DNA of 64,000 nt from Bryobacterales bacterium. GTDB taxonomy: Bacteria; Acidobacteriota; Terriglobia; Bryobacterales; UBA6623. The stretch is from the NCBI GenBank assembly GCA_026713545.1, contig JAPOOG010000006.1:1-64000 (forward strand), given 5' to 3'. Positions 1 to 64,000 of this stretch are shown here, piece after piece; position 1 is the stretch's first letter, and every line of letters starts with the position of its first letter. The position numbers and the translations under genes were made by a program. The notes under the pieces were generated by a model. It worked only from the letters and a program-made list of their open reading frames with translations, was not told where the DNA came from and did not search any database.

Positions 1-147
1 CAGTTCGACGACTACGATCCCTACGAACCGGATGAATGGTTTGTTTGGCCGCTCCCCCACGTCGAAGAACGAATCGGCTTCGCCACCTTGCAAGCGTGCC
101 TCGATTACATCATTGCCGGTTGGTGGCGCAGCGAGGAGGCTTCGTAA
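1..147 (+). CDS. C-terminal end of an unrecognised protein (partial)
   Basis: An open frame runs from the first base to a TAA at 145-147 and encodes the last 48 residues of a protein that begins outside the window. The piece is acidic at first (DDYDPYEPDEW) and rich in aromatic residues, ending in AGWWRSEEAS. I do not recognise a family. It lies 43 bp upstream of two small genes on the same strand, so all three could share a transcript. Confidence 0.5.
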   Translation, partial: QFDDYDPYEPDEWFVWPLPHVEERIGFATLQACLDYIIAGWWRSEEAS

Positions 148-190
148 ACAAGGAGCTGCGATCCCATGCTCACAGGAGGACAACCCACTC

Positions 191-424
191 GTGGCAAACC
201 AAGACCCCGACCCGCAGCCACCAACCCAGCAGCTCGACGCACAGCGTCAGTGGGGAAACACCAAGTTCATCAACGGCATGAGATGCCGCCAATGCCTGAT
301 CTGCGGAGATTGGTTCGTAGTCGGCTGGTTCTCCTACCACGGCTGCAGCGACAACCCCCAACTTCGGCTTTTCGATCCGCCCGAATCAAGCTCACCGCCT
401 GCATCCTCCACGCCATCCGATTGA
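191..424 (+). CDS. Small cysteine-rich hypothetical protein
   Basis: A 77-residue protein of unknown function. I start it at GTG 191 because a strong Shine-Dalgarno, AGGAGGA at 174-180, sits 10 bp upstream; the longer open frame upstream has no such site. The centre holds a cluster of cysteines, CRQCLICGDW followed by HGC about 15 residues later, which could bind one metal ion. Both termini are rich in Pro, Gln and Ser and look disordered. Its stop overlaps the next ATG by one base (TGATG), indicating translational coupling. The product is most likely cytoplasmic. Function cannot be assigned. Confidence 0.55.
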   Translation: MANQDPDPQPPTQQLDAQRQWGNTKFINGMRCRQCLICGDWFVVGWFSYHGCSDNPQLRLFDPPESSSPPASSTPSD

Positions 425-687
425 TGCTCTTCGAAGTCTCGAATACGCTAGTGCTCATGAACACCGCTTCCCCGCCGATCGTGTTGATGCTCTCCTTACT
501 GCTCTCGCTCGTGTGCTGGGCGTTCAGCATCCTGATCTGCCGCGACGACGATCACCCCCGTGTCGCCGGCAAACGGCATACGTTGATCAGACCCGCTAAC
601 CTGCTGCTCTGCCTTTCGTTCGTGCTGACCGTCACCGGCCTTTCCCTGATGGTTTACCGGTTGCCCGGCTTCCTCGCCTTCCCCTGA
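424..687 (+). CDS. Small membrane protein, two predicted helices
   Basis: An 87-residue protein starting at ATG 424, overlapping the stop of the preceding gene by one base. Two hydrophobic segments are visible: residues about 15-38 (VLMLSLLLSLVCWAFSILIC) and about 57-75 (LLLCLSFVLTVTGLSLMVY). A short charged loop (RDDDHPRVAGKRH) joins them. The pattern fits a double-pass inner-membrane protein. A later ATG at 457 is an alternative start. No family is recognised; coupling to the cysteine-rich gene suggests the two act together. Confidence 0.45.
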   Translation: MLFEVSNTLVLMNTASPPIVLMLSLLLSLVCWAFSILICRDDDHPRVAGKRHTLIRPANLLLCLSFVLTVTGLSLMVYRLPGFLAFP

Positions 688-717
688 AACCGCACCGGCT
701 TCTCTAGTCTTAACTCC

Positions 718-1329
718 ATGACCTATTCACCTCCCCCCCCCGCTTTGTCTACATCCACCTACAGCAAAGCGCTCCGTTTCCTCAAACAAGACAACGCACT
801 AGCTGTTGCTCTATTCAGCTTGCTCGCCATCTTTATCGCTTTACCCCTCATCTCTAAGCTGTTCGCTCCCCCTTCGCTCTCTGCCTTTCATGCGGAGAAC
901 TTCACCTACCCGTCTCAATGGACGCAATCGCGCTCGCTCACCCTTCATAACGGTGTCTTCACTGGCGATCCCGACTCACCCGGTCTTGAATCGCGCCTTC
1001 ATGTAGAACTCTACGGATTCGCGCAAGGCAACATTGACGCCACAGGCGGTGGCGACGTTGCCGCGATCCTCGTCTCCACCCTCGCCAGCGGCAGCTCGTA
1101 CTACGAGATGCACGTGCTGCTCGAACACGAAGGCAAAACCGTCCACGCAGGCTACGTCTTCATCGGTGACCGCATCAGCCCTGATTGCCTCATCATCAAC
1201 GAACCAGGCATCCAACTACGAAAGCTCACTCGTCAATCGAGCCCCGGCCTCAGCGTCCAACATTACACTCCAGTAACCGAGTATTTCGAGATTCGCAACG
1301 GCCAACTCATCCAGGTTAATTCTCTGTAG
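718..1329 (+). CDS. Hypothetical single-pass membrane protein
   Basis: A 203-residue protein with a cytoplasmic N-terminus of about 25 residues, one strong transmembrane segment (about residues 28-48, AVALFSLLAIFIALPLI) and a soluble C-terminal region of about 150 residues that is probably extracytoplasmic. The soluble part has alternating hydrophobic and polar residues typical of a beta-rich fold, with a DATGGGD stretch near residue 105. No catalytic motif or known family is recognised. It ends at TAG 1327-1329, about 50 bp before a repeated element. Confidence 0.5.
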   Translation: MTYSPPPPALSTSTYSKALRFLKQDNALAVALFSLLAIFIALPLISKLFAPPSLSAFHAENFTYPSQWTQSRSLTLHNGVFTGDPDSPGLESRLHVELYGFAQGNIDATGGGDVAAILVSTLASGSSYYEMHVLLEHEGKTVHAGYVFIGDRISPDCLIINEPGIQLRKLTRQSSPGLSVQHYTPVTEYFEIRNGQLIQVNSL

Positions 1330-1374
1330 CCCCCATCGCACATTCTGCGCACTCTCTCAGAATCAGCGGACCGT

Positions 1375-1462
1375 TGCACTAACGATGCTTTCTGCAATGC
1401 TCAGATGCCAGTACGACAAGTACTGGCTGGTCGACCTACTGGCGGATAAGAACGGCGGACTC
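1375..1462 (+). repeat. Seam repeat, copy A
   Basis: About 85 bp closely matching 8300-8388 (same orientation) and 22632-22720 (inverted). The core reads CCAGTACGACAAGTACTGG, a perfect 7-bp hairpin around GACAA, followed by the palindrome GGTCGACC. In all three copies one frame stays open and would encode CxYDKxWLVDxLA. In copy A the open frame begins at ATG 1384. The copy lies directly upstream of the DUF29 gene. Confidence 0.8.
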
Positions 1463-1496
1463 TGCTTGCTACAATGACCACCGAGTCAACAATTCC

Positions 1497-2132
1497 ATGT
1501 CCTCTTCGACCACCCCCGCCAGTGAGCTTCAGGAGCAAACCGCGGGCGACCTCTACGACAGCGACGTCTACGCCTGGTCCGTCCAGCAGGCAGCCACCCT
1601 TCGTCGGCGCGACTTCGCTGCGGTCGATTGGGACAATGTGATCGAGGAAATCGAGAGCGTGGGAAGAAGCGAAGAACACAAGTGGACTTCTCATTGCGCC
1701 AGGACGATCGAGCATCTTCTCAGCATCGAGCACTATCAACAAGCCACCAAGAAAACGCTGCAGGGCTGGGCGCGGGAAGTGCGTCATTTCCGGGGCAAGA
1801 TGTCCGACGCCATCATCGAGACTCCCAGCCTCAAGAACAAGTATCAGACGATGTTCGCCAACGCCTGGCGGACCGGCCGCAGAGAGGCTCTCGAACGGCT
1901 TGCTGAATACGACCAGCAGCACAACTCCTCGTTGGACGAGGACTCGGCCGTGCGGCGGCGCGATTACTCGATGCCCCACGAATGCCCTTACCGCCTCGAA
2001 GACGTAACGGCCTTCCGGCACAAGCACGACGCTGAACCCCGCCGCGACGTATGGCCCCCACAAGTCGCACAGGTTCTCAACCAGCGGCTCTTCACCAACT
2101 ACCCTACACAAGATCAAGAATGGAGCCGCTAG
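1497..2132 (+). CDS. DUF29 family protein
   Basis: A 211-residue protein matching the DUF29 family, which is common in cyanobacteria, proteobacteria and mobile regions and has no established biochemical role. Family hallmarks are visible: the N-terminal LYDSDVYAWSVQQAATLRRR, the acidic NVIEEIESVGRSE helix near residues 45-60, and the LLSIEHYQQ..GWAREV and SPSLKNKY-like region that follows. The family usually has about 140-150 residues; here an extra tail of about 60 residues follows, rich in Arg and Pro, containing YRLEDV and WPPQ. The start ATG 1497 gives the expected N-terminus. It is a free-standing gene in the accessory region. Confidence 0.85.
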   Translation: MSSSTTPASELQEQTAGDLYDSDVYAWSVQQAATLRRRDFAAVDWDNVIEEIESVGRSEEHKWTSHCARTIEHLLSIEHYQQATKKTLQGWAREVRHFRGKMSDAIIETPSLKNKYQTMFANAWRTGRREALERLAEYDQQHNSSLDEDSAVRRRDYSMPHECPYRLEDVTAFRHKHDAEPRRDVWPPQVAQVLNQRLFTNYPTQDQEWSR

Positions 2133-2494
2133 GCCCCGAATCCGGGGGTGCTGGGAGTCCAGCTCCTCGCTGAAAACGCCGCCTGCGTCCTCTAAGCGCA
2201 CGTTTTTCAGGCCATGCGGCCCTGATCGGTCCATCAGCCGTTCTCCCGCCAGTCGTACTGTTAGTCGATCCTAAGCTGTCTGGCGCGACACGTTGGTAGA
2301 ATCGCAACTCGCGGAGCTCGAAAACGGCAGTTTTCGTTAGTCGGGCCTAACTGATCAGGGGGCGGCTCCTTTTTTCGGCCGCACTGACCACTTCGTTACG
2401 CCGGCGGCCCTGCGTTGCACAAGGGTTTTTTTCAAGGCCGGCGAGGGCTATTGACAAATGTGAACGCTATTCTGTTGCCGCAGTACGGCCTCGC
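2133..2494. other. Intergenic stretch, no gene seen
   Basis: About 360 bp between two convergent genes. A short stretch near 2170-2195 (CTCGCTGAAAACGCCGCCTG) resembles the start of the two direct repeats at 11667 and 13553, possibly a third, very short remnant. The rest shows no open frame with coding character and no clear terminator. Confidence 0.4.
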
Positions 2495-3010
2495 TCATGA
2501 GCTCGACACTTCGACTGACATGGGCTCCTTCACACGATCCCATTCGCGCTTCAGGATACTTCGCGCAAGGTTAATCACCTCAGTATGAATCTCGGGAAAC
2601 ACGTCGGGCTTCCTATTCTCGATTGAAGACACCATTTTTTTTATCAGCACTTCCAAGCGCTGATGGTCGTTCTCGTTTGGGTTGAGCATGAACTGAATCT
2701 TGTCCACTAGAAGTGTTACACGCTGATAGTCTTCGTCGGACCGGTCCTCGTAACCTGACACATAGTAGTGCAAGGAACTGCTTGTGAGTTCTGCCAGCAA
2801 ATCGCGCAGATTGTTGATCCATGCCTGCCGCATCGGTGCAGTAATCTGCTTACTCGACGCTTCCGATGAGGCGCGCATTTGATCGCGCGCGAGTGCAGAC
2901 GATGTTGTTATTTGGCGCGTAGCGATGCGCCAGGATACCATCGGTCCGATAAACACCGCCAGGGTCGTTGCAATGAGAGACAAAGTAGCAATATCCATTT
3001 CGACCTCCAA
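2495..3010 (-). CDS. Hypothetical membrane-anchored protein
   Basis: A 171-residue protein. Residues about 6-26 (IATLSLIATTLAVFIGPMVSW) form one hydrophobic N-terminal segment; the rest is soluble and mostly helical and charged. A polar stretch rich in Ser, Ala and Thr (about 30-55) is followed by WINNLRDLLAELTSSSLHYY and two further amphipathic helices. This layout, a membrane anchor plus helical bundle, occurs in several small defence-associated proteins, but I recognise no named family. It is transcribed divergently from the restriction-modification gene; the 247-bp gap between them holds an inverted repeat that could control both. Confidence 0.6.
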   Translation of the reverse strand: MEVEMDIATLSLIATTLAVFIGPMVSWRIATRQITTSSALARDQMRASSEASSKQITAPMRQAWINNLRDLLAELTSSSLHYYVSGYEDRSDEDYQRVTLLVDKIQFMLNPNENDHQRLEVLIKKMVSSIENRKPDVFPEIHTEVINLARSILKREWDRVKEPMSVEVSSS

Positions 3011-3153
3011 TCACACCTGTACATTCTTCCACGCCTTCCTCCACACCGGCCAGATCTCTCGTCAACTTTCCCGTATATCCACCCAGCACCAGCAGTACCG
3101 GGACTTGACCCTACAGCGCTGCAAGCTTGTTATACGCGTTCTGGAGCTTTTGA

Positions 3154-3176
3154 GATCAGGTTTTTTCCACCTGATC
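3154..3176. promoter_or_regulatory. Inverted repeat between divergent genes
   Basis: GATCAGGT, 7-bp spacer TTTTTCC, ACCTGATC: a perfect 8-bp inverted repeat about 80 bp upstream of the restriction-modification start and about 145 bp from the divergent hypothetical gene. It could be an operator for a dimeric repressor or a hairpin. No regulator gene of the C-protein type is seen next to it. Function is inferred from position only. Confidence 0.35.
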
Positions 3177-3257
3177 AGCGCTTGACTTCGCACTCTGCGA
3201 CCTGCGCGTGCCAGTATAGGGAGCATGAAAAAGGTCAGGGCAGAGTGAGGAAGTTTC

Positions 3258-6200
3258 ATGACTGCACTTGAGTCGTTGCTGGATTCCTATCGTGCGAAGG
3301 CTCTCACTGAGCGGGACAAGGGCACGGCGTTCGAAAAACTAGTGGCTGCCTGGCTGCTGGCGGACCCGGTCCAAAGTAGGCGTTTTGAGGACGTGCAACT
3401 CTGGCGAGACTGGGCGCGCAGTCAAGGGCGCGACCGTACGGATACCGGCATCGATCTGGTTGGAACGCTGCACGGCGGCGGCTTCGTCGCTGTCCAGTGC
3501 AAGTTTTTTGATCCTGAGCAGAAGATCGAGAAACGGGACATCGACAGCTTTATCTCGGCTTCGGCGAAGCCGGAATTTGCGGAACGCCTGATCGTCGAAA
3601 CGACACGGGTTCCATGGAGCCCTCTTGCAGAGAGCATGCTGTGGGGCCAGGCAATTCCGACCACACGCATCGGCTTGCAGGAGCTGATGGCAAGTGAGGT
3701 GGACTGGTCATCCTTCGCCGGCACCGGAGAAGTCCTGCGCCGGGAGCCAAGAACCTTGCGCCCCGATCAGATGGAGGCTCTCGAAGCCGTGCGCACGGGC
3801 TTGGCCACGGCAGACCGCGGCAAGCTCATCATGGCCTGTGGCACGGGTAAAACGCTGACCTCGCTGCGCATAGCCGAGGATTTGGCCGGTGTCGGTCAAC
3901 AGGTGCTGCTCCTGATGCCCTCACTGGCGTTGATGGCGCAGTCGGTTCGCGAATGGTGTGCCGACGCGATATTGCCATCGGCCACATTTGCGGTCTGTTC
4001 GGATACGCAGGTAGGTAAGCGCCGCCGGAGCATGGACGATGTTGCGGAGCTGGAAGTGACCGATCTGTCGCTCCCGGCCACGACCGATGCGAAGAGTGTA
4101 GCGTCGGCGGTCTCACGGGCCGACACGAAGACGTTGCGAGTGGTCTTTGCCACCTATCAGTCGATTCAGGTGATCGAAAAGGCGCAAACCGAGTACGGCT
4201 TGCCGGAATTCGACCTGATTGTCTGCGATGAAGCGCATCGCACGACTGGCGTGACCTTTGCAGGCGAGGACCAGTCGAACTTCGTCAAGGTGCATGACAA
4301 CGCGGTAATCCGGGGTCGAAAGCGACTCTACATGACGGCGACGCCGCGCATTTATGGTGAGGGTGCCAAGTCGAAGGCACGTGAGCTTGACGTGGTGCTG
4401 GCCTCGATGGACGACGAGGCGATGTACGGCCAAGTGCTTTTCCATGCCGGTTTCTCACGGGCGGTCGAAAACGGAATTTTGACCGACTACCGGGTGATCG
4501 TTCTGGTCATGGACGAGGGGCTTGTGAGTGCCTCGGTGCAGAAGCGTCTCTCTGATGAAAACAGCGAGCTTGTTCTCGACGACGCAACCAAGATTATCGG
4601 TTGCTGGAAAGCGTTATCCAAAGCCGGGCTGGTGCTGGGACCCTCAGACGATCCCGAACCGATGCGGCGCGCTCTGGCGTTCTGCCGTGACATCAAGAGT
4701 TCCAAGCTGATCCGAGATGAGTTCGAGAAGGTCGTCAATGAGTTTCAGACACAGGCGGTTAGCGAGAACGGTGAGGGTGAGAGCACAGAAGGGCTGCATT
4801 GTGCCGTCCGGCATGTGGACGGCACCTACAAAGCCCGTGAACGGGGATTGCGGCTCGACTGGCTGAAAGAAGATGCCGACGCGAATTCCTGCCGCATCCT
4901 GAGCAATGCGCGCTGCCTTGCCGAAGGCGTAGATGTTCCGGCGCTGGATTCGATCCTGTTTCTCCATCCGCGCAACAGCCAGATCGATGTGGTGCAGTCG
5001 GTGGGCCGGGTAATGCGCCGCGCTGCGGGCAAGCGGATGGGCTACGTGATTCTGCCGGTCGGAGTGCCAGCCGGCGTGCCGGCCGACCAAGCACTGAACG
5101 ACAACAAGAAATATCGCGTCGTGTGGCAGATCCTCAACGCCCTGCGAGCGCACGACGAACGTCTGGACAAGGTCATCAACCAAGGTAGCCTTGGCCAGGA
5201 TGTGAGCGACAGGATAGCGATCATCGACGGCACGGCGGCGACGGGGAGCCCCGAGCTCCGTGCGGTCACGGCGGAAGTCGACGACCTCCCTGCACGCTCG
5301 CAGCCCCCACGCCCCGATATCGGCAAGGGCGGCGATAAACCCACACAGGGTTCTGGAAAGAATCAGCAGCAGGTTCTCGTCATCGACGAATTCTCCCGGG
5401 CGATCATGGCGAAGATCGTCGAGAAATGCGGCACACGGGACTATTGGGAAGACTGGGCCGGCGACGTGGCCGATATCGCCGAACGGCATATCACCCGCAT
5501 CAGCGCACTCGTGGATCACCCCGGCAGCGACGCTCATGCTTTCTTCGAGGATTTCCTGAAAGAGGTCCGCGACGACCTCAACGAATTGATATCCGAACGT
5601 GACGCCATCGAGATGCTGGCCCAGCACATCATCACCCGGCCGGTGTTCGACGCGCTGTTCGAAGGCCACGCCTTTGTTGACAGTAACCCCGTGTCGAAAG
5701 CCATGCAGGAGGTTATCGGCGTAATCGACGAGGCTCACGTCGAACGGGAAGCGGAGAAACTGGAGGGCTTCTACGCCTCAGTGCGCCGCCGCGCCGCCGG
5801 GATTAGCGAGCCTCAAGCACGGCAGAAGCTGATCGTCGAGCTCTATGACAAGTTCTTCCGGGGTGCTTTCCCGCGTACCACGAAGATGCTGGGCATCGTC
5901 TACACACCGTCAGAAGTTGTGGATTTCATCATCCGGTCGGTCGACGATGTTCTGCGGTCGGAGTTCGCGCAAACGCTCGGTTCCAAGGGAGTTCATATCA
6001 TCGATCCCTTCACCGGGACGGGCACCTTCATCACTCGGTTGCTGCAGTCGGGCCTGATCGCCCCGCAAGACCTGGAGCGGAAATACCGCGACGAGATACA
6101 CGCCAACGAGATCGTGCTGCTCGCTTACTACATCGCGGCCATCAACATCGAGACCGTGTTCCATGAGCTGACAGCGCGTGAGGACTACCTGCCGTTCGAG

Positions 6201-8165
6201 GGAATCTGCCTGACCGACACCTTCAACATGTACGAGAGCGAAGACCAGCTTTCCTTCTACATGAAGAACAACTCGGACCGTCGAACGCGGCAGAAGAATA
6301 CCGATATCCGGGTGATCATCGGCAATCCACCCTATTCGGCGGGACAGAAAAGCGAGAACGAAAACGCCCAGAACGTCACCTATCCGGACTTGGACCAAAA
6401 AATCCGTTCTACCTACGCGCAGAAGTCCACTGCGACTTTGCAGTCTAATCTCTATGACCCTTATGTTCGCGCGATCCGTTGGGGGGGCGACCGGATTGGA
6501 GAAACCGGGGTCATGGCCTACGTGACCAATGCCGGATGGATCGAAAACAACGCCATGGACGGAATGCGCAAGTGCATCGCAGAGGAGTTTGCCAGCGTGC
6601 ATGTGTTCCACCTTCGCGGGGACCAAAGGACATCGGGCGAGCTCTCACGCCGAGAGGGGGGCAAGATATTCGGTTCCGGCAGCCGGGCGCCAATAGCCAT
6701 CACCATATTTGTCAAGAACCCGTCCGCGAAGGAGCAGGGTCGCATTCTCATCCACGACATCGGCGACTATCTGGACCGGGAGCAAAAGTTCGAAATCATC
6801 CGGCGGTTCAGCAGCATCGGAGGCATCACTCAAGCTGATGGCTGGACTCGGATCACGACCGACAGGCATGGTGACTGGCTGGACCAGCGCGACGAAAGTT
6901 TCGAGGCATTCCTGAAACTTGGGGACAAGAAAGAGAAACATGGGGAAACCTGCTTCGAGGACTATTCCCTGGGAGTTGTCACAAACCGTGACGCTTGGTG
7001 CATCAACCCCTCGCTTCCAGACTTGAAGAGCAATATTTCGGCAACCATGCACTTTTACAACGAAGAACGAAAGCGCTGGGAGGGCGAGAGGGATTCAGCA
7101 ACGGCGCCGGCGAAGATCGCGGATTTCCTCAATCCGGATCCGAAGCGGATCAGTTGGACATTCAACTTGAAGCAAGATCTAACTAGACGGAAGCGTTTGG
7201 ATCTCTCCGAAGGACAATTCGTGCAGTGCATGTATAGACCCTTCACGAAACAATGGCAGTTCTACAGTCGCCGCCTTAACGAACGTGTCTACCGAATGCC
7301 TCGCATCTTCCCGAACAACGAGCTTCCGAACCGGGTGATCGCGGTGACCGGAAAAGGAGGAAGCGCTTCTTTCTCCACACTCATGCTGGATACATTGCCG
7401 AATTTACACACGATTGATTCCGGCCAATGCTTCCCGTTCTGGCTCTACGAGGAAACCCAACCGGACGAGAACAAATCCCTGCTAGCGGGTATCGAGACCG
7501 GTTCCCACCGCCGCCGTGAGGCGATTAGCGAGACGGGGCTGAAGCACTTTCGCGAGGCCTATCCCGGCCAGGTCATCAGCCGCGAGGACATCTTCCACTA
7601 TATCTACGGCCTGCTGCACTCCGAGGACTACCGGAACCGCTTCCGGGCGAATCTCGCCAAGGACATCCCGCGTATTCCCTGCGTAAAGGATGCTGAGGAA
7701 TTTCGGGCCTTCCACGATGCGGGCCAGCGGCTCGGCGAACTCCATGTTGGCTATGAGCAGGTTGAGCCTTATCCCGCGGTCATCGACGCCGGCGGTCGCG
7801 ACCTCCAATCTGTTGACGATCCCGCCTCCTTCTTCCGAGTCGTGAAGATGAAGCATCCTGGCAGCGGAAGGAACAAGGATCGGTCAACCATCATCTACAA
7901 CCACAACATCACCGTTAGCGAGATACCCGACGCCGCATGGGACTATGTCGTCAACGGCAAACCGGCCCTCGCCTGGGTCATGGAGCGACAGACCGTCAAG
8001 ACCGACAAGGCAAGCGGCATCGTCAGCGACGCCAATTGCTATGCCGTCGAGACCGTCGGAAACCCGCGCTACCCTCTCGACCTGTTGCTCCGCGTCATCA
8101 CCGTCAGTCTCGAAACCAGGAGAATCGTGCAAGCGCTTCCCGAGCTGCAGATTGACGAGCTGTAG
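3258..8165 (+). CDS. Single-chain restriction-modification enzyme, type ISP-like (Mrr nuclease-helicase-N6 methyltransferase)
   Basis: A 1,635-residue protein carrying nuclease, ATP-dependent translocase and DNA methyltransferase activities in one chain, as in type ISP enzymes such as LlaBIII and LlaGI. In order: an Mrr/PD-(D/E)xK-like nuclease (D65 in GIDL, QCK near 80-82); a superfamily 2 helicase with Walker A ACGTGKT (about 193-199), CDEAH (about 323-327), TATPR (about 360) and QSVGRVMRR (about 580); a coupler; and an adenine-N6 methyltransferase with DPFTGTG (about 916) and GNPPYS (about 1022). The C-terminal ~500 residues should hold the target-recognition domain. All motifs are intact and the length matches the family, so it is likely functional, protecting host sites by methylation and cutting unmethylated DNA after translocation. 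No separate specificity subunit is present or needed. The start ATG 3258 precedes the nuclease domain by the expected distance. Confidence 0.92.
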   Translation: MTALESLLDSYRAKALTERDKGTAFEKLVAAWLLADPVQSRRFEDVQLWRDWARSQGRDRTDTGIDLVGTLHGGGFVAVQCKFFDPEQKIEKRDIDSFISASAKPEFAERLIVETTRVPWSPLAESMLWGQAIPTTRIGLQELMASEVDWSSFAGTGEVLRREPRTLRPDQMEALEAVRTGLATADRGKLIMACGTGKTLTSLRIAEDLAGVGQQVLLLMPSLALMAQSVREWCADAILPSATFAVCSDTQVGKRRRSMDDVAELEVTDLSLPATTDAKSVASAVSRADTKTLRVVFATYQSIQVIEKAQTEYGLPEFDLIVCDEAHRTTGVTFAGEDQSNFVKVHDNAVIRGRKRLYMTATPRIYGEGAKSKARELDVVLASMDDEAMYGQVLFHAGFSRAVENGILTDYRVIVLVMDEGLVSASVQKRLSDENSELVLDDATKIIGCWKALSKAGLVLGPSDDPEPMRRALAFCRDIKSSKLIRDEFEKVVNEFQTQAVSENGEGESTEGLHCAVRHVDGTYKARERGLRLDWLKEDADANSCRILSNARCLAEGVDVPALDSILFLHPRNSQIDVVQSVGRVMRRAAGKRMGYVILPVGVPAGVPADQALNDNKKYRVVWQILNALRAHDERLDKVINQGSLGQDVSDRIAIIDGTAATGSPELRAVTAEVDDLPARSQPPRPDIGKGGDKPTQGSGKNQQQVLVIDEFSRAIMAKIVEKCGTRDYWEDWAGDVADIAERHITRISALVDHPGSDAHAFFEDFLKEVRDDLNELISERDAIEMLAQHIITRPVFDALFEGHAFVDSNPVSKAMQEVIGVIDEAHVEREAEKLEGFYASVRRRAAGISEPQARQKLIVELYDKFFRGAFPRTTKMLGIVYTPSEVVDFIIRSVDDVLRSEFAQTLGSKGVHIIDPFTGTGTFITRLLQSGLIAPQDLERKYRDEIHANEIVLLAYYIAAINIETVFHELTAREDYLPFEGICLTDTFNMYESEDQLSFYMKNNSDRRTRQKNTDIRVIIGNPPYSAGQKSENENAQNVTYPDLDQKIRSTYAQKSTATLQSNLYDPYVRAIRWGGDRIGETGVMAYVTNAGWIENNAMDGMRKCIAEEFASVHVFHLRGDQRTSGELSRREGGKIFGSGSRAPIAITIFVKNPSAKEQGRILIHDIGDYLDREQKFEIIRRFSSIGGITQADGWTRITTDRHGDWLDQRDESFEAFLKLGDKKEKHGETCFEDYSLGVVTNRDAWCINPSLPDLKSNISATMHFYNEERKRWEGERDSATAPAKIADFLNPDPKRISWTFNLKQDLTRRKRLDLSEGQFVQCMYRPFTKQWQFYSRRLNERVYRMPRIFPNNELPNRVIAVTGKGGSASFSTLMLDTLPNLHTIDSGQCFPFWLYEETQPDENKSLLAGIETGSHRRREAISETGLKHFREAYPGQVISREDIFHYIYGLLHSEDYRNRFRANLAKDIPRIPCVKDAEEFRAFHDAGQRLGELHVGYEQVEPYPAVIDAGGRDLQSVDDPASFFRVVKMKHPGSGRNKDRSTIIYNHNITVSEIPDAAWDYVVNGKPALAWVMERQTVKTDKASGIVSDANCYAVETVGNPRYPLDLLLRVITVSLETRRIVQALPELQIDEL

Positions 8166-8184
8166 AAGACCCTTTAGGCCCTTT

Positions 8185-8280
8185 CGCTTGACGAGCCAGC
8201 GGCTCGGACTATGAACCGAGGAAGTCGTCATGCGCACACTTGATTCCGTCCTGCCGCAGCTTAAGGTCGAAGGCTACTAG
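8185..8280 (+). pseudogene. Decayed gene tail of the TEEVV/AGLPQL family
   Basis: One frame reads RLTSQRLGL, a TGA at 8212-8214, then TEEVVMRTLDSVLPQLK and a stop at 8278-8280. It is clearly related to the C-terminus of the intact gene at 15381-15749 (RLGVSTEEAAMRALDAGLPQ) and to the tail at 14662-14754. The in-frame stop and missing upstream part mark it as a remnant. It is followed within 30 bp by seam repeat copy B. Confidence 0.65.
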
Positions 8281-8299
8281 CGCTGCTCTGCCATCCATC

Positions 8300-8388
8300 A
8301 CACAAACGATGCTTCCTGCAATACTCACATGCCAGTACGACAAGTACTGGCTGGTCGACCTGTTAGCGAGTAAGAACGCCGGACCCTA
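8300..8388 (+). repeat. Seam repeat, copy B
   Basis: Second copy of the ~85-bp element, same orientation as copy A. It contains the perfect hairpin CCAGTAC-GACAA-GTACTGG and GGTCGACC. Its conserved frame encodes CQYDKYWLVDLLASKNAGP and stops at 8386-8388, 2 bp before the ATG of the DUF5131 remnant. It matches the inverted copy C over nearly its whole length, including the end GGACCCTAGC. Confidence 0.85.
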
Positions 8389-8390
8389 GC

Positions 8391-8578
8391 ATGGCTGATT
8401 CCAAAATCGAGTGGACCGAGCGGACCTGGAATCCTATTCGGACTGTCGGAAGATCAGTCCGGAATGCAAGCACTGCTACGCCGCCGTGTTTGCGGAGCGC
8501 TTCCGAGGAGTTGCGGGACATCCTTACGAGCAAGGGTTCGACCTGCACCTGCGGCAGCAACAACTTACACGAATCTAG
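8391..8578 (+). pseudogene. DUF5131 (phage Gp37/Gp68-type) gene remnant, frameshifted
   Basis: The start is typical of DUF5131 proteins: MADSKIEWTERTWNP. A frameshift near 8436-8441 follows; the next frame continues the family sequence with CRKISPECKHCYAAVFAERF and GHPYEQGFDLHLR and stops at 8576-8578. The family is usually over 200 residues, so most of the C-terminus is lost. DUF5131 proteins carry a CxxC/CxxCYA motif like that of radical-SAM enzymes and are often phage-borne. The gene is inactive. Confidence 0.85.
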
Positions 8579-8632
8579 CAGGTGTGGACCCGAGCTTTGG
8601 GCGAAGACGCAAAACGAAGTGGATCCGACGTT

Positions 8633-9070
8633 TCAGCTCTCTGCCGTCCGCTCCGATAGGACGCCAAGTTCCTTACATCTAGGGTCAAGCCTCTTGAAGA
8701 ACTGCGGGGGGTGGAACCCAGCGAGCCTTCTCCGCAACTCTTTGAGCTTGATGGAACGTTTCAGAGTGCAAACTTCCCGGAGAACGATGGCGTGTGCATC
8801 CGCAGTCCCGGCGAAATAGTGGTCAAACTCACAGCGCGAAACGGCAACCTTGTCACCAAACGCGTTCCATAACTCATCGTGTGATCCTGAAAACACTCCT
8901 TCCACAATCGCACAGGCCTCTACGCGGGCCCTCGGGTGAGTACTGTAGATCCACACACGTGTGCCGGGCTGCACAGCCATCTTACGGCGACGGAGTTCCA
9001 CTGTCTTCCGGCCACTGACCAAGTTCTCACAGTGCCGTGGATGGAGGGAAATCAGGATATCGCTACACAT
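8633..9070 (-). CDS. ASCH-domain protein
   Basis: A 145-residue protein beginning MCSDILISLHPRHCENLVSGRKTVELRRRKM, the standard opening of the ASCH fold, a PUA-like beta barrel. ASCH proteins bind RNA or modified nucleosides; some (YqfB type) hydrolyse N4-acetylcytidine. The GRKTVELRR motif and a later RCEFDHYFAG segment fit the family; catalytic residues for YqfB-like activity cannot be confirmed by eye. Its start overlaps the end of the upstream GNAT-PIN gene by 8 bp, so the two are translated as a pair. It probably reads or erases a nucleic-acid mark made or cut by its partner; that is inference. Confidence 0.8.
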   Translation of the reverse strand: MCSDILISLHPRHCENLVSGRKTVELRRRKMAVQPGTRVWIYSTHPRARVEACAIVEGVFSGSHDELWNAFGDKVAVSRCEFDHYFAGTADAHAIVLREVCTLKRSIKLKELRRRLAGFHPPQFFKRLDPRCKELGVLSERTAES

Positions 9071-11276
9071 AGGGCTGACCTTCGTCGATCAAAGAGATGA
9101 GCTGTTGGTGTGAGATCCGCTTGGAGGTTACGAAACTGGAACCGTCGTCACATCCAAGTTCACGCAGTCGATCCAGTGTAACCGGATTCTTGAACTTCAT
9201 GACCATATCGAATCGCGTAATGCAGCACCTATCCTTCCCTGCGATGACGTCGGATTCATTGCCGCCAAGAACGCCACCACGCCTGACCGAATCGGCCTCC
9301 ATCTCGGGTACTCCTATCCAGTTCTCGACGGATCGAGCACACGCGATAAGCAATCCCCTTCCGCCGCCCTTCTTTGATTCATAGAAGCAGAGAATCGTGC
9401 CTTGCCTGAGAACTGGCAGTGTGGCGATCTGACTGTAGTACGTTCGAGTCGATAGGAGGCGTGCTTCGTAACAGAACAATGCACGCTGGTCAGACGTGCC
9501 CAACAACCGCTCTGCGTACTCCGCACGAATGGGAATGATCGCGCCGGGCCGGTTATTCAAGAGTAACAGTGCTGGACCCACAAGTTCCTCAAATTCGTGG
9601 AGCGGGATCGATAGGGCCGTGCCGCGTGGACTGATCACCGTCACGACAGTATTCGCCCCATGAAAATCCGGCAGAATTCTAGGCAGTTCAAGCTGCACCC
9701 TCTGGGCAAGCGACGAAGAGATTTCGTTCCAGTTCTCCTCACGCAGCACTCGCCCAAGGCACACCTTATGAAAGGAACCCTGGTTCTTGGATCCTTGTGC
9801 AACAGCACGCCTGAACCCAAGCCGAGTCACCACTGCATCCACAGAATTCGACACATGAGAAAGAATCCTCAACTCGACCGTCCCGAATGAGCACGAATCG
9901 TTTATCAGCGCTGAGAAGAGACAGTCCAGCGAAGGTTCTGCATCCGATACCGATTCATCGACGTAAACAAACACGTCAACCTTCGGAGTAACCTTCTGTG
10001 GGGCTGACCAGGACGCGTATGCGATGGTTCGAGCATCGACGCGTACGGCAAGACGACGACGAGGCGAACCGCTGTGCCCCTCCGCCAAGGCATTCTGCTG
10101 TTCTTCCATTGGGACATGTATGGATGTTAAAAACGCTTCATTCTGGCCACGGTCCTCCTCACGCACTTCAACTGCTTCGATGCTGCTTTCTCCTAAGTAA
10201 TTGTGAGCCAGGTGTTCACGATCAATCCATTCGGGCGGGACCAGCCACTCTGCGAACTCCGACACACCGACAACGTTGACACTGAACTTGTGCAAGAGCA
10301 CGGCCTGTCTCTTGAGGATCGCCTTATCGCTCGTTATGAAGCCTGCCGCGTGGTTGTAAGCGGCTGTCGCCAAATGCCTAAGGTCCGAATGGTCCCGAGT
10401 CTTGAGACGTTTTTGACGAGCCCGGACGGGGAAGACAAGTTTCCCCAGTTCTAAGGTGAGCCGTTTCAACTCAGGATCCGGCAGGTTTGGAAACTGTGGC
10501 AACGTCTCAGCGAATTCCAGTATTGGATCGTCTTCTTGCTCTCTTCCTGCTGTTGTGAGTTCTGCGATGAACTCCGGCGCAACGAATAGGCGGATAGAGT
10601 TCGCTAAGCTTGCTGAGATAATCTTCTGTACGTCCTTTGCTCCGGGTCGCTTCTTGATCAGATCCATTAGCACGTTTATGTCAAACGCATAGACAGGTGA
10701 TTTCTCGTACAAACGTTCGGCGAGTCGCAGGTCATGATCGGTCGGTGACTGCGCCGAATCGAGCATGTCAAACAAAGTAGGGGTATTTAGCTGTCTCTGT
10801 CTGACGAGGATGTTCCGATTGCTGGTCGTTCCTCCCGGCCGAGTGTCAACGATCTCGAAGCGATGGTGATCCCAGAACGCATTGGCGGTCAGGTCATCCG
10901 CAACCCGCGCCGAAATGCTCAAGCAATTCCAAGACTCGGCTTCTTTTACGAGGCGGCTCAAGAGAATAGAGCCAATCCCGTGGCGACGCCAAGCTTCTTT
11001 TACGGCTATCTGAAATATTCGCAGCCTGGGAAACCCGCCACCAAAATACAGGTGGCCTGCGTACTCCTCGCCTCGATCAGTCTTAACGACGGCAACCCAC
11101 AACTTCCCCTGGTGAGCTGCATCTTCGTAGGCACTCGGAGGGAAAAAGCCGAGCGCTTGCCGCTCCGAGTCTGCAGAGGTCTGAACCGCTTCGACGTACG
11201 CTTCGACCTCAGCAGGTTTTTGCCGAATGGAAATTGCCGTCAATGGGTCGCTTTTCGAAGTCTGAGGTCGCTTCAT
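9063..11276 (-). CDS. GNAT acetyltransferase-PIN nuclease fusion with C-terminal PUA-like region
   Basis: A 737-residue multidomain protein. Residues about 15-160 form a GNAT acetyltransferase with the acetyl-CoA loop RRHGIG (97-102) and FWDHHRFE in the last helix. Residues about 193-345 form a PIN ribonuclease with the four acidic positions visible: D199 (FDINVLMD), E235/E239, D295/D298 (RDHSDLRH) and D317 (TSDKA). A second, weaker GNAT-like segment around residues 410-510 ends in TRLGFRRAV. The last ~130 residues (GTILCFYESKKGGGRGLLI onward) resemble a PUA/EVE/ASCH-type barrel. Combining an acylating domain with a ribonuclease suggests a toxin-like or defence protein acting on tRNA or other RNA. 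It overlaps the downstream ASCH gene. I know no experimentally described system with this exact layout; domain calls are from motifs, and the two C-terminal ones are tentative. Confidence 0.8.
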   Translation of the reverse strand: MKRPQTSKSDPLTAISIRQKPAEVEAYVEAVQTSADSERQALGFFPPSAYEDAAHQGKLWVAVVKTDRGEEYAGHLYFGGGFPRLRIFQIAVKEAWRRHGIGSILLSRLVKEAESWNCLSISARVADDLTANAFWDHHRFEIVDTRPGGTTSNRNILVRQRQLNTPTLFDMLDSAQSPTDHDLRLAERLYEKSPVYAFDINVLMDLIKKRPGAKDVQKIISASLANSIRLFVAPEFIAELTTAGREQEDDPILEFAETLPQFPNLPDPELKRLTLELGKLVFPVRARQKRLKTRDHSDLRHLATAAYNHAAGFITSDKAILKRQAVLLHKFSVNVVGVSEFAEWLVPPEWIDREHLAHNYLGESSIEAVEVREEDRGQNEAFLTSIHVPMEEQQNALAEGHSGSPRRRLAVRVDARTIAYASWSAPQKVTPKVDVFVYVDESVSDAEPSLDCLFSALINDSCSFGTVELRILSHVSNSVDAVVTRLGFRRAVAQGSKNQGSFHKVCLGRVLREENWNEISSSLAQRVQLELPRILPDFHGANTVVTVISPRGTALSIPLHEFEELVGPALLLLNNRPGAIIPIRAEYAERLLGTSDQRALFCYEARLLSTRTYYSQIATLPVLRQGTILCFYESKKGGGRGLLIACARSVENWIGVPEMEADSVRRGGVLGGNESDVIAGKDRCCITRFDMVMKFKNPVTLDRLRELGCDDGSSFVTSKRISHQQLISLIDEGQPYV

Positions 11277-11415
11277 ACCTCAAACCCTCCCTTCAAGCCT
11301 GCTCAAGACGTCAAACACGTCATGATAGTAACGTTTACGCTGGCCACGGGCCATAGGTGACACCGCTTCAACTTAGCGCCAAGCCGCGCACCGGCAGCGG
11401 ATCGAGTCTAGTGGA

Positions 11416-11537
11416 CTCGTGTTTCACAACTCCTGAGTTATGGCACTGCCACGCCCCCGTTGATTTAATGGGACTTATGCCGTGCCGTGAGTTTGTGTTT
11501 TTGTCCGGATGTCAAAAACAAAGTTGTGACACACGAG
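11416..11537. mobile_element. Possible MITE or IS remnant
   Basis: The segment is bounded by CTCGTGTTTCACAAC (11416-11430) and GTTGTGACACACGAG (11523-11537), which are inverted copies of each other at 14 of 15 positions. No open frame of note lies inside the 122 bp. Size, terminal inverted repeats and lack of coding capacity fit a miniature element. I see no clear target-site duplication. Confidence 0.4.
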
Positions 11538-11590
11538 GCTGCGTCAACCAGTTTGCTGGGCCGCCAGCGCGGGCCAGTCGGCGCCAAGTA

Positions 11591-11611
11591 GTCCCTACCG
11601 GCAGTAGGGAC
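11591..11611. other. Perfect hairpin
   Basis: GTCCCTAC, loop CGGCA, GTAGGGAC: 8 bp perfectly paired with no T-run after it. Role unknown; it lies just upstream of the first long direct repeat. Confidence 0.4.
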
Positions 11612-11666
11612 CACCCTCGAAGGGAACCGAATTGGTGACCGAGGCCGCGTTGCTGGAGGTGCTATA

Positions 11667-11912
11667 GGGGTCCACCCTCGATCTGAAAACGCCGCCAGCG
11701 GCCTCCTGGCTCGACTTTTTTTCGCCGGCGAGTTCGCGATCGGGGTTTGAGGCCTCGCCTGTCGGTTCGACCGCTCTCGAGGCCTGCGAGCTGCTGCGGC
11801 CTCGACCTGGTTGCATTCTCCAGCACCGCCAGGAGACCTCCGTGTTGGCGACACACCTGCTCAACGGAGACTCCAGGAAATCAGAGCGGGAAGAGGAGTC
11901 CATCCGGCCACC
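11667..11912. repeat. Long direct repeat flanking the PIN gene, left copy
   Basis: About 245 bp with strong similarity to 13553-13806 in the same orientation. Shared landmarks include CTGAAAACGCC, a CTTTTTTTCGCCGGCGAG stretch, TTTGAGGCCTCGCC, GGTTCGACCGCTCT, GGCCTCGACCTGGTTGC and GTCCATCCGGCC. On the minus strand both copies contain a GVxVEQV stretch (GVSVEQVCRQHG here, GVAVEQVWSPHRG in the other), faintly like the start of an IS accessory protein, but both frames are broken. Probably a degenerate IS fragment or recombination repeat; the family is not identified. Confidence 0.75.
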
Positions 11913-12381
11913 ACCTCTGTGCGAGAATCGAGGACAGGATGCGCGAAGCCACGCTGCTCAAGGTCCTCGAACGTTCTGAATGCCGCATCCTGGTCCACCA
12001 TTCCGGCAAGCCCTCGTAGGAGAACCGCCCATGACCCTGGATCAACTCGACAATGGGAGAGATCTCCGACCCATCAGTTCGTCCCCGCGCCTGCAGGGAA
12101 CAGGGCCGTGACCAGTATTCCTGAATGGCTGAAGACGGAACATCCCTGGGAGGTGATAGAGACGGGCCTGGCACATGTGGTCGGGAACCGGGTCGAGGCG
12201 ATCTTCGCCAGTGGATTTCCGCCCTGGCGGGCGAGCTTGCGGTTGGCGAGGGCCTTCTCCCGGGCCTCGGCTAGGGGGACCAGGTCGAGGCAGCTGAGTC
12301 CGAGATCACGGCGGCGGCCACTGGCGAGTCGATCGCTCTGCTGCCGACACGTGCCATCGCCTCCAAGTGAACGGACAAACG
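11913..12381. other. Remnant-rich gap before the PIN gene
   Basis: No intact gene. It contains the minus-strand integrase fragment listed separately and short open stretches without recognisable family content. No promoter for the PIN gene could be picked out with confidence. Confidence 0.4.
12200..12319 (-). pseudogene. Remnant of a tyrosine integrase N-terminal arm
   Basis: The minus strand encodes RRRDLGLSCLDLVPLAEARE followed by KALANRKLARQGGNPLA. This is the characteristic N-terminal (DUF4102-type) segment of phage/genomic-island tyrosine integrases, normally G.....VSLAEAR..A...R.....G.DP. No catalytic domain follows in any frame, so only about 40 residues survive. It lies just upstream of the PIN gene, within the area bounded by the long direct repeats, and points to a lost island or prophage. 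Confidence 0.7.
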
Positions 12382-13464
12382 ATGATGAGTGAAGAGGTGC
12401 GACCGGCAACGGCAGGCCCCTCCGTATCCTTTACAGATCGGAGGACCATTGAGGCCCAGGAAGTGCTGGTCTTCGACAGCTCCACGTTCATCAGGGAAAT
12501 CGGCCTGATGTCGACGAAAGGCTCCGCGCTGAAGCATTACCTGTATTGCCGCGGAACGCAACTCGTTGTGCCGCAAGCGGGCGCGGAGGAGTACGAACGG
12601 AACTTGGCCAAAGTAGCGATAGGGAAAATTCATCAGATCCAGAAGGAATTGCGCTGGCTGGCACAATTTTGCGACGGAATCGCCGGTTGGTCGGCACCCG
12701 GCGACGATGTCATCAAGAGTCGAGCGAAGACGCTCGCTAGGGGAGATAGCCATGGGGCGATTTTTCTCCCGGAAACCGACAATATCCGGGCACGGGCACG
12801 GAACAGAAACTCGGCGGAACGGCCACCGGGCCACCTGAAGGGCGGAATAGGGGACTGCAGAATCTGGGAACAGTGCCTGGAGTTGTTGTCCGGCCATAAC
12901 GTCGTTTTCGTTGCCGAGGACAAGGATTTTCGAAGCCGCCAAGAAGGCAAGTCGCTGCACCCGCAGCTACGCGCAGAAGCGGAAGAAGCTGGAGCCGGGC
13001 GAAGCCTGACATTCCACTCCGACATGGAATCGCTGCTGCGCGAGCTGAAGAGCGAGATACCTCCGATACCGGATGATGCAATCTTCGAGTTTATCTACGA
13101 CGTGAACAGTGGAACGATCCAGGAATTGCAGTCGAACAGCGGGTGCCGACCGACGTCGACCGGCACGATAAAGCAAACACGGCTGGCCACGGAGGCTTGC
13201 GAAATCATCGAAGTCCGCCTGGAAGTGGAGGACAGATGGAAGAGCCCGGAGCGAGCGACACCGCTATGCTTCAAACTGTCCGGCTCGTGCCGCTACCATC
13301 TCGGGGAAAAGCGACTTGCCGACCTGAGGACCGATGGGGTGCATCTGACGATGACGGAGCCGGATGGCTCGGTTCATGCTGTGAAAGGCAGCCGCGTGAA
13401 CCTGCAGGGACATTGCTACATCGGACCTGAACCAATTCACCCCGAGCTCGGAACCGTGGAGTAG
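12382..13464 (+). CDS. PIN-domain protein (probable ribonuclease)
   Basis: A 360-residue protein. The first ~190 residues form a PIN domain with the expected acidic residues: D32 in VFDSSTFIRE, E69/E70 in AEEYERNL, D158 in GDCRIWEQ and D180/D182 in FVAEDKDF. PIN domains use these to bind Mg or Mn ions and cleave RNA. The C-terminal ~170 residues are unlike anything I recognise; they look beta-rich with a LCFKLSGSCRYHL segment and may bind a partner or target. It is far longer than VapC toxins and has no small antitoxin gene beside it. ATG 12382 is preferred over a GTG at 12367; neither has a clear Shine-Dalgarno. It sits between two ~250-bp direct repeats, as if inserted or exchanged as a cassette. 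Confidence 0.75.
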   Translation: MMSEEVRPATAGPSVSFTDRRTIEAQEVLVFDSSTFIREIGLMSTKGSALKHYLYCRGTQLVVPQAGAEEYERNLAKVAIGKIHQIQKELRWLAQFCDGIAGWSAPGDDVIKSRAKTLARGDSHGAIFLPETDNIRARARNRNSAERPPGHLKGGIGDCRIWEQCLELLSGHNVVFVAEDKDFRSRQEGKSLHPQLRAEAEEAGAGRSLTFHSDMESLLRELKSEIPPIPDDAIFEFIYDVNSGTIQELQSNSGCRPTSTGTIKQTRLATEACEIIEVRLEVEDRWKSPERATPLCFKLSGSCRYHLGEKRLADLRTDGVHLTMTEPDGSVHAVKGSRVNLQGHCYIGPEPIHPELGTVE

Positions 13465-13552
13465 GGAGCAACGGACGTGAAGCCCGTAATGGCCACGGAT
13501 CATCACATGATTGAATTGTCAGCAGAATCCTCCAAGGCGTGGGCGTGCGGCT

Positions 13553-13806
13553 GGGGTCAGGTGGACAGCCTCGCTCTGAAAACGCCACCAGTGGCCTCCT
13601 GGCGCAACTTTTTTTCGCCGGCGAGCTCGTGAAGGGAGTTTGAGGCCTCGCCGGGCGGTTCGACCGCTCTCCAGGCCTGCGAGCTACTACGGCCTCGACC
13701 TGGTTGCCTTCTCCAGCGTCGGCGGCGCCTCGGTGGGGGCTCCACACCTGCTCGACGGCGACTCCAGCAAATCTAAGCGGGGATAGGGGTCCATCCGGCC
13801 GCCGGC
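13553..13806. repeat. Long direct repeat flanking the PIN gene, right copy
   Basis: Right-hand copy of the element at 11667-11912, same orientation, with the same order of landmarks and many substitutions and small indels. It also ends in GTCCATCCGGCC. It begins about 90 bp after the PIN stop codon and fills most of the 350-bp gap before the SRAP remnant. Confidence 0.75.
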
Positions 13807-13813
13807 GTTGCGG

Positions 13814-14487
13814 TCAAACCAGCCCGCTGTCTGATAGGGGTGTCAGGATGTCCGGATCGTCGTTGCGGACGCTGTTCACGCGGGTACTGACGGCGCACCT
13901 CTCGAAGGGGCCGTCATAAGGTTCCCGCGCCAGCTCGAGCAACGCCGGCAGCGGCGTCCGCGGGTCGAGCCAGTTCGTGAACCAACGGGGATCGATGATC
14001 GCCGGCTGGCGATGGTGGAGGTCTTCGAGGCCTGGGGAGGCCTTCGTGGTGATGATGGTGAAGGTCTCCAGTGGCCCGTCGCCGGGATCCCAGCGCTCCC
14101 ATAGAGCGGCGAGCCGTCCTTCAAGGTCAGGTAATAAGGCCACTTGCCGCGGCCTGTTTGTTGCCACTCGAACCAGCCGTCGACCGGCAGCAGGCAGCGG
14201 CGTAACTGGAAGGCGGCACGGAACAACGGCTTGTAGTGGACGGACTCGGCGCGGGGATTGATCAGGCGGGAACCCGTCCTGGCGTCTCGCGCCCAGGGGG
14301 GCGCCAAACCCCAGCGCAGCCGGACGATTGCGCGGGTGCCGTGCTGCTCGACCCGGCAGGCGGTGAAGTCCTGCCCGGGCGCGCCGTTGTAGCGAGGTGG
14401 TCGATCAGGCGGCAGCGGTGTTGCCCTAACACCGTACAGGTTTCCAATCTGATCCGGAGACAGTTGCTGTGTGATCCTGCCGCACAT
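13814..14487 (-). pseudogene. SOS response-associated peptidase (SRAP/YedK/HMCES family), frameshifted
   Basis: SRAP proteins form a thiazolidine crosslink with abasic sites in single-stranded DNA through Cys2. The N-terminal part from ATG 14487 is typical: MCGRITQ with Cys2, RYNGAPGQ, a WGLAPPWA motif, LINPRAESV and the LLPVDGWFEW active-site segment. Near 14100-14115 the frame breaks after LKDGSPL; the family sequence resumes in another frame with ALWERWDPGDGPLETFTIIT and continues to STRVNSVRNDDPDIL. A few residues of the usual FAGLWERW motif are missing. It is either a recent pseudogene or carries a sequencing error. SRAP genes often sit in defence islands. Confidence 0.85.
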
Positions 14488-14661
14488 CGTCGTTTCCTCA
14501 AGCCAGTGGTCGCTCCCAACTGAAACCGCCATGTCGGTGCTGAGTTTGCGGTTCGGCTTTCCTGCCGGTCCTGTGGGGATTCTTTCCTGCACTGCCCGTC
14601 ATGCCTGAATTGTAAGCCCTCAGACTTGTTCGTTCTCCAGCGCCGTGGGGAGTAGTTCCGT

Positions 14662-14754
14662 GTGGCCTCGGCAGAAGCGCAAACCCTTGGAATATCAACC
14701 GAAGAAGTCGTCATGCTGACCCTCGACGCGGGCCTCCCGCAGCTCGAACCCTAA
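14662..14754 (+). pseudogene. Gene tail of the TEEVV/AGLPQL family
   Basis: A short frame from GTG 14662 to TAA 14752-14754 reads AEAQTLGISTEEVVMLTLDA then GLPQLEP. It matches the C-terminus of the intact gene at 15381-15749 and the remnant at 8185-8280. The membrane part of the full gene is absent, so it is a 3'-end fragment, although the 30 codons remain open. Confidence 0.6.
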
Positions 14755-14805
14755 AGCGACTATCGCTGCTCATCCAGCCATCGCAGAAAGGATGCTTTCC
14801 ACGAC
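14755..14805 (+). repeat. Seam repeat, partial copy D
   Basis: The sequence after the gene tail (GCTGCTCATCCAGCCATC, then GGATGCTTTCC) matches the corresponding stretch between the gene tail and seam repeat copy B at 8281-8315. Similarity fades after GATGCTTTCC, so the hairpin core is missing. Tail plus seam thus recur as one compound unit at 8185-8388 and 14662-14805. Confidence 0.5.
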
Positions 14806-15009
14806 TTCCACACGAGCGGTTCCTGGCGGGCTTCAGAGAAACCCTACTTAGAGGCCTCAGCATATCCCGCCAGAGCCGTTGCGGCCGTCCAGTCCCGCCA
14901 GTCCTGCCGGCAGCGCCCCAATATCTAGTAGCTGCAAAGGCCTGCGCACACCTACATCTTGGGACTTGTTATTTCGTCTTTTCTTCGCCATACTGCGCAG
15001 TGGCGCGCC

Positions 15010-15249
15010 ATGCGGCTCGGCGACTACATCGATGCGGGCTGGTCTTTTCATGCGGTGTGCCGTGCCTGCGGCCACAAGGCCCGGATCTGGCCGATCGATG
15101 TACTCAAGCTCTGCCCGGCAGCACACCGCAGCATGCGCCTGCTCGACATTGAGCGGCGGCTACTCTGCCGCGATTGCCACCGGCGCCGCGGTCGCCTCGA
15201 AGCCGAACCGAAGGTCATGAAGCAATCCTTTATCGCAGGGCTGATCTGA
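15010..15249 (+). CDS. Small zinc-ribbon-like protein
   Basis: A 79-residue protein starting at ATG 15010 (MRLGDYIDAGWSFHAVCRAC). Two CxxC pairs, CRAC near residue 18 and CRDC near residue 55, form a likely single zinc-binding ribbon, with an IDVLKLCP segment between. Similar small proteins of unknown function are frequent in rhizobia and other alphaproteobacteria and often lie in mobile regions. A longer frame upstream from 14959 is open but the MRLGDY start fits relatives better. Function unknown. Confidence 0.6.
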   Translation: MRLGDYIDAGWSFHAVCRACGHKARIWPIDVLKLCPAAHRSMRLLDIERRLLCRDCHRRRGRLEAEPKVMKQSFIAGLI

Positions 15250-15295
15250 CGGTCTCGGCTTTGTGCGAGCGGGGATTCGGTATACCCTAGGCTCC

Positions 15296-15373
15296 ATGGA
15301 CCCAGCGAACCCCCTGCTCCTTTTCGCCCTGGCGGTGTTTACCCTCTTCTGTATCCGGCTGCTCATGTCGTAA
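15296..15373 (+). CDS. Possible 25-residue membrane peptide
   Basis: ATG 15296 to TAA 15371-15373 encodes MDPANPLLLFALAVFTLFCI plus RLLMS. It has one hydrophobic helix with a positively charged end, as in small membrane proteins and type I toxin peptides. No clear Shine-Dalgarno lies upstream. It ends 7 bp before the next membrane gene. Too short for certainty. Confidence 0.3.
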   Translation: MDPANPLLLFALAVFTLFCIRLLMS

Positions 15374-15380
15374 GACTCAC

Positions 15381-15749
15381 GTGGCCGCGCTCCTCGTTAC
15401 CCTCGCTCGGCGGAGGCCACGACCCTCCGTACAAGCTCTCGTCACCGTTCATCTTTGGCTCGCAAGCATCGCTTTCGCCGTTGATCTGGTCGCTAATATC
15501 GCGATTCAGGCCCCCGAAGCGCTTACCGTGGTCTACAAGTTCTCCACTCTCGCAGCCATCATCACAGCAACCGCCACAGTCTTGATCTGGACCTTCAGCG
15601 CCAGATCGGCCGCTTTCTTGCCGCCCGACGGTGATCTGAGGCTTGCGGCGGAAGCAAAACGCCTTGGGGTGTCTACCGAAGAAGCCGCCATGCGAGCGCT
15701 TGATGCCGGACTGCCGCAGCTCAAACTCCGTCCACACACGGGGGGGTAG
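15381..15749 (+). CDS. Small membrane protein with conserved AGLPQL tail
   Basis: A 122-residue protein starting at GTG 15381. Two hydrophobic segments (about residues 18-42 and 53-72) suggest a double-pass membrane protein. The C-terminal ~40 residues, LAAEAKRLGVSTEEAAMRAL then DAGLPQL, are soluble and recur as fragments at 8185-8280 and 14662-14754. The tail has an alternating helical pattern that could bind DNA or a partner, but no named family is recognised. Confidence 0.5.
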   Translation: MAALLVTLARRRPRPSVQALVTVHLWLASIAFAVDLVANIAIQAPEALTVVYKFSTLAAIITATATVLIWTFSARSAAFLPPDGDLRLAAEAKRLGVSTEEAAMRALDAGLPQLKLRPHTGG

Positions 15750-15760
15750 CTAGGCAGCGA

Positions 15761-16636
15761 TCACCGCTTGGAGGGCCAGCGAGTCCTCCTTAGGGTGAAC
15801 TCTTCTGGATCAAGCGAGATGTCGTCGGATTGGCTGTCTTCGTACTCGGTCCGCAACTCAATCTGGTCCGGGATCTTGAGCAGGGAAAGCGCAGCATTGT
15901 ACGAATGCAGCCTCACTGAATGTTCGAGAATTGTAGCACCTTCCCGGAGATTTGTCTCATACAGCCAGGCAGTAGCTGGTACTTGTTCAAAGCGATCAGG
16001 AACCTGCTCACCCCGAAATACGTCGTGGGCATAGGTCCGTTCGTCAAGCGCGCCCCGCAACACAGCTCGACGAAACTCCGTTGAAGAGCTGTACCACATC
16101 ACTTTCCCATCTCGACTCCACACGATCGCAACTCGGTGAGATGTGACTTCCGCGAGTCGAAATGCGGCGGCTGTCAGCGATACAGCGCATGCATCAGCGA
16201 TCGATCTTATAGCCTGAAAACTGGGCGATGCCGCTAAGTGTTCAGCGATGTGCGAAAACGGCATGAGGATCTCGGCCGCGAATCGATTAGCCTCGGTTTC
16301 TGCCACTTGCGATTCGCTATTCCTCCATCTTTCGATGTAGTCAGCAACGCACGGTGAAGCAAGGTCGATCTGATTGGGCAAGATGTAGTGGGCAAGTTCG
16401 TGACACAAAGTAAAGCGCCGCCTTGCCGCGCTACGGATGCGAGAATTGATCACGATTATGCCGATGTGGGCTCCCGGGAGTCTTAAGAGCGCACCATCGT
16501 ACGAATCCGCTTCGACTTCTTCGATCTCCAAGCCGAGTTCGGAGGCGATCTCGGGCAATCGATGCCTGCAGTCTTCGCCAAATTTCTCCAGGAATGCCTG
16601 TGCACAGGCTTCCACTAGCCTAAGATTCGGGTTCAT
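15761..16636 (-). CDS. ImmA/IrrE-family zinc metallopeptidase
   Basis: A 291-residue protein starting at ATG 16636 (MNPNLRLVEACAQ). The zinc motif HELAH lies near residue 97 in FTLCHELAHYILP, with the third ligand probably the glutamate of ETEANRFAAEILMP, the classic COG2856 layout. Such peptidases cleave repressors in phage, ICEs and defence systems after a stress signal (ImmA, IrrE, CapP). A C-terminal region of about 110 residues without recognised motifs may be the sensor. Its start overlaps the preceding 151-codon gene by 17 bp; that gene in turn follows a sigma-like gene. The three form a leftward operon facing the CBASS operon, so cleavage of one of the two upstream products is the likely job. 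Confidence 0.88.
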   Translation of the reverse strand: MNPNLRLVEACAQAFLEKFGEDCRHRLPEIASELGLEIEEVEADSYDGALLRLPGAHIGIIVINSRIRSAARRRFTLCHELAHYILPNQIDLASPCVADYIERWRNSESQVAETEANRFAAEILMPFSHIAEHLAASPSFQAIRSIADACAVSLTAAAFRLAEVTSHRVAIVWSRDGKVMWYSSSTEFRRAVLRGALDERTYAHDVFRGEQVPDRFEQVPATAWLYETNLREGATILEHSVRLHSYNAALSLLKIPDQIELRTEYEDSQSDDISLDPEEFTLRRTRWPSKR

Positions 16637-17075
16637 CCGATCTCTTAGCTCGCTCCTTGAGCTTGCTCTCAAGCTCATCCAACTTTGCCCGGTCCGATTC
16701 AGACACTGCGCCACTTTTCCTATAGGCCCGCGCGACCTTGAGGTCACTCGACGGCCAGACAGGCTTCCCAAGAGAACCTATCCAGCCCTTCATCTTGTCG
16801 ATCGCCTTTCTTTGGTCAGAGGGCAACTTCTCCAAAGGAGCCGTTGCTTCTCTGACCTGCTTCAGGTATTCGGGGGCGGGCTTGCCGGAGCGTCGGCAAG
16901 CCCGCGTCAGCTCCGAAGCTGCTTCGTGGAGCCGTATCCGCAGCTTTGCTGTGTCGAACCCCGCCGCTTCAAGATTGCCGCGGACGTCGTCGATGTCCAG
17001 ATCGTCATCAGGATGCAGCCGCCCCACGAGATCCCGAGTCTGCTTGAATATTTTTCTCACGTGATCCTCGGGCAT
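16620..17075 (-). CDS. Hypothetical helical protein between sigma-like and ImmA genes
   Basis: A 151-residue, highly charged, predicted all-helical protein without cysteines in a conserved pattern or membrane segments. It contains DDDLDIDDVRGNLEAAGFD near residues 23-41, a basic central part and a Glu/Lys/Arg-rich coiled-coil-like C-terminus (DELESKLKERAKR). I do not recognise a family. Position suggests it is the substrate, inhibitor or adaptor linking the sigma-like factor and the metallopeptidase. It lies 3 bp after the sigma-like gene and overlaps the peptidase gene. Confidence 0.6.
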   Translation of the reverse strand: MPEDHVRKIFKQTRDLVGRLHPDDDLDIDDVRGNLEAAGFDTAKLRIRLHEAASELTRACRRSGKPAPEYLKQVREATAPLEKLPSDQRKAIDKMKGWIGSLGKPVWPSSDLKVARAYRKSGAVSESDRAKLDELESKLKERAKRSDEPES

Positions 17076-17078
17076 GGA

Positions 17079-17702
17079 TCAATCCTCCTGTCTCGTACCG
17101 TGGATCCGGTGAAGCCGGCGCGATAGTCTCTTCTTTCGATTCTCGACTTCTGCGACCGAAATCCCAAACAGGCTAGCAAGATCTTGATTCGTAAACGCGT
17201 GGTAGCCTTCCGGGTCAAGCTGAACCATTAACATTTCCTGAATATCAGGATCGTCTTCCATACCAGCCAAAAGCTGTTCGCGTTGCTGTTGGCGTATTGC
17301 AAACCCCTCTGGGGTGTCGATCGCGGCGCAAAAATCGTCCAGGCTCATCTCGATGACTTCTTGCTCGTCCGGGCGGCTGGTGACGGTGGCGATCACAGTC
17401 GTTTTGTAGCGCTTTGACCTCTTCAAATCCAGGAAGTCATGGTGAAGCACGGTCTTCAAGAAACCCAGCAAGCTAGCTTGGCCGAGTTTCTTCTGCCCTG
17501 ACTTCCACCTTACTGTCATGTCGTCCGGGTCAAGAAATCGAGAAATAACGGTCATCGCTAGATCCTCTGGCCCGCTGCCGTCACCCGACAGAACCATTTG
17601 GTCGTCGCCCGTTGGGAACCATTGGAAGAGCGCGTTCGCGTGCATGGTCAGCCGCAACAACAGCTCTTCCATGTCGATTCCTGCTAGCGAGAGTTCAGCC
17701 AT
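17079..17702 (-). CDS. Sigma-70-like (ECF-type) transcription factor
   Basis: A 207-residue protein. Residues about 45-105 resemble sigma region 2: GPEDLAMTVISRFL, then SLLGFLKTVLHHDFLDLKRSK, the equivalent of the EDLxQ...FLxxWLxxIAxNxxxDxxR pattern. The C-terminal helices YHAFTNQDLASLFGISVAEV then ENRKKRLSRRL match the region 4 helix-turn-helix. Linker and length are larger than in minimal ECF factors. ATG 17702 is used; a GTG at 17708 is possible. It heads the leftward operon with the 151-aa protein and the ImmA-like peptidase, 172 bp from the first gene of the CBASS operon. It may direct RNA polymerase to that shared intergenic region; this is inference. Confidence 0.75.
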   Translation of the reverse strand: MAELSLAGIDMEELLLRLTMHANALFQWFPTGDDQMVLSGDGSGPEDLAMTVISRFLDPDDMTVRWKSGQKKLGQASLLGFLKTVLHHDFLDLKRSKRYKTTVIATVTSRPDEQEVIEMSLDDFCAAIDTPEGFAIRQQQREQLLAGMEDDPDIQEMLMVQLDPEGYHAFTNQDLASLFGISVAEVENRKKRLSRRLHRIHGTRQED

Positions 17703-17822
17703 GACCACGTTGTCTCAGGATCTACTAAGAAGTATATGCGCGTCAGCGGCACCTGATTTTCCGGGACTCAAAAAAGTTTTTTCGCCGAAATGGCAAAATA
17801 CTGCGTTCTAAATCGCTTTAGT

Positions 17823-17852
17823 GATACCCCCGAGATTCGTTCTGGGGGGATC
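17823..17852. promoter_or_regulatory. Stem-loop in the divergent sigma/CBASS region
   Basis: GATACCCCC and GGGGGGATC face each other around a 12-base loop; five G-C pairs and a three-pair GAT/ATC end are interrupted by one mismatch. It lies about 23 bp upstream of the DUF2188 start. It may be a protein-binding site or an RNA hairpin in the leader. An A6/T6 inverted stretch lies about 50 bp further upstream. Confidence 0.3.
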
Positions 17853-17874
17853 TAAGAGCAAGCGGTTCCGAACT

Positions 17875-18120
17875 ATGCCAAAGAAGAACGACAGATACGT
17901 CGTAAGAAACCCTGATGGTGGCTGGGCTGTCAAGGGACCAAGGAGTGGCCGCGCTAGCGATGTTTTCGACAGCCCGCGGTCGGAGGACAAAGCCGTTCAC
18001 GCGCCGATCATCAGGTCGGGCTCGCGCGAATTGAACAAGGCTGCCGCGAGCCTTACGCCAGACACATACGCTGTTCCCACAGTCGATACCGAAACCGAAC
18101 AAGGGAATGATTGTCGATGA
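17875..18120 (+). CDS. DUF2188-domain protein heading the CBASS operon
   Basis: An 81-residue protein from ATG 17875. The N-terminal MPKKNDRYVVRNPDGGWAVK matches DUF2188, with the following KGPRSGRASDVFDSP and EDKAV segments in family order. The second half departs from the family: the usual GGELVIHGRDG end is replaced by a polar tail. DUF2188 proteins are small and of unknown role. Its TGA overlaps the ATG of the TRIP13-like gene (ATGA at 18117-18120), so it is translationally coupled to the CBASS genes and probably belongs to them. Confidence 0.75.
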   Translation: MPKKNDRYVVRNPDGGWAVKGPRSGRASDVFDSPRSEDKAVHAPIIRSGSRELNKAAASLTPDTYAVPTVDTETEQGNDCR

Positions 18121-19040
18121 ACAATCACGCGATGCTGCAGAACAAGAACCAGAACGCGACAAAGGGCATTCAGCGCATACGCTGCCTGCCGGACCCGGGC
18201 CTGGGCGCCTTGTGGGAATCGATCATTCTCGATGTGGCCCTGAAGGAACAGCTTCTATCTCAGGCAGTTCTGAACTTCACCTTACGCACCAAGGTCGATC
18301 GCACTGTCCTTCCTCTGCATGGCGCGATCCTGCTCGTCGGTCCGCCCGGAACCGGCAAGACCTCTCTCGCACGCGGGCTCGCGCATCGAACGGCCGAATC
18401 GTTTCCGAATGGGAGCTTCCGCCTACTCGAGGTCGAACCGCATGCACTGACGAGTTCGGCCATGGGCAAGACCCAGCGCGCGGTGACAGATCTGTTCTCG
18501 CAGTCGATCGCGGAAGCTGCCGCTTGCGGCCCGACCATCGTGTTGCTGGACGAGGTCGAGACTTTGGCGGCCGACCGTTCGAAGATGAGTCTCGAGGCCA
18601 ATCCAGTCGATGTCCATCGCGCGACCGATGCGGTCTTGGTGCAACTCGACGCGTTGGCCGACGACCATCCGAACCTCCTGTTTCTTGCGACTAGCAACTT
18701 TCCCCAGGCCGTCGACTGCGCCTTCACCTCTCGATGTGACCTGGTAGTGAATGTGCCCCTTCCGGACAGTGAAGCCTGCGCCCGGATTCTTGAGGACTGC
18801 CTAGCTGGTCTCGGCAAGACGTTTCCGGAGATCTCTAAGCTCTCTTCCTCTCCTAAGTTCACAAGGTGTGCTGCCGAATGCATGGGGCTCGACGGGCGCG
18901 CGATCCGCAAGATGGTCGCGAGCGCGCTCGCCAGCAGCCCTCAGACCGCCATGAACCCAGAAACGGTTACGATCGACGACCTGCTCGCTGCGGCGCATGC
19001 TGCAAAGGTTGGACGCAGTATGAAAGGTGAAGCATCATGA
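18117..19040 (+). CDS. cap6: CBASS TRIP13/Pch2-like AAA+ ATPase (Cap6)
   Basis: A 307-residue AAA+ protein. Walker [10 protein letters not shown] is at about 75-83, Walker B IVLLDEVE at about 141-148, with sensor 1 LATSNFP and an arginine-finger region FTSRCDLVV after it. The closest known role is bacterial TRIP13 in type III CBASS, which disassembles the HORMA-CD-NTase complex and keeps the cyclase off until infection. The N-terminal ~50 residues should engage the HORMA substrate. ATG 18117 overlaps the upstream stop; its own stop overlaps the next start (ATGA). Context (two HORMA-like proteins, cyclase, effector) makes the assignment firm. Confidence 0.92.
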   Translation: MNNHAMLQNKNQNATKGIQRIRCLPDPGLGALWESIILDVALKEQLLSQAVLNFTLRTKVDRTVLPLHGAILLVGPPGTGKTSLARGLAHRTAESFPNGSFRLLEVEPHALTSSAMGKTQRAVTDLFSQSIAEAAACGPTIVLLDEVETLAADRSKMSLEANPVDVHRATDAVLVQLDALADDHPNLLFLATSNFPQAVDCAFTSRCDLVVNVPLPDSEACARILEDCLAGLGKTFPEISKLSSSPKFTRCAAECMGLDGRAIRKMVASALASSPQTAMNPETVTIDDLLAAAHAAKVGRSMKGEAS

Positions 19041-19513
19041 TCACGGTTGCGAGACGGACTTTCCGAAGCACACCCGTACGCGATGCCCTGGCGACTTGGA
19101 CAGAGATCGTGGATCTGCTAACCAGGATGACCGATGGGGCAGCACGCACGGAATTGCTAGCCGTGGCCGGTATTGCCGCGAGCGTCATCGCGGATCACGC
19201 ACCATGTGACTCACCGATTGTTGTGACCTGCAACGGGCCTCGGACACGCATCTACTGCCTCTATGACGATGATGCGATCAACGGCTCCGACGCCAACGAG
19301 GACCGGCTGGGTTTCGATCCTCTCAAAGGGGATTGGCGAGTATCGCTTCCCGCGCCGTCCGACGATCTGCCATGGGTCCAGACTGCGCTTAAGCGTCACA
19401 GCGACCGTATTACTGCACGCGATCTGGATACACCGGTCACGAAGGACCAATCTTCGAGCGCCGCAGGCGCGCAAACCCTCGTCCTGGACCCAAGGGGGTT
19501 TCTCGGAACATGA
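19037..19513 (+). CDS. Second HORMA-like protein of CBASS (bacHORMA_2 type, Cap8-like)
   Basis: A 158-residue protein coupled by ATGA overlaps at both ends. It lacks the THSV..V signature of the main bacterial HORMA proteins. Size, position next to the HORMA gene, and segments such as [20 protein letters not shown] and [16 protein letters not shown] fit the second HORMA class found in some type III CBASS operons. In those systems one HORMA binds a peptide closure motif and activates the cyclase; the other may sense or bridge. Assignment rests on context and overall resemblance more than on a diagnostic motif. Confidence 0.65.
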
Positions 19514-20010
19514 CCACCGTCACTGTCAATACCTACACGCACTCGGTCACCTATGTGGCGGACAACATCCTGAAGAGTATTAAGGACCTCATTCGCCTCA
19601 GCGGCCTTGATCCGACTCACCTAGTCGAGAGCTGGGAGAGTAAGATGCGGGCGATTCGGACTTGGCTCCACTCTGGACACCTCGAAACCGTGGTCCTTGA
19701 GATCTTTGATCCAAGGACGGACGCACTCGTCGGCCGCTGGGATATAGATGTGATCTATACCACGGGCCTGGGAGACGGCGGCTTCTGGACCGATACCGAA
19801 CAAATCAAGTACCACATCCGCAAGGCGGGTCTTGCCCCCGCCGAAGCCAGATATCGGCTCGTACTCCAGAACAGGTCCGGGCGCCCCGACGTTGACGGAT
19901 GGGAACCAACGCGATTTCGGTCAACCGAAGGTTTTATCCGCCATAGCCTCGGCTCAACGATTGAGCATTATGGTTTAGGAGCGAGTGCAGCCTACTGGAG
20001 ACAAGTCTGA
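19510..20010 (+). CDS. cap7: Bacterial HORMA-domain protein of CBASS (Cap7)
   Basis: A 166-residue protein with the bacterial HORMA opening [20 protein letters not shown], followed by RLSGLDP and the safety-belt part with [15 protein letters not shown] near the C-terminus. In type III CBASS this protein senses phage peptides, closes around them and binds the CD-NTase to switch on second-messenger synthesis; the TRIP13-like ATPase reopens it. It overlaps the upstream gene by 4 bp and the cyclase gene by 1 bp (TGATG), which fixes its start and stoichiometric translation. Confidence 0.9.
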
Positions 20011-20909
20011 TGCTGACCGTCAACAAGGCCTTCCGCAAGTTCAGGAGCCGACTGGAGCTGAATGAAAGGGAGCAGAAAAATGCGTCCGCACGCCATACCG
20101 AAGTCCGTGACTTTCTCAATACCAAGTTCGAGATTGCCCGCAGTTTCCTGACTGGGTCCTATGCCCGCTACACGAAGACCAAGCCGCTCAAGGACATCGA
20201 CATCTTCTTCGATCTGAAAGAGGCCGAAAGGCGATACCGATCGAAAGCTCCGTCGATCGTAATCGGCGACTTCCATGACTCTCTGGTCGAGAAATACGGC
20301 AACAACGCAGTCCGCAAGCAGAGCCGTTCGGTCGGTGTTGATTTCGGTGTTGTCGTCGATGCCGACGACAACACCGACTATCGCGTAGTCAGCATCGACG
20401 TCGTGCCGTCCTTCGCAGTCGGCGACGATTATGAGATCCCAGACGATGACAGTGGGCGGTGGATCAAGACCAATCCCAAGATCCACGCCAGCAAGGCCAC
20501 GGCGGCGCACCAAGCATTCTCGAATGAGTGGAAAGGCTTGGTGCGGATGGCAAAATACTGGAACAACAACGCCCGCCATGGGGAAAAGCCGGTCAAGCCT
20601 TCGTTCCTAATCGAGGTTATGGCCCTTCAGTGCCTCTACGGCGGATGGCAGGGACGCTTCGACTATGAAATCCAGGGGTTCTTTTCGACCTTGGCCGATC
20701 GCATGTTCGACGAATGGCCCGACCCCGCGGGCCTCGGACCTGCGATCAGCAACGGTATGGATGCGTCCCGCAAGCGGCGTGCGTGCGAACTCCTGGCAGT
20801 TGCCAGCAGCGAGGCAACCATTGCAATCGACCATGCGCGTCGCGGCCGCAATGGCGAGTCGCTCAGAGCGTGGCGGGCGTTGTTCGGACCAAAATTCCCG
20901 CTTTCTTAA
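20010..20909 (+). CDS. CBASS CD-NTase (cyclic oligonucleotide synthase)
   Basis: A 299-residue nucleotidyltransferase. The catalytic motif is intact: [20 protein letters not shown] gives G49-S50 and metal-binding D62 and D64; the third carboxylate is D130 in [10 protein letters not shown]. After activation by HORMA it makes a cyclic di- or trinucleotide that triggers the downstream effector. Helices from about 185 ([26 protein letters not shown]) match the helical C-lobe. The TRIP13/HORMA context is that of clade C/D enzymes, but the clade cannot be set by eye. Product specificity is unknown; the SAVED effector suggests a cyclic trinucleotide. Confidence 0.93.
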
Positions 20910-20948
20910 CCTTTCGGGGCAACCCAGCTACAGCGTGGGAAATGGATT

Positions 20949-22466
20949 ATGGCTGATGCGGTCGTGGCTCGCTGGCATGGCGATAACTATCAGGCACGGG
21001 TGTTTTGGGAGAACGCCCTAAATCTTCTGTTACCGAACTCCTGCGTCGTCGAAGTAACGTTCGAGGCAGACGGCCCCAAGGCGTTCGACGATGTGATCGT
21101 CAAGTACGCCCCCCCAGTTGCGCGTTCCGGGCAGGACCGGGTCTCGGCCGAATATCATCAGATCAAATGGCACGTCGAGACGGGCGGACGGTTTGGTTAT
21201 GAGAACTTCACCGAGCCGAGCTTCATCGGCGCCCAATCCTTCTCCTTGCTCGAACGCCTCCAGCAGGCGCGTCGGGCAGCTCCAGCATCGGCGCAGTTCA
21301 CGTTTCTCACCACCTATCGGGCAAAAGATGGCGACCCTCTGTCCTTGCTGATATCTGGCAATGACAACACACTCCTCGTTGAACGCCTGTTCGACGGCAC
21401 GACCGACCGCAGTCGCATGGGAAAGGTACGGAAGTGTTGGCGGGAGCACCTTAATCTCGAAGATGACGAGCAGCTTCGATCGATCGTGCGTAGCCTCCGC
21501 GTCGTCGACGGCCATCGGTCGCTGCAGGAATTGCGCGAGCAGATAAACATCAAGGCGGAGGCTGTAGGCGTTCTTACATGTAGTGCTGCTGACTCAGACT
21601 TCCGATATGACGAATTGGCGCGGCAACTGAAGGTGCGCAAGCTGAACGCTCTCAACCGTCAAGCGCTCTTGCAATTCTGCGAGGAAGAAGGGCTTCTCGT
21701 GGACCGGCCCACAGAATACGACTGCTTCCTTCCAATCGCTGTTCGCAGTTTTCTTGGGCCAGCAGCCGATATCGTTGGTGCGGCACCAGAAGACACGCTA
21801 CTGCTCACCGACGACTTTCGACAGCGTTACCTACAGGAAGGACGTGAATGGCAGCGTAACATCCGCCCAAAGGTTGAGAGTTTTCTCCGAGCGATGATAA
21901 AGAAATCAGCAAAGTTGCGGCTGATACTAGATGCGCATGCATCGATCGCATTCCTCGCGGGGACAGTGATCCACCTAAAGTCCGGTATAGAGACGCAACT
22001 GGTCCAAAAGGGTCGTGTCGGCACGAGAACCTGGCACGTCGACGATGGCTCGGGCGTGAAGGGCGGCTATTTCGAAATTGAGGAGGACCAGCCGGGAGAA
22101 GGGCGTGGAATTGCGATTGCAATCAATGCATCACAGGCGACCACTGCGCAGGCTCGCGCATATGTGGCAGCTCAGGTACCGAGTGTGGGCAAGTTCGTCT
22201 CATGCGCGATGCCAACGGGACCTGGGCAGCAAAGTGTCAAGGGCGGGCAGCACGCCGCCGCGCTCGCCGAACAGATTTCCAATTATGTGCGAGCGATGAA
22301 GGAAGATGATCCCGATGCAGTCATCCACATTTTTGCGGCAGCTCCGAATGGCCTACTCTTCTATCTCGGACAGCATCATCAGGCGATGGCACCGTGCATC
22401 GTGTATGAGTTTGATTTTGATCGGCGCGGGAACAAGACATATCAACCCTCGTTCACTGTCGATTAA
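20949..22466 (+). CDS. cap4: CBASS effector Cap4: DUF4297 nuclease-SAVED
   Basis: A 505-residue effector. The N-terminal ~200 residues form a DUF4297 restriction-type nuclease: FDDVIV (D47/D48) and EYHQIKW (Q71-I-K73) supply the D...(E/Q)xK centre. The C-terminal part (about 330-500) is a SAVED ligand-binding domain, recognisable from LAGTVIHLKSGIE and HIFAAAPNGLLFYLGQHHQA, ending in VYEFDFD. Cap4 oligomerises on binding a cyclic oligonucleotide and degrades DNA indiscriminately, killing or arresting the infected cell. It starts 39 bp after the cyclase stop, the only gap in the operon, and is the last gene. No frameshift; likely functional. Confidence 0.92.
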   Translation: MADAVVARWHGDNYQARVFWENALNLLLPNSCVVEVTFEADGPKAFDDVIVKYAPPVARSGQDRVSAEYHQIKWHVETGGRFGYENFTEPSFIGAQSFSLLERLQQARRAAPASAQFTFLTTYRAKDGDPLSLLISGNDNTLLVERLFDGTTDRSRMGKVRKCWREHLNLEDDEQLRSIVRSLRVVDGHRSLQELREQINIKAEAVGVLTCSAADSDFRYDELARQLKVRKLNALNRQALLQFCEEEGLLVDRPTEYDCFLPIAVRSFLGPAADIVGAAPEDTLLLTDDFRQRYLQEGREWQRNIRPKVESFLRAMIKKSAKLRLILDAHASIAFLAGTVIHLKSGIETQLVQKGRVGTRTWHVDDGSGVKGGYFEIEEDQPGEGRGIAIAINASQATTAQARAYVAAQVPSVGKFVSCAMPTGPGQQSVKGGQHAAALAEQISNYVRAMKEDDPDAVIHIFAAAPNGLLFYLGQHHQAMAPCIVYEFDFDRRGNKTYQPSFTVD

Positions 22467-22476
22467 CCGTGATTGT

Positions 22477-22502
22477 GGTGCTGTGCACCGCCATACAGCA
22501 CC
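22477..22502 (+). terminator. Hairpin after the CBASS operon
   Basis: GGTGCTGT, 10-base loop, ACAGCACC: a perfect 8-bp stem beginning 10 bp after the cap4 stop codon. No T-tract follows, so it may be a weak or Rho-assisted terminator. Confidence 0.35.
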
Positions 22503-22631
22503 GACGGATGCAAACGATTTAATAACGAAGGCACGGAGAGTCGCTCCGTTTCACATGAAGAGGCAGCACGCCTCGGTCACCGCTCAGATTGTGCTGGAGG
22601 GCAATCGTTGGGCAGTGAGACCGGCTCTAAG

Positions 22632-22720
22632 CTAGGGTCCACCATTCTTGTCCGCCAATCGGTCGACCAGCCAGTCCTTGTCGTACAGGCATGTGAGCAT
22701 TACAGAAAGGATCCTTTGTG
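22632..22720 (-). repeat. Seam repeat, copy C (inverted)
   Basis: Minus-strand copy of the ~85-bp element. Its conserved frame reads LYDKDWLVDRLADKNGGP and stops at the CTA complement 22632-22634. It differs from copy B mostly at third codon positions (AAT for AAC, GGT for GGC, TTG for TTA), as expected from past selection on protein. It closes the region that copy A opens and lies upstream of the two recombinase genes. The rest of 22503-22832 holds no other feature I can support. Confidence 0.85.
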
Positions 22721-22832
22721 CATCGTTGCCCCCCCCACCCCACGATCCGCTCCTTGAGCGATCCCTTTCTGGAACGCTAACTATATCGGTGATACAATCG
22801 TCAATCTGAATGTTTCAGGAGGTATGTGCAAC

Positions 22833-23450
22833 ATGCGGATCGGCTACGCCCGCGTCTCCACCGTTGACCAGAATCCCGAGCTGCAGATCGACGCTCTCAA
22901 GGACGCCGGCTGCGAGCGCATCTACACCGAGCACGTAGGCGGAAACGCCCGCAAGCGCCCCGAGTTCGACCGCCTCTTCGAGTCGCTCCGCGCCGGCGAC
23001 ACCCTCGTCGTCTGGCGCTTCGACCGGCTCGGCCGCAGCGTTTCCCACGTCGTCAACCTCGTCGAGCGCCTTCGAGCCCTCGAAGTCGAGCTTCTCAGCC
23101 TCACCGAAGGCATCGACACCCGAAGCCCCATCGGCGAAGCCGTGTTCACCATCATCGCCGCCTTCGCTCAAATGGAGCGCCAGCTCATGTCCGAGCGCAG
23201 CCGCGCCGGCATCGCCTCGCACCGCAAAAACGGCAACCGCTGGGGCGCCTCGTCGAAGTTTCACGACCCGGAGAACGTCGAGCTCGCCCGCTCGCTGCTC
23301 CGCGAAGGCACTCTGTCAAAATCCAAGATCGCACGGCGCATCGGCGTCCATCCCGTCACCCTCTATCGATGGTTCCCCGGTGGGGAGGCCGACAACTTCC
23401 TTCCCACCCCCACCTTCCATCGCCGACAGAAGCAGCGAGCGAACCGATGA
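22833..23450 (+). CDS. Small serine recombinase (resolvase/invertase type)
   Basis: A 205-residue recombinase: MRIGYARVSTVDQNPELQID with catalytic Ser9 in ARVS, then FDRLGRSVSH and AFAQMERQLMSERSRAGI (the E helix), and a C-terminal Hin-type helix-turn-helix (SKSKIARRIGVHPVTLYRW). It catalyses site-specific exchange between short sites through a 5'-phosphoserine. ATG 22833 is chosen because AGGAGG at 22817-22822 is 10 bp upstream; the ATG at 22824 is too close to it. Its stop overlaps the next start (ATGA at 23447-23450), coupling it to the tyrosine recombinase. Confidence 0.92.
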   Translation: MRIGYARVSTVDQNPELQIDALKDAGCERIYTEHVGGNARKRPEFDRLFESLRAGDTLVVWRFDRLGRSVSHVVNLVERLRALEVELLSLTEGIDTRSPIGEAVFTIIAAFAQMERQLMSERSRAGIASHRKNGNRWGASSKFHDPENVELARSLLREGTLSKSKIARRIGVHPVTLYRWFPGGEADNFLPTPTFHRRQKQRANR

Positions 23451-24379
23451 AGCTGACCGAGGCGACCGATACCTACATCAAAGAGCTTCAGCGGCGCAAC
23501 TTTGTGAACAGCACCATCGCGAACTACCGCTCACTGTTTCGGTTATGGATTGCCTTCGGACGTAGCCACTGTCTCACCAATCTTTCCGACTACAACCAGG
23601 TCATCATCCGCAATTTTCTCGATAGCTGGCACGTTCAACCTAGCACCGCTAAGACCCGCTACAAAATGCTCCGCGCTTTCTTCGTCTTCGCCACCGACAT
23701 GGACTGGATCAATCAATCACCCATGGCGAAGCTCAAACCGCCGAAGGTCACTCAAATACCCACCCCGCCGCTTACCCGCGAAGAGTTTCAATCGCTCGCT
23801 CTCGCGGCCGAGAACCTGCCCGGTGAGCGTGCCCTGATCTTTCTCATGCGCTACTCCGGACTCTCTATCGGCGACGCCGTAGGCTGCCGCATGGACGCCA
23901 TCAACGGCGACACCCTGACCCTTCATCGCACCAAAACAGGCGAGCTCGTCGTTGTTCCGCTGCCCGACCTGGTGCTCGACTCGCTCCGCGAGATCGAAGG
24001 CGTCTTCGGAACCGACCACTACTTCTGGTCAGGCACCATTCTTCGGGTTTCCGCCACGAAACAGTGGCGCATGAAGCTGCAGCACGTAGGCCGCATAGCC
24101 GGTTTGCAGAACTTCCGGCCGCACCAGCTCAGAGACACCTTCGCTGTCGAGTTCCTGATCGCCAGCAGATCCATAGAGGATTTAAGCGCACTTCTGGGCC
24201 ACAGCAGCGTCATCACCACCGAACTCTACTACGCGCCGTGGGTCATGGCGCGTAGGGATCGACTTATACGCATCGTAAAGGAGGTTAACGATTCTGACTC
24301 CATGCTCCGGTTTCTGACCGAACGCATGCGGAAAAAGAAAGCGGGAGCCGGTGACAACGGCTCCCGCTTTCATGTCTGA
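23447..24379 (+). CDS. Tyrosine recombinase (phage integrase family)
   Basis: A 310-residue integrase. The N-terminal SAM-like core-binding domain spans about 1-95. The catalytic domain shows all expected residues: Arg in LMRYSGLSIGD, Lys in RTKTGE, HxxR in RPHQLRDTF, His in LLGHSSV and Tyr in TELYYAPW. It catalyses insertion, excision or inversion of the neighbouring element. ATG 23447 overlaps the serine recombinase stop. A perfect terminator hairpin overlaps its last codons. Pairing of a serine and a tyrosine recombinase in one transcript at the edge of the defence region suggests the integration module of the island. Confidence 0.92.
   Translation: MKLTEATDTYIKELQRRNFVNSTIANYRSLFRLWIAFGRSHCLTNLSDYNQVIIRNFLDSWHVQPSTAKTRYKMLRAFFVFATDMDWINQSPMAKLKPPKVTQIPTPPLTREEFQSLALAAENLPGERALIFLMRYSGLSIGDAVGCRMDAINGDTLTLHRTKTGELVVVPLPDLVLDSLREIEGVFGTDHYFWSGTILRVSATKQWRMKLQHVGRIAGLQNFRPHQLRDTFAVEFLIASRSIEDLSALLGHSSVITTELYYAPWVMARRDRLIRIVKEVNDSDSMLRFLTERMRKKKAGAGDNGSRFHV
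24338..24370 (+). terminator. Perfect terminator hairpin at the integrase 3' end
   Basis: AAAGCGGGAGCCG, loop GTGACAA, CGGCTCCCGCTTT: a 13-bp perfect stem with a GC-rich core and A/T ends, overlapping the last codons and ending 10 bp before the end of the stop codon. A and T tracts on both sides allow termination in both directions. Confidence 0.75.
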
Positions 24380-24380
24380 C

Positions 24381-24429
24381 ACTGACCTAGCTGGTCAGTA
24401 GATCAGAAGTGCTCATCTATCAGCACTTC
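24381..24429. other. Two adjacent inverted repeats at the island edge
   Basis: ACTGACC-TAGCT-GGTCAGT (24381-24399) and GAAGTGCT-CATCTATC-AGCACTTC (24406-24429) are both perfect. They sit just after the recombinase genes where accessory content ends. They could be recombinase core or arm sites or further terminators. Confidence 0.4.
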
Positions 24430-24555
24430 CAGTCTACCACAAAGTTAATTCCCTGAGTACGAACGCACCGTCACGGCGCGTTTTTCCCGGTAGGCCTTCG
24501 ATCTCGGCTGGTCCGGCCTGCCTGGAGAATCTCGTGCACTCGGGCTATATCCGGT

Positions 24556-25473
24556 TTAGGATGCGGTTGCAGTCGCGGCTTCGGCCTCCGCGACCAGCTC
24601 CTTTACATACGCCAGAGAAGCTTCGACCAATTCCCATGAACCTGGCCAGAAGCACATGTCGATGGCCCAGTATTCAACGTTGGGCACCGTCAAGAGTTTC
24701 GGCGCAACCGATTTGAAGTCGACGTTGCCGGTCCCGAACGGGTTGTGTGTGCTGGTGTGGTTGTCATGCAAGCTGCCGTCGGAATCGATCAAGTGGATCG
24801 CGCCGATCTTGCCCTCGAGATTGGCGAGCAGTTCTTCGATGCCGCCGTCGAGAGTTTCCTTCTCGCCGTGTTGCCGGGAGCCCGCGACGGCTGACATGTA
24901 GGCGTGGCTTGTGTCGTACATGACGTCGAAGTTCGGATGGCCCACCTTGCCATGGAGTTCGATGATTTCAGAAGGCTTGTTGAAGATGAACCCCGGCTCG
25001 AACTCCCAGTGCATCCGGATGCCGGCGTTTTGCGCTTTTTGCGCTGCTTCGTGAAATGTCTCCGCCACCCGGCCCTTCGCCGCCTCGTATTCGGCATCGT
25101 CGGAGTACTTGCCGGGATCGGCGACCGTATCCACCCGGATGTCTCGGATGCCCAGGTCATTGCACATATCGAGGTTCTTTGAGAACTGCTCGAGATATTT
25201 TTCCTTGTTCTCAGCCTCGGTAGGGTCGAATGCATACTGGTCGCACGCATAGCCTGACCGCTCCAATCCGAGATCATCGAGTATCTTCTTGACTTCCTGA
25301 CGAGACTCCGTCGTCGGGTAGGCATCGAGAGTGACGTGTTCTTGGATGCCGCAGACCTCGATGGCGTCATATCCGGCTTCGGCAAGCCTCCTGGCTGTCT
25401 TGTCGAATGGGACCGGATTGTCAGAGTAAGGCCCGAACGCGAAAGCCCAACTGCCGAGCGAGATTTTTTTCAT
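24556..25473 (-). CDS. Sugar phosphate isomerase/epimerase (TIM barrel, AP endonuclease 2 family)
   Basis: A 305-residue protein, start ATG 25473 (MKKISLGSWAFAFGPYSDNP). The xylose isomerase-like barrel is recognisable from GYDAIEVCG near residue 35, IRDIRVDTV, MHWEFEPG, FDVMYDTSHAYM and IGAIHLIDSDGSLHDNHTS; conserved Glu, Asp and His at strand ends would bind a divalent metal. Relatives isomerise or epimerise sugars or inositol derivatives; the substrate cannot be told. It has no signal peptide, unlike the similar gene at 46425. It is followed by a DUF1080 gene upstream on the same strand, pointing to saccharide breakdown. Confidence 0.85.
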   Translation of the reverse strand: MKKISLGSWAFAFGPYSDNPVPFDKTARRLAEAGYDAIEVCGIQEHVTLDAYPTTESRQEVKKILDDLGLERSGYACDQYAFDPTEAENKEKYLEQFSKNLDMCNDLGIRDIRVDTVADPGKYSDDAEYEAAKGRVAETFHEAAQKAQNAGIRMHWEFEPGFIFNKPSEIIELHGKVGHPNFDVMYDTSHAYMSAVAGSRQHGEKETLDGGIEELLANLEGKIGAIHLIDSDGSLHDNHTSTHNPFGTGNVDFKSVAPKLLTVPNVEYWAIDMCFWPGSWELVEASLAYVKELVAEAEAATATAS

Positions 25474-25516
25474 GGTTCTCTTCCCCCTATGATGGGTTGC
25501 GTCGACGACTCGCCGA

Positions 25517-26158
25517 CTACTCCAGCGTGCGGATGCGGATGTTGCGAAACGAGACTTGCATCGCCGGTCCGGCGTGCAATTGCAGGGCAAGGACTCCTTC
25601 CGACGACATGTCATCAGCCAGATCGGCCGTGACGAGACCGTTCAGCGTGAGGGTAATCTGATTGCCCTTGCAAATGATCTCGTAGCTGTTCCAATCGCCG
25701 AGCTTGACGACCTTCTCACCCTTGCCGTCATAACCGGCGACGATGACGCCCCGCCCGGTCTTTTCTCCGTACAAACTGCCCCACCAGGCTCCTTCGGCGG
25801 CATCGGCCTGATAGCCCCGCACAACCCAGTTGGGTAGCTCTTCGCTGCGGAATTGCACACCGCTATTGTGATTGCGGACTTTGACGTCGAGCCGCAGAAT
25901 GAAGTCCGAGAACTTCTCTTCGCTGATCAGGAAGCTGTTGTGGGGAATTTTGTTGCCTTCTGTGGAACCGACGATCGCTCCGTCGACGACCGACCACAGC
26001 TTCGCATCGCCCTTCCACCCGTCGAGCGTCTTACCGTCGAAGATCCTCCGGTATCCTTCCTTCTGCTCTTGCTCGGTGAGCATATTGGGAGACTCGGCGG
26101 AAACTCCTCCGCAGATCAAGATTCCAAGCAAGATTCCAAGCAAGATGTATCGCAGCAT
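25517..26158 (-). CDS. Secreted DUF1080 protein (3-keto-disaccharide hydrolase family)
   Basis: A 213-residue protein with a signal peptide (ILLGILLGILICGGVSA) then the DUF1080 lectin-like fold: FDGKTLDGWKG, LISEEKFSDFILRLDVK, NSGVQFRSEE, GDWNSYEIICKGNQ and a final HAGPAMQVSFRNIRIR. Members hydrolyse 3-keto-glycosides or bind glycans in the periplasm. It lies 43 bp upstream of the isomerase gene on the same strand and is likely co-transcribed. The family is abundant in Acidobacteriota, Planctomycetota and Bacteroidota. Confidence 0.9.
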   Translation of the reverse strand: MLRYILLGILLGILICGGVSAESPNMLTEQEQKEGYRRIFDGKTLDGWKGDAKLWSVVDGAIVGSTEGNKIPHNSFLISEEKFSDFILRLDVKVRNHNSGVQFRSEELPNWVVRGYQADAAEGAWWGSLYGEKTGRGVIVAGYDGKGEKVVKLGDWNSYEIICKGNQITLTLNGLVTADLADDMSSEGVLALQLHAGPAMQVSFRNIRIRTLE

Positions 26159-26229
26159 GGTGACCTCTGACCGTTGTACTCCAGACTGCGCCGAACTTGC
26201 AACCCGGATCGCGGAAGCGGATGACTTTG

Positions 26230-26345
26230 TCGGCGCAATAGGAGAACTGCTCCTGGTGATCCAAGCAGAACGTTCCCCATCGGCTTGAGGTACTGAGGCC
26301 CTTTAGTCTTGTTTTGGCTGCTCCGGCCGGCATAGCATTAAGACA
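26230..26345. repeat. Dispersed repeat family 2, copy 1, with terminator hairpin
   Basis: Matches 52645-52770: GTCGGCG.AAT.GGAGAA, then GTACTGA.GCCCTT.AGTCTT, then CCGGCATAGCAT and a purine-rich end. The hairpin ACTGAGG-CC-CTTTAGT (26292-26307) followed by CTTGTTTT is a plausible Rho-independent terminator read rightward. It is not downstream of any rightward gene, so its conservation may be due to the repeat itself. Confidence 0.6.
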
Positions 26346-26361
26346 GGGAGACGGAAATCCT

Positions 26362-26600
26362 GACATGCATTTCTCCCCATGCGGCAAGGCGAAGTGCGTG
26401 AGAGGACCGGCAGGACGAGACCCGAGCCGCCCGCGCCAGCAACAACGCCGGTAAGGTTTTTCACGAATCACGAATCAAGGTCTTTATGGTTCACTGGCCG
26501 TCAGACATTTCTTTCTGGAGCGAGCTAGGCCCCGCCAATGGCTTTCACGAAACACGAGACACGAATCACGAAACAGGGCTTTTTTCGAAACACGAGACAC
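26362..26600. repeat. Dispersed repeat family 1, copy 1 (CACGAA-tail element)
   Basis: Starts GCATTTCTCCCCATGCGGC, continues GAAGTGCGTGAGAGG, GGCAGGACGAG and GCCGCCCGCGCC, and ends in GGTTTTTCACGAATCACGAA. A second partial unit follows at about 26500-26600 (GGCCGTCAGACATTTCT) with iterated 7-mers CACGAAA, CACGAGA, CACGAAT. Other copies are at 32090, 49351 and 52893. No coding capacity is conserved. The surrounding 950-bp gap 26159-27116 holds this, family 2 and family 3 copies and no gene. Confidence 0.75.
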
Positions 26601-26924
26601 GGCCTTTACGGCCGCTCGGGCCGCCGAACCCTCTTCTGAATCAATGCTTTCCTGCTCTCTACTTGCTGTTTTTGACTTCATGCTGTTGCGCACAAGTGCA
26701 CAAGGGGGAGTGGGGGGGTGCACAGGTCCTCGCTTAGTCAATCGTTCTGGGTGGGCCTCACTACTAGCGAGGAAGTCCTCAGACCGACAAGCAGGACAAC
26801 TGATCGCCGCGTCAACTTGACTCGAATGTGAACCTTGGCAGCGAAGAAAAAACCTAGTGCCGTTCGCTGGGGAATCCCGCAAAAGTGCACAGAATCCCGT
26901 TGCTCCCAGGAAAATGCGCCAAGC

Positions 26925-27015
26925 GCAGAGTTCGCCGCAGCTCCCGCCTCCCTCCGGGCTCGTTCTGTTGCGGCGAGCGCAAAAAGGAACCCAGGCTGAG
27001 AAAGAGGAACGTTAT
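26925..27015. repeat. Dispersed repeat family 3, copy 1
   Basis: Resembles 53195-53290: GCGCxxxGTTCGCCGCxGCTCC, then GCGGCGA, then AAAAGGAACCCA.GCTGAGAA and GGA.CAACGTT-like end. Both copies lie about 100-150 bp upstream of a gene (Gfo/Idh oxidoreductase here, dnaK there). It could carry a promoter-proximal signal; unproven. Confidence 0.5.
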
Positions 27016-27116
27016 CGATGGCGCAAACAGGGGAACTTTCTATATCGCGTTGACACGATGTCGGTGCTCTTTGACGTAAACGGATATTTTCGATATCGTG
27101 ATGCTGGGAGGTTCTT

Positions 27117-28406
27117 ATGAATCGTAGATCGTTCCTGAAAGGTTCAGTTGCCGGCGCTGCGACGGCCGCCCCCTTGGGCGCCGCGGCAAGCAGCGCGCGT
27201 TTGCCGAGTGACCAGCTTCGTGTCGCTGTCGTAGGAGTGCGGGGGCGAGGAAGGAGTCACGTCAAGGGGTTCGCGGATTCCCCCGACACGGTGGTCACGA
27301 CGCTTTGCGACGTCGATCTCAACGTCGTGGGCCGAGCCCAGAAGATCCTCGAAGAAGCAGGCGCGCCGAAACCGAAGGTCGTTCAGGACATCCGCCGGGT
27401 TCTCGACGACAACGACATCGACATCGTCTCGATCGCCACGCCCGACCATTGGCATGCTCTGGGAGCGATTTGGGCTTGTCAGGCGGGTAAAGACATCTAC
27501 GTTGAAAAGCCAGTCTCTCACAACATCAGAGAGGGCCGGCGGATCGTCGAAGCCGCCCGCAAATATGACCGCGTGGTCCAGACAGGGACCCAGGGACGTT
27601 CCTCACCCGCTATGCAGGAGGCGATCAAGTTCATTCACGACGGCGGCATCGGCAAAGTCTATATGGCGAAAGGCCTGTGTTACAAGCGCCGCAAGTCGAT
27701 CGGTCACACCCCGGATGCGCCCGTGCCCGAAGGCGTCGACTACGATCTGTGGCTCGGCCCGGCCCCCGAGCGCCCCTTCAGCCGAAATCGCTTCCACTAC
27801 AACTGGCACTGGATGTGGGACTACGGCACAACTGACATGGGCAATCAGGGCGTCCACCAGATGGATATTGCCCGCTGGGGCATCAACAAGCACGAGCTCC
27901 CCGCCAGGATCAACGGCGCGGGGAATAAGTTTGTCTACGACGACGATCAGGAAACCCCGAATACGCAGCTCACGACCTTCGAATACGATGACACGCTGCT
28001 CGTCTTCGAAGTGCGCGGTCTGTTGACCAACGATGAAAAGGAAGTCACCGTCGGCAACATTTTCTATGGCTCCGACGGCTATCTCACGATTGGAAGGGGC
28101 GGCTGGCAAGCCTATCTTGGCGAAAAGGGCGAGCCGGGACCGGGGAGTTCCAAAGACGGGCCGCGCGTCAGCCACTTCCAGAACTTCATCGACGCCGTCA
28201 GGAACCGCGATCGCAGTCTGCTCAACGCCGATATCCTGGAGGGACATTTGTCTTCGGCTCTGTGTCATCTCGGAAACATCTCCTACCGAACCGGCAGGAA
28301 GCTGACATTCGATCCCGCCTGGGAGAACTTCCCCGGTGACGACGAGGCCAATTCGTACCTCACGCGGAGATACCGCAAGCCGTTCGTTGTGCCGGAGAGA
28401 GTGTAG
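27117..28406 (+). CDS. Tat-exported Gfo/Idh/MocA family oxidoreductase
   Basis: A 429-residue protein. The N-terminus NRRSFLKGSVAGAATAAPLG is a twin-arginine signal (RRSFLK). A Rossmann NAD(P)-binding domain follows with GVRGRGRSH and the family motif EKPVSHN near residue 128; the C-terminal alpha/beta domain contains GNQGVHQMDIARWG, the catalytic His/Asp region. Members oxidise or epimerise sugars, and exported ones include GH109-type glycosidases using tightly bound NAD. GGGAGG lies upstream of ATG 27117. It is close to the DUF1080 and isomerase genes, consistent with sugar catabolism. Confidence 0.9.
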   Translation: MNRRSFLKGSVAGAATAAPLGAAASSARLPSDQLRVAVVGVRGRGRSHVKGFADSPDTVVTTLCDVDLNVVGRAQKILEEAGAPKPKVVQDIRRVLDDNDIDIVSIATPDHWHALGAIWACQAGKDIYVEKPVSHNIREGRRIVEAARKYDRVVQTGTQGRSSPAMQEAIKFIHDGGIGKVYMAKGLCYKRRKSIGHTPDAPVPEGVDYDLWLGPAPERPFSRNRFHYNWHWMWDYGTTDMGNQGVHQMDIARWGINKHELPARINGAGNKFVYDDDQETPNTQLTTFEYDDTLLVFEVRGLLTNDEKEVTVGNIFYGSDGYLTIGRGGWQAYLGEKGEPGPGSSKDGPRVSHFQNFIDAVRNRDRSLLNADILEGHLSSALCHLGNISYRTGRKLTFDPAWENFPGDDEANSYLTRRYRKPFVVPERV

Positions 28407-28605
28407 TCGTCGATTCCCTGGCCCGTAGGCTTGCGAGTATTCCTGTCGATGGAAGAGGTCGAATAGCGCTCTTCGAACTTCGAGAATAAGGCTCCGAAGG
28501 AAACCGGAACGGAAGATGACTCGGCCGGCCGGCGGGAGCCGCCGGACTTTCGGCGAACCTGATAAAGCCGGTTTTTACGGCGCGGCGCCGATGGGAGGAA
28601 CCTGC

Positions 28606-30000
28606 ATGGCCGAGTACGACTTGATCGTCATTGGCAGCGGCCCGGCTGGGCGCAAAGCCGCCATCTCGGCCTCGAAGCTCGAGAAGAGCGTGGCCGTCAT
28701 CGAGCGCACTACCAGTGTGGGTGGAGTCTGCCTGCACAAAGGCACGATCCCCAGCAAGGCGCTTCGCGAGGCGGCTTCCTATCTGTCGGGAGTACGGCAG
28801 CGAGAGGTCTATGGATCGGCTTACCGTGTCAAGGACAGGGTCACGATTCAGGACCTGATGTTCCGCACTCATCGCGTGACCGAAACGGAAGTCAACGTGG
28901 TTCGCGATCAACTCGTTCGCAACTACATCGACATCGTCGATGGGACGGCGGCCTTTGTCGACCCGCATGCCGTTGAAGTAACAAGCGACGATGGCACCCT
29001 CCGCAGGCTCACCGCGGAAAAAATCATCATTGCGGTCGGAACGAAGCCGGCTCGTCCGCCTGATATCGAGTTTGACGACCGCAGGATCATCGATAGCGAC
29101 GGCCTGCTGTGCCTCGCTGATATCCCCCGTACGATGACCTTCGTCGGGGCCGGGATTGTCGGTACGGAGTATGCGACCATCTTCCGAACTCTTGGTGTCC
29201 GCGTCACCTTGATTGACGGTCGCCAAAGGCCCCTCGACTTCGTCGACGATGAGATCGAAGACGCCTTGTACTATCACATGCGCGACCAGGAGATCACGTT
29301 GCGTTTCGGGGAGTCGGTTTCCTCCGTCCGGCTCACGGACAACGGCAAGGTGGAAGTCAGGATGGAGAGCGGAAAGAAACTGCACTCTGAGTCGCTGATG
29401 TTCGCCGCAGGCCGTGTCGGCGCGTCAGAGGCCCTGCACTTGGACAAGGTCGGCATAGCGGTTGATCAACGCGGACGTATCCAGGTCGACGAGCACTACC
29501 GCACTCAGCTCGATCACGTCTACGCGGTCGGGGACATCATCGGTTTCCCAAGCCTCGCTTCCACGAGCATGGAGCAGGGCCGTTTGGCGGCTCTGCATGC
29601 CTTCGGTCAGGAAACCGAAAAAACATATACGCGCCTGCCGTTCGGTATTTACACAATTCCCGAGATCGCGATGATCGGTCCGACCGAACAAGAGTTGACG
29701 AAAGAGTCGGTCCCCTACGAAACGGGCATCGCTCGCTTCCGCGAGTTGTCCCGAACCCACATCAGCGGGGGGAGGACCGGTATGCTCAAACTGCTTTTCA
29801 ATCGTCAGGATTTGAAGCTGTTGGCCGTCCACATTCTGGGGGAGCACGCAACGGAACTGGTCCACATCGGACAGGCTGTTATCGAACACGACGGCAGCAT
29901 CGAATATCTGCGTGACGCGGTTTTTAATTATCCGACCTTGGCTGAGGCCTACAAGATCGCAGCTCTGAATGGGCTCAACAAGCTTGAAGGTCGACAGTAG
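28606..30000 (+). CDS. sthA: Soluble pyridine nucleotide transhydrogenase-like flavoprotein
   Basis: A 464-residue FAD enzyme, start ATG 28606 after GGGAGGAA; the open frame upstream lacks a ribosome site. FAD motif IGSGPAGRKAA, NAD(P) motif GAGIVGTEYA, FAD motif VYAVGDIIG and the C-terminal dimerisation domain with AEAYKIAALNGLN. In GGVCLHKGTIPSKALREA only one cysteine is present where disulfide reductases have CxxxxC; this single-Cys pattern marks SthA, which balances NADPH and NADH by direct hydride transfer. A lipoamide dehydrogenase is thereby unlikely. Cytoplasmic. Confidence 0.9.
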   Translation: MAEYDLIVIGSGPAGRKAAISASKLEKSVAVIERTTSVGGVCLHKGTIPSKALREAASYLSGVRQREVYGSAYRVKDRVTIQDLMFRTHRVTETEVNVVRDQLVRNYIDIVDGTAAFVDPHAVEVTSDDGTLRRLTAEKIIIAVGTKPARPPDIEFDDRRIIDSDGLLCLADIPRTMTFVGAGIVGTEYATIFRTLGVRVTLIDGRQRPLDFVDDEIEDALYYHMRDQEITLRFGESVSSVRLTDNGKVEVRMESGKKLHSESLMFAAGRVGASEALHLDKVGIAVDQRGRIQVDEHYRTQLDHVYAVGDIIGFPSLASTSMEQGRLAALHAFGQETEKTYTRLPFGIYTIPEIAMIGPTEQELTKESVPYETGIARFRELSRTHISGGRTGMLKLLFNRQDLKLLAVHILGEHATELVHIGQAVIEHDGSIEYLRDAVFNYPTLAEAYKIAALNGLNKLEGRQ

Positions 30001-30112
30001 CTTCCCGTCGCCGGCTCGCTGTATATGATATGCAACGGCGCTTCGCGCGGCCACTCTACAAAGCGATAATTAGGGGGTGATCCGCTTACTTGTCACCTCT
30101 GGGAGAACCGCG

Positions 30113-32089
30113 ATGTCGGACCGGCGTGGTTTATTCATCCTGTTGATGCTTGGAGTCCTTGTTTGCTGTGTCTCGTCGGCGCAGGAGAAGACCAGGAAAC
30201 GGCAGCTTCCGGACCCCGTCCGCTGGACACTGAGCTGGGACCCGGCAACCGCCGTTCCGGGGAGCAAGGTCGTCGGCAAGCTGACGGCGACGATTGAATC
30301 CGGCTGGCGTCTCTACGCTCCCACAACCCCGGCTGGCGGCCCGACTCCCACCAGGCTCGAGTTGACGGACTCCCCTCTTGTCGATGCGGCGACGGTCTAT
30401 CAACCTCAGCCGGAAGTGAAGTACGACCCCAACTTCGACATGGATAGCGAGATCTACCACGATCAGGTCGTCTTCCTGATCGAGGTGCAACTCAGCGAAA
30501 GTTCCCCGCTTGGTGAAGCTGTGCTCGAAGCCTCCGCGTTCTACTCGGTGTGCGACGACCGCGTTTGCCTGCGGCCCGTGACCAGAAAGGTAGCCGCCCC
30601 GCTGATGATCGCTCGTCAGGCTAGTGGCACGCCCGCTATCATCGCGGCGGATTACTCGGAAGCCAAACCGGCTCCGCAACAGTCCGGCAGCCGCGCTGCT
30701 GCCCCGCAGGGTGGCTCGGCAGATACGCCCCGACGGACAGCCGGATCGCAGGGCTTGGTTGAATTCGGCGCTGTTGCTTTTGGCTTCGGCCTGCTTGCCG
30801 TCTTCACGCCTTGCGTCTTCCCGATGATCCCCATCACGATGTCATATTTCGTGAGCAGGGATACGGGCTCGCGCAGAGACTCCGTTTTTCAGGCGATCGT
30901 GTTCTGCGCCGGCGTTGTCGTGTTGTTCACGGGTCTTGGCGCTCTTGTCTCGGTCGTGCTGGGGCCTTTCGGTACGGTGCAGCTCGGTTCGAGCGTGTGG
31001 GTGAATCTTTTTATTGCTCTGGTGTTCGCCGGATTTGCGGTCAGCCTTTTCGGCGCTTTTGAAATCACCGTGCCGAGCGGCGCTCTGACCTCGCTCAACA
31101 AGATGTCGGCTCGGGGAGACGTATTGGGAACGCTGATAATGGGTCTCGTTTTTGCTCTGGCGTCGTTTGCCTGTACGGGACCGTTCGTAGGGACCCTGCT
31201 CGCCGGATCGCTTCAGGGCGGCTTGGCATGGCCCGTCTTCGGCATGGCCTTGTTCTCGTCGGGAATGGCCCTGCCGTTCTTCTTCCTGGCGCTGTTTCCC
31301 TCGTATCTGTCAAGGCTTCCCAAGAGCGGCTCCTGGCTGGGCCGCGTGAAGAAAACAATGGCCTTCTTGATTCTGGCGGCGGCCTTCAAGTACCTCAGCA
31401 ACGTCGACATGATGTATCAGCTCGAGATCCTCACCAGGGAGCGGTTCCTTTCGATTTGGATCGTCTTGCTCGCGCTGGCCGCGTTCTACCTGCTCGGGTT
31501 CTACCGCTTCCCGGATGAAGGGGATGAAGCCCCCGCACCTGTCGGACTGAGGCGTCTCGCTGTGGGAGGCGTCTTTCTGGTTCTCTCTCTCAGCCTCGTC
31601 CCCGGCATGTTCAACGGCCGGCTGGGCGAGCTGGAGGCCTACGTCCCGCCCACCGATTATTCCGGATTCCCATCCGTTGCCGGCGGACCCGACTCGCAAC
31701 AGAACGTCTGGCTCAAGGACGATTACGATGGAGCCCTGGCAAAAGCCCGGCAAACCGGCAGCCCGCTTCTGATTACCTTCACCGGCTATTCCTGCTCAAA
31801 TTGCAAGTGGATGAAGTACAACATGTTCCCCGAACCTGAAATCGCGGATCTGACGAAGAACATGATTCTCCTGGAACTCTATACCGACGGGCGTGATGAA
31901 GCGTCTCGGACGAATCAGGAGTTGCAGCTTGTACGTTTCGGGAGTGTGGCTATTCCCTACTACGCCTTGCTTCGACCGGACGAGAGCATCGTCGCGGAAT
32001 TTGCCGGCCGCACCCGTGATGTGGATGAGTTCCGGCGTTTCCTTTCGGCGGCCGCGCCTCAGGTAGCGGAGGCTCCACCGGGCATCTAG
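30113..32089 (+). CDS. dsbD: DsbD-type thiol:disulfide interchange protein
   Basis: A 658-residue membrane protein, start ATG 30113 with GGGAGAA upstream. Signal peptide; an N-terminal DsbD-alpha-like domain (about 45-180) with the cysteine pair VCDDRVCLRP; eight predicted membrane helices with the central pair in FTPCVFPMIP and FACTGPFVG; and a C-terminal thioredoxin-like domain with CxxC in YSCSNCKWMKYN near residue 565. It passes electrons from cytoplasmic thioredoxin through the membrane to periplasmic thiol proteins and cytochrome c maturation. All three cysteine pairs are intact. Confidence 0.92.
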   Translation: MSDRRGLFILLMLGVLVCCVSSAQEKTRKRQLPDPVRWTLSWDPATAVPGSKVVGKLTATIESGWRLYAPTTPAGGPTPTRLELTDSPLVDAATVYQPQPEVKYDPNFDMDSEIYHDQVVFLIEVQLSESSPLGEAVLEASAFYSVCDDRVCLRPVTRKVAAPLMIARQASGTPAIIAADYSEAKPAPQQSGSRAAAPQGGSADTPRRTAGSQGLVEFGAVAFGFGLLAVFTPCVFPMIPITMSYFVSRDTGSRRDSVFQAIVFCAGVVVLFTGLGALVSVVLGPFGTVQLGSSVWVNLFIALVFAGFAVSLFGAFEITVPSGALTSLNKMSARGDVLGTLIMGLVFALASFACTGPFVGTLLAGSLQGGLAWPVFGMALFSSGMALPFFFLALFPSYLSRLPKSGSWLGRVKKTMAFLILAAAFKYLSNVDMMYQLEILTRERFLSIWIVLLALAAFYLLGFYRFPDEGDEAPAPVGLRRLAVGGVFLVLSLSLVPGMFNGRLGELEAYVPPTDYSGFPSVAGGPDSQQNVWLKDDYDGALAKARQTGSPLLITFTGYSCSNCKWMKYNMFPEPEIADLTKNMILLELYTDGRDEASRTNQELQLVRFGSVAIPYYALLRPDESIVAEFAGRTRDVDEFRRFLSAAAPQVAEAPPGI

Positions 32090-32220
32090 CCTGCATGTCA
32101 CACCACGCGGCGAGGTGAAGTGCGTGAGAGGGCCGTCAGACATTTCTCTTGGAGCGAACCAGGCCCCCCACCAAGGTGTTCACGAGACACAAGACACGAA
32201 ACACGAATCAATGCAGGCTG
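32090..32220. repeat. Dispersed repeat family 1, copy 2
   Basis: Begins right after the dsbD stop codon: CCTGCATGTCACACCACGCG, GAAGTGCGTGAGAGG, then GCCGTCAGACATTTCTCTTG GAGCGA as at 26500, and the tail CACGAGACACAAGACACGAA. The next 150 bp to 32375 hold no gene. Confidence 0.75.
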
Positions 32221-32375
32221 GATCCGCCGCTCTTGTCATAAGTTCTTCCGGTGAACGGGGTGACCGGCCGCACACCGGGGTCGGGCGGACGCGTGTGAGT
32301 TTCATCACATCCGCGTTCTTCAAGTTACGGAGTTGCGACCTTATTGGCACACCAATTGCCCAATAGCTACTGTAG

Positions 32376-32846
32376 ATGCGTGCAGTGGCCAATGTTGAGG
32401 GTCGATTCAGTCGTATTAAACGCTGGATCCAGGAGCACTTGGGCAAGGTGCTGCGCGAGAACGCAAGCCCCCTTCGGACGTCGGCGGGCTTGGCGTTGGG
32501 TGCGTTCGTGGGCATCGTCCCCAGTTTCTTCGTGGGTTCTCCGTTGGCGTTTCTTTTGGCGGGCCGCCTGGGCTTGAATCGGGCGGCGGCCGTTGTGGGA
32601 ACCTTGTTTACGAACCCGGTTACGACCCCGTTCTTCTATTCGATCAGCACGCGCCTTGGTCTGGAAATCCTCGGTTACAACGATCAGGTCACCGCCGGCG
32701 AGGCGCTTTCGTCGATGATCCGTCATTACGGTGCGGCGTTCCTGATTGGCAACGCCGCCTTCGCGTGCGCATTCGCTATCACTTGCGGTCTGCTCTCCTA
32801 CGCCTTCCTTTTCTTTCGCAATGTGCCCCATTCCGCCGATCGCTAA
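32376..32846 (+). CDS. DUF2062 family membrane protein
   Basis: A 156-residue protein with the DUF2062 pattern: a basic amphipathic N-terminus, SPLRTSAGLALGAFVGIVPS, a hydrophobic segment, and LGLNRAAAVVGTLFTNPVTT followed by PFFYS, the family's NP-x-T-x-P-x-Y motif. A second hydrophobic region near 120-148 completes a two- or three-helix membrane protein. Function is unknown; some relatives are fused to glycosyltransferases or sit with cell-envelope genes. Confidence 0.85.
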   Translation: MRAVANVEGRFSRIKRWIQEHLGKVLRENASPLRTSAGLALGAFVGIVPSFFVGSPLAFLLAGRLGLNRAAAVVGTLFTNPVTTPFFYSISTRLGLEILGYNDQVTAGEALSSMIRHYGAAFLIGNAAFACAFAITCGLLSYAFLFFRNVPHSADR

Positions 32847-33176
32847 AGCGGTTGCCGGCGAGCCAAGGGGAGAAGTTCTTACACGCCCAAGTAGGATCTA
32901 CTGAAGATCGTTTCTTTGTGCGAGCGTCCCGGATGCTCATTTCACGGTCAGCAAGGCGTTCCGGACCTCATGTGTCTTTCTGTCGGACCGTTGGCCCCAC
33001 GGTTGCGTAACACGGATTCAGGAAAAGATTGCGGATGCAACAGCAACGGATGGTTCACGCTATTCCTTTCCGTGGCGGCGTGGCCGGTGCTGGCGTTCAG
33101 CGGCATGGAAGCAGGCAAGCCGATCCGTGTTTGCACAACGAGCAGGTCGTCGACAGCGGCTTGGTCAAACGGCAGG
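32847..33176. other. Intergenic stretch, nothing recognised
   Basis: About 330 bp between convergent genes. No coding-like frame, repeat copy or clear terminator was found. Confidence 0.4.
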
Positions 33177-34505
33177 CTAGCGACGGGGCGGCTCTTTGTA
33201 GTTCTTCCCGCTGCCCTCGTAGCCGGGCCGGTCGGGGGCTTCGTCAAGAACCAACTCGCGCTGGACATCGAACGCCATTACTTTGTTCTGCCGATACGAC
33301 TTGACGCCCAGATCGATCGCCGTCATCACCTTGTAGCCCATGTCGGCATCGAACACCGGGTCTTTGCGGGACCGAACGCAGTCGAGGAAATTGCTGGTGT
33401 GATCGTCGTCCATATCCCGACGCTCGACGGGGATGAGCACCTCGGGCGCTCCCGTCGCGGCCTCGAACTTCTTGCGGAACTGATGCTCCGGAAACACCGC
33501 GAGGCCCCCTGGTACAAACTGGATCGTCCCTTCGTGACCGTAGATGACGGGCGGCATCCACTGGTTGGCCGACGCCGAGGCCATCGATGCTGACAGCAGT
33601 GCGTAGTGGTCTTCGTATTCGATGTTGGTGGAATAGGTGTCAGGGACTTCACGGTCTTTGTGAACATAGATGCCGCCATTTGCGCTCACCCGCGTCGGGA
33701 AGCCCATTCCGATCGCGAATTCGAGTGGGGCCAACCGGTGATAGAAGAGATCGGTTGCAATACCGCCCGAGTAGTCCCAATACTTCCTCCAACGGAAATA
33801 TCGGTCAGCGTTGAACTCACGTGCGGGCGCCGGCCCCTGGAAGCGTTTCCAGTCGATGTTCTCCGGCGTGCCTTCGTCGTCGATGCGATAGTTCCACTCT
33901 CCGTATAAGGAATTGCGCGAGTAGGTGTTTTGCGTCCACAACGGCTGTCCGATCCAGCCCTTCTCGATGACCTCGCGGGCACGGTGATACCGCTGCTCCG
34001 AGAGATGCTGGCTGCCAACCTGCAAGACTCGCTTGTGCAGCCGGACGCGCTCGGCGACCTCCCGCGCTTCGTGGAGCGTATAGGTCATCGGTTTTTCGAG
34101 GTAGACGTCCTTGCCTGAATCGAGCGCATCGAAAGTCATCGGCGCATGCCAGTGGTCGGGCGACGAGATGTAGACGGCGTCGACATCCTCGCGGATCAGC
34201 ATGTCGCGATATTCGTGGTGCACGTCTTTGGGGGCCAGCTTCGCCATCAGGCGGGCGCGTTCTTTCCGCTTCGAGTAGATGTCGCAGACCGCGACGATCT
34301 GAACGTCGGCCTGCTCCTGGCTGCGTGCATGAATCCGGCGGAGATGCCCGCGTCCGCGCCCCCCCACGCCGATGAACCCGATGTTGATGCGGTCATTCGC
34401 GCCAATCACTCGGTTGGCCGAAGCCGCCGTAGCGGGCCGAGGGATGGCAAGACCCGCCGCGGCTGTGCCTAGAAAGCGGCGGCGTGAGGGTTTCAGTTCT
34501 GGCAT
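33177..34505 (-). CDS. Tat-exported Gfo/Idh/MocA family oxidoreductase
   Basis: A 442-residue protein with a twin-arginine signal (SRRRFLGTAAAGLAI), NAD(P)-binding GVGGRGRGH at about 46-54, the EKP motif in YLEKPMTYT near 136, and a C-terminal domain with TDLFYHRLAPLEFAIG. The last segment DEAPDRPGYEGSGKNYKEP is typical of long exported members. It should oxidise or rearrange a sugar or glycoside in the periplasm; substrate unknown. It is the second such enzyme here but only moderately similar to the one at 27117, so a different substrate is likely. Confidence 0.9.
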   Translation of the reverse strand: MPELKPSRRRFLGTAAAGLAIPRPATAASANRVIGANDRINIGFIGVGGRGRGHLRRIHARSQEQADVQIVAVCDIYSKRKERARLMAKLAPKDVHHEYRDMLIREDVDAVYISSPDHWHAPMTFDALDSGKDVYLEKPMTYTLHEAREVAERVRLHKRVLQVGSQHLSEQRYHRAREVIEKGWIGQPLWTQNTYSRNSLYGEWNYRIDDEGTPENIDWKRFQGPAPAREFNADRYFRWRKYWDYSGGIATDLFYHRLAPLEFAIGMGFPTRVSANGGIYVHKDREVPDTYSTNIEYEDHYALLSASMASASANQWMPPVIYGHEGTIQFVPGGLAVFPEHQFRKKFEAATGAPEVLIPVERRDMDDDHTSNFLDCVRSRKDPVFDADMGYKVMTAIDLGVKSYRQNKVMAFDVQRELVLDEAPDRPGYEGSGKNYKEPPRR

Positions 34506-34779
34506 GGGTTACTCTCCTCGTCTGAAAAAACTAGGTCCATCGTTCACATTATGGCGTAAGGCTAGGTTGCAGCGATTTGCTTGGATGGACGAACGGATCT
34601 CCTGGGCCGTTTGTCCCGCTGTTACTACTGCGCGGATCGGGCTGGCGGATCGGCTATGGTAGACAGAAATCACACGCGGCGGTCTGCTTGAATAGTTCCT
34701 CTTTCAGTGGAGATGTCGCCGGTCTTGCAATGGGCAGTGCTTGAATCCATTCGAGTAAACGGGATCGAGCCGGGCCGAT

Positions 34780-35829
34780 TCAGACGGGCGGAAAGATGAA
34801 CGCGTGCGTACCCGCAACGAGAGTGTGAGTTACCGCCGCCGCGACGACGCTTCGATCGGCGTTGTACGCCCTGCCGTAGAACCACCCGGCGAAAGCCGCC
34901 GCGAGGGCATAGCGCCAGTTGGGAAACCCGCGTGACGAGATGTGGGCCATTCCGAATAACACGCTCGCCGTGAACTGCCCCCATCGAGGCCCTACCCAAG
35001 TTGCCGAGAGCAGATTCTGAAGGATTCCCCGAAAATACAGCTCCTCGGCTAGGGAGACAACCGCGTACAACCCCACAATTCGGGCAAGTACGGCAAGTGG
35101 ATCACTCCAGGAATCGGACTCGTACGGCGCCCATTGAGCAAATCCGATTCCAAGCGTCAGCGGAATGCCGATCGGAAGAAACAACAGGTAGTTCTTTACT
35201 CCCACCTCGAAATCTCTCGCCGATATCCGGAGCTGGAAGTTCGCGCCCTCAAGGCGGCGTAGGGAGAGATAGATGATCGCCCCGAGTGGAATCAGCATCA
35301 CCTTGCCGAGTGCATACACGTCCTCCGGGACGTTCCCCCCCGGCGACCGGTAGATTTTCTGGAACATGTCACTTGCCCCGCCAACCATCGGATACGCGAG
35401 CAGCAGAAGAACGACAACGTCCTGCCATTGAAAGCGATGTCCCTTCGGTGGAAACCAGACAAACAGGTAGACTGCCGCAATGCAGAAAGCGAGCAGCTTC
35501 ACCAATGACTCCACCGAAAAGACGCCGGTCGGGAGAGAGTAGACCAAGTAGGGAACGACCGACACGGCGACAAGACAGCCGGCCAGCTCCTTCGTAGACA
35601 AGAGGGTTTCCAAACGGGCGCGCGCCTCGGGGAAGACCGCGACCAAGTACACCGAGAACTGAAGAAGAAATGCCGTCACGATCGGAACGGCAATGCCGGC
35701 GGACACCTCCAGGCGATCGGCGCCGACCGAGCCACCAATGACAAGCCCTACGTTCAGCAGGAAGAAAGTTATCCAGAACGCTCGGAGAGACTTGGTCTCG
35801 AGTGGTTGCGGGGTTTCGGGCAAGCACAC
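34780..35829 (-). CDS. CPBP family intramembrane metalloprotease
   Basis: A 349-residue polytopic membrane protein with about eight hydrophobic segments. The CPBP/Rce1-like motifs are near the C-terminus: EELYFRG (EExxxR), FGMAHISS (FxxxH) and a final His in VTHTLVAG. These bind zinc in the membrane. Bacterial members process peptides or confer bacteriocin self-immunity; this one has no bacteriocin genes nearby. A single gene, divergent from egtB. Confidence 0.85.
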   Translation of the reverse strand: MCLPETPQPLETKSLRAFWITFFLLNVGLVIGGSVGADRLEVSAGIAVPIVTAFLLQFSVYLVAVFPEARARLETLLSTKELAGCLVAVSVVPYLVYSLPTGVFSVESLVKLLAFCIAAVYLFVWFPPKGHRFQWQDVVVLLLLAYPMVGGASDMFQKIYRSPGGNVPEDVYALGKVMLIPLGAIIYLSLRRLEGANFQLRISARDFEVGVKNYLLFLPIGIPLTLGIGFAQWAPYESDSWSDPLAVLARIVGLYAVVSLAEELYFRGILQNLLSATWVGPRWGQFTASVLFGMAHISSRGFPNWRYALAAAFAGWFYGRAYNADRSVVAAAVTHTLVAGTHAFIFPPV

Positions 35830-35996
35830 ATCTTAGCGAAGCAGGTTCAAACGGCCTGTTCAAGCCGCTTTGATCGTCCTCCCCGAGGCGCGTGTCCATC
35901 GCATGCGAATACAGTAAACGTCCTGCTGGTTTGCTCCGCACATTAGCTGTTCGAACTGTCCGTTAAGATAGTGGGCTCACCTGACTCGGCTGCTCC

Positions 35997-37286
35997 ATGA
36001 CTCCTCCTGTAGTCGAAACCGAGGTTCATCCCGAATTTTTCTCGCCGGCGTCTCGGCGAGACTTCCTCGATGTTTTCCGCAATGTAAGGAGAAACTCGAA
36101 CGCCATCTGCTCGCCGCTGAAAACTGAAGACTACGTGATCCAGACAATGGATGACGTCAGTCCACCCAAGTGGCATCTGGCTCATACGACCTGGTTTTTC
36201 GAGACGTTTCTTCTGGAACCCCATTTAACCGGCTACGAGAGTTTCCATCCGCAGTACGGCTTTCTCTTTAATTCTTACTACGAAGCCGTCGGGGAACGGC
36301 ATCCGCGGCCCCGGCGCGGTTTACTGTCACGTCCCACGGTGAGAGAGGTCTACGACTACCGGACGCATGTCGACCACCACATGGGACAGCTCATCGAGCA
36401 GGCCGACGATGCGCTTTGGCATCGAATCGGCCCCTTGGTTGACCTCGGCATCAATCACGAAGAGCAGCACCAGGAGCTTCTGATTACCGACATCAAGCAC
36501 ATCCTCGCGCAGAACCCTTTGCTCCCGGCGTACTCGCCCGGCGTACCCCTCCTTCATTCCCGAGAGCCGCAGCGCGATTGGATTACATCCGCGGGCGGGA
36601 TCACCGGGATCGGGTTCGGGGGCTCAGGTTTCCACTTCGACAACGAAGGCCCTCGTCACCTCGTCTACATTCAACCTCACCGCCTCGCCTCGCATTTGGT
36701 CACCAATGGGGAGTACCTCGAGTTCATGAAGGCCGGAGGTTACCGGGACGCAAGGTACTGGCTCTCCGAAGGCTGGGCCGCCGTCCAGGAGCGTGGCTGG
36801 TGCGCCCCGCTGTATTGGCAGAAGGCAGACAATCGATGGTCTGTGATGACGCTCTCGGGGATGCGCGAGGTCCGCGAGGATGAACCGGTCTGCCACGTCA
36901 GCTATTTCGAAGCCGACGCCTTCGCACGCTGGCGCGGCAAGCGTCTCCCGACCGAGGCGGAATGGGAATGCGCGGCATCCTCGGAAGCTTTGGACGGAAA
37001 CTTCCATGAGTCGGGCCGCTTGCACCCTGCGCCGCCGGAAGAGGAGTCCCGGCAGTTCTACGGCGACGTCTGGGAATGGACGCGGAGCCCCTATGCGGCG
37101 TACCCGGGATTTCAGCCCGCCGAGGGAGCGGTCGGCGAATACAACGGCAAGTTCATGTGCAACCAATACGTGCTGCGAGGCGGCTCATGCGCCACGTCGC
37201 GGCGTCATGTTCGGCCCACGTATCGCAACTTCTTTCCGGCCGATGCCCGCTGGCAGTTTTCCGGCATCCGGCTCGCCTCCGACTGA
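35997..37286 (+). CDS. egtB: Ergothioneine biosynthesis protein EgtB (sulfoxide synthase)
   Basis: A 429-residue iron enzyme. N-terminal DinB-like helical domain with the metal motif HEEQHQE near 153-159 and a further His in PKWHLAHTTWFFE near 55-60; C-terminal formylglycine-generating-enzyme-like domain with GFHFDNEGPRH, RLPTEAEWECA, GDVWEWTRSPY and the end LRGGSCATS. It joins hercynine to cysteine or gamma-glutamylcysteine with O2. It is 31 bp upstream of egtD, giving a two-gene ergothioneine operon; the C-S lyase egtE is not seen in the window. Confidence 0.93.
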   Translation: MTPPVVETEVHPEFFSPASRRDFLDVFRNVRRNSNAICSPLKTEDYVIQTMDDVSPPKWHLAHTTWFFETFLLEPHLTGYESFHPQYGFLFNSYYEAVGERHPRPRRGLLSRPTVREVYDYRTHVDHHMGQLIEQADDALWHRIGPLVDLGINHEEQHQELLITDIKHILAQNPLLPAYSPGVPLLHSREPQRDWITSAGGITGIGFGGSGFHFDNEGPRHLVYIQPHRLASHLVTNGEYLEFMKAGGYRDARYWLSEGWAAVQERGWCAPLYWQKADNRWSVMTLSGMREVREDEPVCHVSYFEADAFARWRGKRLPTEAEWECAASSEALDGNFHESGRLHPAPPEEESRQFYGDVWEWTRSPYAAYPGFQPAEGAVGEYNGKFMCNQYVLRGGSCATSRRHVRPTYRNFFPADARWQFSGIRLASD

Positions 37287-37317
37287 CGCCCCGCCGCCCC
37301 GCACATCCCTGAAGCCC

Positions 37318-38289
37318 ATGGAACGCTTCGATGGCATCGAGTTCCACGATCACCACCCGGAGGCGAATGATTTCCTCGAAGTAGTGCTCCGAGGCCTCAC
37401 CGACGAGCCGAAGTGGATCCCCCCCAAGTTTTTCTACGACAAGCGCGGCTCGGAGCTGTTTGAGCGGATTACCCGGCTGAGCGAGTACTATGCCACGCGA
37501 ACGGAGATCGTGATTCTGAGGGACTGTGCCGGAGAGATCGCCGATCTCGTCGGTAGGGACTCGCTGCTTATCGAGTACGGCAGTGGCAGCAGCAATAAAG
37601 TGGGCATCCTGCTAGACGCCTTGCAGGGAGACGTGACCTATGTCGCAATCGATATTTCCAGACAACATCTTGTCGAGTCCTGCGAACGACTGGCCGAGTC
37701 CTACCCCCGGCTCGAAGTCATCGCAGTGTGCGCCGACTACTCGACTCCGTTCCCCCTGCCTACGCCCAAGCGGGGAACGCCGCAAAATAAGATTGTCTTC
37801 TTCCCTGGCTCCACGATCGGCAACTTCAGCCCCGACCAGGCTGTCTCGTTCCTGGCCAACACGGCGCGCCAGATCGGGACCGGCGGTTCTCTGCTCATTG
37901 GCGTCGACCTCAAGAAGGATGAGAAACTGCTCCATGCCGCCTACAACGATTCCGAGCAAGTCACGGCGGCTTTCAATCTGAACCTGCTCGAGCGCATCAA
38001 CCAGGAGCTCGACGCCGACTTCGATCTCTCGGCGTTCCGTCACCGCGCTTTCTACAACACCGAGCGCGGGCGAATCGAGATGCACGTCGTCAGTTTGAAA
38101 CCCCAGGTCGTCTCTCTGAACGGCTCCTCGATTCGCTTCGTCGAGGGCGAGACGATTCACACCGAAAACTCCTATAAGTTCAGCATTGGCGAGTTCCAGC
38201 ACCTCGCGAAGCAAAGCGGCTTTGAACCCGTCAAGGTCTGGACCGACCCGCAGGACCTCTTCAGTCTCCACTATCTGACGGCGCGCTGA
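37318..38289 (+). CDS. egtD: L-histidine N-alpha-methyltransferase EgtD
   Basis: A 323-residue SAM-dependent methyltransferase that trimethylates histidine to hercynine. Family features: FYDKRGSELFERITRLSEYY near 40-60, SAM motif IEYGSGSSNKV near 88, YVAIDISRQHL, FFPGSTIGNF, and ENSYKFSIGEFQ near the C-terminus, which holds substrate-binding residues. ATG 37318 is used; the long frame upstream is a shadow of egtB. It supplies EgtB with substrate. Confidence 0.93.
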   Translation: MERFDGIEFHDHHPEANDFLEVVLRGLTDEPKWIPPKFFYDKRGSELFERITRLSEYYATRTEIVILRDCAGEIADLVGRDSLLIEYGSGSSNKVGILLDALQGDVTYVAIDISRQHLVESCERLAESYPRLEVIAVCADYSTPFPLPTPKRGTPQNKIVFFPGSTIGNFSPDQAVSFLANTARQIGTGGSLLIGVDLKKDEKLLHAAYNDSEQVTAAFNLNLLERINQELDADFDLSAFRHRAFYNTERGRIEMHVVSLKPQVVSLNGSSIRFVEGETIHTENSYKFSIGEFQHLAKQSGFEPVKVWTDPQDLFSLHYLTAR

Positions 38290-38703
38290 AAAGGCGCCGC
38301 GATCCGGACCCCCCCGCTGGATCGGAGTTCTGATGCCCCGAGTGTAATCTCGCCCAGACGTCAAAGTATCTGAGGCTAGCGAGAGGCGAGGCGTCTCCCG
38401 GTCCGCTTGTCGAAGTCGTTTTCCTGACCGTAGCGCAGGCAGTTGCAATCGACTGCCTGCTTCTCTCGCCACTTCGCGTCTTTTGGCTAAGCCGGATTGG
38501 TATCCACCCTTTCGCAGCTCCCTACCCCTCGGCCTGTTCTTGGAGAAACTCGGGCTGGACGTACCCCGAGGACGGCTAAAGATACCTCTAAGCTTCGTCT
38601 GGGCGCACTGCTTCAATCGCAGTGCGGGCCAAGCGGAGCCTCTCCTCACCGAACGATCGGGCGCATGTTCGGAGAGGAACGAGAGGCAGGTCTCGAATGT
38701 GGA
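38290..38703. other. Intergenic stretch with two perfect hairpins
   Basis: About 410 bp between the convergent egtD and ftsH genes. It holds GCAGGCAGT-TGCAATCG-ACTGCCTGC (38435-38460) and CGCACTGC-TTCAATC-GCAGTGCG (38604-38626), both perfect, 9 and 8 bp. Neither is followed by a strong T-run. They may terminate the converging transcripts. No gene is seen. Confidence 0.5.
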
Positions 38704-40623
38704 TCAAGCCGGGGAAGGCTGCTCGCCTTCCGATAAGCCGGGCACTCGGTTGGGGGTCTCGGGCCGGATCACTTGTTGCTTGTCGGCATCGATATCTTCC
38801 GGAGTTTCAGTGACGACGAAAGTGGGCAACTCTTCGCCGTCGATCAGCGTCTGGATTTCCTTCGCATCCAGCACTTCCCGCTCGAGCAGGGCTTCCGCGA
38901 TGCGAACCAGCACGTCCGCATTCTCGGTGATGTGCTTCTTCGCCTGATCGTAGCCTTCTTTGACAAGGTTGCTCACTTCGGCGTCGATCCGGATGGCCGT
39001 CGCTTCGCTATAGTCGCGGTGTTGCGAGATCTCGCGGCCCAGGAAGATCTGCTCCTCCTTTTTGCCGAAAGTGAGCGGACCCATCGAACTCATGCCCCAC
39101 TCACAGACCATCTGGCGCGCCATGGCCGTGGCCTGCTCGATATCGTTCCCGGCGCCGGTGGTCATGAAATCGAGAAACATCTCCTCGGCGATTCTGCCGC
39201 CCATGAGGATGGCGAGCCGCGCCTTGAGAAAGTCTTTCTTGTAGGTGTGCTTGTCATCGAGCGGCAACTGCATCGTGACGCCGAGAGTAGATCCCCGCGG
39301 GATGATCGTCACTTTGTGCAACGGGTCCGCCTCCGGGGTCAGCGCGGCTACCAGAGCATGGCCGGCCTCGTGGTAGGCGGTCGTCCGTTTCTCTTCGTCC
39401 GTCAGGATCATCGAACGCCGCTCGGCGCCCATCAAGACCTTGTCCTTGGCCAACTCGAAATCGTTCATCGTGACGACCTTGCGGTTTTGGCGAGCCGCAA
39501 ACAAGGCGCCCTCGTTGACCAGGTTGGCAAGGTCCGCGCCGGAGAAGCCCGGCGTCCCGCGCGCAAGGACCAGCAGATCGACGTTCTTCGCCAGCGGAAC
39601 CTTGTGGGTGTGGACTTGCAGAATGCCTTCGCGGCCGCGCACGTCGGGACGGTTCACGACAACGCGCCGGTCGAAACGTCCGGGGCGGAGTAGCGCCGGG
39701 TCGAGCACGTCGGGCCGGTTCGTGGCGGCAATCAGAATCACGCCCTCGTTGGAATCGAAGCCGTCCATCTCGACGAGTAACTGGTTGAGCGTCTGCTCGC
39801 GTTCGTCATGCCCGCCGCCCAAGCCGGCGCCGCGGTGACGGCCAACGGCGTCAATCTCGTCAACGAAGATGATGCAGGGAGCATTTTTCTTCCCTTGTTC
39901 GAAGAGGTCTCGAACTCGGCTTGCGCCGACCCCGACGAACATCTCGACGAAGTCCGAACCGGAAATCGAGAAGAACGGGGAGTTGGCTTCTCCCGCGACG
40001 GCGCGAGCCAGCAACGTCTTGCCGGTTCCTGGTGGTCCGACGAGCAGAACGCCCTTGGGAATCCGTCCGCCGAGTTTCTGAAATTTTTGGGGCTCGCGCA
40101 GAAACTCGATGATTTCCTGAAGCTCTTCCTTGGCTTCCTCGACGCCCGCTACGTCCTTGAACGTGATTTTCTTCTGCTGACTCGTGAGCAGGCGCGCCCG
40201 GCTCTTGCCGAAACTCAGCGCCTTGTTCCCACCGGCCTGCATTTGCCGCATCATAAATATCCAGAAGCCGAACAGCAGGATGAAAGGAGAAGCGTTAATC
40301 AGGAATTGCAGCCACGCTGGTGTGCTCGATTGTTCAAGCTCGATGTTCGCGCCGCTGGCCTCGAGATCTTCAATAATGCCTGGATAGTCCGAGGGCAGTG
40401 TCGTCTTCACCTGTGATCCGTCGCCCTTGAGTTTGCCCGAGGCCTGATTCCCGTTGGTGATCTTGACGCTCTCGACGTTTTTGGACAGCACTTCTTTGCG
40501 GAACTCCGAGTAGCTGATCTCTTTCTCTCGGACGCTGCTGCCGGTCTGAACAACTCTCCAAAGAAGGATCGCCGTACAAAGCATCACGACCCAGAAGATG
40601 GCTGTCTTGACTGTGGAATTCAC
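38704..40623 (-). CDS. ftsH: ATP-dependent zinc metalloprotease FtsH
   Basis: A 639-residue membrane AAA+ protease. Two N-terminal membrane segments (about 8-25 and 108-125) flank a periplasmic domain; AAA+ domain with GPPGTGKT near 197 and [11 protein letters not shown]; zinc site HEAGH near 415 in [15 protein letters not shown]. It degrades misassembled membrane proteins and unstable regulators. Length and motif order match orthologues. tilS lies 44 bp upstream on the same strand, the usual tilS-ftsH arrangement. Confidence 0.96.
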
Positions 40624-40667
40624 GTTGCTGCTGCCCTCTCGACCCCCGCCTGCACTGGACTCCTATT

Positions 40668-42161
40668 TCATTTAACGCTCGCGTGGCCCGTTCGGTTCTT
40701 CGAAACGGCCGAACCGTCTTGATCGACCTCACTGATCTGCAACCAACAGCGGCTATCGGCGCGGGGCTTGCAGTCTTCCGCCACACCGAAACGGCGAGTC
40801 CAGACAATGCGGTCCGAATGTTCGCCGTCCGCCGTCGCTATTGCAGGCACAATAAGGACCGGCCATCCGACACGCTCCCATACGGGCGTGCGGCTTTCCT
40901 GGAAAAGGGCCTTCAGCTTCTTGGAACTCAGCCGCCCCTGAGGACGATAACAATCCCCAGGGCGCCAACTGCGCAACCGCAAGGGCCTCGGAACTCTCTC
41001 CCAATCAAGAGTTTCAGATCTCAGATCATTATACCCCCGGTCTACATCGCACCGGTCAGCGACCCTGAGAACCAGCTTGGTTTTTCCGTCCGGCAGAGGT
41101 ACGGTTGCCGGCGGTTGGATGACGAAGTCAAACTCTCGAATACGGTTCTCGGAGGGAGCGGGCTCAAGGCGGATCGTCTCGAACGAGCGAACGGCGATCA
41201 GGCCAGGGATGTGGATCTCTCCACTCCTGTTCTTCCCGGCTAGGGCACGCAGTTGCTCGATATGATCCCAGCCGATCCCTTGCAGCGTGCCGCGAGCCGC
41301 CTCGATCGCGTGACGAAGAACGCGCCGAGCCATTGCCACCGGAAGAACGCTCCATCGCTCGAGCGACAATTCCAGGCTCCCGGACCGCTGCTCCATGACC
41401 TGCGAGGCTGTCACGGAAAGTACTTGTTCCCAGTACGCCTCTTCATCGACAGCCCACTCCGCCGTCCGGGCCAGAACAGCTGGTAGATTGGGGTTCCATT
41501 CTCGTTGCAGCAGGGGCATCAACTCGTGGCGCAGGCGGTTGCGATCATGTCTCGGGTCGAGGTTGCTCGAGTCTTCACGCCACTGGAGGGAGCGGGCTTC
41601 CAGAAAACGCCGGGCCTGCTCCCTGGTCACGCCCAGCAAGGGACGAACAATGCCGTCAGCACGAACGGGCAGCACTCCTGAGAGTCCCGCTGAACCGGAA
41701 CCGCGAAAGAGCCGGAGCAGGACCGTTTCTGCTTGATCCGAGAGCGTGTGACCTACGGCCACCTTGTTGGTTTCGGTGTCTTGGATCAATTGGGTAAACC
41801 ACTGGTATCGGTAGTTCCTCGCCGCTTGCTCCAGGTTTTCGCCGTGACGGTCAGAGGAACCCTTCACGTCGAAAGACTTGCCGTAATACTGCAGGCGCAG
41901 ACGAGCGCTGAGCGCCCCGACGAACTCCTCGTCTTCGTCAGATTCGACGCCGCGCAGTTGGTGATTGAAGTGGGCGACGGCCGGCCGGATGCCCAATTCC
42001 GGAGCGAGGGCAACCAGCGCGTGCAATAACGCGACGGAATCCGAACCGCCGGAAACCGCGACAGCGACACGATCGCCCGGCGAGAGCATGCCGTGCCTTC
42101 TGATCCAGCGTGTGATTTCTTCAAGCACGCCTCCATTGTAGGAGGGCCTCAGGTTGCGCAT
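40668..42161 (-). CDS. tilS: tRNA(Ile)-lysidine synthetase TilS
   Basis: A 497-residue PP-loop ATPase that converts the wobble C of tRNA-Ile(CAU) to lysidine. The PP-loop SGGSDSVALLHAL lies near 35, followed by HFNHQLRG and the GHTLSDQAETVLLRLFRGSG motif, then the central and C-terminal TilS domains (WRPGDCYRPQG, KLKALFQE). ATG 42161 gives a slightly long N-terminus; a GTG at VLEEITRW is an alternative. Essential in most bacteria. Adjacent to ftsH. Confidence 0.93.
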   Translation of the reverse strand: MRNLRPSYNGGVLEEITRWIRRHGMLSPGDRVAVAVSGGSDSVALLHALVALAPELGIRPAVAHFNHQLRGVESDEDEEFVGALSARLRLQYYGKSFDVKGSSDRHGENLEQAARNYRYQWFTQLIQDTETNKVAVGHTLSDQAETVLLRLFRGSGSAGLSGVLPVRADGIVRPLLGVTREQARRFLEARSLQWREDSSNLDPRHDRNRLRHELMPLLQREWNPNLPAVLARTAEWAVDEEAYWEQVLSVTASQVMEQRSGSLELSLERWSVLPVAMARRVLRHAIEAARGTLQGIGWDHIEQLRALAGKNRSGEIHIPGLIAVRSFETIRLEPAPSENRIREFDFVIQPPATVPLPDGKTKLVLRVADRCDVDRGYNDLRSETLDWERVPRPLRLRSWRPGDCYRPQGRLSSKKLKALFQESRTPVWERVGWPVLIVPAIATADGEHSDRIVWTRRFGVAEDCKPRADSRCWLQISEVDQDGSAVSKNRTGHASVK

Positions 42162-42182
42162 ACGCCTGAAGAAGGAGTCAAC

Positions 42183-43379
42183 CTAAAGCCGAACATCGAT
42201 TTCGACCGGTTCATCGTAGTCAACGCCTTCTACTTGAAAGCCGAATAAGCCGCTGAACTCCTTGCGGAACCTGGCAAAGTCGGAGATGTCGCTGAGGTTT
42301 CGGCTGTCCACTTGTTCCCAGAGATCCGTGACGGCATCCTGCACGTCATCTCGCAGCTCCAGGTTGTCGAGTCGTATCAAACGCTGCTCATCCACCTGCG
42401 GTGATTTGTCGGCTGCCAAGTGATCCAGAGCCAGCCGCCGCATCTGTTCCAGGCAGCCTTCGTGGAGATCCTTTTCCTTCATCACCTTGAACAGCAGGCT
42501 GAGGTACAGAGGTACTACGGGAATCGCTGCCGAGGCCTGCGTGACAACCGCCTTGTTCACCGATACCCAAGACCCGCCTCCGTATTGAGCGGCCAGCATG
42601 TCGTTCAACTGATGTCCTGTTTGGACAAGATCCTTCTTGGCCATGCCGATGGTTCCATCGCGATAGATCGGCCATGTCACTTCCGGGCCGACATAGGAAT
42701 AGGCCAAGGTGCGGGCACCCTCGGTGAGCAATCGCTCTTCGCTCAGCAGATCGATCCACGCGTGCCAATCTTCGCCTCCCATGACGTCGATGGTCGCGAC
42801 GATTTCGTCTTCCTCGGCCGGTTCAAGAGTCACTTCGGTGACCGTGCCCTCGGTAAGGTTGATCGTTTTGCTGGTGAATTCATAGCCGATCGGCTTGAGT
42901 ACCGATTGCGCGGTCTCCCCCGTTTCCGGGTTGGTCCGTCGAGGAGCAGCCAGGCTATAGACCACCAGGTCGATCTTGCCGAGTTCTTTGCGGACAAGCT
43001 GTACCGTCTCTTTCTTGACATCGTCCGAGAAGGCGTCGCCGTTGACCGCTCCTGCGTAAAGGCCGTCCGCCGCGGCGAGCTTGTGAAAAGCCGCTGAATT
43101 GTAGTATCCGGCCGAAGCCGTTCGGCGGCCCTCCGGAGGTCTCTCGCGGAACACGCCAACAGTCTTGGCGCCGAAGCCCCATGCGGCAGCGACCCGCGTC
43201 GCGAGGCCGTAGCCGCTGGAAGCGCCGATCACGAGAACCCTTCCAGGACCATCCAGCGGCGAGGGCGCAGCCTTCCGCATGGCCGCTACCTGCTCGACAA
43301 CGCGCCGCTGACAGCCCTCAGGGTGTGCCGTGACGCAGATGAAGCCTCGTGTGCGTTCCTTGACTACTTGGATGGCCAT
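42183..43379 (-). CDS. fabV: Trans-2-enoyl-CoA/ACP reductase (FabV/TER family)
   Basis: A 398-residue reductase matching FabV/TER: the N-terminal RGFICVTAHPEGCQ, Rossmann motif VLVIGASSGYGLATR near 50, the DAFSDDVKKET and YSLAAPRR stretches, and the family signature around YSYVGPEVTWPIYRDGTIG with the active Tyr-x8-Lys (Y...K in IGMAKKDL). It reduces the enoyl double bond with NADH in the last step of fatty acid elongation and is usually triclosan-resistant. The SDR gene upstream on the same strand, 50 bp away, also fits lipid synthesis. Confidence 0.93.
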   Translation of the reverse strand: MAIQVVKERTRGFICVTAHPEGCQRRVVEQVAAMRKAAPSPLDGPGRVLVIGASSGYGLATRVAAAWGFGAKTVGVFRERPPEGRRTASAGYYNSAAFHKLAAADGLYAGAVNGDAFSDDVKKETVQLVRKELGKIDLVVYSLAAPRRTNPETGETAQSVLKPIGYEFTSKTINLTEGTVTEVTLEPAEEDEIVATIDVMGGEDWHAWIDLLSEERLLTEGARTLAYSYVGPEVTWPIYRDGTIGMAKKDLVQTGHQLNDMLAAQYGGGSWVSVNKAVVTQASAAIPVVPLYLSLLFKVMKEKDLHEGCLEQMRRLALDHLAADKSPQVDEQRLIRLDNLELRDDVQDAVTDLWEQVDSRNLSDISDFARFRKEFSGLFGFQVEGVDYDEPVEIDVRL

Positions 43380-43429
43380 GTCGTGAGGGGTGATCTTTAC
43401 CGCATGACGGATGGTCGCCCGCTGCCTTC

Positions 43430-44215
43430 TCAGGCGTGGGTCAGGAAATCGGTTCTTCCTCCATCCGCCGTCAGGAACTGGCCGGTCATAAAGCCGGATT
43501 CGTCAGAAGCAAGAAACGCGACCACGGATGCGATATCGCCCGGCTCGCCGACCCGCCCGAGAAGAGAGTTCCGAGATACGACTTCGATTCTCCGCTGCAT
43601 CTCTTCCTCCGTGTGCCCTTCCGAAACCATGTCCGTCAGAATAAGACCTGGCAAGACGGCATTCACGGTAATGCCGTGGGGTCCTAGTTCCAAAGCGAAT
43701 CGCTTGGTGAGAATCTGGACGGCACCCTTGGTCGCCGCGTACAGCGTCGTCCCTGGAACAGCCGTGCCAAGGGCCGCGATCGACGAGAGATTGACGATGC
43801 GGCCATATTTCCTCTCGATCATGAACGGCGCGACGGACGCCGTTGCATGAAGCACGCCGCTCACGTTGACCCGCCACATTCGCTCAAACTCATCGGGTTC
43901 GTAGTGAAGCAAATTACCCGTAGCCAGCAAACCCGCGTTGTTCACCAGTATGTCGATCGGACCCAATGTGGAACACGTTTGATCGACCATCGCGTCTACC
44001 TCTGACCGCGAGGCGACATCAGCTTTGACCGCGACGGCTTTGCGGCCTTGATTCCGTATTGCCTCTACGACTGTGGCGGCTTCTTCGGCGCGTGCCCGGT
44101 AATTCACAGCGACCGACGCACCCTCCTGGGATAGGAGCTCGGCCACGGCTCGACCGATTCCACGAGAGCCTCCTGTGACAAGCGCCACTCTTCCCTTGAA
44201 TCTGACGGAATTCAT
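43430..44215 (-). CDS. SDR family 3-oxoacyl-ACP reductase-like protein
   Basis: A 261-residue short-chain dehydrogenase from ATG 44215 (MNSVRFKGRVALVTGGSRGI). Nucleotide motif TGGSRGIG, NNAG in ILVNNAG, and the catalytic Ser...YxxxK as LSSIAALG..TTLYAATKGAV. FabG-like motifs GITVNAVLPGLI and GEPGDIASVVAFLASDES with FMTGQFLTADGG complete the fold. It probably reduces a 3-keto group with NADPH. Many paralogues of FabG act on other substrates, so fatty-acid synthesis is inferred mainly from fabV next door. Confidence 0.88.
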   Translation of the reverse strand: MNSVRFKGRVALVTGGSRGIGRAVAELLSQEGASVAVNYRARAEEAATVVEAIRNQGRKAVAVKADVASRSEVDAMVDQTCSTLGPIDILVNNAGLLATGNLLHYEPDEFERMWRVNVSGVLHATASVAPFMIERKYGRIVNLSSIAALGTAVPGTTLYAATKGAVQILTKRFALELGPHGITVNAVLPGLILTDMVSEGHTEEEMQRRIEVVSRNSLLGRVGEPGDIASVVAFLASDESGFMTGQFLTADGGRTDFLTHA

Positions 44216-44673
44216 TGCGGGCGATCTCGTGTCACCCATTCTACCCTGATGACGGAGATTTCGAGTTGCAGCTCCGACGGACAAACGGCTGGAAGCGGTT
44301 CCTGTCTTTGTGACCAGGAGCGCCACAGAGCCTGGGAAGAACTCGACAAGGAATGCCGGACTTTGCAACACGACTTGGCGCAGGCGCGGCTATCCGGAAA
44401 GAGCTAAGCCGCCTGGATCTGAATCCCTGCTCGCAAGGAGTGCTCCGACGATCCCCTTGGTTGGGCCGGGCCGGTCTCTCAGGTTCTGGACAAGGTCCGG
44501 GCAGGCGGGCTAAGATCGCTTGTTCGTTCAGGTCCGTTGTGAGTCAGTGTGCTGATGGAGTCTTCCTTCGTGAAGCCCCTTGAGTGGGTCAGGACGCCGC
44601 TGGTGACTCACTTCGGAACCGAACTCTCAGAGGCTGACTAAGGCTGGACGGTTCTTCTGAGGCTGCGAAGAAA
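44216..44673. other. Intergenic stretch, nothing recognised
   Basis: About 460 bp between divergent genes. It should hold the promoters of the SDR gene and of the phosphorylase gene, but no -10/-35 pair stood out. No repeat copy or coding-like frame found. Confidence 0.4.
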
Positions 44674-46428
44674 ATGGGGATGACGCTTTCCGAGACCGTG
44701 CCCGTCGGTAAGGAGCCTACGAAAAATCCGTCTTTGCCTCTTCGTGCTCCGCGGGTCGCCTATTTCTCGATGGAGATCGGTCTTTCTGCTGACATCCCAA
44801 CCTACAGCGGCGGGCTCGGCATTCTGGCGGGCGATACTCTGCGCTCCGCAGCCGACCTCGGGGTGCCGATGGTGGGAATCACCCTACTGCACCGACAGGG
44901 TTACTTTCGCCAGATTCTTGACAACCAAGGTAATCAGACGGAAATCCCTGTCGACTGGAACCCCGAACAGCTCTTCCAGGATATGGCCGTGGAAGTGACC
45001 GTCACTCTGGAGTCACGGCCCGTTGCGTTGCGTTCCTGGCGATATTTGATTTCAGGGGTCAACGGTGATGTCGTCCCCGTTTATTTTATCGACTCCGGTG
45101 TCGAGTCAAACACCGAGTGGGATCGCTCGCTTACCAATCGGCTCTACGGAGGGGACAGGCACTATCGCTTCTGCCAGGAATTCCTTCTCGGTGTGGGCGG
45201 CGTCGAGATGTTGGAGCGCCTGGGACACACCGACATCGAGACCTATCACATGAACGAGGGCCATTCATCGCTGCTTGTTCTACCGCTCATCGAAAGGCAG
45301 ATCCGTCATTCCGGCCGGCGTTTCCCGATCGAAAAAGACCTTGAAGTCATTCGCCGCAAGTGTGTCTTCACGACGCACACGCCGCTCCCGGCCGGTCACG
45401 ATGAGTTTCCCGGTGACATGGTGCGCCGGGTGCTGGGTGAAGTCCGCTCCGTCCGACTTTTCTCCAGCGGGTTTACCGGACACGACCATTTGAACATGAC
45501 TCACCTCGCGCTCCATCACTCGAGCTATGTGAATGGAGTGGCCATGAAGCACGGTCAGGTGTCACGCACGATGTTCCCCAACTACCGCATCAAGGCCTTG
45601 ACCAACGGTGTCCACGCGGCGACCTGGGTGTCACCGCCGATGCGGGAGTTGTTCGACCGCGAGATCCCGGAATGGCGCCGCGACAACATCTACCTGCGCT
45701 ACGGCATCAACATCGCACTGAGCGAGATTCAATCCGCTCACGATCGAGCCCAGAGCGACTTGTTCCGCGCCATTCGGGAGACCCAAGGCGTCGACCTTGA
45801 CGGGGATATCTTCACGATCGGCTTTGCTCGACGAGCCACGGGTTATAAACGCGCGGACCTGCTATTCCATGACACCGAACGCTTGAAGAAGCTTGTGGAT
45901 GAGGTCGGGCCCTTGCAGATCGTGTATGGCGGCAAGGCTCATCCGCGGGATGAGACAGGTAAACAGTTGATCCGAAGGGTCTTCGAAGCCGCCGGGAAGC
46001 TCAAGGATGCCGTCAAGGTCATCTACGTCGAAAACTACAACTACTACTGGGGCGGACTGATCACCAGCGGTGTCGATCTTTGGCTGAACACGCCGGAGAA
46101 GACGCGCGAAGCCTCGGGGACGAGCGGTATGAAGGCCGCTCTCAACGGCGTGCCGAGCTTGAGCATCCTCGACGGCTGGTGGATCGAAGGACACCTCGAA
46201 GGCGTCACCGGATGGTCGATCGATGAGGGCGCCGGCGCTGAGAAAGCCGCCGCTGATTCGATCTATGAGAAGCTCGAAAAAGTCATACTTCCGCTCTATT
46301 ACGAACGCCCCGAAGACTATGCTCTCGTGATGCGCTCGGCGATCGCTCTCAACGGCTCCTTTTTCAACACCCAGCGCATGCTCCTTCAATACGTCTACAA
46401 CGCCTATTCCGGCAACGGCTCAGGCTAG
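44674..46428 (+). CDS. glgP: Alpha-glucan phosphorylase (GlgP, short type)
   Basis: A 584-residue member of the short alpha-glucan phosphorylase family (GT35). VAYFSMEIGLSADIPTYSGG opens the fold; TYHMNEGHSS, VFTTHTPLPAGHDEF and the pyridoxal-phosphate lysine region REASGTSGMKAALNGVPS follow, then LDGWWIEG. It releases glucose-1-phosphate from alpha-1,4-glucan. Three of about 850 residues of the E. coli type are absent only at the N-terminus and middle, as usual for this subgroup. Its stop overlaps the convergent isomerase stop by 4 bp. Confidence 0.92.
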   Translation: MGMTLSETVPVGKEPTKNPSLPLRAPRVAYFSMEIGLSADIPTYSGGLGILAGDTLRSAADLGVPMVGITLLHRQGYFRQILDNQGNQTEIPVDWNPEQLFQDMAVEVTVTLESRPVALRSWRYLISGVNGDVVPVYFIDSGVESNTEWDRSLTNRLYGGDRHYRFCQEFLLGVGGVEMLERLGHTDIETYHMNEGHSSLLVLPLIERQIRHSGRRFPIEKDLEVIRRKCVFTTHTPLPAGHDEFPGDMVRRVLGEVRSVRLFSSGFTGHDHLNMTHLALHHSSYVNGVAMKHGQVSRTMFPNYRIKALTNGVHAATWVSPPMRELFDREIPEWRRDNIYLRYGINIALSEIQSAHDRAQSDLFRAIRETQGVDLDGDIFTIGFARRATGYKRADLLFHDTERLKKLVDEVGPLQIVYGGKAHPRDETGKQLIRRVFEAAGKLKDAVKVIYVENYNYYWGGLITSGVDLWLNTPEKTREASGTSGMKAALNGVPSLSILDGWWIEGHLEGVTGWSIDEGAGAEKAAADSIYEKLEKVILPLYYERPEDYALVMRSAIALNGSFFNTQRMLLQYVYNAYSGNGSG

Positions 46429-47342
46429 GCCTTCGCGATGGCGGCCAGCAATCCCTTGATCGAAAACTCGCTCGCTTTGGCTTTGCTGCCGTCGATCGTG
46501 AAGTGGGTTTCAAGTGAGAGGGTTTCCTGATAGCCGTCCTTGAGCAGGGCCCGCAGTTGCCCGACGTGGTCGAAGTCGCCCTGTCCCACACCGCACCACT
46601 CGTACTTGCCGGAGGATGTCCGGCAGTAGTCGCGCAGATGGACATGGAAGATGCGTTTGGGGTCGATGAGGCGGTAACCTTCGGGAAATGACGTGCCGCC
46701 CGAACGGGCTGAGTTGTTCGGCTCCCAGATGGCTCCGAAGGCATCGTCCTGGACCGCTTCGAGCATCCGGGAGAGATGGGCGGCAGTGCAAACGTGGCTG
46801 CCGCCGACGTTCTCGAGGGCAAGACGGAAACCCGCTTTCTTCGCGCGTCGAGTGGCCTCGGTCAGCAATGTGGCGATGCGGGGGTAGAGAGACTCGTCGG
46901 GTTTGCCGCCCCTGGGAAATCGGAATGCAAAAGCGCGGATCTTGTCCGTGCCAAAGATGCCGGCGCGTTCAATCGCGCGGTCGAGCAGCGCCCATTGCTC
47001 GTCGAGCTCCCTGTTGCCCGCGGCGGTTTCCGGCGGCAGCGGGACCTTGAAGAAAGCGGTATCGAGGATGCAGACGTCGATGCTGTTTTCGTCGAGAAGT
47101 TTCTTGGCGTGGCGGATCTTTTTGACGGGCTGCGAGGTGTTGTACTTCCCCCAGAGGCCGCGGATCTCGGCGTACTTGAGGTCGAAACGCTTGAGAAATT
47201 GGATGGCGGCGCGGAGGTCCTCGTCGATTTCATCAGTGGTGACGCCGAGCTTGAAGTCGGAGAGCTCGGCTGCGGCAAGACGTGACGCCAGCCCGGTTAG
47301 AGCAGCCGTGCCCAATAGCGACCTGCGCGTAATCGAGTTCAT
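46425..47342 (-). CDS. Exported sugar phosphate isomerase/epimerase
   Basis: A 305-residue TIM-barrel protein with a Tat-like signal (TRRSLLGTAALTGLAS). Barrel strands are marked by LKYAEIRGLWG, IDVCILDTAFFKVP, FRLALENVGGSHVC, FGAIWEPNNSARS and FHVHLRDYC; metal ligands Glu, Asp/Asn and His lie at their ends. An exported isomerase suggests action on free sugars or glycosides in the periplasm along with the Tat-exported Gfo/Idh enzymes. It ends against glgP and is 6 bp downstream of a second isomerase gene on the same strand. Confidence 0.85.
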   Translation of the reverse strand: MNSITRRSLLGTAALTGLASRLAAAELSDFKLGVTTDEIDEDLRAAIQFLKRFDLKYAEIRGLWGKYNTSQPVKKIRHAKKLLDENSIDVCILDTAFFKVPLPPETAAGNRELDEQWALLDRAIERAGIFGTDKIRAFAFRFPRGGKPDESLYPRIATLLTEATRRAKKAGFRLALENVGGSHVCTAAHLSRMLEAVQDDAFGAIWEPNNSARSGGTSFPEGYRLIDPKRIFHVHLRDYCRTSSGKYEWCGVGQGDFDHVGQLRALLKDGYQETLSLETHFTIDGSKAKASEFSIKGLLAAIAKA

Positions 47343-47348
47343 AGAGCT

Positions 47349-48341
47349 TCACTCCCCGAAGGCTGCGTCGAAGGCCAAACTCGAGGGCGCGAAATCGACG
47401 CTCTTCGTGAACTCGCAGGCTTCCTGCGCGCCGTGCTCGCGTTCCATGCCGCTGTCTTCCCACTCAATCGACAACGGGCCGGTATAGCCGATGTGATTCA
47501 ACATGCGGATGATCTCTTCGAAATCAACGCCGCCGTGACCGAGCGAACGGAAATCCCAGCCGCGCTCGGGATGGCCGAAGTCGAGGTGCGATCCGAGAAT
47601 GCCGGCCCGTCCGTCGAGCTGCAGCGCCGCATCCTTCATGTGCACGTGGTAGATGCGGTCGGAAAACTCGGTCAGGAACCGAACGGGGTCGACCTGCTGC
47701 CAGTGGAGATGGCTCGGGTCGAAATTGAAGCCGAACGCTTCACGGCCGTTGACCGCTTCGATGGCGCGCTTGGCGGTGACGATATCGAAGGCGATCTCCG
47801 TCGGATGCACTTCAAGTCCAAAACGCACCCCGCACTCGTCGAACACGTCGAGGATCGGGTTCCACATCTCGGCGAAGTACTGGAAGCCCTCTTCGATCGT
47901 CTCTTCCGACACCGGCGGAAAACTGTAAAGCAGATGCCAGATCGATGAACCGGTGAATCCATTGGCGACTCTCAGCCCCAGATTCTTGGCGGCGCGCGCC
48001 GAGTCCTTCATCGACTCCACCGCCCACGCGCGTTTCTTCTCGGCGTCACCGGCGCAGTCGGTAGGTGCGAAGGCGTCGGAACGGTTGTCATGGTTCGGGT
48101 CGCAAACCAACTGCCCGGCCAGGTGATTGGAAATGGCAAACAGCTTCAGATCGTGTTTGGCGAGAATCGCCTTCTGATGCTCGCAGTAGTTAAGATCCTT
48201 CGCGGCGCGAGCGACGTCCAAGTGGTCGCCCCAACAGGCAAGTTCGAGACCGTCGTATCCCCAGCTTGCCGCCTTCTCGGCCAGTACTTCCAACGTCAAA
48301 TCCGCCCATTGCCCGGTGAACAGAGTTACTGGTCGGCCCAT
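47349..48341 (-). CDS. Sugar phosphate isomerase/epimerase
   Basis: A 330-residue cytoplasmic TIM-barrel enzyme, start ATG 48341 with AAGGAGG 5 bp upstream; a longer frame upstream lacks such a site. Motifs: WGYDGLELACWGDHLDV, LFAISNHLAGQLVCDP, VRFGLEVHPTEIAFD, FGFNFDPSHLHWQQVDP and YHVHMKDAA, all giving Glu/Asp/His metal ligands, then LSIEWEDSGME. Close in form to IolE/LacI-type epimerases. Two isomerase genes in tandem (6 bp apart) look like one operon. Confidence 0.87.
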   Translation of the reverse strand: MGRPVTLFTGQWADLTLEVLAEKAASWGYDGLELACWGDHLDVARAAKDLNYCEHQKAILAKHDLKLFAISNHLAGQLVCDPNHDNRSDAFAPTDCAGDAEKKRAWAVESMKDSARAAKNLGLRVANGFTGSSIWHLLYSFPPVSEETIEEGFQYFAEMWNPILDVFDECGVRFGLEVHPTEIAFDIVTAKRAIEAVNGREAFGFNFDPSHLHWQQVDPVRFLTEFSDRIYHVHMKDAALQLDGRAGILGSHLDFGHPERGWDFRSLGHGGVDFEEIIRMLNHIGYTGPLSIEWEDSGMEREHGAQEACEFTKSVDFAPSSLAFDAAFGE

Positions 48342-48442
48342 AGGGTCCTCCTTGGCGCAGATCGGGAGCTTGTCGGCGCACAGGCACTGCAACACGCACG
48401 TACTCCGTGCGGCCCGCGGCAATCAGGGAGTGTACCAGAATG

Positions 48443-49288
48443 TCAGGCTCCGCCCCGCATGGCCTTCAAATCGATGAACGGCGTGCCGCCGCTGGTGACT
48501 TGCGGCAGATGCCCGTCCCATTTCTCGATGGCGCGAAGCTGCAGGATCTCTTCGGAAATGGTCTCTCGCTGCAGCCGCTGGCCTTCCGCTTCTGCGCGCG
48601 CGGCCGTGATTTGCTGTTCGGCTTCGATCTTGATGCGATCCAAGTCCCGCTGCGCCTTGAGAGCCGACTGCTCGGCGGTCTGTTTGGCTTCAATCGCTTC
48701 GTTGAAGACGGCTGAGAAACTGAAGTCGACGATGTTGAATTCGTCAACCACGATATTGTGAGCGAGCAGGCGTTCGCTGAGCATCCCCTTGATCTGAACC
48801 GAGACCTCACCGCGCCGCGTGATCAGTTCCTCGGCGGTGAACTGCGCCGTGGCCGCCTTCATCGATTCCTGCACGGCCGGGTCGATGATTCTTTCCTTGT
48901 ACGAGAGCCCGACGTCCTGATAAACCTTGTTCGCCGCGTTGGGGCTGACGTGATAGTTGACGGCAATCGTCGAGGAAACCATCTGCAGGTCTTTCGACGA
49001 CGCTGATGCCGCTGTCTCCGACTTCTGGATCTTGACGTCGATGGGAATGATGTCCTGCACGAAGGGAATCTTGAACCGCCAGCCTTCGTCGAGCACCGTG
49101 TCCTGAACTCCGCCGAACTTGCTGAAAACGACGCCGCGCTCACCGGCGCCGATCGTTGCGACCGAGTTCACCAGCACCAGCAATACGACAATCACGATCG
49201 CGATACGGACGATGTTCCTGGAAGCTCCGCCCGCAATGCGCTCAAACCTGTCTTCAAAATCACTTGACCTACCGTAGCCTCTCGCCAT
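48443..49288 (-). CDS. Prohibitin-like SPFH/band 7 membrane protein
   Basis: A 281-residue protein from ATG 49288 (AAGGAGG upstream). One N-terminal membrane helix (about 28-47, IAIVIVVLLVLVNSVATI) is followed by the SPFH domain: GERGVVFSKFGGVQDTVLDE, GWRFKIPF, and a long coiled-coil of Ala/Glu/Lys-rich repeats (EAKQTAEQSALKAQRDLDR). Such proteins form ring-shaped scaffolds in the inner membrane and often control FtsH; ftsH is elsewhere in the window. The C-terminus ends with VTSGGTPFIDLKAM. Confidence 0.88.
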   Translation of the reverse strand: MARGYGRSSDFEDRFERIAGGASRNIVRIAIVIVVLLVLVNSVATIGAGERGVVFSKFGGVQDTVLDEGWRFKIPFVQDIIPIDVKIQKSETAASASSKDLQMVSSTIAVNYHVSPNAANKVYQDVGLSYKERIIDPAVQESMKAATAQFTAEELITRRGEVSVQIKGMLSERLLAHNIVVDEFNIVDFSFSAVFNEAIEAKQTAEQSALKAQRDLDRIKIEAEQQITAARAEAEGQRLQRETISEEILQLRAIEKWDGHLPQVTSGGTPFIDLKAMRGGA

Positions 49289-49350
49289 GATGTTCCTCCT
49301 TGAGTTCTTGTTGTTCAACCCGACTTCTCCGTCGGGGCCACTCATCTTAG

Positions 49351-49489
49351 CCTGCATGTCTCACCACGTGGCGAGGCGAAGTGCGTGAGAGGGTCGTAAG
49401 GACGAGGCGCGAGCTGCTGGGCGAAAGCAACATGGCCTTTAAGGTTTTTCACGAAACACGAGACACGAAACACGAATCACGGCCTTTTT
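49351..49489. repeat. Dispersed repeat family 1, copy 3
   Basis: GCCTGCATGTCTCACCACGT, GAGGCGAAGTGCGTGAGAGG, GGACGAGGCGCGAGC, and the tail AAGGTTTTTCACGAAACACG followed by AGACACGAAACACGAATCACGG. It is the most complete tail of the family. The 500-bp gap 49289-49791 contains nothing else recognised. Confidence 0.75.
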
Positions 49490-49791
49490 CGCGTGCTGCG
49501 GCCGTCGGGGGGTGAGAAATGCAGGTTGGCAACGGTTCGTTGCTGTTCCTGAAGCAGGGAGGGGGTGTGAGGATTGCGACACGGTGACTGTCTTGCGGCG
49601 ATGATCAGGAGCACTTGCTGGGCAATCCATTCGGATTCGCACCTCTCGGAATCATTGCCGTCGGCCGCTTGGAGACAGATGCGGCCAAGACTTTCAGCCG
49701 CCTCCCGCAGTGGGGTTACGCCATCCCTCAATACGTTACGACCGGTTCTGAGGGGGAAGACCAGGCGGTCGATGGGCTACACTAGTCGCCT

Positions 49792-50661
49792 ATGGCGAAC
49801 TTTCCCATAGCTGTTATCACAGATGAGTTCACCCAGGACTTCGAGAGAATCTGTCGGACCGCTGTCGAAATGGGCATTCCCGCCCTCGAGTTGCGCACCA
49901 TTTGGAACAAGAACATCGTCGACATGAACGACGAGGAGATTCGTCAAGTCGAGCAACTGGCCCAGGAGTTCGGCCTCGAGGTCGTCTCGATCGCTTCACC
50001 GGTCTTCAAGTGCACGTTGCCGGACGGAGGCGACATCGATCATCGTTTCGAGCAGGACGCCTTTCACTCTGCGCACACTTATGACGATCAGCCCCGCATT
50101 CTGAAGCGCTCCCTGGAGTTGGCGAATATTTTCGAAGCGCCGATTGTGCGGGTGTTCAGCTTTTGGCGAACGGTGGAGCCTGAGAAGATCACTTCGCGCA
50201 TCATCGAGGCCCTGCAAGGCGCCGTCGAGAAAGCCGCCGCGGCCGGGGTGAAGATCGGTTTGGAGAACGAACACGCCTGCAACATCGCCACGGCCTCGGA
50301 ATCAGCCCCGATTCTCGACGCCATCCAACACCCGAGCTTCGGACTCGTTTGGGACCCCGCGAACTGCTACATTGCCGGTGAAGTCCCTTACCCGGACGGC
50401 TACGGCAGCCTCGCGGCAAATCGTATTCTGCATGTGCATGCCAAGGACGGTGTGCTTCCCCCACGCAGCGATCGGATGATTTGGGGAGACGTCGGAGCCG
50501 GGGAAGTCGATTGGACCGGGCAACTGTCAGCGATGGGTCGCGACGGTTATGCGGGTATGGTCAGCCTCGAAACGCACTGGGGCGGCCCAGGCGGCGACAA
50601 GTTCAAGGGAAGTACGATCTGCGCCAGGAGCCTCCAACGCCTGGTGGCCGAAGCAGCCTGA
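49792..50661 (+). CDS. Sugar phosphate isomerase/epimerase
   Basis: A 289-residue TIM-barrel enzyme without signal peptide. MANFPIAVITDEFTQDFER, MGIPALELRTIWNKNIVDM, LEVVSIASPVFKC, VKIGLENEHACNIAT, FGLVWDPANCYIAG and HVHAKDGV give the metal-binding Glu/Asp/His positions, ending in GMVSLETHWGG. The fourth member of this family in the window; it lies opposite the tartrate/malate-type dehydrogenase. Confidence 0.87.
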   Translation: MANFPIAVITDEFTQDFERICRTAVEMGIPALELRTIWNKNIVDMNDEEIRQVEQLAQEFGLEVVSIASPVFKCTLPDGGDIDHRFEQDAFHSAHTYDDQPRILKRSLELANIFEAPIVRVFSFWRTVEPEKITSRIIEALQGAVEKAAAAGVKIGLENEHACNIATASESAPILDAIQHPSFGLVWDPANCYIAGEVPYPDGYGSLAANRILHVHAKDGVLPPRSDRMIWGDVGAGEVDWTGQLSAMGRDGYAGMVSLETHWGGPGGDKFKGSTICARSLQRLVAEAA

Positions 50662-50671
50662 CTCGACGCAT

Positions 50672-51733
50672 TTACTGTCGCAGCTTGTCGAGTACGGCGG
50701 CGGTTACTTGGCTGGTCGACGCCTCTCCGCCGAGATCACGTGGTAGCGCCTTGCCTTCGCTGAGCACTGCGGACACGGCGTTTTCGACAACTCGTGCGGC
50801 ATCCGCCATGTTCAGGAAATCGAGCATCATCGCAGCGCTCAGGATCATGGCGATGGGATTCACGAGCCCCTGACCGGCAATGTCCGGCGCAGAGCCGTGA
50901 ACGGGTTCGAACATCGAGGGCGCTTCTCGGGACGGGTTGACGTTCGAACTCGGCGCCAACCCCATGCTGCCGGTGATCATTGCTGAAATGTCGCTCAGAA
51001 TGTCGCCGAACAGATTCGACCCGACTACGACATCGAAAGTGTGCGGTCGGCGGATAAAGTTCATCGCCGCCGCATCGACCAGCAGCGATTCCGTCTCGAC
51101 ATCGCCGTAGTCGGTGGATACTTCGGCGAAAACGCGGTCCCACAGCACCATGCTGTAACCCTGCGCGTTTGACTTGGTGATCGACGTCACATGCTTCCCG
51201 CGATTCCGCTTGCGAGCCAACCCGAAAGCGTGACGGATGATCCGTTCCACCCCGTGACGTGTGAAGATCGACGTTTGTACGGCCACTTCGTCAGCTAGAT
51301 GCTTGTAGACGAAGCCGCCGGCTTGCGAGTACTCGCCCTCGGTGTTCTCCCGCACGATCACCATGTCGATCTCACCCGGGTTGGCGAGCGGCGATGGGAC
51401 CCCCGGGTAAAGCTTGGCCGGCCGCTCGCAAACGTACTGGTCGAAGCTGCGTCGGATCGGCAAGAGCAGACCGTTGAGCGTGACGTGGTCGGGCACGTCG
51501 GGATGGCCCACCGCGCCCAGCAAGATGGCGTCGAAGGGCCGCAGTAGGTCGATGCCGTCTTCCGGCATCATGTAGCCATGTTGGAAGTAGTAGTCCGTTC
51601 CCCAATCGAATTCGGTGTGCTCGAACTCGACGTCGTATCGCGCCGACACCAGATCGAGGACTTTCCTGGCCTCGGGCATGACTTCCAGACCCACGCCATC
51701 GCCGGGAATCACCGCTATCGAGAACGTTGACAT
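50672..51733 (-). CDS. Isocitrate/isopropylmalate dehydrogenase family, tartrate/D-malate type
   Basis: A 353-residue NAD-dependent beta-decarboxylating dehydrogenase. IAVIPGDGVGLEVMPEA opens the family; FDWGTDYYFQHG is the signature of the tartrate/D-malate branch (DmlA/TtuC), followed by DAILLGAVGHPDVPDHV, VIVRENTEGEYSQAGG, the Lys in KHVTSITKSNA and the Asp cluster NLFGDILSDISAM. It would oxidise D-malate or tartrate to pyruvate or glycerate products. leuB is less likely, because of the WGTDYY motif and lack of leu genes nearby. Confidence 0.88.
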   Translation of the reverse strand: MSTFSIAVIPGDGVGLEVMPEARKVLDLVSARYDVEFEHTEFDWGTDYYFQHGYMMPEDGIDLLRPFDAILLGAVGHPDVPDHVTLNGLLLPIRRSFDQYVCERPAKLYPGVPSPLANPGEIDMVIVRENTEGEYSQAGGFVYKHLADEVAVQTSIFTRHGVERIIRHAFGLARKRNRGKHVTSITKSNAQGYSMVLWDRVFAEVSTDYGDVETESLLVDAAAMNFIRRPHTFDVVVGSNLFGDILSDISAMITGSMGLAPSSNVNPSREAPSMFEPVHGSAPDIAGQGLVNPIAMILSAAMMLDFLNMADAARVVENAVSAVLSEGKALPRDLGGEASTSQVTAAVLDKLRQ

Positions 51734-51739
51734 AGGCGA

Positions 51740-52363
51740 TTATTCTGCCACAGAGTCTTTCTTCCGCATCGCTTTCAGATCCCTGACGAGCCCTCCGAGT
51801 GATCGTGCCGACTGAAAGAGTCCGATGCCCGCTAGGCCGGCCGCGCCGGCTTCGATGCACAATCGGGCATTCGCGGACGTCACGCCTCCCAGCGCGAGCA
51901 CCGGCATCCGGACGGCCGTGCAGGCCCGTTCGAGTTCAGAGAGGCCGACAGGCGGGCCGAAGCCTCGTTTCGAAGGGGTGTCGAAGACCGGTCCGAAAAC
52001 GGCGAAGTCGGCGCCCTCGCTTGCCGCCCGCTCGACCTCGTCAACCTTGTGACAGGATACGCCGACCAGGAAGCCCGGCGGAGTGACCTTGCGAACGGAA
52101 GAGACAGAGAGGCTGTCTGATGGCAGATGAACTCCCTGCGCCTGGGCGGCGACAGCGATGTCCGGACGCCCATTGACGAGAACCCGGACTTGGGTCGTCC
52201 GCGTTCGGGCGATGGCGTCTCTCACTACCTCGTACAGTGCCGAATCGGGCAGATCCTTTTCGCGAATCTGAACACGGTCGACGCCCGCCCGCCCGGCGTT
52301 CTCGACGAAGTCAGCGAGACTGCTCCTGAGCTTCCGGCGTTCGGTGATGGCATAGAGCAGCAA
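51740..52363 (-). CDS. Thiamine-phosphate synthase-like protein (ThiE/TenI)
   Basis: A 207-residue TIM-barrel protein. LLYAITERRKL, GVDRVQIREKDL, VLVNGRPDIAVAAQAQGVHL, VGVSCHKVDEVERA, DFAVFGPVFDTPSK and VLALGGVTSANARLCIEAGA follow ThiE order, including Gln/Lys (QIREKD) for pyrophosphate and Asn in NGRPD. ThiE couples HMP-PP and thiazole phosphate. TenI is the close alternative: it retains the fold but not activity. No other thi gene is near, so thiE or tenI cannot be chosen firmly. It lies 6 bp upstream of the dehydrogenase gene. Confidence 0.8.
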   Translation of the reverse strand: MLLYAITERRKLRSSLADFVENAGRAGVDRVQIREKDLPDSALYEVVRDAIARTRTTQVRVLVNGRPDIAVAAQAQGVHLPSDSLSVSSVRKVTPPGFLVGVSCHKVDEVERAASEGADFAVFGPVFDTPSKRGFGPPVGLSELERACTAVRMPVLALGGVTSANARLCIEAGAAGLAGIGLFQSARSLGGLVRDLKAMRKKDSVAE

Positions 52364-52644
52364 GGAGCGCCTGCATCCAACGGTCCGGTGACAACAATCC
52401 CGGACGCGGCGGGTCTACGTGAGATGGCCGAAGCGACAGCCGATGGCAGCGCTTTGAACCGGCCCAGTGCCACGAATTATAGCCTCGTCAACCTGCCGTG
52501 CTTGCTGAAAGTTGCGATCAGTGTATGGAAACGGTTTCTGGGACGAATCAGATGGAGTCTTCGGACGAAGCACGATAATACTTCTTGATCTATTGATGGA
52601 AAAATGCTTGTCACTGATGATCCAGAGCAGGGAACGGATCTGGC

Positions 52645-52770
52645 TGTCGGCGTAATGGGAGAAGTTCCCGTGGTAGGCCAACGAGAAACGTTGCCTTAAG
52701 GTACTGAAGCCCTTCAGTCTTTTTTTCTGCCGCGACCGGCATAGCATGACGAAAGGGAGGCGGGAAGCAT
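52645..52770. repeat. Dispersed repeat family 2, copy 2, with terminator
   Basis: Matches 26230-26345. It contains ACTGAAG-CC-CTTCAGT (52703-52718) followed by CTTTTTTT, a near-ideal Rho-independent terminator read rightward. No rightward gene ends just before it, so the conserved signal belongs to the repeat. The gap 52364-53437 holds this, family 1 copy 4, family 3 copy 2 and the dnaK promoter. Confidence 0.65.
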
Positions 52771-52892
52771 GGAGATCGACTGCCCGTTTCCGCGGCGCTC
52801 GCTGTGGCGGATGCCCCCGCGCGCCGCGGGCATCCTGGCCCCGCCGAGAAACAACGAGGAGGTGAGATCACGCCCATGCGTGTCCGACGAAG

Positions 52893-53014
52893 GCTGCATT
52901 TCTCCCCACCTGGGAGTCGAAGTGCGTGAGAGGGCTGGCAGGACGAGGCGCGAGCCGCCCGCGCCGGCAGTGCGGCTTTCAAGGTTTTTCGCGAGGCACG
53001 AATCACGAAACACG
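52893..53014. repeat. Dispersed repeat family 1, copy 4
   Basis: GCTGCATTTCTCCCCACCTG, GAAGTGCGTGAGAGGGCTGG, GGACGAGGCGCGAGCCGC and the tail AAGGTTTTTCGCGAGGCACG with AATCACGAAACACGG. It lies 100 bp after family 2 copy 2, the same order as at 26230-26600. Confidence 0.75.
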
Positions 53015-53194
53015 GACGGTACGGCCGTTCGGTTCGCCGTGGGTGAGCAAAGGCAGCACGACCAAAAAGCGCCGCCCGGACCGCCGCAGCCGCCGACAAG
53101 TCACGGCTTGCCTGTTCACCATTGTTCGCTAGTTTTTTTGTGGAGGGGGCCTGAACAAGTGTCCGCGCCCCGTCCCCCGTTCTCGATCGGCCTC

Positions 53195-53290
53195 ACGACA
53201 AGCGCCGTTCGCCGCCGCTCCGGTCGCCCTGCGGGTTGCTGCCGCCGCGGCGAAGGCAAAAGGAACCCATGCTGAGAAGGAGCAACGTTC
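53195..53290. repeat. Dispersed repeat family 3, copy 2
   Basis: GCGCCGTTCGCCGCCGCTCC, GCGGCGAAGGCAAAAGGAAC and CCATGCTGAGAAGGAGCAAC GTT, matching 26925-27015. It precedes the dnaK promoter, so the three repeat families occur in the same order (2, 1, 3) upstream of two unrelated genes. Confidence 0.5.
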
Positions 53291-53319
53291 TTTGTTTCGT
53301 TGATAGGGAACTGATCTGA

Positions 53320-53349
53320 CTTGACAATTGCACACTAAAGTTAAATAAT
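53320..53349 (+). promoter_or_regulatory. dnaK promoter with HspR-box-like operator
   Basis: TTGACA (53321-53326), 17-bp spacer, AATAAT (53344-53349) is a good sigma-70 promoter. Overlapping the -35 is CTTGACA-N7-ACTAAAG (53320-53340), which resembles the HAIR box CTTGAGT-N7-ACTCAAG bound by HspR (5 and 6 of 7 matches per half). As hspR is the third gene of this operon, autorepression with DnaK as co-repressor is likely. Confidence 0.6.
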
Positions 53350-53399
53350 GATCATATGCTAAGGAACCACTCGTATTCAGTACAGCAGTGTGGTTAAGA

Positions 53400-53419
53400 C
53401 TTCGGAAACAAGTCCGAAG
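53400..53419 (+). other. Hairpin in the dnaK leader
   Basis: CTTCGGA-AACAAG-TCCGAAG: a perfect 7-bp stem ending 18 bp before the dnaK start and just before the AAGGAG ribosome site. It may affect translation or mRNA stability. Confidence 0.4.
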
Positions 53420-53437
53420 CCGATAAGGAGAATCATC

Positions 53438-55354
53438 ATGGGCAAGATCATTGGCATCGACCTGGGAACGACCAACTCGGTAGTCGCCGTCATGCAGGCG
53501 GGACAACCCAGCGTCGTCCCCAACCAGGAGGGGGCCCGGACCACGCCGTCTGTGGTTGCTTTCACAAAAACCGGCGAACGCCTGGTGGGACAAGCCGCGA
53601 AGCGTCAGGCAGTCACGAACCCCGAAAACACGATTTTCTCGATCAAGAGATTTATGGGCCGCCGGCCTGGCGAGGTCCGTGAAGAGTCCAAGCTCGTCCC
53701 GTACGATCTCTCTGGGGGCTCCGATGTCGTGAAGATCGTCGCCGCGGGCAAGGAGCACACGCCGCAGGAGATCTCGGCCATGACGCTTACCAAGCTCAAG
53801 GAGGCCGCCGAATCTTTCTTGGGCGAGAAGGTGACAGAAGCCGTAATCACCGTGCCGGCTTACTTCAATGACTCCCAGCGTCAAGCCACTAAGGACGCTG
53901 GGAAGGTCGCGGGTCTCGATGTTCAGCGCATCATCAACGAGCCCACTGCGGCCGCGCTGGCCTATGGGCTTGACAAGAAGACGAACGAGACGATTGCTGT
54001 CTACGACTTTGGCGGCGGCACGTTTGACATTTCGATCTTGGAAGTCGGCGAAGGTGTCGTCGAGGTCAAGGCCACTAACGGCGATACGCACCTTGGCGGC
54101 GACAACATCGATCAGGTTCTGATTGAGTGGATTATCGACGAGTTCAAGAAGGAGCACGGCATCGACCTGTCTGGTGACAAGATGGCGTTGCAGCGCCTGA
54201 AGGAAGCCTCCGAGAAGGCCAAGATGGATCTTTCAACGCTGCTCGAATCCGAGATCAACTTGCCATTCATCACGGCCGATGCGAGTGGGCCCAAACACCT
54301 GCAGCTCAAGCTGACGCGGGCTCACCTCGAGCAGATGATGGCGCCGCTGTTGCGCCGCACGCTGGTGCCCTGCAAGAAGGCGATGGCGGATGCCGGCGTC
54401 ACTCCGAATCAAATCGACGAAGTGGTGCTGGTCGGCGGATCGACTCGCATTCCGCGCGTTCAGGAAATGGTCAAAGAGTTGTTTGGTAAGGAATCTCACA
54501 AGGGCGTGAACCCGGATGAAGTCGTGGCGATCGGCGCGGCCGTCCAGGGTGGTGTCTTGGGAGGCGACGTCAAAGATGTGCTGCTGCTCGACGTGACTCC
54601 GCTCTCGCTCGGTATTGAAACGTTGGGCGGAGTCTTCACCAAATTGATCGACCGTAATACGACCATCCCGACACGCAAGAGCGAGATCTTTTCAACCGCC
54701 TCGGACAGTCAGACTTCGGTGGAGATCAAGGTCTATCAGGGCGAACGAGCCATGGCCTCGGACAACCGTTTGCTGGGCGTCTTCCAGCTTGTGGGCATCC
54801 CGCCCGCTCCTCGCGGCGTCCCGCAGATCGAAGTGACGTTTGACATCGATGCCAACGGCATTCTTAATGTCTCGGCGAAGGACAAGGCGACCAGCAAGGA
54901 ACAGAAAATTACGATTACCAGTTCGTCGGGTCTGTCGAAGGATGAAGTCGAAAAGATGGCTGCCGACGCCGAAAGCCATGCCGCTGACGACCAGAACAAG
55001 CGCGATGAAGCCGAGGCGCGCAACCGAGCGGACGCTATGATCTACAGCACGGAAAACACGCTCAAAGAGCATCGCTCAAAGATCAGCGAGGAAGAGGCCA
55101 AGCAGATCGAAACCGCCATCGAGGAAACCAAGAAAGCGGTGCAGCAGGGCGATGCGGCCGAGATCAATCGTGCCATCGAGAACCTCACACAGGCCAGCCA
55201 CAAGCTCGCTGAGGCGATGTACAAGTCAGCCGGCGCGCCGTCCGACGGGACCGCGGCGGACGATGGCGCAAACGGAACCGGTGGCGAAGAGAAGAAGGAG
55301 GATGTGGTCGACGCAGAGTTCGTTGATGTGGATGACAAACCGAAGAGTTCTTGA
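53438..55354 (+). CDS. dnaK: Chaperone DnaK (Hsp70)
   Basis: A 638-residue Hsp70. [20 protein letters not shown] begins the ATPase domain; [44 protein letters not shown] and [13 protein letters not shown] are all present; the substrate-binding domain follows from about 390 and the acidic C-terminal tail ends [21 protein letters not shown] precedes ATG 53438. First gene of dnaK-dnaJ-hspR. grpE, usually between dnaK and dnaJ in such operons, is missing here and must be elsewhere. Confidence 0.97.
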
Positions 55355-55472
55355 ACGGCCACCGGCCCATCGGCCGCGCATGTGAGGAATAGCCTGATGG
55401 CTGCGTTCCCGCGTGTTGATCCGAAGGGTTGCTGCCCAAGCAGCCTCTTCGTGTTCGTGTCCGGGAGACAAC

Positions 55473-56635
55473 GTGCCGGGAACTGATCAGAAAGATCACT
55501 ACAAGACGCTGGGAGTCCCAAAGAATGCTTCCGCGGATCAGATCCGCAAAGCGTACCGCCGTCTTGCCCGGAAGTACCACCCCGACGTCAACCCAGGTGA
55601 CAGCTCTGCCGAGGAGAAATTCAAGTCCATTCAGGAGGCGTACGGAATTCTGGGAGATCAGAAGAAGCGCGAGTTGTACGACCAGTACGGCTTCTATTCC
55701 GAACCCGGAGCGTATCCGGGAAGCAGAGGTCATGGTCCAGGTGGTTTTGATTTTTCCGGTTTCGACTTCTCCGATTTTGCCCGAGCGGCGGGCGGAAAAG
55801 CAGCAGGATCGAATAGGGGCCGCCCGTGGGGCGGCGGCTTTTCCGATCTTTTTTCGCAATTCTTCCGTCAGGACCAGGAGCAGACGGCGGCCCAGGCCCA
55901 ACCAGGAGAAGACCTCGAGTACAGCGTCGATATCGACTTTTGGGACGCGATCAAAGGAGCCAAGCTCCGGCTCAACGTAGCCCGTCACGAACCTTGTCCG
56001 CAGTGCCGCGGCATGGGGAACATTGGCCAGGGCACGATTGCTTGCAAGCAATGTCAGGGCTCCGGTCAGGTCTCTCAGACCGTCGGAGCGATGCGTTTTA
56101 ATCTCGCCTGCCCGCGCTGTCAGGGCTCGGGGCAACTGCGGGACGTTTGTCCCAGGTGCAGCGGGGAGGGGCGGCTGCACCGCACTGAGACAGTGGAAGT
56201 GCGCATCCCGCCCGGCGTGCAGAACGGTTCGCGCCTGCGCGTGCCCGGTAAAGGCAACGCCGGCCAACGGGGTGGCGCGGCCGGCGATCTGTACATTATC
56301 ACGCGTGTCGGTTCCCACTCGGTCTTCGAGCGAAAGGGCGACGACATCCACGTGCGGGTTCCGATCACGATTCCTGAGGCCATCCTGGGGGGTAGCATCG
56401 AGGTCCCGACCATCGCCGGCAAGGCGCGTCTGAAGATCCCGCCCGCGACCAGTTCCGGCAAGCGTTTTCGTCTGCGAGAGAAAGGCGTGCTCAACCCGAG
56501 GACGAATCGTAAAGGCGACCAGTTTGTCGAGGTCAAGATTGTCGTTCCCGAAGTGCCGGACGAAGGCTCGAAGGCAATGATGAAAGAGTTTGCTAACCTG
56601 AACCCCGAAGACCCGCGCAACGGTCTCTTTGAATA

Positions 56636-56636
<1 letters not shown>
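55473..56636 (+). CDS. dnaJ: Chaperone DnaJ (Hsp40)
   Basis: A 387-residue co-chaperone. J domain with HPD in KYHPDVNPGD near 37; a Gly/Phe-rich linker; four zinc-binding CxxCxGxG repeats (CPQCRGMG, CKQCQGSG, CPRCQGSG, CPRCSGEG); and the C-terminal substrate domains (VRIPPGVQNGSRLRVPGKGN). GTG 55473 after GGGAGA is chosen; a longer frame from 55413 adds an atypical N-terminus. It stimulates DnaK ATPase and delivers substrates. It overlaps the hspR start by one base. Confidence 0.93.
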
Positions 56637-57067
<431 letters not shown>

Positions 57068-57227
57068 CCTGCCTTTCTTGCCAGGAGTGGGCTCCGTTCG
57101 TGCAATTGTCTTCCGATCGGTCCTATGAAACACGGTGTTCGGCCTGTTGCCATGTAGCCGCGCCACGCGGCGCCGGCTCGCCGGTTCACCTCGTCGGTTG
57201 TATTTGCTGGGGAGGACTGCAAGAGTG

Positions 57228-57908
57228 TCAGAAGTAGAACAGACTCAATCGCGGCAAGCCGAAAGTTTCCAGACACTTTCGATCGAGGTATTGCTTTTCG
57301 AACAGCGCCAGTTGCCCTGCTGTCATCTTGCCGCGATAGGGCGCAAGGCGCCCTTCCATGTCTTGCCGCGCCTCAACAAGCTCTTCCTCGCTAAGCTGCT
57401 GCCGCACGGTCACAATCAGGCGCTCTTCAAGCACCGTCAGCCGCTGTTCGACGGCTTCGAGGTCCCCCAGATTGTCCTGTTCCCCCGCTTCGGCCAGCGA
57501 GCGTAGCGACTTCGCGGTTTCCTCATAGATTTCGCGGTATCTTTCGGGAACTCGCTTTGCTTCGATCTCGTCCGCGTTCCGACGAAAATATGACGCCAAC
57601 TCCGCGGGATCGAACTCCGGTTGCGGTCGACCGGTCGACGCGTTCCTTGGCTCCTCGATCTCCCGCGCCGCCGTGAGCACCTCCTGGGCGCAGTACGCGA
57701 GTGAATTGATCATGCGTGTCTTCCGTTTGCGGACGCGCCACTTCTCGAAGGAGCGTTCGATTCCTTTGTGGACCGCATCAAGTGGCACTCCCGATTCCTT
57801 CCAGGTCTCGATCATCGTCCAATCCAGCGGCGACAGCAGGAACAAACCCGAGCCCCGCGCTCGCTGGAAATGTTCCTCGATTTCAGTGAAGTAGTTGAAG
57901 TAGTTCAC
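57228..57908 (-). CDS. Conserved hypothetical protein
   Basis: A 226-residue helical protein. The preferred start is GTG 57908 (encoded M/VNYFNYFTEIEEHFQRARGS). NYFTEIEEHFQRxRG, LLSPLDWTMIETWKESGVPL, AVHKGIERSFEKWRV and NSLAYCAQEVLTA are the recognisable blocks; I associate this pattern with acidobacterial genomes. The C-terminal half is a long charged helix region. No membrane segment, no enzyme motif. Function unknown. It follows the peptidase gene by 40 bp on the same strand. Confidence 0.65.
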   Translation of the reverse strand: MNYFNYFTEIEEHFQRARGSGLFLLSPLDWTMIETWKESGVPLDAVHKGIERSFEKWRVRKRKTRMINSLAYCAQEVLTAAREIEEPRNASTGRPQPEFDPAELASYFRRNADEIEAKRVPERYREIYEETAKSLRSLAEAGEQDNLGDLEAVEQRLTVLEERLIVTVRQQLSEEELVEARQDMEGRLAPYRGKMTAGQLALFEKQYLDRKCLETFGLPRLSLFYF

Positions 57909-57948
57909 GGCTAAAACAAAAGTTGCTCTGAGCAACAACTTTGAATTC

Positions 57949-60483
57949 TTACGGCGCCGTGTAATATAGGCCGTTGAAGAGCATCTTGAAAGTAACGTTC
58001 GGCTGGGCTCGGTACTGCGGGCGGATCCCAAACAGCACCAGATGCCCGTTGCCCACCGGAACATCGAGCACCGCTGCCTGCTCGGCCAGATAGCCTTCAC
58101 CCAATAGCCAACCCGATGCCAGCAGATCCTTCTGCGGATACCGCATGACCGCAACGGCATCATCTGTAGGGACGCCTGTGATTTCGAAAGCGGGTCCCGA
58201 TTCAAACCACGCTGCTTCGTGGGTACGTAGTCCGAACGCCAACGGATGAGACGTATCGACCGTCACATTGAGCAACGCTCCCGGCGCATGGAATCGAGAA
58301 GAATCCAACCCCGACAGCACGTTCCGCACAGGTGCTCCCAGACGGTCAATGGCGAATTGCGAGGCTCGGTTGAACGCCAGGAGGGTGCCGCCGCGAACAA
58401 TGAATTCCCGCAGCGCCGTCGCTCCGGCTGTGTCGATCCCGCCCGTGAACTCCGGTGGCGCCGGCGCTCCACGGTACAACGCCCCTGGCAGATAACCCCC
58501 GTGCAGAGTGCGCGGCCGGGCATCCGGCACAATGATCACATCGAAATCGCTGTTGAGATCGCCCGCCTGTAGCCTTGCGTTCCCGACGGATACGTAGGGA
58601 AATTCGTAATGTTCCAGCACCCATCGGGTCCAGCCTTCATCCATCAAAGGTACAAAGCCCTGATAGAGACCTACGCGGGTCTGCTCCATGCGTCTCCGGC
58701 GCGTCGAGGTCGGGCTCGCTGGACGGAAGTTCAATCCGAACTCGTTGGCAACGTCTTCAAGCATCCCACGCAGCGACTCGTGCCTTGGTATGTAGAACGT
58801 GCCATCCGTCGTGTCGCGATAAACGTCCATTCCTGCCTTGAGAATACGGTTGACCGCGGTCCAGGAGCGTGTGTTGTCTGGTGACAAAGCCACCACCGAA
58901 CTTCTCCCCACGCTTCCTCTTGGCGCTTGCAGTGGCCAAGCCGGTTTCAAGTCCGCCTCCAAAGGTTCCGTCGATTCAAACACTTGAACGCCCATTAGCA
59001 GCGGAAGGCTGTGTGCCGTCACATCGTAAGGGCGAACAGGCGGACCGCCCGGGTATTCCCGCAGTTCCGGATAATTTTGGCTTTCGAGCAGCGTTCGCGC
59101 GAAGGCCCCGTAGGGTTGATCGAGCAGAATCACGTAGTCATCAGCATCAAACGAACGGTCCAGAGCCTCAAACGGCCGTCGTGCCTGGTGGATCTCCACC
59201 AAGCCGAACTCCAGAGTCGCCAGCAGCCGATGCAGCGCGCTCGGGTCATGTTGGTCGCGCGGCAAAAGGAACGACCGGCCGCGATTTCTGCGGATCACAC
59301 GCTGGGAAATGCGCCGGAAGTTCCGCAACAGGGCCCGTCGACGTGTCGCCGCTTGATAGAGGCAGGATTCAAAGGCGATCAGTTGGTAGTCGATGATGTC
59401 ACGCAGCGTCCACTGGCCTCCCGGCCAGGGTTCAACGAAGTTCCAGCTCCGAACCTGAGCGTTGTAACCTCTGTCGCTCGTCGTCAGTGAGGAGTACGGA
59501 ACATCGATAGGCGTCGCGTAGCGGACACTCGCAGATTCGCTCAAAAGCCGCAACCCGCCGTGATAGCTCTGGTAGTGTCTCGCCGGCGTGAAGTAGTCAT
59601 AGATAGCGTTGACCACCACACCCATCTTCCCGGCGGCTGTCAAATCCGCGGCCATGCCCATGCCCATCTGATTCACTTGCTGCACGATCAGCGGGTCAAT
59701 GTTCGGATCGATCGGGTCACTCCATGGTGGCACAAACATTCGTGCTCCATTGCTGCCCATTTGATGAACGTCATAGACCACTTGCGGCCTCCAGACGTTA
59801 TGCACGCGTTCGATCATCAAGCGCGTCTCATCCTGACTGAAGATGTACCAGTCGCGATTGTTGTCGTGTCCGACGTACTTGTGGTACAGCTCCGTCATCG
59901 GAGCACCTTCATAGGGTGTTTCGAGATAGCGCTTGTACCAGCGGGCGACCTTGTCCACACCGTCGGGATTCAGCGACGGAACCAACAAGAAGATGGTGTT
60001 TTCGAGAATCGCCTGGTGTCGCGGTGTATTCTCGGTCAGCAGCTTGTGGGCGAATTCCATGGCGGTGTGCGTTGATGCCACCTCTGTGGAATGGATCGAG
60101 CAGGTAATCAGGACAACGGTCTTGCCCTGCTCGACCAGACTTTCGGCTTCTTTGTCGTTGACGTTGCGCGGGTCGGCGAACTGAGCCTGCATCCGCTGAT
60201 AACGCGGCAGGTCCGCCAGGGTTTCGGAATCCGCGATCGTCACCAGGATGAAGGGCCGGTCCTCGGTCGAACGTCCCAGTTCCGTCACTCTGACGTGATC
60301 GCTCGCCTCTGCGAGCAATTGGAAATAGTGAACCACCTCACTCCACTCGACGAGTTTCTTTGCCTCCCCCATCCGATGGCCGAAATGCGATTCAGGAGAG
60401 GGGAGTTGCGAGAGTCCCAGGACAGGGTTCAAAAAGACGGCCAGGATAGCTACCCTGCTAAAAATCACCCATCGTCTCGACAT
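57949..60483 (-). CDS. Secreted M14 family zinc carboxypeptidase
   Basis: An 844-residue exported peptidase, start ATG 60483 (MSRRWVIFSRVAILAVFLNP, signal peptide). The M14 domain (about 35-330) has the zinc site HSTE in ITCSIHSTEVAS, the third ligand His in YDVHQMGSNGARMF, and NPDGVDKVARWYKR between. The remaining ~500 residues are a C-terminal extension typical of large M14 proteins in this phylum, ending with LVLFGIRPQYRAQPN, a beta-galactosidase-trimerisation-like region. It likely trims peptides or peptidoglycan outside the cytoplasm. Confidence 0.88.
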   Translation of the reverse strand: MSRRWVIFSRVAILAVFLNPVLGLSQLPSPESHFGHRMGEAKKLVEWSEVVHYFQLLAEASDHVRVTELGRSTEDRPFILVTIADSETLADLPRYQRMQAQFADPRNVNDKEAESLVEQGKTVVLITCSIHSTEVASTHTAMEFAHKLLTENTPRHQAILENTIFLLVPSLNPDGVDKVARWYKRYLETPYEGAPMTELYHKYVGHDNNRDWYIFSQDETRLMIERVHNVWRPQVVYDVHQMGSNGARMFVPPWSDPIDPNIDPLIVQQVNQMGMGMAADLTAAGKMGVVVNAIYDYFTPARHYQSYHGGLRLLSESASVRYATPIDVPYSSLTTSDRGYNAQVRSWNFVEPWPGGQWTLRDIIDYQLIAFESCLYQAATRRRALLRNFRRISQRVIRRNRGRSFLLPRDQHDPSALHRLLATLEFGLVEIHQARRPFEALDRSFDADDYVILLDQPYGAFARTLLESQNYPELREYPGGPPVRPYDVTAHSLPLLMGVQVFESTEPLEADLKPAWPLQAPRGSVGRSSVVALSPDNTRSWTAVNRILKAGMDVYRDTTDGTFYIPRHESLRGMLEDVANEFGLNFRPASPTSTRRRRMEQTRVGLYQGFVPLMDEGWTRWVLEHYEFPYVSVGNARLQAGDLNSDFDVIIVPDARPRTLHGGYLPGALYRGAPAPPEFTGGIDTAGATALREFIVRGGTLLAFNRASQFAIDRLGAPVRNVLSGLDSSRFHAPGALLNVTVDTSHPLAFGLRTHEAAWFESGPAFEITGVPTDDAVAVMRYPQKDLLASGWLLGEGYLAEQAAVLDVPVGNGHLVLFGIRPQYRAQPNVTFKMLFNGLYYTAP

Positions 60484-60563
60484 AATCGGTCTCAAATGCC
60501 CGCACTTACGTGAGCATGCTTGTTTCGATTTTTACGCCCCCGCAAACACACCGGGAAAGCGGA

Positions 60564-60764
60564 TCATTTCGGCAGGTCGGTCTTCATGAAATGAAGCAGC
60601 GCGACCTTGCCCCAATGATCCGCCAAGCCGCACTGTTCGAGGCTCGACGAGGAAAAGGAGAACCCCTGCCCGAGGTGGATGGGAAGCTCGTTGACAATCC
60701 ATCCCGTCGTGACGAATGAGAGAACCTGGAGTCCGGGGGCAATCTCCTCGACATGGTCGTCACC
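60564..60764 (-). pseudogene. Fragment of an unrecognised gene with an in-frame stop
   Basis: The minus strand reads DDHVEEIAPGLQVLSFVTTG then WIVNELPIHLGQGFSFSSSS and SLEQCGLADHWGKVALLHFM, ending KTDLPK with a TGA at 60564-60566. It has convincing protein texture, but no ATG, GTG or TTG lies upstream in frame. A TAA at 60765-60767 separates it from SFTEAGNLLW, which may continue the same protein. I take it as a decayed gene; family unknown. The rest of 60484-61078 holds the clpX upstream region and nothing else recognised. Confidence 0.45.
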
Positions 60765-61078
60765 TTACCACAGCAGGTTTCCGGCCTCTGTGAAGCTATC
60801 GGGATGCGGTCTGTACCTGCTGGAGCAGCTACGCTTGCTGATTGCTTTACATGTGCTATAGAAGGTTGAGCGCGTTGACATTGTTGCCTTCGAGGAAGAA
60901 AACACTCGGCAAGGCCGGGATGACCGCTGAATCACTCGATGATCCAAACTGCGAATCGGCCGGCCCTCCCGCCTGAGGATTGCGGCTAAGGCGCGGCATT
61001 GCCATACGCCAGGTGTTGGGTGATAATTGAGGTGGGTTGCGCTGGGACAGCTTTGTTGTCCTTGCGAAGGAGACACTG

Positions 61079-62362
61079 GTGAAGCCAAACGGGTCGAAAG
61101 AAACCCTGCGTTGCTCTTTTTGCCACAAGACGCAAGAAGTGGTCGGCAAGTTGATTTCGACTCCGGGTGACTATCCCAAAGCCTACATCTGCGACGAGTG
61201 TGTGGCGGTTTGCAACTCGATTCTTGAGGATGACCGTCAAGAGCAGCCCGGCCCCAATATCTTCACGCTTCTCAAACCCCAGGAAATCAAAGAGCGCCTC
61301 GACCAATACGTTGTCGGGCAGGAAAAGGCGAAAAAGAAGCTTGCTGTAGCCGTTTACAATCACTACAAGCGCGTCTTCATGACAAAGCAGCGCAGCAACA
61401 GCGATGTGGAGTTGCAGAAATCCAACATTCTGTTGATCGGGCCGACCGGAACCGGCAAGACGCTGCTGGCACAGACATTGGCGAGGATCCTCGAGGTTCC
61501 ATTCGCCATCGCCGATGCAACGACGCTCACCGAAGCAGGGTACGTGGGAGAGGATGTAGAGAACATCATCCTCAAGCTGCTGCAAGCCGCCGATGGCGAC
61601 GTGCAACGTGCCCAGCAGGGCATTATCTATATCGATGAAATCGACAAGCTCAGTCGAAAGGACGAGAACCCCTCCATCACCCGCGACGTTTCCGGTGAAG
61701 GTGTACAGCAGGCGCTCCTCAAAATCCTCGAAGGAACCATGGCCAACGTACCGCCGCAGGGTGGCCGCAAGCATCCGCACCAGGAATTCACCCCCGTCGA
61801 CACGACGAATATCCTGTTCATCTGCGGCGGGACTTTCGTCGGGCTTGAGAAAGTCATCGCGCGGCGTCTGAACCACTGCGTGGTCGGGTTTCGTTCCGCG
61901 TCGGAGCCGAAAGAAATTTCTACAACCCCGTCGAAACTCGACCAGGGCGAGCGCGACGCCAAATTGCTGGCGCAGGTGCAGCCGCAGGATCTCATCCGCC
62001 ATGGCTTCATTCCCGAGTTCGTGGGCCGCTTGCCGGTGAACACGGTCCTCAGCGATTTGAGCCAAGACGCGCTCGTCGAGATCTTGACACGTCCGAAGAA
62101 CTCGCTCGTCAAGCAATATCAGAAGCTTTTTGAATTCGAGAATATCCAGCTCAATTTTGAGCCGGATGCGTTAGAAGCGATCGCCAGCTTGGCCCTGCAG
62201 CGCAAAGTAGGCGCCCGCGGATTACGAATGATTCTCGAAGAGATGATGCTCGATCTGATGTACTACCTGCCCTCCAAGAAACAGGTCAAGGGGTTCCTAC
62301 TGACCAAGGCGATGGTCGAGAACCACAATCTCAGTCTCACCGTCCTCGACAAGGCGGGCTGA
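61079..62362 (+). CDS. clpX: ATP-dependent Clp protease ATPase subunit ClpX
   Basis: A 427-residue AAA+ unfoldase. N-terminal zinc finger CSFCHKTQ...ICDECVAVC near 12-42; Walker A GPTGTGKT near 122; Walker [23 protein letters not shown] with the GLEK pore/IGF-type contact region; C-terminal AAA lid. GTG 61079 with GAAGGAGA upstream is preferred over the longer frame. It hands unfolded proteins to ClpP; no clpP or tig is adjacent in the window. Confidence 0.95.
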
Positions 62363-62434
62363 TCGAGCCCGCGTTCAGGTTCTCAGAGACCGTATCCGTT
62401 CGCGTCGGAACTGCCGCATACGCAGCCCGGGTAT

Positions 62435-63685
62435 CTACTCCCCTTCTTCCTGATGCCCGGTCTTGCCCGGTAGGCCAGCCGGGTTCTCATGGACGCGCTC
62501 CTGGCGACCGTGGCCCATTGCGGAGGCAAGCCCTACGCTGCTTTCCCCGAAGCGATCTCGCAGGGCATCAACTGCCTCCAGGGCCCGGCTCCACTTGCGC
62601 TTGCGGCCATCATCGAATAGGTCGAGCTGCCTCTCGGTTTCTTCCAATCCGGAAACATAAACACCGAGCAGCCGGATCGGCTGACGATGCTTCCAGTTGC
62701 GGTGGAAGAGCGTTTTTGTCGTTTCGAGAATCACTGTATCGAGCTGGGTTGCTTCGTCAAGAGAATAGGCGCGCGTGTAAGTGGAAAAGTCTTTATACCG
62801 AAGCTTGATCTGGATCGTGCGGCCGTAGAGGCTGTGCTCGCGCAGCCGGCGGCCCACCATTTGCGAGAGTTTCGCCAGCGTTGATTCGAGGAGTTTGACG
62901 TCGGCGGTATCCTGGGAAAACGTCGTCTCGTGGCTGATGGATTTCGGGTAGTCCGAGCCTCCGATCTCAGTCTGAAACCAGGCGCCGGCGTCGCGACCTT
63001 GTGCTTTGCCGGCCAACGCCAAGCCGGTCTGCCCCCAGGTTTTCTCTAGATAGTCTTCACCGAGATCACTGAGTTGGCCGATCTTGTGAACGCCTCTTTC
63101 TCGAAAGCCTCTCTCGGTGACTTTGCCGACGCCGGGAATCTTGCGGATGTTGAGCGGCGCGAGGAAAGCCGCTTCCGCCCCCGGCATGACACGAAGCATG
63201 CCGTTTGGCTTAGCCATTGCTGAGCAGATCTTTGCGACCAGCCGTGACGTGCCAATACCGATCGAACATGGCAACTTGATCGCATCGGCGATAGCTTGAT
63301 GCAATCGATCGCCGGCTTTGAGGGGTGGGCCCAACAGGCGTTCGGCACCCGTCATTTCGAGGTAGGCTTCGTCGATCGAAGTCATCTCGATACGCGGTGA
63401 GAACTTCTTCAGAACTTGATGGACCTTTCCTGAATACTCGCGATAGCGGCGGGGATGTCCCGGCAGGAAAACGGCCTGGGGACACAACTGATAGGCGCGC
63501 CGGAGCGGCATCGCCGAGCGAACTCCGTACTCCCTTGCTGCATACGAAGCGGCTGAAACTACGCCACGCTCGTTGGCGAGCCCGCCCACGACGACCGGCT
63601 TTCCCTTTAGATTGGGATCAAAAAGTTCCTCGACCGATACAAAAAATGCGTCCATGTCGACGTGGAAGATGGTCCTGGCCTGCAT
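62435..63685 (-). CDS. dinB: DNA polymerase IV (DinB, Y-family)
   Basis: A 416-residue translesion polymerase. IFHVDMDAFFVSVEELFDP carries the first catalytic Asp; AASYAAREYGVRSAMPL and IEMTSIDEAYLEMTG with the DE pair complete the palm; RKIPGVGKVTERG is the thumb HhH region; the little-finger domain follows. Length is normal. It copies damaged DNA, with possible SOS control; no LexA box was identified. It lies 43 bp from a DNA glycosylase gene on the same strand, suggesting a small repair operon. Confidence 0.95.
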   Translation of the reverse strand: MQARTIFHVDMDAFFVSVEELFDPNLKGKPVVVGGLANERGVVSAASYAAREYGVRSAMPLRRAYQLCPQAVFLPGHPRRYREYSGKVHQVLKKFSPRIEMTSIDEAYLEMTGAERLLGPPLKAGDRLHQAIADAIKLPCSIGIGTSRLVAKICSAMAKPNGMLRVMPGAEAAFLAPLNIRKIPGVGKVTERGFRERGVHKIGQLSDLGEDYLEKTWGQTGLALAGKAQGRDAGAWFQTEIGGSDYPKSISHETTFSQDTADVKLLESTLAKLSQMVGRRLREHSLYGRTIQIKLRYKDFSTYTRAYSLDEATQLDTVILETTKTLFHRNWKHRQPIRLLGVYVSGLEETERQLDLFDDGRKRKWSRALEAVDALRDRFGESSVGLASAMGHGRQERVHENPAGLPGKTGHQEEGE

Positions 63686-63728
63686 GGTCTCTTGTCCGTA
63701 GCGGCAGTTTCGTCGGTCCGCGGGTCGG

Positions 63729-64000
63729 CTAGGATTTAGTCACGAACTCATTGTCCTTGATGTAGAAACGACAGGGAAGATCACGGCTGGCTGAGATACC
63801 GATACGGGTCGTCGTAACTATCTTGATGGGCTTGGGCCGGTGCATCGCTCGTACAGTCAATGCGCCGCGAGTAACGTCAGCCTCATTCCGCAGGCGGGTG
63901 ACGCCGAGTGCCAGGGTCAGTTTTCCGGGACCGGATGCCAAATCTCGTAGTCGTTGCGCATTGGGTCGACGGCGCTGGATTTCCTCGATTCCCACAAGGG
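63729..64000 (-). CDS. 3-methyladenine DNA glycosylase (AAG/MPG family), partial
   Basis: The C-terminal ~90 residues of an alkyladenine glycosylase whose start is outside the window. GIEEIQRRRP, the LASGPGKLTLALGVT motif, DVTRGALTV, TTTRIGIS and the end CRFYIKDNEFVTKS match AAG/MPG proteins, which excise 3-methyladenine, 7-methylguanine and hypoxanthine. Relatives are about 190-210 residues. It is transcribed toward dinB and may be in the same operon. Confidence 0.85.
   Translation of the reverse strand, partial: LVGIEEIQRRRPNAQRLRDLASGPGKLTLALGVTRLRNEADVTRGALTVRAMHRPKPIKIVTTTRIGISASRDLPCRFYIKDNEFVTKS

Follow-up and report, generated by a model that had tools for sequence, protein, structure and literature searches.

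Among the closest described systems is the CapH/CapP pair, in which single-stranded DNA (ssDNA) activates the peptidase CapP, which then cuts the repressor CapH (PMC13373217). Further small regulators that respond to ssDNA are CapK+CapS and CapW/BrxR, whose genes adjoin CBASS, Bub and other immune operons (PMC13373217), and IrrE/PprI-DdrO and ImmA-ImmR are regulators built on a stress-activated M78 metallopeptidase. Two CRISPR systems offer a different layout. In type III-E CRISPR, the protease Craspase (Cas7-11/Csx29), the sigma inhibitor Csx30 and the ECF factor CASP-sigma act together such that the protease frees the sigma factor, and the freed CASP-sigma, which has sites within its own locus, transcribes defence genes (PMC10028731). 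CalpL, CalpT and CalpS of type III CRISPR are likewise a protease, an anti-sigma factor and an ECF sigma factor (PMC11417357).

A comparison of these systems with the locus analysed here, which lies in a 64-kb stretch of DNA (the window), shows features shared with both groups. Like CapH+CapP, it has a full-length CapP homologue and is divergent from an immune operon, and DUF2188-like genes face CapH/CapP cassettes too (L056, L058). In contrast to that pair, it lacks the HTH repressor CapH and carries a sigma factor and a middle protein instead, and the control proposed for it is positive, not negative. Classing the cassette as CapH/CapP was ruled out by the lack of CapH in the sigma-type loci. 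CapK+CapS and CapW/BrxR differ in being repressors with kinase/STAS or WYL domains, without a protease or a sigma factor, while IrrE/PprI-DdrO and ImmA-ImmR remove HTH repressors and have no sigma factor partner. The cassette shares the layout of protease, sigma inhibitor (here a candidate) and ECF sigma factor with both CRISPR systems. The window protease is of the M78 type, whereas Craspase has a CHAT caspase-like protease, a target-RNA trigger and CRISPR-gene clients, and CalpL is a SAVED-Lon protease triggered by cA4.

Three close-set genes on the minus strand of the window, from 17708 to 15761, point away from a CBASS operon on the plus strand. The features of the locus are as follows.

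15761..16636, minus strand: CapP metallopeptidase (M78/IrrE family) with a HELAH motif, 291 aa
16620..17075, minus strand: middle protein of 151 aa, predicted all-helical; candidate anti-sigma factor and putative CapP substrate
17079..17708, minus strand: predicted divergent ECF-type sigma factor, 209 aa, with a GTG start and an ATG at 17702
17780..17798, no strand assigned: mirrored core TTTCGCCGAAATGGCAAAA, proposed back-to-back −35 elements of two divergent operons
17791..17818, plus strand: proposed sigma promoter of the CBASS operon (TGGC, 19 nt, CGCTTT region), with the spacing found in relatives
17875..18120, plus strand: DUF2188 small protein, gene 1 of the CBASS operon (Pfam PF09954, 9.5e-5; PADLOC PDC-S16)
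18117..19040, plus strand: TRIP13-type AAA ATPase of CBASS (PADLOC TRIP13, 2.1e-147)
19037..19513, plus strand: HORMA protein 1 (PADLOC HORMA, 2.7e-72)
19510..20010, plus strand: HORMA protein 2 (Pfam bacHORMA_2, 2.1e-81)
20010..20909, plus strand: CD-NTase (PADLOC Cyclase, 3.1e-142; NCBIfam CBASS_cyclase_b above its cut-off)
20949..22466, plus strand: PDDEXK-SAVED nuclease effector (PADLOC effector endonuclease, 9.2e-203; Pfam SAVED, 6.1e-32)

The sigma gene is separated from the 151-aa gene by 3 nt, the 151-aa gene overlaps the peptidase gene by 17 nt, and the region between cassette and CBASS operon spans 17709-17874. All three open reading frames were found on the minus strand, and the coordinates given in a preliminary description of this DNA are correct. 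The list of open reading frames has the peptidase at 336 aa, not 291 aa, because of an upstream TTG. With CD-NTase, HORMA, TRIP13 and effector genes all present, the operon opposite the cassette is a full type III CBASS. Immediately next to it (22824-24379) are resolvase-like and tyrosine recombinase genes, suggestive of a mobile island. On the other side of the cassette, what we take to be an SRAP/YedK-like gene (13814-14592, minus strand) is apparently frameshifted. A DUF2188-type small protein is found in operons facing both kinds of CapP cassette, often as gene 1 (the window, L056, L058, L157 and L158).

The identity of the peptidase is clear. It matches the PADLOC capP model (PDLC04141) at E 3.2e-55 over positions 6-240 of 242, the solved CapP structure PDB 7t5t at 1.7e-18 over residues 59-282, and Pfam Peptidase_M78 at 5.9e-17; the full-length CapP match takes in the C-terminal domain. 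Its HELAH motif lies at residues 79-83, and neither the metal-binding residues H79, H83 and E113 nor the catalytic E80 varies in an alignment of 19 relatives. The product of 15761-16636 is thus CapP, with the M78/IrrE fold, HEXXH motif and third glutamate. No match to CapH, an XRE-type HTH repressor, was found near the window CapP, where the sigma and middle genes stand instead. Profiles and fold bear out the earlier proposal that an ImmA-type peptidase is paired here with a sigma-like factor and a helical protein in place of the HTH protein CapH.

The sigma-like protein is more divergent. Alone, the 209-aa protein gives a weak match to the sigma70-ECF family (TIGR02937, 1.9e-4) whose 21.1 bits fall below the curated cut-off of 42.9. 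Single-sequence searches with it found no match in genome contigs, plasmids or 200 relatives, so the relatives of the cassette were found by anchoring on CapP. Nine of 21 members of the resulting family match sigma70-ECF (best 1.5e-7), and several match Pfam Sigma70_r2 and r4_2. A profile of 34 members matches ECF sigma factors in the PDB from sigma2 to sigma4 (3mzy, 5.4e-8), as well as RpoE-NepR (3e-6), SigH (1.3e-5) and AlgU (2.6e-5). The AlphaFold2 model of the 209-aa protein has a sigma2-linker-sigma4 layout without sigma3. Nearly all top Foldseek matches to this model are sigma factors; none reached E 0.001 and TM-scores were low, as is expected if the sigma2 and sigma4 domains sit differently. 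Many family members keep an (E/D)DLV(S/Q)-type motif at what is presumably the position where ECF factors bind the RNA polymerase core. Taken together with its relatives, the family profile and predicted fold firmly indicate a divergent ECF-type sigma factor, and the protein is very likely a working one.

Homologues of CapP were gathered from 396 Acidobacteriota genomes and from species genomes of all phyla. Wherever a partner could be identified among those fetched, it was either CapH or a sigma factor with a protein of about 130-150 aa, never both. On a tree of CapP each kind tends to group with its own, with 7 label changes in all as against 28.8 when labels are shuffled. Searches with a profile of the middle protein alone recovered 13 complete cassettes in 395 Bacteroidota genomes, 18 in 399 genomes of the window's class and 7 in 369 genomes of the Myxococcota group. 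Sigma, middle and CapP genes stand in this order and on one strand in all 38 of these, a count that leaves out L164 and L208 (weak matches), L212 (a contig end cuts the locus) and two matches at E 5e-4 and 7e-4. L164 and L208 were rejected as low-scoring false matches. With 21 CapP-selected cassettes and three plasmid loci the total reaches 62, all constant in order and strand; these are not 62 independent events, because some are near-copies. The arrangement is not due to chance. Members of Acidobacteriota, Bacteroidota and Myxococcota carry it, among them the cultured strains Pontibacter actiniarum DSM 19842 and Spirosoma linguale DSM 74.

Several loci depart from this plan. The sigma and middle genes of L206 (7228-8370) are fused into one 380-aa open reading frame and the sigma gene of L192 is split over two frames, which may reflect indels, assembly errors or, for the former, real fusion. 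On a Chryseobacterium plasmid (L178, 3838-5654), a gene that NCBI assigns to the sigma-70 family stands with genes for an unrelated protein of 116 aa and for CapP, facing a Pycsar operon; here and in L180 (2882-4615), the short middle protein that accompanies the sigma-like factor and CapP is of another kind, with a DVDSIVNG-like stretch common to both loci. In two Bacillota loci (L054, L055), inspection by eye showed DUF4258/RelE-like and MqsA-type zinc-ribbon genes ahead of CapP instead of CapH or a sigma gene, a possible third type of CapP partner. Two plasmids, one from E. coli (L175) and one from Pontibacter (L176), have umuD near a CapP cassette, and the second has a gene for a Y-family polymerase there too, which fits a link to DNA damage.

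The middle protein is the least familiar of the three. The 151-aa protein is predicted to be all-helical (mean pLDDT 79), and searches with it and its family returned no family match, no convincing PDB sequence match and no PDB fold match. Neither sequence nor fold search revealed a recognised anti-sigma domain or fold. For the comparison with Csx30, the sequence search of the family against PDB chains detected no likeness to any of them, and the 33-kDa CalpT went unmatched in the middle-protein searches made here. Family members have in common a C-terminal F-R-N-x3-L-like stretch. A second copy, truncated and on the opposite strand, lies downstream of CapP in L046 (10403-10681).

What marks the middle protein is its position. 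In the relatives its gene always lies between the sigma and CapP genes and usually overlaps the latter, and a sigma factor is co-encoded in every one of the 38 complete loci that the middle-protein search recovered by itself. Since it is always encoded between sigma factor and CapP, and CapH is replaced, an anti-sigma factor that serves as CapP substrate is the simplest reading of the small protein. It probably inhibits the sigma factor, and there is a reasonable likelihood that CapP cuts it. We favour, with moderate confidence, a model in which the cassette is a regulator of immune operons that combines CapP with a dedicated ECF-type sigma factor in place of CapH and relies on cleavage of a 151-aa anti-sigma factor. 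At rest, the sigma factor would be held inactive by the 151-aa protein. A build-up of ssDNA during phage infection or DNA damage would activate CapP, as carried over from CapH/CapP, and the activated peptidase would cleave the 151-aa protein and free the sigma factor. The latter would then bring RNA polymerase to a back-to-back promoter pair in the region that separates the two operons, turning on the CBASS operon and raising expression of its own cassette.

The small protein could also serve CapP rather than the sigma factor. It would then be an adaptor or partner of the peptidase, such as a sensor or pseudo-substrate, and CapP would act on a genuine sigma factor itself to shape or end the response. 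The lack of an anti-sigma fold fits this alternative, as does a middle gene that always adjoins, and usually overlaps, the CapP gene. The middle and sigma genes are coupled just as tightly, however, and if the sigma factor were freely active and activated its own expression, something would have to restrain it; in both CRISPR precedents it is the inhibitor that is cut (PMC10028731, PMC11417357). We consider this arrangement unlikely compared with the release of a sigma factor from a cleaved anti-sigma.

Release of a sigma factor calls for promoters that it could read, and the intergenic regions of sigma cassettes carry mirror-image arms. A dyad test gave p<=0.05 in 12 of 34 sigma-cassette loci as against 2 of 21 CapH cassettes, and in the first set, with a fixed inner core, arms within one locus matched better than arms across loci (permutation p 5e-5). 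Automatic mirror-arm tests in held-out loci were not significant, either with the fixed inner core (p 0.95) or with motif-free arms (p 0.11), because the inner arms of a −35/−10 form at spacing 19 need not be palindromic. That form consists of a −35 element TG(G/T)C, 19 nt and a −10 element GCAT (TGKC-N19-GCAT). Settled with both the first and the held-out sets in view, it has 24 matches in 48 sigma-cassette regions vs 0.9 expected, as computed from the remainder of the same loci. Thirteen matches point toward the facing operon and 11 toward the cassette, with both directions in seven loci. Other spacings of TGKC and GCAT yield 0-3 matches per set, and the CapH cassettes have none at spacing 19. 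The form is clear in Bacteroidota and Acidobacteriota relatives and absent from seven Myxococcota loci fetched after it was fixed, so it belongs to part of the cassette family. A version of the motif has just two occurrences in one genome, and these are the mirrored arms at its cassette locus. The intergenic regions of many relatives thus carry promoters of ECF geometry, often mirrored.

The window itself matches this form in part. The mirrored core TTTCGCCGAAATGGCAAAA is common to the window and its nearest relative (L045). Nothing else in the 64 kb matches in this way, and shuffling reproduces such a core in 11 of 5000 cases. TGGC is followed, 19 nt on, by CGCT rather than GCAT, and the −10 elements are not clearly mirrored; the promoter of the window, and its use by the sigma factor, are for this reason a proposal. 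No sigma70-like promoter was found at 17600-18000 of the window. Across the loci such promoters are present in 12 of 21 CapH cassettes vs 3.8 expected, as against 7 of 31 sigma cassettes vs 12.1 expected. It is likely that the sigma factor transcribes the facing operon.

These elements also bear on whether the sigma-like protein might have no RNA polymerase activity and be a DNA-binding repressor that has taken the place of CapH, to be lifted by CapP. Its divergence from known sigma factors would suit such a role, and a repressor dimer could also bind mirrored sites. Yet both sigma domains and the core-binding-like motif are retained, paired elements at a fixed 19-nt spacing resemble −35 and −10 boxes, and enrichment of sigma70-like promoters is a property of CapH cassettes, not of sigma cassettes. 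A repressor is accordingly improbable next to an ECF-type sigma factor that is freed by proteolysis.

The operons faced by the cassettes show what such a sigma factor would control. Flanks were inspected for 55 cassettes. CBASS lies opposite 10 of them (the window, L033, L036, L039, L057, L075, L082, L155, L163 and L203), and opposite another 23 are ubiquitin-like operons with ThiF/E1, multiubiquitin, E2, JAB or DUF6791 genes; a few of these assignments have one family match or a near-copy as their sole basis. At least 33 of the 55 therefore face an immune operon of one of these two kinds, and about 40% face genes unrecognised as immune. The preliminary description had asked whether the three-gene cassette recurs beside CBASS or other defence operons; its 62 occurrences and this tally answer that it does, and speak against a cassette found chiefly at a distance from defence genes. 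L078 and L082 are 90% identical over a stretch that runs from the start codon of the facing operon to the end of the cassette. Beyond this near-identical stretch of cassette and intergenic region, L078 has an E2-E1-JAB operon and L082 has CBASS, the switch falling exactly at the start codon. This exchange indicates that cassette and promoter behave as a single exchangeable unit. In six Bacteroidota loci (L065, L072, L151, L060, L078, L082) the nearest facing genes encode proteins of just 44-57 aa that resemble zinc ribbons or small membrane proteins, and in L159 the cassette faces a Mu/Tn7-like transposase gene.

That the cassette is a passenger, a toxin-antitoxin-like module or phage-type ImmA cassette beside CBASS that does not regulate it, is very improbable: ImmA/IrrE peptidases are present in many mobile elements, and integrase and resolvase genes adjoin the window CBASS, but divergent placement is repeated before different immune operons with promoter elements in common, and in L078 and L082 nearly the same cassette and promoter precede different immune operons, the exchange having its border precisely at the start codon.

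The computation supports the identity of CapP and of the sigma factor, the fixed three-gene unit, its recurrence before immune operons and, for many relatives, promoters with ECF geometry. On balance, the cassette would seem to be the first positive immune-operon controller based on CapP, in which a protease activated by DNA damage frees an ECF sigma factor; its clients would be CBASS, ubiquitin-like and possibly Pycsar operons, and its mirrored promoter would move with it between unrelated immune operons. The control logic, which the preliminary description had put forward as new for CBASS, would be so for CBASS and for CapP; it would not be new in kind, as two CRISPR systems precede it (PMC10028731, PMC11417357). 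No description of a sigma factor paired with CapP was found in the open-access literature searched. The parts are of known kinds, and their combination, their clients and the exchangeable mirrored promoter are undescribed in the literature so covered.

Because immune operons of the CBASS and ubiquitin-like kinds can burden or even kill the cell that carries them, it matters how they are kept off and switched on. To our knowledge, the DNA-damage regulators described so far (CapW, CapH/CapP and CapK/CapS) are repressors that get lifted. This cassette points to the opposite design, in which a dedicated sigma factor is to be freed, the ssDNA-sensing protease is of the same kind, and positive feedback is built in. 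If true, the control of CBASS would be tied to the protease/anti-sigma/sigma logic of type III CRISPR, and the promoter model makes the cassette directly testable in reporters.
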